A stretch of 37,069 nt of DNA, from positions 1-37,069 of the forward strand of contig JAQXSC010000109.1 of the NCBI GenBank assembly GCA_029218825.1, in the 5' to 3' direction. The translations under genes were made by a program, and so were the position numbers. Origin of the DNA: Oscillospiraceae bacterium (GTDB taxonomy: Bacteria; Bacillota; Clostridia; Oscillospirales; Acutalibacteraceae). Positions 1 to 37,069 of the stretch are shown here, piece by piece; the stretch's first letter is position 1; every line of letters begins with the position of its first letter. Under the pieces are notes generated by a model. The model was given only the letters and a program-made list of their open reading frames with translations. It did no database searches and had not been told where the DNA came from.

Positions 1-3
1 TAG

Positions 4-35
4 AAAACGACAGTAGCATGTGCTACGGTCGTTTT
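4..35. terminator. Terminator-like hairpin at left edge
   Basis: An inverted repeat pairs AAAACGAC (4-11) with GTCGTTTT (28-35) and GTAGCA (13-18) with TGCTAC (21-26). There is one A/G mismatch (12/27) and a 2-nt centre. A-run and T-run flank it, so it could end transcription in either direction. The gene it would serve on the plus strand lies left of the window. The ATG of the small ORF at 18 falls at the tip of this hairpin. Confidence 0.55.
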
Positions 36-158
36 GGTATAGAGGGGGATTCGAAGCCGGGCGGGAAGGAAATGCTCCGGTGGCGCATTTTTTGGGAGGA
101 GCGTTGCAGGAAGTTTTCCCCTTTACGTGAACACAGGCGGCGAGAAGTAGTATTCTAA
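18..158 (+). CDS. Possible 46-aa peptide in a GC-rich segment, unverified
   Basis: An open frame of 46 codons starts at ATG 18 and ends at TAA 156-158. It begins MCYGRFGIEGDSKPGG and ends in a very basic stretch rich in Arg. The DNA is clearly richer in G and C than the rest of the window. No Shine-Dalgarno sequence precedes the ATG, which sits inside a hairpin. I have an impression of very similar short 'hypothetical proteins' in many gut Firmicutes, but I cannot check this here. It may be a chance frame in a repeated or structured DNA element rather than a real gene. No function can be assigned. Confidence 0.25.
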   Translation: MCYGRFGIEGDSKPGGKEMLRWRIFWEERCRKFSPLREHRRREVVF

Positions 159-181
159 AGATGAACATACCATCTCTGCGC

Positions 182-206
182 AAAAAAAGCAGTAGCCAAA
201 GGCTAC
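182..206 (-). terminator. Rho-independent terminator of the YhcC-type gene
   Basis: On the minus strand, GTAGCC (complement of 201-206), a TTT loop and GGCTAC (complement of 192-197) form a 6-bp stem, extended imperfectly outward. A run of seven T follows (complement of 182-188). It starts four bases after the stop codon of the radical SAM gene, the normal place for an intrinsic terminator. Confidence 0.8.
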
Positions 207-209
207 CAC

Positions 210-1124
210 TCATTTTTCAATATTCACTTTACTCCCCTGAACGATATTCCGCCTGTCGAGTTCCTTATTAATATAGTTCAGCACGTTCTTTTTGTCACCG
301 CTCCACATTGGAGCAATAAGCAACTTTTTATCTCCGTCGCCTGTAATTCTATGCACAACAACATTTTTAGGTAAGTATTCTATAGCATCACAAATTATGT
401 CGGTATATTCCTCAAGTGTTAAAACATCAAATTTTTTGTCAAAGTATTCCTTGGCTAAGTCTGTATCTTTCAATATGTGCAATAGTTGTAACTTTATACC
501 GTCGGTTATTTTGCCCACATATTTTACAGTTTCAAGCATCATTTCTTTTGTTTCATAGGGCAAACCTAAAATCACGTGAGTGACTACATTTATATTTACC
601 CGGTGCAGTTTTTCGACAATTTCATCATACACATTTAATTCGTATCCACGCCTGATATATTTCGCTGTATTTTCTTGTATCGTTTGCAAACCTAATTCTA
701 TTGTAATCGGCTTTATTTTATTAAGCCTTGCTAATAGGTTTAATATATTATCATCAATACAATCAGGTCTTGTTGCAATAGATAGTTCTGCAACTTCATC
801 TTTGCTGATTGCCTCTGTAAATATTTTTTCAAGATATTCTACACTGCCGTAGGTGTTTGAATAAGGCTGGAAATACGCTACATAAAGATTATCCTTTGTT
901 TTATTTTTAATTCTATCCTTTGCTAAATCAATCTGCCTTGAAATACTGATACAGGGTGGGGTAGAGAACTCTCCGGAACCGCCTTTACTGCAAAAAATAC
1001 AACCTCTTGTATCAATAGTGCCGTCACGATTTGGGCAGGTCATACCGCCGTTAATGGATAACTTGTAAACCTTTTTACCGTATTTATTTTTATAATAATC
1101 ATTTAGTGAGTAATAATGTTTCAT
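210..1124 (-). CDS. yhcC: TIGR01212-type radical SAM protein (YhcC/YtqA family)
   Basis: A 304-residue radical SAM protein of the YhcC/YtqA family, whose physiological reaction is unsettled. The cluster-binding cysteines are C30, C42 and C45, in the family-specific wide spacing CPNRDGTIDTRGCIFC rather than the classical CX3CX2C. The family signature ITIELGLQT and a TIM-barrel pattern follow, and the length is usual. I chose ATG 1124. A TTG in frame at 1139 adds five residues but lies inside the -35 region of the divergent promoter. Neither start has a good Shine-Dalgarno sequence, so the exact start is uncertain. The gene stands alone, divergent from the DUF3783 gene, with its own terminator. 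Family assignment is confident; the molecular role is not. Confidence 0.88.
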   Translation of the reverse strand: MKHYYSLNDYYKNKYGKKVYKLSINGGMTCPNRDGTIDTRGCIFCSKGGSGEFSTPPCISISRQIDLAKDRIKNKTKDNLYVAYFQPYSNTYGSVEYLEKIFTEAISKDEVAELSIATRPDCIDDNILNLLARLNKIKPITIELGLQTIQENTAKYIRRGYELNVYDEIVEKLHRVNINVVTHVILGLPYETKEMMLETVKYVGKITDGIKLQLLHILKDTDLAKEYFDKKFDVLTLEEYTDIICDAIEYLPKNVVVHRITGDGDKKLLIAPMWSGDKKNVLNYINKELDRRNIVQGSKVNIEK

Positions 1125-1132
1125 AGTGATAT

Positions 1133-1161
1133 TTGACAAATTAATTTTGATTTTTTATAAT
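1133..1161 (+). promoter_or_regulatory. Consensus sigma-A promoter of the DUF3783 gene, with overlapping dyad
   Basis: Perfect -35 TTGACA (1133-1138), 17-nt spacer, perfect -10 TATAAT (1156-1161). Transcription would start near 1168, giving a leader of about 10 nt that still holds the AGGTGAT Shine-Dalgarno sequence (1167-1173). A 7-bp dyad, TTTGATT (1146-1152) and AATCAAA (1159-1165), overlaps the -10 box and could be an operator (inference). Confidence 0.75.
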
Positions 1162-1177
1162 CAAATAGGTGATAAAA

Positions 1178-1558
1178 ATGAGTTTAGTTTTACTGTATAA
1201 TATTTCAGGCAAAAAGTCTATTGATATAAAAATGATTTGCCATAAGTTGAATTTAACAAATAAAACCATTGAAAAAGATGAGTACGGCTACAAATTAGGA
1301 TATCTTTGTAATAAAGATAATGACGATACAGTATATCCATATAATGATTTCAATGATGAAATGCTTTTATTGGCAGATTTGCCTAATTCAACTTTTGATA
1401 AATTCCTAAAAATGTTACGTCAAAAGAAAGCAACTGTAGATTTAAAAGCCGTATTAACACAAACCAATAAAGAGTTTACTTCCTCACAACTTTATGAGGA
1501 GATATCAAAAGAGCATCTTGCAATAAAGAGCGGTAATCTTGCTCATAATCAGGAGTAG
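1178..1558 (+). CDS. DUF3783 domain protein
   Basis: A 126-residue cytoplasmic protein. The C-terminal half matches the DUF3783 pattern: MLLLADLPNSTFDKFLKML, then a conserved block around LKAVLTQTNKEFT and the ending LYEEISKEH. The first half is unassigned. No catalytic motif, signal peptide or membrane segment is visible. ATG 1178 is preferred over GTG 1169 because AGGTGAT (1167-1173) lies correctly before the ATG and overlaps the GTG. The gene has its own consensus promoter. Its 3' end overlaps the convergent gene by ten bases. Family function is unknown. Confidence 0.8.
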   Translation: MSLVLLYNISGKKSIDIKMICHKLNLTNKTIEKDEYGYKLGYLCNKDNDDTVYPYNDFNDEMLLLADLPNSTFDKFLKMLRQKKATVDLKAVLTQTNKEFTSSQLYEEISKEHLAIKSGNLAHNQE

Positions 1559-2229
1559 TGCTTAACATATTCCATAAAAGTTTTGAACATTCTTCCGTCG
1601 GTTTCTTCTGCGGCATCATCAATTCCGCCGTTAAAGAACATATGATTGTGAATACTCAACGCTTCATAAGAGGCTGCGATATATTTACGGATGTTGTCCT
1701 GCAACTCATCACTCAATACATTTCCGTTAGAAAGTCCCATATATAGGTTATCGTTTGCTATTTGAGGCGGCATAATAACCGACATATCCGTAAATCTGTT
1801 TTTACTCTTAATTTCATTGTAAAAATCTATTATTGAAAATTCGTGCTTGTCATCAAGGTCTGTGTTTTTTTCAATTACTTTTTCACACTTTTCTAAATCA
1901 AAATCTTCTCCTTTAATGTATTTATAAAGGTTGTTTTGATTTGACTTTAGCACTTTGAATAACCGAATGTTATATAAACCGTTTTCAAGACAGGATAAGG
2001 CTGAAAAGTACATATTGTTATCTAACTGCGCTAACATATTAAAGTAATTCTGAAAAATGCTTTTGTTGATTAATATCAGGGCAATTTTTTCGTGTTCTTT
2101 GTATTTTTCCATTAAGGTAGGGTTTATTAAAAATTTTGCAGAAAAATTGTAAAAGGACTTTACGTATTCCTTAAATTCCCTGTAAAATTTGTTTAACTGC
2201 TCATTATTTTCAATGGTATATGTAAACAC
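1549..2229 (-). CDS. Hypothetical helical protein
   Basis: A 226-residue protein I do not recognise. It is predicted mostly alpha-helical and is rich in Asn, Lys, Phe and Tyr. It has no signal peptide, membrane segment or metal motif. The block NMYFSALSCLENGLYNIRLF resembles the central helix pair of HEPN-like proteins, but the HEPN RX4-6H motif is not evident, so this is only a hint. GTG 2229 is chosen because AAGGAT stands a few bases upstream; an ATG at 2231 is in another frame. The 3' end overlaps the DUF3783 gene tail to tail. A helical scaffold or abortive-infection-related protein is possible but unsupported. Confidence 0.65.
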   Translation of the reverse strand: MFTYTIENNEQLNKFYREFKEYVKSFYNFSAKFLINPTLMEKYKEHEKIALILINKSIFQNYFNMLAQLDNNMYFSALSCLENGLYNIRLFKVLKSNQNNLYKYIKGEDFDLEKCEKVIEKNTDLDDKHEFSIIDFYNEIKSKNRFTDMSVIMPPQIANDNLYMGLSNGNVLSDELQDNIRKYIAASYEALSIHNHMFFNGGIDDAAEETDGRMFKTFMEYVKHYS

Positions 2230-2263
2230 ATTTATCCTTCTTTCTTGTATTAGATAAATTATA

Positions 2264-2286
2264 AGAGTTGACTTTGGGTCAACTCT
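2264..2286 (-). terminator. Hairpin at the end of the GT-C gene
   Basis: A 9-bp perfect stem, AGAGTTGAC (2264-2272) and GTCAACTCT (2278-2286), with a 5-nt loop. The stop codon of the membrane-protein gene (2279-2281) lies in the stem. On the minus strand it is followed only by TATAATTT, a weak T-tract, so termination may be partial. On the plus strand CTTTTTG follows. Confidence 0.5.
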
Positions 2287-3913
2287 CTTTTTGTTTTTTA
2301 TTAAGGTTTTCTAATTTACTAAATATATTTTTAATCTTTGAATAATTGTCACAGAAAATAGTGTTCAGCCCATAGGATGCAGTTGGAATTAACAGGATAA
2401 TGTATGTTAATACATACTGGGATTTACCCTCGAACAGCATATGGTATCCAAATGCTCCCAAAAGTACAAGAGGTAACAGCATTGTTTCAACATTTGCCTT
2501 GTTTTTAAACAGCAATAAGCCTAAACCTAAGGCAAAGAGCAGGAATAATATCTGCATATATTGGTCAAAGTAGATGCCTAAAAATTGTCCTAAACTTTTA
2601 TTATAAACACTTTCAACAGCACCGTTTATTTCGTTGGTATGAGCCTTTACCTTGCTGACCCAGATGCTTTCATATGTAGTTTCGTTCCATTGACTTGACA
2701 CCTTTTTGGAGAAAAAGTCAACTGCATATCCCGGGTCGGAAGTGAATTTGCCGAGTTTTTGTGACAATTCAGCCTGTGCAACCTGATTAGACAAGTTGGT
2801 ATCAAAATTATTATTCTGATAAATTGTCATTGTGCTGAAGTTAAACCAACCGGGAGCCATTTGGGATTCCCCAAGTCCCATGTTCAGGTACATAGTTTGG
2901 GAAATTCCGTCATAAAATTTTGTATTTGCCCTTGCTTCATAACTCATTATTACAAGATTACTTGAGCCTATTGTTACGATACAAAGTCCAATAGCGATTA
3001 AAACATTCACCCATTTTTTACTTCTTATCATATGAATTAACAGCATAATCACAAAAGCAACAAGGTAGATTAAGTTATTGTACTTTGCTAAAGTAGCAAC
3101 AATTAACAAAGCAGATGCAGGAATTAAAAACAGATAATTATTTCCTTGGAAATATTTTATCATAAAATAACTTGCCCATATTGCACAGCACATACCGATT
3201 ATGTTTCCATATACAAAAGTGCAAAATAAAACAGGTTGTAGGCATAGGAACAGAAATACTATTGTAAAAAATTCAATAGAACGTTTTTTGAATACTAATT
3301 TGGATATTTTAGCAACCGCAACATATGAAAGTGCAACGCAAATTACATTCAGATATTGCAAAGGCATTGAACTTGATACACCGAAAATTCTTAATACAAT
3401 CTCCGAAATCAGCACAAAACCAAGTTGGAAAGGATAATAGTTGAAGTAACAAACATCTTTGTAAAACTCGTGATTATAGAAATTACTGCCGTTTACAAGG
3501 GAAGAATAATCATTCACAGCCGCTTTACTTGCTGCGTCAAATACGCTTTGACTGTCTGCGGCAGGTATTGAAGTAACAGAGGTAACCCAAAGAAATCCCA
3601 CAACCAACACATAAACAGATAATGCAATATACATATATTTCATTTTTATCTTTGCAAATACGTTAAATACAGAACATAACTTATACATTGCAAAGCCGAA
3701 AACTATCAGTACTAAAAAGTTTATGGGTATTAAATCCCAATTAAAAAGTATTATTTCTCCGGAGTAATTTTGCGGATCGATAACACTTGTCTGAAACAAA
3801 CTTATTATTGAAATATATCCAAAGGCAAACAGAGATAAAATACAAAAAATATTGCAGACAATACTCTCAATTTTACGATTTTTGGAAATTGTTAAAACGT
3901 TGGTATTTTTCAT
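2279..3913 (-). CDS. Multi-spanning membrane protein, GT-C/GT39-like
   Basis: A 544-residue protein with about 11-13 hydrophobic segments. It has the layout of GT-C glycosyltransferases (PMT/ArnT-like, GT39), which move sugars from lipid-linked donors to acceptors outside the membrane. Supporting signs are the first outer loop with an acidic site (IPAADSQSVFDAA), the following aromatic stretch with YYPFQLGF, repeated helices, and a C-terminal outer segment. Donor and acceptor cannot be read from sequence. Start ATG 3913 has the Shine-Dalgarno sequence AGGTGGG; a longer open frame runs back through the tRNA gene and is not credible. The start is only 23 bases from the 3' end of tRNA-Ser, with no other promoter seen, so cotranscription is likely. 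Other GT-C families remain possible. Confidence 0.7.
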   Translation of the reverse strand: MKNTNVLTISKNRKIESIVCNIFCILSLFAFGYISIISLFQTSVIDPQNYSGEIILFNWDLIPINFLVLIVFGFAMYKLCSVFNVFAKIKMKYMYIALSVYVLVVGFLWVTSVTSIPAADSQSVFDAASKAAVNDYSSLVNGSNFYNHEFYKDVCYFNYYPFQLGFVLISEIVLRIFGVSSSMPLQYLNVICVALSYVAVAKISKLVFKKRSIEFFTIVFLFLCLQPVLFCTFVYGNIIGMCCAIWASYFMIKYFQGNNYLFLIPASALLIVATLAKYNNLIYLVAFVIMLLIHMIRSKKWVNVLIAIGLCIVTIGSSNLVIMSYEARANTKFYDGISQTMYLNMGLGESQMAPGWFNFSTMTIYQNNNFDTNLSNQVAQAELSQKLGKFTSDPGYAVDFFSKKVSSQWNETTYESIWVSKVKAHTNEINGAVESVYNKSLGQFLGIYFDQYMQILFLLFALGLGLLLFKNKANVETMLLPLVLLGAFGYHMLFEGKSQYVLTYIILLIPTASYGLNTIFCDNYSKIKNIFSKLENLNKKQKES

Positions 3914-3936
3914 ATTCCCACCTAAAAAATAAAAAA

Positions 3937-4027
3937 TGGCGGAGATGTGGGGATTTGAACCCCAGCGCCAGCGAACTGACCTACCGGATTTCGAATCCGG
4001 ACCCTTCAACCACTTGGGTACATCTCC
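3937..4027 (-). tRNA. tRNA-Ser(CGA)
   Basis: A serine tRNA with encoded CCA. The acceptor stem pairs GGAGATG with CATCTCC, followed by discriminator G and CCA (complement of 3937-3939). The anticodon arm is CCGGA-TTCGAAA-TCCGG, so the anticodon is CGA, reading UCG. A long variable arm, typical of tRNA-Ser, precedes the T arm TGGGG-TTCAAAT-CCCCA. The gene is followed by two T-runs and then the membrane-protein gene. Confidence 0.96.
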
Positions 4028-4038
4028 GTATATAGTAA

Positions 4039-4067
4039 ATTTTACTTTTATTAATTAGTTTTGTCAA
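4039..4067 (-). promoter_or_regulatory. Promoter of tRNA-Ser (and probably the GT-C gene)
   Basis: On the minus strand, -35 TTGACA (complement of 4062-4067), a 17-nt spacer and -10 TAAAAT (complement of 4039-4044). Transcription would start a few bases before the tRNA 5' end at 4027. It is the only promoter I see before the GT-C gene. Confidence 0.75.
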
Positions 4068-4111
4068 GTTTAAATATTATGCATATTATAAAAATGAATG
4101 TAGGTGATTAT

Positions 4112-4543
4112 ATGGCTTATTCAGAAAGAGAACTTCTTGCACGTCTGATTCAGTGCGAGGCCGGTGGTGAGGGCGACGAGGGTATGAGAGCAGTTGCGTC
4201 AGTAATAATCAACAGATCAAGAGCAACAGTGGGGGAGTTTGCAAGAGTTTCGGATGGCGGTAATGTTAGAAATATTATTACACAACCGGGACAATTCACT
4301 TGCCTGAAAACCCAGAACAATACGCAGAATATTTATAATATGAACCCTGAGGATATTCACTATGAAATAGCAGACTGGGCTTTAGCAGGTAATACAACTG
4401 CGTCAGTTGGAAATTCCCTGTTTTTCTTTAATCCTTATTCCTCTACCTGTCCAAACTATTTTCCTACGAATGTAGGAATTATTTACAATAGGGTAGGAGA
4501 TCATTGTTTTTATGCTCCAACCGCTGCTTATGCCAATACTTAA
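4112..4543 (+). CDS. cwlJ: Spore cortex-lytic cell wall hydrolase CwlJ
   Basis: A 143-residue SleB/CwlJ hydrolase (Hydrolase_2 family) that cleaves cortex peptidoglycan during germination; in Bacillus CwlJ is made in the mother cell and sits in the coat. The single domain starts at once with LLARLIQCEAGGEG, whose E16 fits the catalytic Glu. VIINR follows, and the protein ends with the CwlJ hallmark HCFYAPTA. There is no signal peptide or binding domain, as for CwlJ and unlike SleB, and the length is that of Bacillus CwlJ. ATG 4112 is chosen for AGGTGAT (4102-4108); ATG 4094 lacks a ribosome site. The gene is 11 bases before the gerQ-like gene, the known cwlJ-gerQ pairing. Confidence 0.9.
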   Translation: MAYSERELLARLIQCEAGGEGDEGMRAVASVIINRSRATVGEFARVSDGGNVRNIITQPGQFTCLKTQNNTQNIYNMNPEDIHYEIADWALAGNTTASVGNSLFFFNPYSSTCPNYFPTNVGIIYNRVGDHCFYAPTAAYANT

Positions 4544-4554
4544 CGGAGGCTTAT

Positions 4555-5160
4555 ATGACAAATAACAATCAACAAATTGACTTAAACGCAATATATGGTT
4601 TAGACAAATGCCAAAGTCCGCCCTGTGAAATCAAAAACCCCAGTATGGTTAATACGGTGTCTTACAAACCTTCACTTGAACAAATTGCATCTTATGTAGA
4701 GGGAAATAGGCAACCGGTTGCTCAATCCCAAATGCAAAACAATCAAAGTCAGAATAATATTCAGGGCGATTTATCACAAATGTATCAGCCTATTACTCCT
4801 CAACAAGCGGCTATGTATCCAACTCCTGCAGTTGTAGCCGCTGAGAATCAAGGGGAAATAAGTAAAAGCAACAATGAAAATGCAGATATGAGCAGTATGC
4901 CTTTAGCGGATCTTATTACTGATTTTTCAAATCCATATCCTGTTACAAGAGAGAGTATTCAATACCTAAACGGCTTTATAAGAACTCAAATCGGTCGCAG
5001 AGTATCTATCGACTTCCTTATAGGCAGTAATACCATTGAAACTAAAAGCGGTTACTTACTTGCAGTTGCCGCAAACTATATATTAATAAATGAACTTGAC
5101 ACAAACGACGTAACAGCCTGTGATTTTTACAACATAAAATTCATAAGATTCTATTACTAA
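4555..5160 (+). CDS. gerQ: GerQ-like spore coat protein
   Basis: A 201-residue protein whose last 70 residues resemble GerQ (YwdL), the coat protein needed for CwlJ to be localised and active in Bacillus. The C-terminal region runs from YLNGFIRTQIGRRVSIDFLI through AANYILINELD to the end IKFIRFYY, in the beta-rich GerQ pattern. The middle (about residues 55-125) is rich in Gln, Asn, Met and Pro. Bacillus GerQ is cross-linked by transglutaminase, so a Gln-rich tail fits but proves nothing. The Shine-Dalgarno sequence GGAGG stands at 4545-4549, and the gene follows cwlJ directly. The N-terminal part is divergent, so the call rests on the C-terminus plus context. It overlaps hemW by four bases, tail to tail. 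Confidence 0.78.
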   Translation: MTNNNQQIDLNAIYGLDKCQSPPCEIKNPSMVNTVSYKPSLEQIASYVEGNRQPVAQSQMQNNQSQNNIQGDLSQMYQPITPQQAAMYPTPAVVAAENQGEISKSNNENADMSSMPLADLITDFSNPYPVTRESIQYLNGFIRTQIGRRVSIDFLIGSNTIETKSGYLLAVAANYILINELDTNDVTACDFYNIKFIRFYY

Positions 5161-6257
5161 ATCAGTTCACATATTATTGAATTTGATACTAAAAATCCAT
5201 TTGTTGTTAGCGATACACTTCTGTCATTAATATTCACTAATCCCAATTTTGCAAATTTATATGCTTTATCTAAAAAGTCTTTGGATATTTTCTGTCCAAA
5301 GGCTTTTTCGTATTCATCAAATACAATGCCCTTTTTTAATCTTAATTGCAGCATAATATATTCTTCTTGATTTCCGCCAATGCCGTCATCTACAACAATA
5401 TTCTTTTTAAATTCCTCAAAAGAATTATTATAGAAAAATCTCTTATTATACAAATACGAATGAGCAGCAGGGCCTATTCCTAAATAATCATCAAGCATCC
5501 AATATTTGAGGTTATGTTTGCTTTCAAAACCTGACTTGCAAAAATTAGAAATCTCGTACTGATTGTATCCTTTTTTTCCTAAATACTCTACCGCATACTT
5601 ATATAAATCAGAGGTTTCATCATCGCTCGGCAAATTTAATTTATCCTGTCTTTTATAAAAAACTGTATTTTTTTCTAACTTCAATATATAGGAGGAAATA
5701 TGATTTACATTATTATCTATGCAAAAATCCAATGTGTTTTTTAGATTGTCTTTCGTTTGGTGGGGAATACCCATCATAACATCCAAAGAAATATTATCTA
5801 TATTCGTATTTCTGATAAGGCTTATTGTGTTTATAACGTCCTTGGTTGTATGTGTTCTGCCCAATGCTTTTTGTTCGTCGGCATTTGCAGATTGTAAACC
5901 TATAGACACTCTGTTAAATCCCTGTTTACTTACTTTTTCAAAGTCAAAGAATTTTCCTGATTGGGGATTTACTTCAAGGGTAGTTTCGCAATTATTTGTG
6001 ACTTTAAAATTTTCCTTAATACAAGACAGAATATCAGTCAATAAATCTGCTCCCATTACACTTGGAGTACCACCGCCGAAATATATTGTATCTACCACTT
6101 TATTAATCTTTTTTGACCAAAGTACAATATTTTTCTTTAGTATTTCTGCGTATTCAATATAATCAATATCTTTTCCTCTGATACTAAAAAAGTCACAGTA
6201 AGGACATTTACTGTGACAAAATGGGATATGAATATATAAACCAAGTGAATTTGACAT
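5157..6257 (-). CDS. hemW: Heme chaperone HemW (radical SAM)
   Basis: A 366-residue HemN-like radical SAM protein of the HemW type, which binds heme and is thought to deliver it to target proteins; many are annotated as oxygen-independent coproporphyrinogen oxidase. The signature YIHIPFCHSKCPYCDFF carries the cluster cysteines C14, C18 and C21. It lacks the extra N-terminal region and fourth cysteine (CX3CX2CXC) of true HemN. FGGGTPS and the Glu of the SAM-binding strand (TLEVNP) are present, and the HemN C-terminal domain follows. Length is normal. The start has AAGGAG six bases upstream. It is monocistronic, divergent from prfC, with its own promoter. Confidence 0.9.
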   Translation of the reverse strand: MSNSLGLYIHIPFCHSKCPYCDFFSIRGKDIDYIEYAEILKKNIVLWSKKINKVVDTIYFGGGTPSVMGADLLTDILSCIKENFKVTNNCETTLEVNPQSGKFFDFEKVSKQGFNRVSIGLQSANADEQKALGRTHTTKDVINTISLIRNTNIDNISLDVMMGIPHQTKDNLKNTLDFCIDNNVNHISSYILKLEKNTVFYKRQDKLNLPSDDETSDLYKYAVEYLGKKGYNQYEISNFCKSGFESKHNLKYWMLDDYLGIGPAAHSYLYNKRFFYNNSFEEFKKNIVVDDGIGGNQEEYIMLQLRLKKGIVFDEYEKAFGQKISKDFLDKAYKFAKLGLVNINDRSVSLTTNGFLVSNSIICELI

Positions 6258-6281
6258 AATTTGCTCCTTAAATAGGGGTGA

Positions 6282-6303
6282 GGCAGAAACTGTTGTCTCT
6301 GCC
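6282..6303 (-). promoter_or_regulatory. Hairpin in the hemW 5' leader
   Basis: GGCAGA (6282-6287) pairs with TCTGCC (6298-6303). An inner AC/GT pair brackets a TGTT loop and there is one A/C mismatch. Flanking GGGG (6275-6278) and CCCC (6302-6305) can add pairs. It lies between the hemW promoter and its start codon. It may be an mRNA-stabilising stem or a site for a regulator; it matches no riboswitch I know. Confidence 0.4.
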
Positions 6304-6355
6304 CCAAATTTGGAAGGTATATGAAAAAATAGGAAAAATCAATTAAGTTACAATT

Positions 6356-6384
6356 ATATTACAATATGTTTACACTATTGTCAA
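6356..6384 (-). promoter_or_regulatory. hemW promoter
   Basis: On the minus strand, -35 TTGACA (complement of 6379-6384), a 17-nt spacer and -10 TAATAT (complement of 6356-6361). The leader to the hemW ATG at 6257 would be about 90 nt. The -35 overlaps the -35 of a plus-strand prfC promoter. Confidence 0.65.
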
Positions 6385-6407
6385 GTATTTTTTACAAAAA
6401 ATATGAT
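6378..6407 (+). promoter_or_regulatory. prfC promoter P1
   Basis: -35 TTGTCA (6378-6383), 18-nt spacer, -10 TATGAT (6402-6407). It shares its -35 DNA with the divergent hemW promoter. Confidence 0.5.
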
Positions 6408-6428
6408 TTTTTTATTTTATGTTTTATG

Positions 6429-6458
6429 TTGACATATATAAGGAAAAAATAGTAAAAT
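6429..6458 (+). promoter_or_regulatory. prfC promoter P2
   Basis: Perfect -35 TTGACA (6429-6434), 18-nt spacer, -10 TAAAAT (6453-6458). Transcription would begin near 6465, giving a leader of about 25 nt that holds the GGAGGG ribosome site (6481-6486). Confidence 0.6.
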
Positions 6459-6490
6459 ATAAAGTTGTAAAAGAAAAATCGGAGGGTTAT

Positions 6491-8071
6491 ATGAGTACAT
6501 TAAGGGAAGAAATAGAAAAACGCAGAACTTTTGCGATTATTTCGCATCCGGACGCAGGTAAAACCACCTTGACAGAAAAACTCCTTTTATACGGCGGAGC
6601 AATAAACCTTGCAGGTTCCGTAAAGGGAAAAAGAACTGCAAAACATGCAGTTTCTGACTGGATGGAAATAGAAAAGCAGAGAGGTATATCCGTAACCTCG
6701 TCTGTATTGCAATTTAAGTATCAGGGTTATTGCATAAATATCCTTGACACTCCGGGACACCAGGATTTCTCGGAGGACACATATCGTACACTTATGGCTG
6801 CCGATGCAGCGGTAATGGTAATTGATGCCTCAAAGGGTGTTGAAAATCAAACGAAAAAACTTTTTAAGGTTTGTGTAATGCGCCATATTCCGATTATTAC
6901 CTTTATTAATAAAATGGATAGGGAAGCACAAAGTCCTTTTGATTTGTTGGAAGATATTGAGAATGTTTTGGGAATTAACACTTGTCCTATGAACTGGCCT
7001 ATCGGTTCAGGAAAGGAATTTAAAGGCGTATATGACAGAGAAACTAACTCTGTACTTGCTTTTACGGCAAATAATGGTCAGAAAGAGGTAGAGGAAGAAA
7101 TTATCCCTCTTGATGATCCAAGGCTTGATACTTTGCTTGAGGATAAGAAACAGGACTTGCTTGATGAAGTGGAATTGTTAGATGGTGCAGGTGATGAATT
7201 TAACCTTGAAAGAGTGCAAAACGGTACATTAACACCGGTATTCTTCGGTTCTGCTCTTACAAATTTCGGTGTTGAACCCTTTTTAGAGCAATTTTTGAAA
7301 CTCACTCCGCCACCAAGACCTCGTGAAACTTCAGATGGTGTAGTTGATACACAGGATGATTTTACCGCTTTTGTTTTCAAAATACAGGCAAATATGAATA
7401 AAGCCCACAGGGATAGAATTGCATTTATGCGTATCTGTTCAGGTAAATTTGAAAAAGATATGGAAGTTTACCATTTACAGGGGCAAAAGAAAATGCGTCT
7501 GTCCCAGCCTCAACAGATTATGGCGCAGGAAAGAGAAGTAATTGACGAGGCATATGCAGGTGATATTATCGGCGTATTTGACCCAGGTATTTTCTCAATC
7601 GGCGACACGATTTGTACTGCTAAACACAAAGTTAAGTACAGGGGTATTCCTACATTTGCACCTGAACATTTCTGCTTGGTAAGACAAAAGGATACTATGA
7701 AACGTAAGCAGTTTATTAAGGGTATCAGCCAGATTGCACAGGAGGGTGCTATTCAGATTTTCCAGGAACTTGACGCAGGTATGGAAGAAGTAATTGTAGG
7801 TGTTGTAGGTGTATTGCAGTTTGACGTACTGAAATATCGCCTTGAGAACGAATACAATGTTGATATTATTATGGAAAATCTTCCTTTTGAATTTATAAGG
7901 TGGATAAAAAATGATGATATTGACCCTAAAACTCTTGATTTGGCATCTGACACAAAGAGAATTCAGGACTTAAAAAACAATCATTTGCTCCTGTTTACAA
8001 GTTATTGGAGTATTGATTGGGCTTTAGACCACAATAAGGGATTGATTCTTGAAGAATTTGGCGAGAACTAA
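6491..8071 (+). CDS. prfC: Peptide chain release factor 3
   Basis: RF3, 526 residues, a translational GTPase that recycles RF1/RF2 from the ribosome after termination. The G domain has the P-loop SHPDAGKTT (18-26), the G3 motif DTPGHQDF and the G4 motif NKMD. RF3-specific blocks are present, such as DWMEIEKQRGISVTSSV in switch I, and the RF3 C-terminal domain follows. The length matches E. coli RF3. ATG 6491 is chosen because GGAGGG (6481-6486) precedes it; the open frame extends back to 6419, but that part overlaps promoter P2. The decarboxylase gene starts six bases after the stop, so the two are probably one transcript. Confidence 0.94.
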   Translation: MSTLREEIEKRRTFAIISHPDAGKTTLTEKLLLYGGAINLAGSVKGKRTAKHAVSDWMEIEKQRGISVTSSVLQFKYQGYCINILDTPGHQDFSEDTYRTLMAADAAVMVIDASKGVENQTKKLFKVCVMRHIPIITFINKMDREAQSPFDLLEDIENVLGINTCPMNWPIGSGKEFKGVYDRETNSVLAFTANNGQKEVEEEIIPLDDPRLDTLLEDKKQDLLDEVELLDGAGDEFNLERVQNGTLTPVFFGSALTNFGVEPFLEQFLKLTPPPRPRETSDGVVDTQDDFTAFVFKIQANMNKAHRDRIAFMRICSGKFEKDMEVYHLQGQKKMRLSQPQQIMAQEREVIDEAYAGDIIGVFDPGIFSIGDTICTAKHKVKYRGIPTFAPEHFCLVRQKDTMKRKQFIKGISQIAQEGAIQIFQELDAGMEEVIVGVVGVLQFDVLKYRLENEYNVDIIMENLPFEFIRWIKNDDIDPKTLDLASDTKRIQDLKNNHLLLFTSYWSIDWALDHNKGLILEEFGEN

Positions 8072-8077
8072 TTTATT

Positions 8078-9418
8078 ATGCTTTTTAAGAAATTAAAATC
8101 TAACAATAAAATACCTTTTCATATGCCGGGTCATAAACGAAATACCCATATGTTGGGAAATGAATTTCCTTATAACATTGATATTACCGAAATTGACGGG
8201 TTTGATAACCTGCATAATCCTACAGGAGTATTAAAAGAAGTTAATAAAAAACTGACGGATTTATATCATTCAAAACAGTCTTTTATGCTTGTAAACGGTT
8301 CTACCGGCGGTATTTTATCGGCAATTTCTACATTGGTTTGTGAGGGTGATAATGTATTGATTCCTCGAAACTGTCATAAATCCGTCTATAACGGCATTGA
8401 ACTTGTTAAGGGGAAAATTCATTATATAAGCCCTGCTTTTGATGAATATGGAATATTTAAAAAAATTGACCCATTAGAAGTTGAAAAAGTATTAAGAAGT
8501 AAACATTTTAAACTTTTGATACTGACTTCCCCCACATATGAAGGGGTAATTTCCGATATAAATGAAATTTCTGACATAGCACATAAGTATAATACTTTAG
8601 TGCTTGTTGACGGCGCTCACGGTGCTCATCTTTTTGATTATTATAAGGATTGTAAGGCTGATGTAGTTGTTGTCAGCCTACATAAAACTTTACCTGCTTT
8701 GACACAATGCGCCGCAATCAACGTATATAGTGATAGTGTTGATGTTCGGTTATTACAAAACAGGTTATCTGTATTTCAAACAAGCAGTCCATCATATGTG
8801 TTAATGAGTTCCATTGAAAGTTGCATAGATTTTGTAAACTACAATACTAATCTTTTTGCTGAATATCAAAACAGGTTAAATCAGTTTTATTTAAAATGCA
8901 ACTCTTTATCTAATCTTAAACTTATAAAATATGACGATTTAGGAAAAATTGTTGTATTTACAGGCAACTGTGATATTACCGGCTCAAAACTTTCCTCCAT
9001 ATTGAGAGATGAATTTAATATTGAGGTAGAAATGGCCTGTACCGATTACATAGTGGCTATGACAAGTATTTGCGATACTGATGATAATTTTAACGCTTTG
9101 GCTAATGCTTTGCTGTCCATAGATAAAAGATTGTCCTACCGAAAATTTAATAATACAAACACTTTTATTATTCCAAAAAAATATTGTGAACCTTTTGAAG
9201 TTGACGGTGATAGTGAATTAGCCGATTTTTCAAATGCAGTAAATAATATCAGTTGTGAATATGTTTTTGCATATCCTCCCGGGATACCGATTTTAGTGCC
9301 CGGTGAGGTTATCAATGAAAGCATTATTGATTTAGTTAATTATTATTTATCTAATCAGGTGGATATTTACAGCGATTACGGAAATATGCCTGATAAAATA
9401 TTCATTAAAAAGGTTTAA
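8078..9418 (+). CDS. PLP-dependent Orn/Lys/Arg decarboxylase family protein
   Basis: A 446-residue fold-type I PLP enzyme of the major Orn/Lys/Arg decarboxylase family, in the shorter form without the N-terminal wing domain (Bacillus YaaO/SpeA type). Such enzymes decarboxylate basic amino acids to agmatine, cadaverine or putrescine. The start IPFHMPGHKR is typical, NGSTGGILSAI holds the phosphate-binding region, VDGAHGAH provides the PLP-ring Asp (D178), and SLHKTLPALTQ carries the Schiff-base lysine K203. The C-terminal YPPGIPILVPGE is conserved in the family. Substrate cannot be told from sequence. ATG 8078 lies six bases after prfC and has no clear Shine-Dalgarno sequence, suggesting coupled translation. 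Confidence 0.85.
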   Translation: MLFKKLKSNNKIPFHMPGHKRNTHMLGNEFPYNIDITEIDGFDNLHNPTGVLKEVNKKLTDLYHSKQSFMLVNGSTGGILSAISTLVCEGDNVLIPRNCHKSVYNGIELVKGKIHYISPAFDEYGIFKKIDPLEVEKVLRSKHFKLLILTSPTYEGVISDINEISDIAHKYNTLVLVDGAHGAHLFDYYKDCKADVVVVSLHKTLPALTQCAAINVYSDSVDVRLLQNRLSVFQTSSPSYVLMSSIESCIDFVNYNTNLFAEYQNRLNQFYLKCNSLSNLKLIKYDDLGKIVVFTGNCDITGSKLSSILRDEFNIEVEMACTDYIVAMTSICDTDDNFNALANALLSIDKRLSYRKFNNTNTFIIPKKYCEPFEVDGDSELADFSNAVNNISCEYVFAYPPGIPILVPGEVINESIIDLVNYYLSNQVDIYSDYGNMPDKIFIKKV

Positions 9419-9433
9419 ATATTGCAACTTTCA

Positions 9434-9462
9434 TTGACATTATTAAAATGGTGTGATAAAAT
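9434..9462 (+). promoter_or_regulatory. Promoter of scfA
   Basis: -35 TTGACA (9434-9439), 17-nt spacer, -10 TAAAAT (9457-9462). The predicted start near 9469 gives a leader of about 25 nt with a strong AGGAGGTG ribosome site (9479-9486). Confidence 0.72.
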
Positions 9463-9493
9463 TTATCTATATTTAATTAGGAGGTGTTTCAAT

Positions 9494-9646
9494 ATGAAAA
9501 GAATACAGACTATTGAAACTCGTGATTTAGAGAAAAGTACAATTTCAGGCGGCTGTGGTGAGTGCCAGACTTCTTGTCAGTCTGCTTGTAAAACATCATG
9601 CGGCGTTGCTAATCAGCAGTGTGAAAAGTGCTTGGAAGAGAAGTAA
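9494..9646 (+). CDS. scfA: SCIFF ranthipeptide precursor, variant
   Basis: A 50-residue precursor of the SCIFF family ('six cysteines in forty-five residues', TIGR03973), the substrate of the radical SAM maturase next door. A leader of about 20 residues ending in Gly-Gly precedes the Cys-rich core with CGECQTSCQSACKTSC. Cysteines are at 21, 24, 28, 32, 36, 43 and 46: seven, not six. The residue after C36 is Gly37 (codon GGC), where characterised SCIFF peptides have Thr37, the acceptor of the thioether from Cys32. ATG 9494 is fixed by AGGAGGTG (9479-9486). It has its own promoter and a hairpin before scfB. The family call is certain; the product structure is open. Confidence 0.95.
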   Translation: MKRIQTIETRDLEKSTISGGCGECQTSCQSACKTSCGVANQQCEKCLEEK

Positions 9647-9661
9647 AAATTTTAGGAAATC

Positions 9662-9699
9662 AGCCGTTTTTCGCCCAGGCGTTAAACGGCTTTCCTTTT
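9662..9699 (+). terminator. Hairpin between scfA and scfB (attenuator or terminator)
   Basis: AGCCGTTT (9662-9669) pairs with AAACGGCT (9684-9691), and CGCC (9672-9675) with GGCG (9678-9681), separated by a TT/TT internal loop. TTTCCTTTT follows. It is probably a partial terminator or a 3' stabiliser that lets the peptide mRNA outnumber the maturase mRNA. Confidence 0.7.
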
Positions 9700-9713
9700 A
9701 GTTGGAGATAAAT

Positions 9714-11084
9714 ATGGTTCATCAATATAAACTTAACGGATATAATATTGTTTTAGATGTATTCTCAGGTTCGGTTCATTCCGTAGATGAAGTTGCCTAC
9801 GATATTATATCTATGTATCAGAATAAAACTAAAGACGAAATATCAAAAGAAATAACCTCAAAATATGGAGGGGTTACAAAAACTGACGTAGAGGATTGCA
9901 TCAGCGATATAGAACAGTTAATTGCTGACGGCAAATTGTTTACAGAGGATAAATACGCAAATTTAGCCTTTGATTTTAAGAAAAACAACACAGTTATTAA
10001 GGCTTTGTGTTTACATATTGCTCACACCTGTAACCTTAACTGTGAATATTGCTTTGCAAGTCAAGGCAAGTATCACGGTGAACGTTCACTTATGACTTTT
10101 GAAGTAGGCAAGAGGGCAATCGATTTTCTGATTGAAAACAGCGGAACAAGGACAAATCTTGAGGTTGACTTTTTCGGCGGTGAACCTCTAATGAATTTTG
10201 ATGTAGTTAAGAAAATTGTTGAGTACGCTCGTTCAATAGAAAAAGAAAAGGGCAAAAACTTCAGGTTTACCCTCACAACTAACGGAGTGTTGGTTGATGA
10301 CGATGTTATCGATTTTGCCAACAAAGAGTGCCATAACGTTGTGCTTAGCCTTGACGGCAGAAAAGAAATCCACGATAATTTGAGAAAAACAGTAAACGGT
10401 CAGGGTAGTTACGATATAATTGTGCCTAAATTTCAGCATTTTGTTAAGCGCAGAGGTAACAAAAACTATTATGTTCGCGGAACATTTACCCATAATAATG
10501 TTGACTTTACTAATGATATTTTCCATATGGCTGACCTTGGTTTCACTGAATTATCAATGGAGCCTGTAGTGTGCGCACCGGATGACCCATATGCATTAAC
10601 ATATGACGATTTGCCGATTATATATGAGCAATATGAAATCTTGGCAAAGGAAATGCTTAAACGTGAAAAAGAGGGTAAACCTATTACTTTCTACCACTAT
10701 ATGATTGATTTAACAGGTGGCCCTTGTATTTACAAGCGTATATCCGGTTGCGGTTCAGGCACGGAGTATATGGCTGTAACTCCTTGGGGTGAGTTGTACC
10801 CTTGCCATCAATTTGTAGGTGACAGCAAATATTCTTTGGGTAATATTTATGAGGGTGTTACCAACAAAGAATTACAGGATAATTTTAAATTATGCAACGT
10901 TTATGCGAGACCTGACTGCAAGGATTGTTGGGCAAAACTATATTGCAGCGGTGGTTGTGCTGCTAACGCTTACCACGCAACAGGTTCGATTAACGGAATT
11001 TACGAATACGGCTGTAAGTTATTCAGAAAACGTATGGAATGTGCAATTATGATGAAGGTAGCAGAAAGTACAAATAAATTTTAA
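9714..11084 (+). CDS. scfB: SCIFF radical SAM/SPASM maturase
   Basis: A 456-residue SCIFF maturase (TIGR03974) that installs thioether links on the neighbouring precursor. The N-terminal 85 residues look like a PqqD-type peptide-recognition domain (FSGSVHSVDEVAYDII). The radical SAM core has CNLNCEYC with C106, C110 and C113, followed by FFGGEPL. The C-terminal SPASM domain binds auxiliary iron-sulfur clusters with Cys residues in GPCIYKRISGCGSG, LYPCHQF and CKDCWAKLYCSGGC. ATG 9714 is preferred to TTG 9702 because GGAGAT (9703-9708) precedes it. The maturase appears complete with no missing key residue, so the unusual core of its partner is not explained by a decayed cassette. Confidence 0.95.
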   Translation: MVHQYKLNGYNIVLDVFSGSVHSVDEVAYDIISMYQNKTKDEISKEITSKYGGVTKTDVEDCISDIEQLIADGKLFTEDKYANLAFDFKKNNTVIKALCLHIAHTCNLNCEYCFASQGKYHGERSLMTFEVGKRAIDFLIENSGTRTNLEVDFFGGEPLMNFDVVKKIVEYARSIEKEKGKNFRFTLTTNGVLVDDDVIDFANKECHNVVLSLDGRKEIHDNLRKTVNGQGSYDIIVPKFQHFVKRRGNKNYYVRGTFTHNNVDFTNDIFHMADLGFTELSMEPVVCAPDDPYALTYDDLPIIYEQYEILAKEMLKREKEGKPITFYHYMIDLTGGPCIYKRISGCGSGTEYMAVTPWGELYPCHQFVGDSKYSLGNIYEGVTNKELQDNFKLCNVYARPDCKDCWAKLYCSGGCAANAYHATGSINGIYEYGCKLFRKRMECAIMMKVAESTNKF

Positions 11085-11144
11085 TTGGACTTGCAAAAAA
11101 TCTCTCCTTAAAGAATAAGTTTTATTATTTACAGGAGTGATTTT

Positions 11145-11840
11145 ATGTTTGATTTATTTAGTTTTCTGGGACAGTATATTTGCTTCTTTTTACTTCACGT
11201 TTGCGGTAACGGAAGTTTTCCTAAACCTCTGTCATCAAAAGAAGAGAAAAAGTATCTTTTGTTAGCGTCACAAGGTGATATTGAAGCGAGAAATATCCTT
11301 GTTGAACACAATTTAAGGCTTGTTGCTCATATTATCAAAAAGTACTATTCCAATCAAAACGATCAGGATGATTTAGTATCTATAGGAACGATAGGCTTGA
11401 TAAAAGCCATAAATACCTTTGATATTAACAAAAATATTAAACTGTCCAGTTATGCATCAAGGTGTATTGAAAATGAAATACTAATGTACTTTAGAAATCT
11501 AAAGAAAAGTTCACAGGATATTTCACTAAATGAAGCAATCGATACAGATAAGGACGGCAATCCATTAAGTATAATTGATGTTTTATCTGTTGATGATAAT
11601 ATTCTTGACACCTTAAATAATAAGTTGAACAAAAGCAAGTTGAACGATTACATAAATTCTGAATTAGATAAACGTGAAAGGCAGGTTATTATTTTAAGAT
11701 ACGGTCTTGATAATAATAAACCTCTGACCCAGCGAGAAGTGGCGAATATTTTAGGAGTAAGCCGTTCATATATCAGCAGAATTGAAACAAAAGCACTTAA
11801 AACATTAAGGCGCAAATATGATAAAAGCAGTAATTTATAA
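11145..11840 (+). CDS. sigK: Sporulation sigma factor SigK (pro-sigma-K)
   Basis: A 231-residue sigma-70 family factor of the sigma-K type, the late mother-cell sigma that drives coat and cortex genes. A hydrophobic N-terminus of about 20 residues (FSFLGQYICFFLLHV) is the membrane-bound pro-sequence removed on activation. It is followed by the SigK hallmark FPKPLSSKEEKKYL. Region 2 (NLRLVAHIIKKY, DLVSIGTIGLIKAI, YASRCIENEI) and region 4 (RERQVIILRYGL, TQREVANILGVSRSYISRIE) are intact. The gene is one continuous frame, with no skin-type insertion. AGGAGTG precedes ATG 11145. It is the first gene of an overlapping run ending with the dockerin-CAP gene; whether that run shares its promoter is unknown. 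Confidence 0.93.
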   Translation: MFDLFSFLGQYICFFLLHVCGNGSFPKPLSSKEEKKYLLLASQGDIEARNILVEHNLRLVAHIIKKYYSNQNDQDDLVSIGTIGLIKAINTFDINKNIKLSSYASRCIENEILMYFRNLKKSSQDISLNEAIDTDKDGNPLSIIDVLSVDDNILDTLNNKLNKSKLNDYINSELDKRERQVIILRYGLDNNKPLTQREVANILGVSRSYISRIETKALKTLRRKYDKSSNL

Positions 11841-12394
11841 TGATTAGAGAAGTTGATTATAAGGGAAATAAAATTATTTATAACCTTGAACGAAAGAAAG
11901 TTAAAAATATTAACTTGAGAATTAAATCAGATTTATCTATAAATGTGTCTGCCGGAAAAAGGGTCAGTACAAAATTCATCGATGATTTTGTAATCGGCAA
12001 GGGTGAATTTATACTAAAGGCATTGGAGAAATTTCAAAATGCTCAAAATAATATTGCAAAACCTTTGTATTCTAAAGAGGAATTTTACGAAATAATTTCA
12101 AGAATTTTTGAAGATGTTGCTGACAAATTTGCCCAAAAAGGCATATCAAAACCTGCTTTAAAGATAAGAAAGATGAGGTCAAGGTGGGGAAGTTGTAATT
12201 ACACAAATCAGATAATTACCTTAAGCACTCATCTGATTTATTGCACGGAAGAGCAGATAGAATATGTAATTATTCACGAATTTTCTCATTTAATAGTACC
12301 AAACCACAGCAAGGATTTTTATAGGGTTTTAACCGAATTTTGCCCCAATTATAAAGAAATTAAAAAAGAGTTAAGTAATATTATTATAAGATAG
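11840..12394 (+). CDS. YgjP-like zinc metallopeptidase domain protein
   Basis: A 184-residue protein of the YgjP/DUF45 (WLM-related) metallopeptidase family. The zinc site is HEFSHLIVPNHS: H146, E147 and H150, with H156 as a likely further ligand. The conserved block MRSRWGSCN (112-120) is a family hallmark. Substrates of this family are not established. There is no signal peptide, so it is cytoplasmic. The ATG overlaps the sigK stop by one base (TAATG), indicating translational coupling. The pairing with sigK may be incidental, since the family occurs widely in non-sporulating bacteria. Confidence 0.85.
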   Translation: MIREVDYKGNKIIYNLERKKVKNINLRIKSDLSINVSAGKRVSTKFIDDFVIGKGEFILKALEKFQNAQNNIAKPLYSKEEFYEIISRIFEDVADKFAQKGISKPALKIRKMRSRWGSCNYTNQIITLSTHLIYCTEEQIEYVIIHEFSHLIVPNHSKDFYRVLTEFCPNYKEIKKELSNIIIR

Positions 12395-12403
12395 GAATTA
12401 GTT

Positions 12404-13156
12404 ATGAAACTTGTATCATGGAATGTAAACGGATTCAGAGCCTGTCTGAATAAAGGATTTGAAGATATTTTCAAGGATTTTGATGCTGATATTTTTTGCA
12501 TTCAGGAAACAAAAATGCAACCTGATCAAGCAGACTTCAGTCCGGAATTGTATAATAAGTATTTTTTCAGCGCAATTAAAAAGGGTTATTCCGGTACTGC
12601 CGTTTATACTAAAGAAAAACCGCTGAATGTAACATACGGCATAGAGAATAAACATATGGACGAAGGCAGGGTAATAACCTGTGAATTTGAAAAGTTTTAT
12701 CTTTTATGCTGTTACACTCCAAATGCTCAAAATGAATTAAAGCGTATTGATTACCGTATGGAATTTGAGGACGATTTAAGGGAGTATATGGTGAAATTAA
12801 ATCAAACTAAACCGGTAATTTTATGTGGTGATTTAAATGTAGCACATAATGAAATAGACTTGAAAAATCCAAAATCTAACCGTGGTAACGCTGGTTTTTC
12901 CGATGAGGAAAGAGGTAAGTTTTCAGAACTTTTGGATGCCGGTTTTACCGATAGTTTCCGTTACCTTTATCCTGATGTTACCGGTGTGTATTCCTGGTGG
13001 TCATACAGATTTAATGCAAGAAAGAACAATGCCGGTTGGCGTATAGATTATTTTGTAGTTTCAAATGAAATCAAAGATAGAATTACAGACGCTAAAATTC
13101 ATTCCGATGTTTTAGGCTCTGACCATTGTCCTGTTTCATTGGAGATAGAAATATGA
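12404..13156 (+). CDS. exoA: Exodeoxyribonuclease III / AP endonuclease
   Basis: A 250-residue exonuclease III-type AP endonuclease for base-excision repair. The start MKLVSWNVNGFRA holds N7, the metal-binding Glu is E35 in CIQETKM, GDLNVAH holds the Asp/Asn pair, and SDHCPV carries the catalytic His near the end. WRIDYF is also conserved. The length is that of Bacillus ExoA. In Bacillus ExoA protects spore DNA during outgrowth, so its place downstream of sigK is suggestive but not proof of co-regulation. The Shine-Dalgarno sequence is weak (AGGAA). Its stop overlaps the next start in an ATGA. Confidence 0.94.
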   Translation: MKLVSWNVNGFRACLNKGFEDIFKDFDADIFCIQETKMQPDQADFSPELYNKYFFSAIKKGYSGTAVYTKEKPLNVTYGIENKHMDEGRVITCEFEKFYLLCCYTPNAQNELKRIDYRMEFEDDLREYMVKLNQTKPVILCGDLNVAHNEIDLKNPKSNRGNAGFSDEERGKFSELLDAGFTDSFRYLYPDVTGVYSWWSYRFNARKNNAGWRIDYFVVSNEIKDRITDAKIHSDVLGSDHCPVSLEIEI

Positions 13157-13599
13157 CAGTCTTTGTAGATGCTGATGCCTGTCCTGCTGTTAGGATAGTT
13201 GAAGAAGTATCAAGGTCTTTTAATATCCCTGTAGTTTTGCTATGTGATACCAATCATATTCTAAACAGTGATTACAGCGAAGTAATTGTTATCGGTGCAG
13301 GTGCCGATGCTGTTGATTTAGCATTAATCAACAGATGTAACTCAAAGGATATTGTAGTGACGCAAGATTACGGAGTAGCCGCCTTGGCTTTAGGTAAAGG
13401 CGCATATTGTATTCATCAAAGCGGTAAAATTTTTACAAATGATAATATAGACGGACTTTTGATGGATAGACATTTAGCAAAGAAATCAAGGATGAGTAAA
13501 TCTAAACATCATCTGAAAGGGCCTAAAAAGAGGACTAAAGATGATGATGTTAGATTTGAAATTGCCTTTAGGAAATTAATAAGTGAGGTATTGTTATGA
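13153..13599 (+). CDS. YaiI/YqxD family protein (DUF188)
   Basis: A 148-residue cytoplasmic protein of the YaiI/YqxD (UPF0178, DUF188) family, which has a PIN-like fold; its activity is not established. The start TVFVDADACPAVRIVEE with early Asp residues is the hallmark. QDYGVAALAL lies in the middle, and the basic block HHLKGPKKRTKDDD comes near the end. ATG 13153 is chosen for the GGAGATAG site and the ATGA overlap with exoA; an upstream extension is unlikely. The stop overlaps the start of the dockerin-CAP gene by four bases. Confidence 0.9.
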   Translation: MTVFVDADACPAVRIVEEVSRSFNIPVVLLCDTNHILNSDYSEVIVIGAGADAVDLALINRCNSKDIVVTQDYGVAALALGKGAYCIHQSGKIFTNDNIDGLLMDRHLAKKSRMSKSKHHLKGPKKRTKDDDVRFEIAFRKLISEVLL

Positions 13600-14543
13600 A
13601 AAAGTATTTATCAATTATTTTGTGTATAGTAATTTTTATTTCAATCTGCACAATTTCAGCAAATGCACAAGATATTCCGACTTATTATTACGGTGATGCT
13701 AACAAAAACGGCGTTATAGATATTTTGGATGTTTCTGTTATTCAAAAGCACATAGTTAATGTTGCAGGTTATGATTTTGATGATATTCAAATGACAGTTT
13801 CCGACGTTGACGGTAACGGAGAAGTTAATATTGATGATGTTACATTAATTCAAAAATACCTATCTTATGAGTTATTAACTTTTCCAAATGTAGATCCGAC
13901 TAATCCTACAGAAACTAATGTAACTGTATCTACCGAACCTACAGAGCCTTTCGCTACCGACAATACTGTATCAACTGAACCATCGGAAACTGTATCTACT
14001 TTACCGACAGAAACTGTTACATCTTTGCCTATTTCAACTGAAAGCACCGAATCTACCACGGAATCTGCAACTGTAAAACCTACTAAACCGCCGATTCCCA
14101 CAGAGCCGTCAGAATATATTGATATAAATACTTACGTAGGAAACAAAATAAATGCTGCAAGAAGAAATGCGGGTTTAGGTTATTATAATGTGTCTGCCGC
14201 TTTGTCAAATTGTGCATACGGACGTGCTGTTGAAATTGTAAATAATGTTTCAAATACCCGTCCGGACGGCAGAAAGTGGTACACAATTCTAACTGATTAC
14301 TATGGACTTAATCCTGACAATTATTATCTGTCGGAGCATATGGTAGTCCTTGATACAAAAAACAATAATTATACTCAAGAAGAAATTGCCGGGATATGTG
14401 TAGATGCTTTGTTGAATTCAAAAAATGATAAAGCAATATTCTTAGAAGAAAAAGAAGAAGCAAAAGATAAACTGAAAAACCTAGGCGTAGGCGTTCACAG
14501 GGAAGGTAATATATACTATCTTGTTATTCACCTTGCCGGATAA
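13596..14543 (+). CDS. Secreted dockerin-CAP protein
   Basis: A 315-residue exported protein. It has a signal peptide (residues 1-24, ending SANA), a type I dockerin (about 33-90), a Thr/Ser/Pro/Glu linker (about 100-172) and a CAP/SCP domain (about 178-315). The two dockerin repeats have calcium-loop patterns GDANKNGVIDILD and SDVDGNGEVNIDD, so it should bind a cohesin on a scaffold. The CAP domain has NKINAARRNAGL and TRPDGRKWYTIL, but the usual His before TRPDG is Asn (SNTRPDG), so any activity relying on that His is doubtful. The dockerin is N-terminal, less common than C-terminal. It overlaps the DUF188 gene by four bases. Role: a cell-surface or cellulosome/amylosome-type accessory; substrate unknown. 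Confidence 0.87.
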   Translation: MKKYLSIILCIVIFISICTISANAQDIPTYYYGDANKNGVIDILDVSVIQKHIVNVAGYDFDDIQMTVSDVDGNGEVNIDDVTLIQKYLSYELLTFPNVDPTNPTETNVTVSTEPTEPFATDNTVSTEPSETVSTLPTETVTSLPISTESTESTTESATVKPTKPPIPTEPSEYIDINTYVGNKINAARRNAGLGYYNVSAALSNCAYGRAVEIVNNVSNTRPDGRKWYTILTDYYGLNPDNYYLSEHMVVLDTKNNNYTQEEIAGICVDALLNSKNDKAIFLEEKEEAKDKLKNLGVGVHREGNIYYLVIHLAG

Positions 14544-14559
14544 GTAATGTAATAAATTT

Positions 14560-14596
14560 TTCATACTCTCATACAATTTACTGGTGAGAGTATGAA
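14560..14596 (+). promoter_or_regulatory. Hairpin covering the cwlD ribosome site and start codon
   Basis: A perfect 12-bp stem joins 14560-14571 (TTCATACTCTCA) with 14585-14596 (TGAGAGTATGAA). The right arm contains most of the GGTGAG ribosome site (14583-14588) and the cwlD ATG (14592-14594). In a transcript containing both arms, translation of cwlD should be blocked. The stem, followed by AATTTT, could also end the upstream transcript. Confidence 0.65.
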
Positions 14597-15299
14597 TTTT
14601 ATTAAGAATATTTATAACATAATATTTATCGTTTTGCTGATATTGTATATTCTGCTTGTTGTCTTTGCATTTAATAACCTAAATAAATTTATATCAACAG
14701 CAACCAACCCTCAAAAACAAGTTACAATCGTTTTAGACGCAGGTCACGGCGGAGAAGATGGGGGAGCAGTTGCGAATAATATAATAGAAAAGGACATAAA
14801 TCTGTCCATAACAAAAGAACTTGCAAAAATTTTCAAAGCCTCGGGATTTAATGTTGTTATGACAAGAAACAGCGATAATATGATTAATACTGAGGGCGAT
14901 AGTATTGCATCAAAGAAAGTTTCCGATATGAAAAACAGGCTTGAAATTTTTAATGAAAGCGATAACAACGTAGTCATAAGCATTCATCAAAACAAATTCC
15001 CCCAAGAGCAATATTATGGAGCGCAGGTGTTTTATTCCTGTAATGATGAAAGCAGTTCCTTATTAGCAGAATCTATAAGATATTCTATTTGTAATTTTAT
15101 ACAGCCTGAAAATAACAGGCAGTGCAAAGAAACTACAAAGGATATTTATTTGCTCTACAATTCAAAGGTACCCTCGGTAATTGTGGAGTGCGGTTTTATT
15201 TCAAATATTAATGAAGCGAATTTGCTTAAAAATAAAGAGTATCAAAGAAAAATTGCCTATTCAATATTTATTGGATACTTAAATTATATGAATAAATGA
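14592..15299 (+). CDS. cwlD: Germination-type N-acetylmuramoyl-L-alanine amidase CwlD
   Basis: A 235-residue Amidase_3 enzyme of the CwlD type, needed with PdaA to make the muramic-delta-lactam of spore cortex. An N-terminal membrane anchor (about residues 8-28) exposes the catalytic domain outside. Zinc ligands are H52 (LDAGHGG), E66 and H132 (SIHQN), with catalytic E199 (VIVECGF). The block DIYLLYNSKVP is characteristic of CwlD. Length matches Bacillus CwlD. The ATG has GGTGAG upstream, but both lie in a 12-bp hairpin. radA starts ten bases after the stop. Confidence 0.9.
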   Translation: MNFIKNIYNIIFIVLLILYILLVVFAFNNLNKFISTATNPQKQVTIVLDAGHGGEDGGAVANNIIEKDINLSITKELAKIFKASGFNVVMTRNSDNMINTEGDSIASKKVSDMKNRLEIFNESDNNVVISIHQNKFPQEQYYGAQVFYSCNDESSSLLAESIRYSICNFIQPENNRQCKETTKDIYLLYNSKVPSVIVECGFISNINEANLLKNKEYQRKIAYSIFIGYLNYMNK

Positions 15300-15309
15300 G
15301 GTTAAGGAT

Positions 15310-16668
15310 ATGGCAAAAATTAAGAGTGTTTATATATGTAGTGAGTGCGGATATGAAAGTCCGAAATGGTTTGGCAAATGTCCCGGATGCGGTGAGTGGA
15401 ATACCATGAATGAGGAAATTAAAAGTTCCCCTAAAACTGTTACGTCAACAAAAACAATAAGCAGTAAATATTCAACTCCTAAAACAATTAACGAGATTTC
15501 CACAAATGACGAGGAGCGGTTTGATACAGGCTTTGCCGAACTTAACCGAGTGCTTGGGGGCGGAATTGTAAAGGGAAGTCTGATTCTATTGGGCGGCGAC
15601 CCGGGAATAGGTAAATCCACAATATTGATGCAGATTTGTCAGAAATTGACGGATATTAAGATACTGTATGTATCCGGTGAGGAATCTTTACGTCAACTTA
15701 AACTCAGAGCAAACAGATTAGGCGTAAATAATGACAATCTATTGCTTATGACAGAAACCGACGTAGAGATAGTAACCGAGCAAATTAACAGCATAAAGCC
15801 TGATTTAGTTATGATTGATTCCATACAAACTATGGTTTTATCAGAATTGTCTTCATCGGCAGGAAGTATTACACAGGTACGTGAAAGCACTAATGTTATA
15901 ATGCGGACAGCGAAAAATTTGGATATCCCTGTTGTTGTAGTTGGACACGTAAATAAAGAAGGTTCTATTGCAGGTCCAAAAGTCTTGGAACATATTGTAG
16001 ATACAGTTTTATACTTTGAGGGAGATAAACAACTTTCCTGTAGAATTTTACGTGCAGTTAAAAACAGATATGGTTCAACTAACGAAATCGGTGTGTTTGA
16101 GATGACAGATAAAGGACTTACAGAGGTGGAAAATCCTTCCCAAATGCTTTTATCAGGCAGACCCACAAACGTTTCAGGTACTTGCGTAACCTGTTCATTA
16201 GAAGGTACAAGACCAATATTGGTTGAAGTTCAGGGACTTGCTACTCAATCAGGTTACGGCAATCCAAGGCGTATGTGCACAGGTTTTGACTATAACAGAC
16301 TTGCCTTGCTTATTGCAGTTCTTGAAAAACGTGCCGGATATTATCTTTCTAATTATGATGCCTATGTAAATATTGTAGGCGGTTTCAGAATTTACGAACG
16401 TGCGGCTGATTTGGCAATTTGTATGGCGCTTGTAAGCAGTTTAAAGGATGAAAAAATTTCAGACAATGCCATAGCCTTTGGTGAAATTGGTTTGGCAGGA
16501 GAAATACGCTCTGTAACTCAGGCACAACAGAGAATAAACGAAGCCGTTAGACTTGGATTTACAAAGATAGTAATTCCTTATCACAATGCTAAAAACATAG
16601 ACAACCAGGGCGTGGAAGTAATCGGAGTAAAAAATATAAGACAAGCATTTGAGGCGCTAATTGATTAA
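15310..16668 (+). CDS. radA: DNA repair protein RadA
   Basis: RadA/Sms, 452 residues, a RecA-like helicase that processes recombination intermediates. The N-terminal zinc finger uses C10, C13, C24 and C27. The Walker A motif is GGDPGIGKST (95-104), followed by the RadA-specific KNRYG motif and a C-terminal Lon-like P domain. The length is standard. It lies between cwlD and the DUF6873 gene and overlaps the latter by eight bases. Confidence 0.95.
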   Translation: MAKIKSVYICSECGYESPKWFGKCPGCGEWNTMNEEIKSSPKTVTSTKTISSKYSTPKTINEISTNDEERFDTGFAELNRVLGGGIVKGSLILLGGDPGIGKSTILMQICQKLTDIKILYVSGEESLRQLKLRANRLGVNNDNLLLMTETDVEIVTEQINSIKPDLVMIDSIQTMVLSELSSSAGSITQVRESTNVIMRTAKNLDIPVVVVGHVNKEGSIAGPKVLEHIVDTVLYFEGDKQLSCRILRAVKNRYGSTNEIGVFEMTDKGLTEVENPSQMLLSGRPTNVSGTCVTCSLEGTRPILVEVQGLATQSGYGNPRRMCTGFDYNRLALLIAVLEKRAGYYLSNYDAYVNIVGGFRIYERAADLAICMALVSSLKDEKISDNAIAFGEIGLAGEIRSVTQAQQRINEAVRLGFTKIVIPYHNAKNIDNQGVEVIGVKNIRQAFEALID

Positions 16669-17350
16669 CATAGTAATGTCAACTGAATTTCCAAATTTAG
16701 TTGATGAAGTAAAAAAATACGGCTTTAATGTAATACCCTCTGAAAATATTGATATTCTCCATAAATTTGAAAGCCGTCACGGAGATATGCAATGCCTGAA
16801 AATTAATGATACCTGCTTTGTTTTAAAAGAATGTAAATGCCTACAGGAAGAATTATCTGCTTATTGTGATAATATTTTAGTTACAGATAAGCCTATAGAA
16901 AAACTATATCCCAATAATATACTGCTAAATGCAGCATTTATTGATAATAAACTGTTTTGCAACACAAAAGTTATAGATGAATCTGTAAAAAGATATTGCA
17001 AAGAAAACTGCATTGAATTAGCCAATGTTAAGCAAGGCTACACAAAATGCTCAACTGCGATAATTGATGATTTATTTATTACCGCAGATGTGGGAATATT
17101 TAATTCTATGACAGCCAATGGGGTAGAAGGGTTGCTTATTAAAAGCGGAGATATTGATTTAAATGGAGTTGAGTACGGCTTTATAGGTGGGTGTTGTTTT
17201 TCAGACGGCGACAATGTGTACTTTACCGGAGATATTTTAAAGCACTCTGATGGAAAATTAATATGTGATTTTTTGCATAAGCATAGTAAAAATGTAATAT
17301 GCCTCAGTAATGAAAAATTGTATGACATAGGCGGATTTGTTATTGTTTAA
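16661..17350 (+). CDS. DUF6873-type GME-fold protein
   Basis: A 229-residue cytoplasmic protein that I assign, from its overall pattern, to the clostridial DUF6873 'GME fold' group (related in fold to guanidino-modifying enzymes). Visible blocks are CSTAIIDDLFITADVGI, GVEGLLIKSGDI and GFIGGCCFSDGDNVYFTGD. A catalytic Cys of true GMEs is not obvious, so no reaction is claimed. TTG 16661 is used because GAGGCG stands upstream and it overlaps radA; ATG 16676 has no ribosome site but remains possible. It is the last gene before the AT-rich gap, and no clear terminator follows. Confidence 0.7.
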   Translation: MINIVMSTEFPNLVDEVKKYGFNVIPSENIDILHKFESRHGDMQCLKINDTCFVLKECKCLQEELSAYCDNILVTDKPIEKLYPNNILLNAAFIDNKLFCNTKVIDESVKRYCKENCIELANVKQGYTKCSTAIIDDLFITADVGIFNSMTANGVEGLLIKSGDIDLNGVEYGFIGGCCFSDGDNVYFTGDILKHSDGKLICDFLHKHSKNVICLSNEKLYDIGGFVIV

Positions 17351-17405
17351 TAGCAAGTCCGTTTTATTTATATATATAATATTACAGATAGTATAATTAA
17401 CCCCC

Positions 17406-17472
17406 AATTATACAAAATTTGTTAAACCCCTGTGGAAAACCATAAAAATAGGGGATTTGAATTATACAAAAT
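17406..17472. repeat. Paired direct repeats AATTATACAAAAT
   Basis: Two identical 13-mers at 17406-17418 and 17460-17472 flank a 41-base insert containing CCCCT and AGGGG in inverted orientation. The same 13-mer forms both arms of the palindrome at 18052-18083, so one DNA-binding protein may recognise all of them. Confidence 0.6.
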
Positions 17473-18051
17473 TTTTATTTCTCCACAAAACTTTTAACAT
17501 ACCTACATTGTAAGGGGATATATTCTGCACAAACAATTTTCAGTTTATTATATTACTTATGTTACGTCCTGTAACCGGAAATTTACGGATAATATACTAT
17601 TAATTACTTTCTCAATGAAATATATTCATTTATATATGGAATTGAATTATTTGTACTTATAACCCTGAAATTTATACTTGCATAATCATATATTGTTAAA
17701 AATTTATTCAATAGAAATATTTTTGATGACCTTTGGTATGTTAAGAAAATTTGCATCAAAAAGAATTTTGGGAAAATGTTATTTTAAATTATGAATCAGA
17801 GCATACACATACGCAAAATAGAATAAATCAGGATTCAAAATATAATTGAAAAAAATTTTGAAATTAATTTATATTGTTCCATTTTGAATTATAATAACAG
17901 CAGTTATCTAATGTGAATATTATAATTGTATCAGCAGATAGTTTTTCAATATTTTATAATCACTTTATATTCAATTATATACTTCTGTTTTATTTTTTGT
18001 TATTTCTACCTATACTCTCTATTTATTTAGATATGCCCTATATACTCCCCT

Positions 18052-18083
18052 TAATTATACAAAATATTCATTTTGTATAATTA
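18052..18083. repeat. Perfect palindrome, 14-bp arms, dif-like geometry
   Basis: The arms TAATTATACAAAAT (18052-18065) and ATTTTGTATAATTA (18070-18083) are perfect inverted repeats around ATTC. Read as 11 + 6 + 11 (18054-18081), it has the size of a Xer recombination site. The right half matches the XerD half-site TTATGTAAACT at 8 of 11 positions, while the left half matches the XerC side poorly. It lies about 70 bases before the xer start. An operator for the xer gene is the alternative. Confidence 0.5.
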
Positions 18084-18115
18084 TTCCTATATAGAAATAT
18101 AACTCTCTCCCAATA

Positions 18116-18124
18116 TGGTATAAT
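18116..18124 (+). promoter_or_regulatory. Extended -10 promoter of the xer gene
   Basis: TGGTATAAT at 18116-18124 is an extended -10 with no good -35 hexamer. The leader would be about 20 nt and contains the ribosome site GGTGAT (18143-18148). The palindrome centre lies about 64 bases upstream of the predicted start. Confidence 0.6.
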
Positions 18125-18151
18125 GAGAAAAACAATTAATACGGTGATGTT

Positions 18152-19126
18152 ATGGCTGTTAATTTTATGGACGATGCTCCGCAAATTATAAAAGACTTCC
18201 TGATGTATAAACAAAACATACAAGGTCGCAGTTCTAAAACTGTTGATGAATATTATATTGACTTAAGAACTTTCTTTAGGTACATAAATTTTTCAAGGAA
18301 TTTGTGTGACGCATCAATTCCTTTTGAGGAAATTAAAATATCTAATGTAGATGCAGATTTAGTTTCTACCGTTACTTTACGTGAGGTTTATGAATTTCTT
18401 AACTATATTTTAAGAAATCGAGGCAATAACCAAGCTGCTCGAGCAAGGAAAACTTCTTCCCTACGTCAGTTTTATAAATATTTGGAAAAGAATAATATTA
18501 TCTCAAACAATCCTATTAAGGAATTAGAGTCACCAAAGCAGAAAAAAAGTCTCCCAAAATATCTTACATTAGAACAGTCGATTGAACTATTGAATTCTGT
18601 TGAAGGACCTTATAAAGAACGTGATTACTGTATCCTTACCCTATTTTTAAACTGCGGATTGCGTTTATCTGAATTGTGTGGATTGAATTACAGCGATATT
18701 CGTACCGATAACACAATGCGAGTATTAGGTAAAGGCAATAAAGAACGTGTTGTTTACTTAAATTCTGCTTGTGTAAACGCATTAAAATCCTATATGGCTG
18801 TCAGACCTGTTGACGGATTAAAAGACAAAAAAGCCCTTTTTATCAGCAGAAATCACAACAGAATGTCCCCTAAAACCGTACAGGCTTTAGTGTATAAGTA
18901 CTTGGAGAAAATCGGCTTAAGCAGTCAGGGATATTCATGCCATAAATTACGTCATACAGCGGCTACGTTAATGTATCAAACCGGTGACGTTGATATTCGT
19001 GTGTTAAAGGAAATATTAGGACACGAAAATTTAGGAACAACCGAAATTTACACTCACCTATCAAACAGACAACTCAAACAGGCTTCCGAAAAGAATCCGT
19101 TATCAAAAGTTAAACCGAAACAGTAA
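18152..19126 (+). CDS. Tyrosine recombinase, XerC/XerD type
   Basis: A 324-residue tyrosine recombinase. An N-terminal SAM-like core-binding domain (about 10-115) is followed by the catalytic domain. All catalytic residues are present: R171 (CGLRLSEL), K194 (LGKGNK), H264 and R267 (HKLRHTAAT), H291 (LGHENLGTT) and nucleophile Y300. The length and motifs fit chromosomal XerC/XerD rather than phage integrases, which carry an extra arm-binding domain. No excisionase, attachment repeats or phage genes are near. It is transcribed alone from an extended -10 promoter and ends in a strong terminator. XerC and XerD cannot be told apart here. The dif-like palindrome upstream suggests chromosome-dimer resolution or self-regulation. 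Confidence 0.88.
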   Translation: MAVNFMDDAPQIIKDFLMYKQNIQGRSSKTVDEYYIDLRTFFRYINFSRNLCDASIPFEEIKISNVDADLVSTVTLREVYEFLNYILRNRGNNQAARARKTSSLRQFYKYLEKNNIISNNPIKELESPKQKKSLPKYLTLEQSIELLNSVEGPYKERDYCILTLFLNCGLRLSELCGLNYSDIRTDNTMRVLGKGNKERVVYLNSACVNALKSYMAVRPVDGLKDKKALFISRNHNRMSPKTVQALVYKYLEKIGLSSQGYSCHKLRHTAATLMYQTGDVDIRVLKEILGHENLGTTEIYTHLSNRQLKQASEKNPLSKVKPKQ

Positions 19127-19162
19127 AAAGAATCCACCGTGTATATGCACGATGGATTCTTT
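19127..19162. terminator. Bidirectional terminator between xer and lysA
   Basis: AAAGAATCCA (19127-19136) pairs with TGGATTCTTT (19153-19162), and CGTG (19138-19141) with CACG (19148-19151). There is one C/A mismatch. A-run on the left and T-run on the right allow termination of both convergent genes. It begins just after the xer stop. Confidence 0.88.
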
Positions 19163-19231
19163 CTTATTTGACTTTTACTTTTAAATATAATACAACATCT
19201 TTTATGAGATTGTTTAAATGAAAATATTTAA

Positions 19232-20512
19232 TTATTTTTTTGGTAAATCAAATTCCGAAAAGTCAAAAGTTGCAAAATAGTCGCTTGGCTTTTCTGCTCT
19301 TCTGATTAACTTGTGACTTCCGTCCTCTTTGAACAGCACTTCTGCACTTCTTAATTTGCCGTTGTAGTTATAACCCATGGCAAATCCGTGAGCGCCTGCG
19401 TCGTGAATATAGATTAAATCACCCATATCAATCTTTGGCAACATTCTGTCAATGGCGAATTTATCGTTATTTTCACACAAACCGCCTGTAACGTCATACT
19501 TCTCTGTGCAAGGCTCATTTTCCTTGCCAAGTACAGTAATATGATGATAAGAGCCGTACATCGCAGGACGCATAAGGTTAGCGGCACAAGCATCTAAACC
19601 GATATATTCTTTATAAATGTGTTTTTGATGAATTGCTTTTGCAACAAGTGCGCCGTAAGGAGCAAGCATATATCGTCCAAGTTCTGTGTAAATTGCAACG
19701 TCGTCCATTCCGGCAGGAACAAGGATTTCCTCAAATTTCTTTCTAACACCCTCACCGATAATGGCAATATCGTTTTTCTGCTCCTCAGGTTTATAATCAA
19801 CACCGATACCACCGGATAAATTGATAAACTTAATGTGTACTCCTGTTTTCTTTTGCAGACGTACAGCCAAGTTGAACAATATTCCTGCAAGTTCAGGATA
19901 ATAACCGTTTGAAACAGTATTTGAGGCTAAAAATGCGTGAATACCAAACTCCTCGGCACCAGCCTCTTTCAGTTCGATAAACGCCTTTTCCATCTGTTCC
20001 TCAGTCATACCGTACTTTGAATCACCGGGAGTATCCATTACCTGAACCTTGTCCTCGCTGTCGGACATTTTAAATACACCGCCGGGATTATATCTACAGC
20101 AAATTGTCTTTGGAACACCGCATACCTTTTTGATAAACTCAACGTGAGTATAATCGTCCAAGTTAATATTAGCACCCATTTCATATGCTTTTTTCATATC
20201 CTCAACAGGTGTAACGTTGGAACTGAACATTATATCGGTACCTGTAATTCCACAAGCCTCGCATAACTGTAATTCTGTGTAAGAGGAGCAGTCCATACCG
20301 CAACCCTCTTCCTGCAAAATTTTCATAATATAAGGATTCGGAGTGGCTTTTACAGCAAAATACTCCTTATAACCCTTATTCCAACTAAAGGCCTTATTTA
20401 ATGCTCTTGCGTTCTCCCTTATCCCCTTTTCATCATACACGTGAAAAGGGGTAGGAATATCCTTGATAATATCCTGTGCTTGTTGCAGTGTTAAAAACGG
20501 ATGCTTTTCCAT
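19232..20512 (-). CDS. lysA: Diaminopimelate decarboxylase
   Basis: A 426-residue fold-type III PLP enzyme that converts meso-diaminopimelate to lysine. The Schiff-base lysine is K55 in YFAVKATPNP. GCGMDCSSYTEL follows, INLSGGIG is the PLP-phosphate glycine loop, GRYMLAPYG is conserved, and GGLCENNDKF carries the active-site Cys contributed across the dimer. It is the last gene of the ysxC end of the cluster: the ATG is three bases after the ysxC stop, and its AGGGGG ribosome site lies inside ysxC. No lysine riboswitch is present. A related carboxynorspermidine or arginine decarboxylase is less likely. Confidence 0.88.
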   Translation of the reverse strand: MEKHPFLTLQQAQDIIKDIPTPFHVYDEKGIRENARALNKAFSWNKGYKEYFAVKATPNPYIMKILQEEGCGMDCSSYTELQLCEACGITGTDIMFSSNVTPVEDMKKAYEMGANINLDDYTHVEFIKKVCGVPKTICCRYNPGGVFKMSDSEDKVQVMDTPGDSKYGMTEEQMEKAFIELKEAGAEEFGIHAFLASNTVSNGYYPELAGILFNLAVRLQKKTGVHIKFINLSGGIGVDYKPEEQKNDIAIIGEGVRKKFEEILVPAGMDDVAIYTELGRYMLAPYGALVAKAIHQKHIYKEYIGLDACAANLMRPAMYGSYHHITVLGKENEPCTEKYDVTGGLCENNDKFAIDRMLPKIDMGDLIYIHDAGAHGFAMGYNYNGKLRSAEVLFKEDGSHKLIRRAEKPSDYFATFDFSEFDLPKK

Positions 20513-20515
20513 TTC

Positions 20516-21124
20516 TTATTCCCCCTCATATTCCGTTAAATATTCATCAACATAATTCTTTATTGTGTTTATTATTGAATCAGCACCCTCGCCTGTTTGT
20601 GCTGAAAATTCAAATAATTTAATACCGCTGAATTGCTTTAAGGTTTCCCCTATCATAACTAAATTTTTAGTTTGTTCGGACTTTTTTAACTTGTCCTTTT
20701 TTGTAAGTACAACAATATAAGGAAATCCGTTAGAGTGCAGAAAGTCAATCATAGCAATATCGTCGGCAGTTGGTTTATGGCGCATATCTATAAGTTGCAC
20801 CACTAAACAAAAGGCTCTTTCCTGTGCAAAGTAACCCTCCATTAATTCAGACCATCTTTGCTTTTCGTACTTACTGACCTTTGCGTATCCATATCCGGGC
20901 AGGTCAACTAGGTGAAAATTATCAACCTCAAAAAAGTTAATTGTACCTGTTTTTCCCGGTTTGGAACTTGTCTTTGCCAAGGTTTTTCTGTTGGTTAATT
21001 TGTTAATAAGTGAAGATTTGCCTACGTTACTTCTGCCTGAAAAAATTATTTCAGGTTTGGTAGATTCAGGTAACTGACTGCTTGTACCACAGGCAAACTT
21101 AAATTCCGCTTTAGTAAAATTCAT
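20516..21124 (-). CDS. ysxC: Ribosome biogenesis GTPase YsxC/EngB
   Basis: A 202-residue EngB-type GTPase required for 50S subunit assembly. It has P-loop GRSNVGKSS (30-38), the EngB signature DLPGYGYAKV for G3, and TKKD for G4. The length is typical. It starts seven bases after the lon stop. The lon-ysxC order is the same in Bacillus, which supports both calls. Confidence 0.95.
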   Translation of the reverse strand: MNFTKAEFKFACGTSSQLPESTKPEIIFSGRSNVGKSSLINKLTNRKTLAKTSSKPGKTGTINFFEVDNFHLVDLPGYGYAKVSKYEKQRWSELMEGYFAQERAFCLVVQLIDMRHKPTADDIAMIDFLHSNGFPYIVVLTKKDKLKKSEQTKNLVMIGETLKQFSGIKLFEFSAQTGEGADSIINTIKNYVDEYLTEYEGE

Positions 21125-21131
21125 AGCACAC

Positions 21132-23534
21132 CTACTGTCTTATGTTTGGACTATTTTTACTATCCGACTTGGTTATAAGCAAACTGTCATACTTTTTCTT
21201 CGGAATAATAAAGTCGTCTGTAGCATCAACAATAACCTCTTTAAATGACTCAACAGGGAGAAATTCTATGTTATCCAGTACAACCTTGTCAAATTCGGAT
21301 AAATCAGGTAAATTTGCTTTAGGTATATATACTTTCTTAACGCCAGACTTGTAAGCTGCCATAGACTTTTCCTTTAATCCGCCTATTTGCAAAACTCTGC
21401 CCCTTAATGTAATTTCACCTGTCATTGCAATATCACGTTTAACAGGTCGCATAGTAAGAGCAGAATAAATTGCGGTAGTCATTGTTATTCCTGCTGATGG
21501 GCCGTCTTTTGGAATTGCTCCCTCAGGTGCGTGGATATGTATATCGTATTTCTTATAAAAATCAGGATTGATGCCAAGTTCCTTACTGTGGGCTCTGATA
21601 CAGGAAATTGCAGTTTTTGCGCTTTCCTGCATAACATCACCTAAAGAGCCTGTTAAGATTATTTTGCCGTCACCGGGCATAATTGCAACCTCAATAGGTA
21701 GCAAAGTGCCGCCTACGGAAGTCCACGCAAGGCCGTTTACCAAACCCACTTCGTTTTTCTTTTCAATACTTTCAAGAGTATATTTCTTAATCCCTAAATA
21801 TTCAGACAGATTTTTGTCGGAAATGCTGAAGTTTTCAGATTCTTTGTCAATATACTTGACTGCAACTTTTCTCAAAACCTTTGCAATAGTTCTTTCAAGT
21901 GTTCTGACACCTGCTTCTTTAGTATAGTAATCAATAATTGAATAGACGCATTTATTAGAAAACTTCACAATTTTGCCGTTAAGTCCACATTCCTTTATTT
22001 GTTTGGGAATAAGGTGCTTTTTAGCAATTTGGAACTTTTCTTCACGAGTATAACTGTCTAATTCAATGATTTCCATTCTGTCATACAAAGCAGGCGGAAT
22101 AAGTGAAGCGTCGTTAGCGGTAGTGATGAAAATTACTTTAGATAAATCAAAAGGTATATCTATGTAATGATCTACAAAACTATTGTTTTGCTCACCGTCT
22201 AATACCTCAAGTAACGCAGATGCCGGGTCGCCCTTATAATCCGAACTTACCTTATCAATTTCATCAAGTACTAAAACAGGATTATTTGAACCTGCTGTCT
22301 TAATTGCATTGATAATTTTACCGGGCATAGAGCCAATGTATGTACGTCTATGTCCTCTGATTTCGGCTTCATCATGGACACCGCCCAGAGCAATCCTTGC
22401 AGTTTTTCTGCCGATAGCCTCTGCTACAGATTGTGCAATAGAAGTTTTGCCCACTCCGGGAGGGCCTACAAGACAGATAATATTGCCCTTTGTATTTTGA
22501 TTGAGCATATATACGGCTAACTGCTCTACAATTCTTTCCTTAACTTTGTCAAGACCATAGTGGTGCTTGTCCAAAGTTTTTCTGATTGTTGATAAATCAA
22601 AACTGTCCTGAGTAGATATATTCCAAGGTAAATCCAATACATTATCAAGATATGCTCTTATTACAGACACTTCTTGACTGCCAAAAGGCATACGTGCAAG
22701 TTTTTTGCACTCTTTTAATAATGTGTCCTCAGATTTTTCAGGAAGGTGCAGAGCAAGGATTTTATCCCTGTAATTATCGGCATCACTTGTAGGATTATCG
22801 TCCTCTCCTAATTCTGCCTCGATAATATTTTTCTGTTCTCTTAAAAAGTATTCCCTCTGCCCTTTATCAATCTTTTCACGGGTTTTTTCGCTTATTTCGT
22901 TTTCAATTTCAAGAATATACATTTCCTCTGACAGTAATTCTATCAGATATTCCAATCTGTCTGTTATAGGAATTGTATTTAATATACTTTGTTTATCCTG
23001 ATAATCAAGGTTAATATTTGCCGTAATGAAATCTGCTAACTCTCCGCCGTTTTTACAAAGAGCAACTTTGAATAATATATCAGCCGGCATTTTTGGTGCA
23101 AGACGTGTGTAATTTTCAAACAATGCCTTTAATTGGCGAATTAATGCTATTTCGTGAGCCGTTTGACTTTCACATTCCTCGTCAACTTTTTCAACTTTTG
23201 CAAATATACATTTCTCGTTTTCAACACATTCTGAAATATAGGCTCTGTATAAACCTTCAACAATTACCCTTGTAACATCATCAGGTTGCTTTAAAACCTG
23301 CACAATTTTTGCAACAACGCCGACTGAATATAAATCATCCCTCTTTGGATCCTTTACAGTAGCGTTCTTTTGGGCAACTAAAAAAACGTATTGATCCTGT
23401 TTCATTGCAAAATTAATTGCATTTTTAGATTTTTTTCTGCCCACATCAAAGTGCAGAACAGTTTTTGGAAAAACAACCAAGCCACGTAACGGTAAGACTG
23501 GCATATTTAAACTCGTGGCATTATCTATATTCAT
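21132..23534 (-). CDS. lon: ATP-dependent protease La (Lon)
   Basis: LonA, 800 residues, degrades damaged and regulatory proteins. An N-terminal LON substrate-binding domain (about 12-205) is followed by a helical linker. The AAA+ module has Walker A GPPGVGKT (357-364) and Walker B LVLDEIDK (421-428). The protease domain has the catalytic dyad S680 (DGPSAG) and K722. The ribosome site AGGGAG lies seven bases before the ATG. A 41-base imperfect palindrome separates it from clpX upstream; ysxC follows at once. Confidence 0.96.
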   Translation of the reverse strand: MNIDNATSLNMPVLPLRGLVVFPKTVLHFDVGRKKSKNAINFAMKQDQYVFLVAQKNATVKDPKRDDLYSVGVVAKIVQVLKQPDDVTRVIVEGLYRAYISECVENEKCIFAKVEKVDEECESQTAHEIALIRQLKALFENYTRLAPKMPADILFKVALCKNGGELADFITANINLDYQDKQSILNTIPITDRLEYLIELLSEEMYILEIENEISEKTREKIDKGQREYFLREQKNIIEAELGEDDNPTSDADNYRDKILALHLPEKSEDTLLKECKKLARMPFGSQEVSVIRAYLDNVLDLPWNISTQDSFDLSTIRKTLDKHHYGLDKVKERIVEQLAVYMLNQNTKGNIICLVGPPGVGKTSIAQSVAEAIGRKTARIALGGVHDEAEIRGHRRTYIGSMPGKIINAIKTAGSNNPVLVLDEIDKVSSDYKGDPASALLEVLDGEQNNSFVDHYIDIPFDLSKVIFITTANDASLIPPALYDRMEIIELDSYTREEKFQIAKKHLIPKQIKECGLNGKIVKFSNKCVYSIIDYYTKEAGVRTLERTIAKVLRKVAVKYIDKESENFSISDKNLSEYLGIKKYTLESIEKKNEVGLVNGLAWTSVGGTLLPIEVAIMPGDGKIILTGSLGDVMQESAKTAISCIRAHSKELGINPDFYKKYDIHIHAPEGAIPKDGPSAGITMTTAIYSALTMRPVKRDIAMTGEITLRGRVLQIGGLKEKSMAAYKSGVKKVYIPKANLPDLSEFDKVVLDNIEFLPVESFKEVIVDATDDFIIPKKKYDSLLITKSDSKNSPNIRQ

Positions 23535-23557
23535 AAATTAACTCCCTAAAATCCAAA

Positions 23558-23598
23558 TGCTGTAGTGCAAAATTCAACGTTGAATCTGCATTACAGCA
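23558..23598 (-). promoter_or_regulatory. Long imperfect palindrome between clpX and lon
   Basis: TGCTGTAGTGCA (23558-23569) pairs with TGCATTACAGCA (23587-23598) through a G/T wobble. Inside, ATTCAAC and GTTGAAT (23572-23585) form a perfect self-complementary core. In minus-strand RNA this is one long stem-loop, followed by TTTGGATTTTAG, a weak T-tract. Likely a partial terminator, an mRNA-processing site or a dimeric repressor site. Confidence 0.5.
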
Positions 23599-23612
23599 AT
23601 GAAAATATTTGC

Positions 23613-24920
23613 TTATGATACTTCCTCAGCCTCAATAATATTAGAAGACCTTTTTGCCTTTTTAGGTTTTTTATTATTACGTTCAATCAAAGGTTTTGTC
23701 TTTTTATTTACAACATCAGCGTCAATTACGATTCTGTCTATTGTATTATCGGAAGGTGTTTCAAACATCAATTCGGTTAAAAGGTTTTCCATTATACCTC
23801 TTAAACCTCTTGCGCCTGTTTTTTGCTCTTTTGCCATAACAGCAACAGCCTTTAATGCGTCCTCTGTAAATACTATTTCTACACCATCCAAAGCAAAAAG
23901 TTTTGTGTATTGCTTAACCAAGGAATTTTTCGGCTCTGTTAAAATCCTTACAAGCGATTCTTCATCTAAGCCGTTTAATGCGGTAATAACAGGTATTCTG
24001 CCCACCAATTCAGGAATTAATCCGAATTTTACAAGGTCATGAGCAACTACTTCACTCATCCAACCTGTTTCATCAAGGACTGTTTTTTCCTGAACATTTG
24101 CGCCAAATCCAACGATAGACGAACCTTTGCGCTTCTCAACGATTTTTTCCAAACCGTCAAAAGCACCGCCACATATGAACAGAATATTCTTTGTGTTTAT
24201 CTGCAAAAATTCCTGTTGAGGATGTTTTCTGCCCCCCTGTGGAGGTACGTTTGAAACAGTACCTTCAAGAATTTTAAGCAAAGCCTGCTGAACACCCTCG
24301 CCTGATACATCTCTTGTAATGGAGGGGTTTTCGGATTTACGTGAAATCTTATCAATTTCATCAATATATATAATTCCGCGCTCTGCTTTTTGAATATCAA
24401 AATCAGCCGCTTGAATAAGTTTTAACAAAATGTTTTCAACGTCCTCTCCTACATAACCTGCCTCGGTTAAGGTTGTAGCATCTGCAATTGCAAATGGTAC
24501 ATCCAAGGCTGTGGCCAATGTTTGTGCAAGGAGAGTTTTACCTACGCCTGTAGGGCCTAAAAGCAATACGTTACTCTTGGCGAAGTCGATATCATCATCC
24601 ATATTAAAAACTCTTTTGTAATGGTTGTATACCGCAACGCTCAAAGCCTTTTTTGCCTCATCCTGACCGATAACATATTCGTCAAGAATAGCCTTTATCT
24701 CAACAGGTTTCAGCAATCTTGTAACTTCAATGCTGTTATCTGACTTATCACCCTCAAAGTCTGCGTCTGTGCCGAACTCTTCTTCGTCAAGGATAGTCAT
24801 ACATAAATCAATACATTGATCGCAGATATATGCACCGTGTCCTTTTATTAGTCTGCCTACTAATTCCTGTGGTTTTCCGCAAAAAGAACAATAGATATCT
24901 TCAGATATTTTATTAGGCAT
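23613..24920 (-). CDS. clpX: ClpX ATPase subunit of ClpXP
   Basis: ClpX, 435 residues, the unfoldase that feeds substrates into ClpP. The N-terminal zinc-binding domain uses C11, C14, C33 and C36. The AAA+ domain has Walker A GPTGVGKT (122-129), Walker [10 protein letters not shown] and the pore loop GYVGEDVE. The ClpP-docking loop is present as VGFGA. The C-terminal tail is Lys-rich. clpX starts 13 bases after clpP, giving the common tig-clpP-clpX-lon order. Confidence 0.96.
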
Positions 24921-24933
24921 AGGTTTACCTCAC

Positions 24934-25515
24934 TTATCTTTTTTCAAACACCTTGTCAATCAAGCCGTATTCAAGTGCCTGTTGTGCTGTCATAAAGTTA
25001 TCTCTGTTTGTATCACGTGCAATAACATCAACAGGCTGTCCTGTATTGGCAGCAAGAATTTCGTTTAATCTCTTTTTAATATCAAGGATATGTTTTGTGT
25101 GTATTTCCATATCGGTAGCCTGACCCTGTGCGCCGCCTGAAGGCTGGTGAATCATAATGTCAGCATTTGGCAGAGCATATCTCTTGCCCTTTGCACCTGC
25201 AGCAAGAAGAAACGCACCCATACTTGCCGCCATACCCATACAAATTGTTGATACATCACATTTGATATACTGCATTGTATCGTAGATAGCGAAACCGTCA
25301 GTAACCGAACCGCCGGGGCTGTTGATATATAAACTGATATCCTTTGTTGGGTCCTGTGCTTCCAAGTATAATAGCTGAGCAACTACAACACTTGCACTTG
25401 CGCTGTTTACCTCTTCTGTAAGCATAATAATTCTGTCGTTTAACAGACGAGAATATATGTCATATGAACGTTCACCACGATTAGTTTGTTCAACTACGTA
25501 AGGAACTAATGCCAT
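24934..25515 (-). CDS. clpP: ClpP protease subunit
   Basis: ClpP, 193 residues, the serine peptidase chamber used by ClpX and other Clp ATPases. The catalytic triad S98 (GMAAS), H123 (MIHQP) and D172 (RDTNRDNF) falls at the standard positions. The N-terminal [11 protein letters not shown] is typical. ATG 25515 is chosen because AAAGGA lies eight bases upstream; ATG 25524 is too close to that site. The gene lies between tig and clpX in one transcriptional direction. Confidence 0.96.
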
Positions 25516-25567
25516 AAGAATCATCCTTTCTATATAATAATAGGCAATTTAATTATATGTTATACAA

Positions 25568-26848
25568 TTATTTTACTTTTGCGCTGTCCTTAACAATATT
25601 CATTGCTCTTTCAACTTTAATATCCTCTGCTAAACCTTCAGCAGGAACATATTTCTTGATTTCAGCAACTTCAGACTTGTAAGCCTCAGCCATTTTTTCA
25701 TACTCTTTCTCAATATCCTCATCGGAAACTTCAATTTTTTCCTGACGAGCAATAGCCTCAAGAGCAAGTCTTAATTTTACTCTTGTTTCAGCCTGTGGCT
25801 TATACATAGCCTCAAGAGCCCCTGCTTCCATTCCTGTGTATTGACAATATGTTTTCAAGTCCATACCCTGTGAACGTAAGCGCATATCAAACTCGTTCAT
25901 CATATCTCTGACTTCGTTATCAAACATAGCCTCAGGCACTTCATCTGTTACAAGTTCAACTAATTTTTCTGATAACTGATTATCAAAATCTTTCTCTGCT
26001 TCTGTCTTTAGTCTTTCTGCAACTTTTTCTTTCAGTTCAGCCTTATATTCCTCAACTGTATCCTTTTCTGAAACATCCTTTACGAAATCGTCGTCAACCT
26101 CAGGTAATTCCTTTGTTTTGATTTCGTGTAGTTTAATAGCGAACTGTGCAGCCTTTCCCTTTAGTTCCTCTGCGTGGTAATCCTCTGGGAAAGTAACGTC
26201 GATTACAAACTCCTCGCCAACGTTGTGACCTACAACAGCCTCTTCAAAGCCCGGAATAAAGTTGCCGTCACCTAATTTAAGGTTATAGTTTTCAGCCTTA
26301 CCGCCATCAAAAGGAACACCGTCAACAGAACCGTCAAAGTCAATTACTACAACATCGCCGTTTTCTGCTGCTCTGTCCTCAACAGTTACCATTCTGCCGT
26401 TTCTCTCACGTACAGTTTGTAGTTCTTCCTCTACCATTTCGTCGGTTACTTCGGTAGATTTCTTCTCAACCTCTAAGCCTTTGTAACCCTCAACTGTGAT
26501 TTCAGGAACAACAACTACTGTTGCTTTGAAAGTAAAGCCTTCCTCTGAAACTTCTGTACATTCAAGATTTTCAACTGTAACAATCTTAACTTCTGCCTCA
26601 ACAGCAGCCTCTGTCAATGCGTCAGGATAGCAATCCTGCATAGCGTCATCATAAAATACCTCTTTGCCGTACATTTTTTCAATAATGTGCTTTGGAGCCT
26701 TACCTTTTCTGAAACCGGGCACATTAATGTTTTTTACCTGCTTTTTGTAAACTTTTAATGTAGCGGCTTTAAAGGTTTCTTTATCAACGGAAACCTCTAA
26801 CTCAACCTTATTAGCGTCCTCTAATTTTGTTGATTTTACTAAACTCAT
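25568..26848 (-). CDS. tig: Trigger factor chaperone
   Basis: A 426-residue ribosome-bound chaperone and prolyl isomerase that meets nascent chains. The N-terminal ribosome-binding domain has the signature GFRKGKAP. An FKBP-type PPIase domain follows (about 150-240, with VVIDFDGSVDGVPFDGG and FIPGFEEAVVGH), then the acidic helical C-terminal domain. ATG 26848 follows GGAGG by eight bases; the upstream ATG 26863 overlaps that ribosome site and is rejected. It heads the tig-clpP-clpX-lon-ysxC-lysA run. Confidence 0.96.
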   Translation of the reverse strand: MSLVKSTKLEDANKVELEVSVDKETFKAATLKVYKKQVKNINVPGFRKGKAPKHIIEKMYGKEVFYDDAMQDCYPDALTEAAVEAEVKIVTVENLECTEVSEEGFTFKATVVVVPEITVEGYKGLEVEKKSTEVTDEMVEEELQTVRERNGRMVTVEDRAAENGDVVVIDFDGSVDGVPFDGGKAENYNLKLGDGNFIPGFEEAVVGHNVGEEFVIDVTFPEDYHAEELKGKAAQFAIKLHEIKTKELPEVDDDFVKDVSEKDTVEEYKAELKEKVAERLKTEAEKDFDNQLSEKLVELVTDEVPEAMFDNEVRDMMNEFDMRLRSQGMDLKTYCQYTGMEAGALEAMYKPQAETRVKLRLALEAIARQEKIEVSDEDIEKEYEKMAEAYKSEVAEIKKYVPAEGLAEDIKVERAMNIVKDSAKVK

Positions 26849-26911
26849 TTGAAATTCCTCCATAATTTATTATTCTATAAAATAATTAACAAATATTAAT
26901 GTGTTGGCTGA

Positions 26912-27601
26912 TTATCTTACCAACTGTGGCATAAATCCAACACCGTCACAGGAAATCAGGCGAAAATCAATCCCTTTGTATTCCCCGTTTATACAACCTT
27001 TTATCATATTAGAACCATGAATATGACCGTAATAACACTTTTTAACATTATATTCATTTAACAAATCTATAATCTCTGTAGATTCAAGACTTCCGTAAAC
27101 AGGTGGATAATGTAAAAAAACAATAAGTTTCTTATTGTGTTTTTTTCCGTCCTCCAAGGAAAGTTTCAGACGTCCCAATTCCCTGTTTAAAACAAGTCTG
27201 TCCTCATCGCTTGTGGACTCAATCAGCCAACCGCGAGTACCGCATACAGCAAATTCACCACATTCGAAACTGTTATTAAATAAAATATTGATAGTGTTAA
27301 AGTTGTTATCGCCTAGATACTTATTCATTTTTGTCTTTGTATCCCACCAATAATCGTGGTTGCCTTTAAGAAGTATCTTTTTTCCGGGAAGTGAATTAAT
27401 ATATTCAAAATCCTTTTTTGTATCGGTAAGTTTCATTGCCCAGGAAATATCACCGGCAATCACTACGGTATCATCATCGGTTATAATACTGTTCCAATTT
27501 TCAGTCAGCCTTGAAACATAATCATTCCAACCGCTGAAAATATCCATAGGCTTATCAGTTCCCAAAGATAAATGTAAATCTGCAATAGCAAATAAAGACA
27601 T
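26912..27601 (-). CDS. Calcineurin-like metallophosphoesterase
   Basis: A 229-residue cytoplasmic metallophosphoesterase. The dinuclear metal motifs are in order: ADLHL (D8, H10), GDISW, KGNHDYWW, FLHYPPV and YGHIHG. The substrate cannot be deduced; small soluble family members act on nucleotides, RNA or phosphoproteins. Its ATG shares one base with the thrC stop, so it is translated behind thrC. The link to threonine synthesis is probably positional only. Confidence 0.87.
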   Translation of the reverse strand: MSLFAIADLHLSLGTDKPMDIFSGWNDYVSRLTENWNSIITDDDTVVIAGDISWAMKLTDTKKDFEYINSLPGKKILLKGNHDYWWDTKTKMNKYLGDNNFNTINILFNNSFECGEFAVCGTRGWLIESTSDEDRLVLNRELGRLKLSLEDGKKHNKKLIVFLHYPPVYGSLESTEIIDLLNEYNVKKCYYGHIHGSNMIKGCINGEYKGIDFRLISCDGVGFMPQLVR

Positions 27602-29109
27602 TAATCAACTCCCAATGTTTTTAAAACATATTCAGGCATTTCTTCGGATTTACATACATCGGAAAATCTTGATTTTTTATCTTTTAGTGATAATAATGGT
27701 TTCGGAACCTCTGTGTTTGATACTTTGTTAAGCATATCTACCATATCAAATTCATTTTCAGGAAGTTTTTCACCATCATTGATGGCTGATAAAACAGCGT
27801 TAGAGAATTTATACGGACTTGCTGTAGAAGCAAGGACAGTAGGTGTTTTATCATTTGTTTCCTGAACGTATTTATCATACACAGCAACTGCTACTGCTGT
27901 ATGTGTATCGCAGAGATAACCCTCGTCCTTAAACATTTTTGATATTGTTTTTTGAGTGTTATCGTCGTCACAATATCCGCCGTAGAACAGTTCTTTGATT
28001 TTGGATTTGACTTCATCGTTGACAGAATATTTACCTTCCGTTTTTAACTTTGTCATCCATTCTTTAGTTAATACATCATTGTCCCCTGATAATTTATACA
28101 ACAATCTTTCAAGGTTTGAAGATACAAGAATATCCATAGATGGTGAAATAGTTGTATAGAAATTACGGTTTTTATCGTAAACACCTGTGTTGATAAAATC
28201 TGTAAGCACGTTATTTGAGTTAGACGCACAGATAAACTTATTAATCGGTAATCCCATACACATAGCATAATAGGAAGCGAGGATATTTCCGAAGTTACCT
28301 GTAGGAACTACAACGTTAATTTTATCACCCAACTTTATTTTACCTGTGTTTACAAGGTCACAATAGGAAGATACATAGTAAACAATCTGCGGTAACAGTC
28401 TGCCCCAGTTGATTGAGTTGGCAGAACTAAACAGCATATTGTTAGCCTCGAGTTTTTCAGCAATTTCAGGAGTAGTAAAAATTTTCTTTACACCTGTCTG
28501 GGCGTCATCAAAGTTACCTTCAATAGCGCATACATTTACATTTGCACCCTCTTGAGTATTCATCTGATGTCTTTGCATTGGGCTGACACCGTCAACCGGA
28601 TAGAATACTAAAATTTTAGTATGGTCGACATCCTTAAAGCCCTCAAGAGCCGCTTTACCGGTATCACCGGAAGTTGCTACAAGAATTACAGCGTCTTTAT
28701 CTTTATATGTCTTATTTAGTGACTTTGTAAGGAAATGAGGCAAAATCTGTAAAGCCATATCCTTAAAAGCACAGGTTGGGCCGTGCCAAAGTTCCAAAAT
28801 ATTAATCTCATTACCGTTATAGTTTTTGCAACAAAGAGGTGCAGGATTTTCACCGCCGAATTTTTCTGACGCATATGCTTTGTCAACGCAGTCAGAAATT
28901 TCCTCTTGTGTAAAATCTGTTAAGTAGTCTGCAAAAATTTTCTTTGCTCTTCCCTTATAATCAAGTTTTAACAACTCATTAAAGGTTGCCTCATCATATG
29001 TAGGAAATTCCTGAGGAACAAACAAACCTCCGTCTTTGGAGATACCCTGAGCAATCGCCTGTGCGGCTGAAACTACTTCATTTTTGTTTTCTGTGCTATT
29101 GTATAACAT
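27601..29109 (-). CDS. thrC: Threonine synthase
   Basis: A 502-residue PLP enzyme that makes threonine from O-phosphohomoserine. It is of the longer class with an N-terminal extension (QGISKDGGLFVPQEFP). The Schiff-base lysine is K116 in LWHGPTCAFKDMALQ, and ATSGDTGKAA binds the PLP phosphate. The ribosome site AAAGGAAG precedes the ATG. The 53 bases upstream contain TATAAT but no good -35, so its promoter is unclear. No threonine attenuator or T-box is seen. Confidence 0.94.
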   Translation of the reverse strand: MLYNSTENKNEVVSAAQAIAQGISKDGGLFVPQEFPTYDEATFNELLKLDYKGRAKKIFADYLTDFTQEEISDCVDKAYASEKFGGENPAPLCCKNYNGNEINILELWHGPTCAFKDMALQILPHFLTKSLNKTYKDKDAVILVATSGDTGKAALEGFKDVDHTKILVFYPVDGVSPMQRHQMNTQEGANVNVCAIEGNFDDAQTGVKKIFTTPEIAEKLEANNMLFSSANSINWGRLLPQIVYYVSSYCDLVNTGKIKLGDKINVVVPTGNFGNILASYYAMCMGLPINKFICASNSNNVLTDFINTGVYDKNRNFYTTISPSMDILVSSNLERLLYKLSGDNDVLTKEWMTKLKTEGKYSVNDEVKSKIKELFYGGYCDDDNTQKTISKMFKDEGYLCDTHTAVAVAVYDKYVQETNDKTPTVLASTASPYKFSNAVLSAINDGEKLPENEFDMVDMLNKVSNTEVPKPLLSLKDKKSRFSDVCKSEEMPEYVLKTLGVD

Positions 29110-29162
29110 GAAATCTTCCTTTCGCTAACATTATACGACGTAATATTATATCAAAAAACCTA

Positions 29163-30092
29163 CTATTTGTCAAAGTTTTCACAAAAATTTAACGCATTTT
29201 TAAAGAATATTTTTTCAACTAATGATTCGCTGTAATTTTCTTTTAGAAAAAGTTGATAAATTTCCTCATAAGCGCTTATATTTTTTATATCTTCAGTAAG
29301 ATTGCAGCCGTCAAAATCACCGCCAAGGGATATACAGTTCTCTCCCCCAAGGGACAGAAAATGCTCAACGTGTCTTAATATATCGTATTTTGACGCTTTA
29401 TCAGGCTCGATGTTAAGAAAATCTCTATATAGATTTATTCCCACAATTCCGCCTTTCTTAACTATTGTTGAAAATTGGCTGTCTGTTAAGTTGCGTTTAT
29501 GATTAGTAATCGCACGTGAATTAGAGTGGGTTGCAACTATAGGTTTTGTTGAATACATAACAATGTCATTGAACAATCTGTCACTTGTGTGGGATACATC
29601 AATAAAAATATTGTTATTATCCAATTCCCTAATAACCTCTATACCAAAGGGAGTGATGCCGTTTGAGTGCGTAACCATTGCACCTGCGCCAAGTTCATTT
29701 CTGCCGTTCCAAGTAAGGGTTACAAATTTTACACCGAAATCCACAAACAACTTAATATTATCAATGTTTCCTGCAAGAACAGAGGCGTTCTCGACAGTAA
29801 ATATTGCACCTTTCAGTTTATTGTCTACAACATATTTAACATCATTATAATTCCTAATAAGAATTATATCGTATTTTTCACATTGTTCCTTTAATTTTGA
29901 ATATGCCTTTTTAAACATATCAGTGGCTAATTTCCCACGAATTTCCTCCGGAACACATATTGCAAAACATTGAATATACGGACTGAAATGAGAAATTTTA
30001 TCAATGCTTATGTGTAATCTTTTATCGTTTAATTCAATGTTGTTGGCTAAACATTCGTAAATGGTATCACAATGTAAATCAAAAAGTTGCAT
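29163..30092 (-). CDS. Membrane dipeptidase family protein (M19)
   Basis: A 309-residue M19 (renal dipeptidase-like) metallopeptidase, which hydrolyses dipeptides, often with a D-residue. Metal ligands are visible: H7 and D9 (DLHCDT), the bridging Glu in TVENA, and His residues in DVSHTSD and ATHSNSRA. LGGDFDG near the C-terminus is conserved. There is no signal peptide, so it is cytoplasmic. ATG 30092 is chosen because AGGAG and AAGGG precede it and the family starts at this motif. It overlaps the yraN 3' end by 14 bases. Confidence 0.9.
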   Translation of the reverse strand: MQLFDLHCDTIYECLANNIELNDKRLHISIDKISHFSPYIQCFAICVPEEIRGKLATDMFKKAYSKLKEQCEKYDIILIRNYNDVKYVVDNKLKGAIFTVENASVLAGNIDNIKLFVDFGVKFVTLTWNGRNELGAGAMVTHSNGITPFGIEVIRELDNNNIFIDVSHTSDRLFNDIVMYSTKPIVATHSNSRAITNHKRNLTDSQFSTIVKKGGIVGINLYRDFLNIEPDKASKYDILRHVEHFLSLGGENCISLGGDFDGCNLTEDIKNISAYEEIYQLFLKENYSESLVEKIFFKNALNFCENFDK

Positions 30093-30462
30093 AACCCTTA
30101 TTCTCCTGGAAAAAAGCGTTTTCAAAATAATTTACGGATTTCTTACCCTTCGAATCGTAAAGAACTTCTGCTATATCAAATCTCGGCTGTTTAACGGTCA
30201 CATTGTTTTTCAGGTATAAACAGGCAGTTTTTAAAATTCGCTGTTGCTTATAGTAATCAACATATTCTCTCGGTTCAAGGATTTGTCCGTATGCACGAGT
30301 TTTAACCTCTACAAAAATTATAAAATCTTTGTCCTCTGCAATAACGTCAATTTCACCGCATTTACAGGAATAATTAGTATCAACAATTTTAAACTTATGT
30401 TTTTTTAAATATTTTATGACGGTTTTTTCGCCGTCATTTCCGATTGTTTTATTTTTATTCAT
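30079..30462 (-). CDS. yraN: YraN family nuclease-like protein (UPF0102)
   Basis: A 127-residue UPF0102/YraN protein with a restriction-endonuclease-like fold; biological role unsettled. The active-site pattern is intact: CGEIDVIA with E37 and D39, then VEVKTRA with E52 and K54. It follows rnhB by five bases; rnhB-yraN adjacency is common in bacteria and supports the call. The 3' end overlaps the dipeptidase start. Confidence 0.92.
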   Translation of the reverse strand: MNKNKTIGNDGEKTVIKYLKKHKFKIVDTNYSCKCGEIDVIAEDKDFIIFVEVKTRAYGQILEPREYVDYYKQQRILKTACLYLKNNVTVKQPRFDIAEVLYDSKGKKSVNYFENAFFQENKGYATF

Positions 30463-30467
30463 AATAA

Positions 30468-31067
30468 TTACTTGAGAATTTTTTTCAGAAAACTTATTCT
30501 GTGAATTTCACATGGGCCGTATTGTTTAATTGCGTCTGTATGTAGTTTCGTACCGTATCCTTTATGCTTTTCAAATCCGTACTCAGGATATTTTTTAGCG
30601 TAATCATAACACAATCTATCCCTGCTTACTTTAGCCAATATGGACGCAGCGGCAATAGACATAGAATTTGCGTCACCTTTTACAATGTATTCGCAGGGTA
30701 TATCAAGAGGCGGTAATCTGTTTCCGTCTATCATCGCATAATCTGCCTTAATTTCCAGTCCCTCAACTGCCCTTTTCATAGCAATCATAGTAGCGTTTAG
30801 GATATTTAATTCTTCAATTTCATCAACAGTTGCAAAAGCAATAGAATATGCAAGTGCTTTTTCCTTAATAACGTCAAAAAGCATTTCCCTTTTCTTTTCG
30901 GAGAGTTTCTTTGAATCGTTAACTCCTTCGATAATCATATCATCAGGTAATATTACAGCGGCAGCGCATACAGGCCCAGCCAGAGGTCCTCTGCCTGCTT
31001 CATCTACTCCGCAAATATATTTAAAACCTTTCTCCCTTGCTGACTTTTCATACTGTAACCAATCCAT
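30468..31067 (-). CDS. rnhB: Ribonuclease HII
   Basis: A 199-residue RNase HII, which removes ribonucleotides from DNA and RNA-DNA hybrids. The signature [14 protein letters not shown] gives the catalytic D22 and E23. The C-terminal [14 protein letters not shown] is also family-typical. It overlaps the rbgA stop by one base, so the rbgA-rnhB-yraN genes form a coupled unit, the arrangement known in Bacillus for ylqF-rnhB. Confidence 0.95.
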
Positions 31068-31939
31068 TATAAATCCTCCGGAAATTCAAGTGTAATCTTA
31101 CCAAATTTGCCGTTTCTGTATTCATCAAGTAACATAGTAGATGCGCGAAGTGTATCAATTTCACCGCCTGAAATAACCATACCACGTTTTCTGCCGATAA
31201 TCTTTAAAAGTTCATATCCGTCATTTTCATCGAGTATGTCTTTAGTAATTTTAAATCTCTCTAAGAATTCATCAGGAGTATCCTTTTTAAATGATTCGAG
31301 CAAGTCTATGGCAAGTAATTCAATATCTAAAATGTTGTCCTTAATAGCGCCGGTAAACGCCAAATGCTGACCTACCCTCTCATCGTCAAATTTCGGCCAC
31401 AAAATACCGGGAGTGTCTAACATTTCTAAATCTTTTGCTATAGTGTACCATTGATTGCCACGAGTAACCCCGGGTCTGTCCTCAACCTTGGCTTTAATCT
31501 GTTTTCCTATTTTGTTAATAAATGACGATTTACCAACATTGGGAATACCTACTATCATAACTCTTAATACAGGATTTACAATACCCTTATCTTTAAGCGC
31601 ATTATATTTTGCGGATAGTATTTTTCTTACGGCAGGGGCAAATTGATTAAGTCCCTTACCGCTTTTACAGTCAACAGGTAAAGCGACGATGTTATTATCG
31701 GCATAATATTTTATCCAGGCATCTGTTCCCTTTTTACTTGCTTTGTCGCATTTATTCAATAAAACGAGTTTAGGTTTATCTTGAATTATATTCTGTAAAT
31801 CAGGATTTCTACTGCTGACAGGTATCCTTGCGTCAAGAATTTCAACAACTAAGTCAATAAGTTTCAGAGAACTTTGAATTTGCCTTTTGGTTTTTGTCAT
31901 ATGACCGGGATACCATTGAATATTCTGATTATTCCCCAT
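31067..31939 (-). CDS. rbgA: Ribosome biogenesis GTPase RbgA (YlqF)
   Basis: A 290-residue circularly permuted GTPase needed for late 50S assembly. The motif order shows the permutation: NKCD (G4) comes first, then the P-loop GIPNVGKSS, then DTPGILWP (G3). The N-terminal [13 protein letters not shown] is the family signature. An AAAGGAT ribosome site lies upstream. It begins a group separated from lepB by a terminator. Confidence 0.95.
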
Positions 31940-32000
31940 AAGAATTATCCTTTCTGTTATTTTATCAATTCAATCAATAATTTAGTTATTTCCATATATA

Positions 32001-32037
32001 AAGCAAAACTCACACCTATTATAAAACAGATGTGAGC
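32001..32037 (-). terminator. Terminator after lepB
   Basis: On the minus strand CTCACATCT (complement of 32028-32036) pairs with AGGTGTGAG (complement of 32009-32017), with one mismatch. TTTTGCTTT follows. It lies about 17 bases after the lepB stop and separates lepB from rbgA. Confidence 0.75.
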
Positions 32038-32053
32038 AATTAACAAGTTATTT

Positions 32054-32674
32054 TTAGAAAAGCGTTTTTGCATCATTAAAAGGAAATACTACAAGTTGTG
32101 CTTTTCCGATAATATCCATTTCATCAATCAGTCCAATGGTAGTAGAACGACTGTCAAGGGATACAGTTCGGTTGTCACCCATTACAAAGACTTTCCCCTC
32201 CGGTATAACTTTGGGGATAACACCGCCTTTGTCAAGAGTTTGACCCTGTGTATATGGCTCGTCAATAACCTTGCCGTCAACTGTGACAGTTTGTTTTTCA
32301 AAGTCAATATCAAGGGTCTGACCCTCGGTGGCAATTACTCTCTTAATGATAGGGTCTGCGTATTGAGCACCGTGACTTATTACAACAATATCCCCGTCCT
32401 TAGGGGTATACATAAAATTGGTAATAATTACCTTATCACCGCTTTTAAGTGTTTGTAACATTGACGGACCTTTTACATCAACTAATCTAACAAAAAATGT
32501 CAGCAACACAACAACGATAGCAATAGCAAAAATCATTGAATGTACCCATTCATAAACATAGTTAGTACCGTTTGACTTGATTAGGTGCATAGTTTTTCCG
32601 TTTTTTGCAGAATTGCTGTTATTGTCAAAGCCGTTTGTTTTTGTATCTTTGGATTTTTTCTTATCAATACTCAT
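32054..32674 (-). CDS. lepB: Type I signal peptidase
   Basis: A 206-residue signal peptidase I that removes signal peptides at the outer face of the membrane. One N-terminal membrane segment (about 44-66) follows a polar Asn/Lys-rich cytoplasmic tail. Catalytic S71 is in KGPSMLQTL and catalytic K111 in IKRVIATEG; VMGDNR is the box E motif. ATG 32674 is chosen because AAGGTG stands six bases upstream; GTG 32683 overlaps that site. It lies between the rplS and lepB terminators as a single-gene unit. Confidence 0.94.
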   Translation of the reverse strand: MSIDKKKSKDTKTNGFDNNSNSAKNGKTMHLIKSNGTNYVYEWVHSMIFAIAIVVVLLTFFVRLVDVKGPSMLQTLKSGDKVIITNFMYTPKDGDIVVISHGAQYADPIIKRVIATEGQTLDIDFEKQTVTVDGKVIDEPYTQGQTLDKGGVIPKVIPEGKVFVMGDNRTVSLDSRSTTIGLIDEMDIIGKAQLVVFPFNDAKTLF

Positions 32675-32695
32675 AGTAAGCACCTTTGTATAAGT

Positions 32696-32719
32696 AAAAA
32701 AGGGACTGAAAAGTCCCCT
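32696..32719 (-). terminator. Terminator after rplS
   Basis: On the minus strand GGGACT (complement of 32712-32717), a TTTC loop and AGTCCC (complement of 32702-32707), then a run of six T. It is a compact classical intrinsic terminator nine bases after the rplS stop. Confidence 0.92.
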
Positions 32720-32728
32720 TAGTTTACA

Positions 32729-33070
32729 TTAGATTAATTCTTTAACCTTGGCAGCCTTACCAACACGGTCACGTAGATAGTAGAGTTTTGCTCTTCTAAC
32801 TTTACCACGACGGATAACCTGAACATCCTTAACGTTAGGTGAGTGAACAGGGAATACTCTTTCAACACCAACACCGTAAGCAACACGTCTTACTGTAAAT
32901 GTTTCAGCAACGCCGGAACCTTTCTTTGCGATAACTGTGCCTTCGAACATCTGGATTCTTTCTCTCTGACCTTCACGGATATTAACTGATACTTTTACTG
33001 TATCACCAATATTAAACTGTGGAAGCTCGTTCTTTAAAGAATCAGAAGCCATTGTTTTTACTGCGTCCAT
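32729..33070 (-). CDS. rplS: 50S ribosomal protein L19
   Basis: L19, 113 residues, at the 30S-50S interface. The core [16 protein letters not shown], the block [12 protein letters not shown] and the basic end [15 protein letters not shown] are all typical. Length is standard. AGGAGGATTAAAG precedes the ATG. It has its own promoter, a structured leader of about 118 nt and a terminator, so it is a single-gene unit. In many bacteria it follows trmD; here it does not. Confidence 0.97.
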
Positions 33071-33188
33071 CTTTAATCCTCCTAAAAAATTTCAGATATT
33101 CGTGCAATAAATGCAGAGGACTATCCGCTTCAAATTGCGACAAAAGTCGTTTATTGAACCCCATTGCAAAGCAACGGTATCCAAATGC
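33071..33188 (-). promoter_or_regulatory. Structured rplS leader, candidate L19 leader
   Basis: The predicted 118-nt leader contains three hairpins in minus-strand RNA: CCGTTGC-TTT-GCAATGG (complement of 33161-33177), CGAC-TTTT-GTCG (33138-33149) and a small TGCA/TGCA stem (33103-33115). The ribosome site follows. Firmicutes often have an L19 leader here for autoregulation; I cannot confirm a match to the known model. Confidence 0.45.
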
Positions 33189-33194
33189 TTAAAT

Positions 33195-33223
33195 ATAATA
33201 CCACATTATAATAAAAAATGCAA
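33195..33223 (-). promoter_or_regulatory. rplS promoter
   Basis: On the minus strand -35 TTGCAT (complement of 33218-33223), a 17-nt spacer and -10 TATTAT (complement of 33195-33200). Predicted transcription start is near 33188. Confidence 0.65.
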
Positions 33224-33246
33224 GTATTTTTTTACTAAAAAGAAAT

Positions 33247-34170
33247 TTATTTACTTATGTTCTCTAATTTTGCTAAATACTCTGTAAAGTAATCAGGTAA
33301 ATCGGAAGTAAATTCCATATATTTCTCGGTACGGGGATGTATAAAACCGATTTTTCTTGCGTGTAAGCATTGACCTGTGAAATTTACCTTTTCAGATTTA
33401 ACGCCATACACGTCGTCACCGGATACAGGATGCCCTAAATACGCCATATGCACCCTAATCTGATGAGTTCTGCCTGTTTCCAAAATGCACTTTATATGGG
33501 TATATCCTTTATATCTCTTTATTACCTCGTAGTGTGTAACTGCGTTCTTTGAATTTTTTTCAGTTACTGTCATTCGTTTTCTGTCAACGTGATGTCTGCC
33601 GATAGGAGCATCAACAGTACCTTTATCGTTTTTCAAATTCCCATAAACTATAGCCTCATATTCCCTTGTGAAACTATGTTCTTTAATCTGTTCAGACAAG
33701 TGTTTGTGGGCAAAATCGTTTTTCGCTACAATCAACAGACCGCTTGTGTTTTTATCAATTCTGTGAACTATCCCCGGTCGCATAACACCGTTAATACCGG
33801 ATAAACTGTCGCCGCAATGATACAGCAAAGCATTTACAAGGGTACCCTCATAATTACCGACAGCAGGGTGAACTACCATTCCCTTTGGTTTATTCACTAC
33901 AAGTAAATCCTCGTCCTCGTATACAATATCAAGCGGAATATTCTCTGCTTTGGCTTCGTATTCCACAGGTTCAGGGATATTGACTGTTATTGAATCACCC
34001 TGTTTGAGTTTGTAATTCTTTGTAGTTTCAGCGCCGTTCACTAAAACATTATTACATTCAATTAGGTTTACAACAGCACTTCGTGTAGTATTTTCTATAG
34101 AGTTAGATAAAAACTTATCTATTCTCTCCCCTACGTTTAAATTATCAATAACAAAGTTATACTCATTCAT
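33247..34170 (-). CDS. rluD: 23S rRNA pseudouridine synthase, RluD type
   Basis: A 307-residue RluA/RluD-family pseudouridine synthase. An N-terminal S4 RNA-binding domain (about 12-70) is followed by the catalytic domain with HRIDKNTSGLL, where D139 is the catalytic Asp. LETGRTHQIRVH is also present. Bacillus has several paralogues; the S4 domain and the position after lspA match the YlyB type, and the exact rRNA target is inferred. It overlaps the lspA stop by eight bases, so the two are cotranscribed, as in Bacillus. Confidence 0.9.
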   Translation of the reverse strand: MNEYNFVIDNLNVGERIDKFLSNSIENTTRSAVVNLIECNNVLVNGAETTKNYKLKQGDSITVNIPEPVEYEAKAENIPLDIVYEDEDLLVVNKPKGMVVHPAVGNYEGTLVNALLYHCGDSLSGINGVMRPGIVHRIDKNTSGLLIVAKNDFAHKHLSEQIKEHSFTREYEAIVYGNLKNDKGTVDAPIGRHHVDRKRMTVTEKNSKNAVTHYEVIKRYKGYTHIKCILETGRTHQIRVHMAYLGHPVSGDDVYGVKSEKVNFTGQCLHARKIGFIHPRTEKYMEFTSDLPDYFTEYLAKLENISK

Positions 34171-34636
34171 TGATAGATTTTTCCTTTTTAGTGAAATCCG
34201 ACATAAACAGTATATAGATAACTAACAACACCGCGCCTATAGTTATGCAATAATCGGCAAAATTACAAACAGGAGGGAAAAAACTGATGCTTAAATAATC
34301 AACCACATAGCCGAGGAAAATCCTGTCTATTAAGTTTCCTATTCCGCCGCCGATTATTAATACCACGGAAGTTAAAAACAGTTTGTTACTAATTCTCTTT
34401 TTGAACAGTATATAGATTAAAAATGCTGTTATTATAATGGTGAAGGTAATGAAAATCCACCTTGCATCAGCCAACATTCCAAATGCTGCACCTTTGTTTT
34501 CAACATAGGTCAAACTAAATAGATTAGGAATTATCTCGGTGGGATTTGTTTTATCCAGAAAATTTACAACAAGATATTTCAAAACCTGGTCAATTACTGC
34601 CACTAAAACCGCCAATCCAAGCACAATATATGGCAT
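34163..34636 (-). CDS. lspA: Lipoprotein signal peptidase
   Basis: Signal peptidase II, 157 residues, an aspartic protease that cleaves lipidated prolipoproteins. It has four membrane segments. The catalytic aspartates are D104 in GNLIDR and D128 in NFADYC; NKGAAFG is the conserved first loop. ATG 34636 has GGAG nine bases upstream; an in-frame TTG at 34660 overlaps that region and is rejected. It follows ileS after a hairpin and overlaps rluD, the ileS-lspA-rluD order being common in Firmicutes. Confidence 0.93.
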   Translation of the reverse strand: MPYIVLGLAVLVAVIDQVLKYLVVNFLDKTNPTEIIPNLFSLTYVENKGAAFGMLADARWIFITFTIIITAFLIYILFKKRISNKLFLTSVVLIIGGGIGNLIDRIFLGYVVDYLSISFFPPVCNFADYCITIGAVLLVIYILFMSDFTKKEKSINE

Positions 34637-34660
34637 ATATATCAACTCCGTATAATACAA

Positions 34661-34688
34661 ATCGGTGTATCAATTAAGTTACACCGAT
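34661..34688 (-). terminator. Hairpin between ileS and lspA
   Basis: A 9-bp perfect stem, ATCGGTGTA (34661-34669) and TACACCGAT (34680-34688), with a 10-nt loop. On the minus strand TTTGTATT follows, a weak T-tract. It probably reduces readthrough from ileS into lspA. Confidence 0.65.
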
Positions 34689-34699
34689 ATTGTAAATAA

Positions 34700-37069
34700 T
34701 TATTCTAATATTTTACAGCAACGGTCACAAAGTGTAGGATGAACATTATTCATACCGACAGTTCTGCTGATAGACCAACATCTCTCACACTTTTCGCCCT
34801 CTGCTTTTTCTACTGTGATTTTAAGGTCACCGTCACCCTCGCAAATCTCTACCTCTGAAACGATTAATGCAGGTTTGATTTCCTTGGAAATACTGTTAAG
34901 GAATTCAAGATATTCACCTGATGCAGTAAGAGTAACCTTTGCCTCAAGAGAACCTTTGATAGTTTTATCTTTAACCAGTACTTCAATTTCTCTCTTAACA
35001 TCATCCCTTAACTTATGGATTTTCTCCCAAGTTTCCATAAAGTCATCGGAAACGTCAACAGAAATCTGTTCAGGCATACTGTTGAAAATGATAGATTCTA
35101 CATCGTCAGTATCTTTATGAGGCATATATTTCCAAATCTCGTCTGAAGTGTATGCAAGAATAGGGCTGATCATTCTTGTCATAGCGTCAAGAATCATATA
35201 GATAGTAGTCTGTGCTGCTTTTCTCTCAATGCTGTCCTTCTTTTCTGTGTAAAGTCTATCCTTTAAAACATCAAGATAGAAGTTAGACATATCAACAACA
35301 CAGAAGTTATAAATGCTGTGATATACCTGATGGAATTCAAAGTTATCATAAGCATTTGCAACCTTTTCAATAAGGTTGTTCAAAGTCTTAACAGCCCATT
35401 TATCAATTTCCATTAAGTCATTTGGAGCAACCATATCCTCGTTAGGATTGAAGTCGTCAAGGTTTCCGAGAATGTATCTTGCAGTATTTCTGATTTTTCT
35501 GTATGATTCGGAAATCTGCTTTAGAATATCGTTGGAAATATGAACGTCGCTTTGATAGTCGGTAGATGCTACCCAAAGTCTTAATACGTCTGCGCCATAC
35601 TGTTTTGTAACGTCCTGAGGGCTGATACCATTTCCAAGAGATTTACTCATTTTTCTTGACTCATCATCAAGAATCATACCATGAGTAAGTACTGTTTTGT
35701 ATGGAGCAGTACCTGTAGTAGCAACTGCGGTTAATAGTGAAGATTGGAACCAACCTCTGTACTGGTCATTACCCTCTAAATATAAGTCGGCAGGATATGT
35801 TAAATTATTTCTCTTTTTAACTACTGCAGTATGGGATGAACCGCTGTCAAACCACACATCCATAATATCCTTTTCTTTTTCAAAATCTGTGCAACCGCAT
35901 TTTTTACATTTTGTACCTGTCGGCAAAATTTCAGCGGCAGAGTGATTGTACCATGCGTTTGAGCCTTCTTTTTCAAATAAGTCGGCAACAGCAAACATTG
36001 CGTCCCTATCAATATGAGCCTCTCCGCACTCTTTACAGAAGAAAATAGGAATAGGAACACCCCATTTTCTCTGACGTGAAATACACCAATCCTTACGTTC
36101 TTTTACCATTGATGTAATTCTGTCCTGACCCCAAGACGGTACCCACTTAACGCTGTTGATTGCCTCAACTGCCTTATCCTTAAAGTCATCTACGGAGCAG
36201 AACCATTGGTCGGTGGCTCTGAATAAAATAGGAGTTTTACATCTCCAACAGTGTGGATATTGGTGGATAATCTTTTTCAGAGCAAATAAGTAATTATTCT
36301 CGTCAAGATAAATTGCGATTTTTTTATTTGCCTCATCGGTAGTCAAGCCTGCAAACTGACCTGCTTCTTCGGTTAGTACGCCGTTGGAATCTACAGGACA
36401 GATAACAGGAATTTCAGGATAATTCTGACATACATTGTAGTCGTCAACACCATGACCCGGTGCTGTATGAACGCAGCCTGTACCGCTTTCAAGAGTAACG
36501 TGCTCACCCACAATTACAAGGGACTCTCTGTCCAAGAAAGGATGTGCAGTTTTAATGTACTCAAGTTCACTGCCCTTTACTGTGGCAACAACTTCATAAT
36601 CTGTAATTTCAGCAACATTCATAGCAGATTCATATAAATCTGTAGCCATTACAAGATATTCGTCACCGGTTTTAATGATTGAATATTCAAATCTCGGTCC
36701 TACGCAAATTGCAACATTGGCAGGTAAAGTCCAAGTAGTTGTTGTCCAAATTACGAACTTAACTTTTGATGGGTCAATTCCCATATTTGAGAAAACGCCT
36801 TTGTCATCAGTTACATTAAATTTAACGTAAATTGAGTGGCATGGATCTTCGGCATATTCAATTTCAGCCTCTGCAAGAGCAGTTTTACATTCAGGACACC
36901 AATAAACCGGCTTTAGACCCTTATAGATATATCCCTTTGTAGCCATTTCGGCAAAAACTCTAATCTGTTCAGCCTCAAACTCGTGCTTTAGTGTAATGTA
37001 AGGATTATCCCATTCACCGATAATTCCCAATCTCTTGAACTGATTACGCTGATCGTCAATGTATCCGTT
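34700..37069 (-). CDS. ileS: Isoleucyl-tRNA synthetase, N-terminus cut by window edge
   Basis: The C-terminal 789 residues of IleS, which charges tRNA-Ile. The frame is open to the last base of the window, so the N-terminus, including the HIGH motif, lies outside; an in-frame TTG near 37030 is not the start. Visible parts are the end of the Rossmann region (YWCPECKTALAEAEIEY), the CP1 editing domain (VHTAPGHGVDDY), the KMSKSLGN loop, the anticodon-binding helices, and the C-terminal zinc finger CERCW with CDRCCKILE. The long DVWFDSGSSH block is typical of bacterial IleS. Any T-box leader would be outside the window. Confidence 0.96.
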   Translation of the reverse strand, partial: NGYIDDQRNQFKRLGIIGEWDNPYITLKHEFEAEQIRVFAEMATKGYIYKGLKPVYWCPECKTALAEAEIEYAEDPCHSIYVKFNVTDDKGVFSNMGIDPSKVKFVIWTTTTWTLPANVAICVGPRFEYSIIKTGDEYLVMATDLYESAMNVAEITDYEVVATVKGSELEYIKTAHPFLDRESLVIVGEHVTLESGTGCVHTAPGHGVDDYNVCQNYPEIPVICPVDSNGVLTEEAGQFAGLTTDEANKKIAIYLDENNYLFALKKIIHQYPHCWRCKTPILFRATDQWFCSVDDFKDKAVEAINSVKWVPSWGQDRITSMVKERKDWCISRQRKWGVPIPIFFCKECGEAHIDRDAMFAVADLFEKEGSNAWYNHSAAEILPTGTKCKKCGCTDFEKEKDIMDVWFDSGSSHTAVVKKRNNLTYPADLYLEGNDQYRGWFQSSLLTAVATTGTAPYKTVLTHGMILDDESRKMSKSLGNGISPQDVTKQYGADVLRLWVASTDYQSDVHISNDILKQISESYRKIRNTARYILGNLDDFNPNEDMVAPNDLMEIDKWAVKTLNNLIEKVANAYDNFEFHQVYHSIYNFCVVDMSNFYLDVLKDRLYTEKKDSIERKAAQTTIYMILDAMTRMISPILAYTSDEIWKYMPHKDTDDVESIIFNSMPEQISVDVSDDFMETWEKIHKLRDDVKREIEVLVKDKTIKGSLEAKVTLTASGEYLEFLNSISKEIKPALIVSEVEICEGDGDLKITVEKAEGEKCERCWSISRTVGMNNVHPTLCDRCCKILE

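What the first reader, a model, noticed from the sequence alone, without database searches (positions are those of the whole stretch)
9494..9646. SCIFF precursor lacks the characterised thioether acceptor Thr37 and has a seventh cysteine
Seen: the core reads CKTSC-G-VANQQC, with codon GGC at residue 37, and cysteines at 21, 24, 28, 32, 36, 43 and 46. Known: in the studied SCIFF peptide CteA with its maturase CteB, one thioether joins Cys32 to Thr37, and the family is named for six cysteines. The spacing here aligns residue for residue (C32, C36, position 37). Inference: either the bond goes to another residue (Thr34, or Gly37 itself), or the peptide has a new crosslink pattern using Cys46. The maturase next door looks complete, so decay is unlikely.
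Basis: partly seen in the sequence, partly recalled or inferred. Interest (0 to 1): 0.75.

Follow-up and report, generated by a model that had tools for sequence, protein, structure and literature searches.

The report
Glycine-37 form of SCIFF peptide
This small gut-bacterial peptide is an ordinary member of a widespread family; its missing threonine is normal for its branch, and that branch offers a natural test of which threonine the family's modifying enzyme really uses.

Summary
In detail: window 9494-9646 (+) encodes a 50-residue SCIFF precursor with Gly37 (GGC, 9602-9604) and seven cysteines, followed by an intact maturase (9714-11084). Most of the surprise goes. Thr37 is not a settled acceptor: two reviews report that co-expression of CteA and CteB placed the thioether on Thr34, which is present here. 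Gly37 is the rule in this branch: a phylum-wide sample of 320 peptides has 273 Thr, 42 Gly, 4 Ser, 1 Ala. Thr34 is kept in 432 of 432 genome peptides; one Ser34 protein was seen elsewhere. Cys46 lies in the variable tail.

What is new: on the maturase tree Gly37 is one clade, yet it is scattered over organisms (14 of 164 families hold both Gly37 and Thr37 genera; RpoB), so peptide and maturase seem to travel together. Natural peptides lacking Cys32 never had Thr37; those lacking Cys36 always kept Cys32 and Thr37. On few independent events, this hints at two crosslink registers. Mass spectrometry would decide; none exists here.

The parts
9434..9462 (+). sigma-70-like promoter (TTGACA, 17 nt, TAAAAT)
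   Evidence: 11 of 12 consensus matches, the best of 8 sites found; a consensus match only
9494..9646 (+). SCIFF precursor gene scfA, Gly37 form, 50 residues
   Evidence: translation; TIGR03973 79.5 bits; PF13165 78.9 bits
9587..9601 (+). CKTSC, residues 32-36: reported donor Cys32, reported acceptor Thr34, Cys36
   Evidence: sequence; bond assignment from reviews of CteA
9602..9604 (+). codon GGC of Gly37, where CteA has Thr37
   Evidence: sequence; census
9629..9631 (+). codon of Cys46, the seventh cysteine, in the variable tail
   Evidence: sequence; 39 of 50 genus-mates read, 6 of 320 phylum-wide
9654..9696 (+). RNA hairpin between precursor and maturase genes, possibly limiting read-through
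   Evidence: stretch 9644-9712 folds at -21.9 kcal/mol, z -3.31 against dinucleotide shuffles; no canonical terminator found
9714..11084 (+). SCIFF maturase scfB, radical SAM/SPASM with a PqqD-like N-terminal domain
   Evidence: TIGR03974 779.7 bits; Pfam domains (PqqD just below its cut-off); CteB 5wgg best solved relative; cysteines conserved

Best explanation
The locus is a normal ScfA-ScfB (SCIFF ranthipeptide) cassette of a Gly37 branch. The maturase's N-terminal recognition domain holds the leader (shown for CteB, inferred here). A SAM-derived radical takes a hydrogen from the gamma-carbon of Thr34, and a nearby cysteine, most likely Cys32 held at an auxiliary cluster, closes the thioether (reported for CteA/CteB, inferred here). 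Residue 37 takes no part, so Gly is tolerated. Cys46 is a lineage-specific tail cysteine, probably not crosslinked. Family membership is near certain; the confidence given is for the Thr34 bond with Cys32 as donor.
For: Reviews report Cys32-Thr34 (gamma-carbon) for CteA in co-expression. Thr34 and Cys32 are both present here. Thr34 is Thr in 432 of 432 genome peptides and 238 of 238 domains in 236 proteins, while position 37 is Gly, Ser or Ala in 47 of 320. Intact maturase of the TIGR03974 family. Gly37 and its maturase form one clade, so this is a settled, working state.
Against: Almost the whole block 28-35 is frozen, so Thr34 conservation is not specific to a crosslink. Peptides without Cys32 still keep Thr34, so Thr34 is conserved even where the reported donor is gone. 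Thr37 never varies in the 234 Thr37 rows' clade of the maturase tree, which speaks for a use of Thr37 there. One protein (P0239) has Ser34 and keeps Thr37. In vitro studies reported Thr37 for two SCIFFs.
Confidence: 0.55

Rival explanations
1. Register switch: in the Gly/Ser37 branch Cys36, not Cys32, is the donor to Thr34, whereas the Thr37 branch uses Cys32-Thr37. Each branch can then lose the other branch's partners.
For: Cys32-less: 4 of 4 genome peptides and 90 of 90 protein domains have no Thr37, and 89 of those 90 domains keep Cys36. Cys36-less: 29 of 29 genomes keep Cys32 and Thr37. All 273 Thr37 peptides keep Cys32, and all 47 non-Thr37 peptides keep Cys36.
Against: Only about one loss of Cys32 and three of Cys36 on the maturase tree, so chance is not excluded. 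The protein set is enriched by its queries. Three domains of non-Thr37 proteins lack Cys36 (P0007, P0075, P0123). The reviews name Cys32 as the donor to Thr34 in a Thr37 peptide.
Confidence: 0.2
2. Cys46 forms an extra or replacement crosslink in the window's genus.
For: Cys46 in 39 of 50 genus-mates read and in 4 of 4 Ser32 genome peptides.
Against: Absent in 11 of 20 mostly lower-ranked genus-mates, in 41 of 80 peptides of close relatives and in 53 of 89 Ser32 protein domains. It lies beyond the 43-position family model.
Confidence: 0.08
3. Gly37 itself is the acceptor through its alpha-carbon, which would be a sactipeptide-type bond.
For: Same spacing from Cys32 as the in vitro Cys32-Thr37 bond; Gly has only an alpha-carbon.
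Against: The family's reported bonds are on beta or gamma carbons. Sister peptides have Ser or Ala there with no Cys32. Thr34 offers a reported acceptor.
Confidence: 0.05
4. The peptide is decaying or is left unmodified.
For: None found beyond the missing Thr37.
Against: The core is identical in all 30 genus-mates, and the maturase is intact.
Confidence: 0.03

Closest known systems
CteA/CteB (thermocellin, Clostridium thermocellum) and Tte1186a/Tte1186
   Same: Same family and spacing; maturase alignable over its length with CteB (582.5 bits); Cys32, Thr34 and Cys36 shared by position with the published numbering.
   Different: Gly instead of Thr at 37 and an extra tail Cys46; the maturase lies in the Gly37 clade. 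I did not retrieve the CteA sequence itself; its residues are taken from the reviews.
Ser32/Ser37 SCIFF peptides (L193, L278, L280, L407)
   Same: Sister group on the maturase tree (61-row clade, support 99); Thr37 absent; Cys46 present in these four.
   Different: They lack Cys32, the reported donor.
Freyrasin PapA/PapB
   Same: Ranthipeptide made by a related radical SAM/SPASM enzyme; the window's maturase scores 284.5 bits to the PapB model, below its cut-off of 340.
   Different: Six Cys-to-Asp beta-carbon links; the window's core has no Asp.

Membership tests
SCIFF precursor (TIGR03973) | score above the curated cut-off | tested here: met
   79.5 bits, cut-off 50
SCIFF precursor (TIGR03973) | six conserved cysteines in about 45 residues | tested here: met
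   Cys 21, 24, 28, 32, 36, 43 present, plus Cys46
SCIFF precursor (TIGR03973) | encoded beside a TIGR03974 maturase | tested here: met
   maturase starts 67 bases after the stop codon; 779.7 bits, cut-off 425
SCIFF with Thr37 acceptor (as in CteA in vitro) | Thr at position 37 | tested here: not met
   Gly37, GGC
SCIFF with Thr34 acceptor (as in CteA co-expression) | Cys32 and Thr34 present | tested here: met
ranthipeptide | thioether to a non-alpha carbon in the product | not testable with these tools
   needs mass spectrometry or NMR of the product
sactipeptide | thioether to an alpha-carbon | not testable with these tools
   needs mass spectrometry or NMR; the maturase scores far below the sactipeptide maturase models listed, e.g. 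RumMC 121.8 against 720

The most novel reading that the evidence does not exclude
SCIFF cassettes come in two types with different crosslink registers: Cys32-Thr37 in the Thr37 type, and a Thr34-centred bond (donor Cys36, or Cys32) in the Gly/Ser37 type to which the window belongs. The precursor-maturase pair is exchanged horizontally as a unit among Clostridia. This would reconcile the two conflicting assignments for CteA, because Thr37-type peptides carry both possible acceptors.
Probability: 0.22. Interest if true: 0.72.

Novelty: new variant of a known kind. Interest (0 to 1): 0.43.

Why it matters
Which threonine SCIFF maturases use is an open disagreement; one review says the discrepancy 'will need to be clarified' (PMC8326336, passage). 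The Gly37 branch is a natural T37G experiment and includes common gut bacteria (Ruminococcus bromii L035 and Faecalibacterium L086). One co-expression with tandem MS would tell whether Thr34 suffices. The natural Ser32 and Leu/Ile36 variants then test the donor in the same way.

Tried and rejected
Gly37 as decay: rejected (intact maturase, conserved peptide). Gly37 as a single-genome oddity: rejected (120 of 120 listed nearest proteins). Cys46 as strict compensation for Ser32: it looked perfect in genomes (4 of 4) but holds in only 36 of 89 Ser32 protein domains. Ancient duplication instead of transfer: not excluded. Nearly every matching genome shows one match; five show two. In G163, G260 and G440 the two are neighbours in one frame; those of G208 and G226 were not followed, nor were two such genomes (G789, G806). 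Maturase positions diagnostic of the Gly37 branch (105, 287, 329, 409, 437) rest on one branch and cannot be tested statistically. First RpoB tree: three rows were evidently wrong-strand ORFs; discarded and redone. Hairpin check in relatives: a naming slip limited it to loci L100-L111, of which 11 of 12 gave a gap in the length range; all 11 fold better than mononucleotide shuffles (z below -2). One search was centred on a genome of the window's own class by mistake; the 30 loci read from it are all Thr37 with Cys36. Structure prediction was not used.

Full report
What is there. The window is contig C109 of a 1.75 Mb, 119-contig draft genome. At 9494-9646 it encodes a 50-residue peptide, MKRIQTIETRDLEKSTISGGCGECQTSCQSACKTSCGVANQQCEKCLEEK. 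It matches TIGR03973 (79.5 bits, cut-off 50) and PF13165, and is the only match in the genome. The maturase at 9714-11084 matches TIGR03974 at 779.7 bits; its best solved relative is CteB (5wgg). The nearest maturases in one-genome-per-species contigs are from an uncultured Clostridia bacterium (93%), uncultured Ruminococcus (84%) and Ruminococcus bromii (85%). Upstream lie a release-factor-3 gene and an Orn/Lys/Arg decarboxylase-like gene; downstream are a sigma factor, a YgjP-like protein, an exo/endonuclease-like protein and a dockerin protein. Among these six scanned neighbours I saw no transporter.

The premise about Thr37. Two open reviews (PMC8326336 and PMC8172795; passages read) say that in vitro work placed the single thioether of Tte1186a and CteA between Cys32 and Thr37, while co-expression of CteA with CteB placed it between Cys32 and Thr34, on the gamma-carbon. 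One calls the discrepancy unclear. The original papers I asked for are not held. Thr34 is present in the window's peptide, so the loss of Thr37 by itself forces no new chemistry.

How common Gly37 is. Genus: 131 of 161 genomes have a match; the 30 best-scoring ones that were read are all Gly37 with Cys46, and 20 further, mostly lower-ranked ones are all Gly37, 9 of 20 with Cys46. Close relatives by maturase (80 loci; one truncated row dropped, one tandem): 80 of 80 peptides Gly37, 39 with Cys46. Class sample: 335 of 393 genomes match; I read 208 of these loci, chosen to cover genera (192 of the 194 matching genera), giving 211 peptides: 169 Thr, 38 Gly, 3 Ser, 1 Ala. Phylum sample: 244 of 299 genomes match; I read 111 loci, chosen mainly by family (L374 held no SCIFF and was dropped), giving 110 peptides: 104 Thr, 5 Gly, 1 Ser. 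With repeated genomes removed, class and phylum give 320 peptides in 317 genomes: 273 Thr37, 42 Gly37, 4 Ser37, 1 Ala37. Position 34 is Thr in all 432 peptides (the window's included) and in 238 of 238 domains of 236 proteins; the one exception seen is P0239, with Ser34. The census depends on what TIGR03973 detects. Residues 28-31 and 33-35 are invariant in all four sets, so an invariant Thr34 fits an acceptor but does not prove one.

One clade of maturases, scattered over organisms. A FastTree of 295 maturases (277 of 318 class and phylum loci had one of 330 residues or more; 17 loci and the window were added) puts all 57 Gly37 rows in one clade (support 99) beside the 4 Ser37 rows (61 rows, 99). 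Position 37 changes twice on it. An IQ-TREE of 37 maturases agrees. The Ala37 peptide (L197) has no maturase in its flanks and is not placed. By group codes, 14 of 164 families hold both Gly37 and Thr37 genera. I then built an RpoB tree: 40 genomes asked for, 38 with rpoB (the window's own draft lacks it). Most were picked as opposite-state pairs from mixed families, so the count of 19 changes is raised by design. What matters is that 13 Gly/Thr pairs from the same family are sisters on it. Holding the five maturases of the window's family together is rejected (p-AU 1.1e-7), as is holding the 17 Gly37 genomes together on RpoB (p-AU 2.4e-26); both groups were named after the trees were seen. 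The simplest reading is horizontal exchange of the precursor-maturase pair; old duplication with many losses is the alternative. Neighbouring genes travel together anyway, so this does not prove that residue 37 and the maturase are matched in function. Five maturase positions mark the Gly37 branch (105, 287, 329, 409, 437). Residue 105 stands just before the first radical-SAM cysteine, and 409 lies between two SPASM cysteines.

Natural donor variants. Four genome peptides (L193, L278, L280, L407) have Ser32, so they lack the reported donor; all four have Ser37, Cys36 and Cys46. Their maturases are 453-455 residues long in the aligned part; the one scored gives 762.7 bits to TIGR03974. In the 236 proteins listed by two searches (the second was queried with such a peptide, which enriches the set) 90 of 238 domains lack Cys32 (89 Ser, 1 Arg). 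None of the 90 has Thr37, 89 keep Cys36, and 36 have Cys46. Conversely 29 genomes lack Cys36 (Leu or Ile) and all 29 keep Cys32 and Thr37 (five of them are also in the phylum sample). Exceptions to a clean split are P0123, which lacks both Cys32 and Cys36, and P0007 and P0075, non-Thr37 proteins with Ser36. On the tree these losses are one change (Cys32) and three (Cys36), so the reciprocal pattern is a hypothesis, not a result.

Mechanism and verdict. Shown: sequence, family membership, intact maturase, conservation, trees. Inferred: leader binding by the N-terminal domain as in CteB, hydrogen abstraction at Thr34, closure by Cys32 (or Cys36), no role for Gly37, probably none for Cys46. The peptide is an ordinary member of its branch. 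I found no description of a Gly37 type in the paper searches made (open-licence papers only, listings plus passages of six papers), but subscription papers on SCIFFs were not available. Its value is that it can settle an open assignment.

Noticed in passing
L193, L278, L280, L407; proteins: SCIFF peptides without Cys32 (Ser32, one Arg32) beside full-length maturases; Thr37 is always absent, Thr34 and nearly always Cys36 are kept.
   Followed up: partly
L354, L362, L403, L422, L430, L541-L550, L552-L570: SCIFF peptides with Leu or Ile instead of Cys36 in 29 genomes outside the window's class, all with Cys32 and Thr37.
   Followed up: partly
L102, L295, L297, L307; P0002, P0007, P0058, P0093: Tandem SCIFF units, complete or partial, in one reading frame. 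The maturases of L297 and L307, from different families, are close relatives on the maturase tree (G260 and G440).
   Followed up: no
L197 and L235: SCIFF genes of one genus (g84), one Ala37 and one Thr37, with no maturase found in the stretch held around them.
   Followed up: partly
window 9654-9696: Stable RNA hairpin between precursor and maturase; a better-than-shuffled fold also occurs in 11 of 11 relatives' gaps tested. It may set the precursor-to-maturase ratio.
   Followed up: partly
window 13596-14543: Protein with a dockerin type I domain and a long Thr/Pro/Glu-rich stretch.
   Followed up: no
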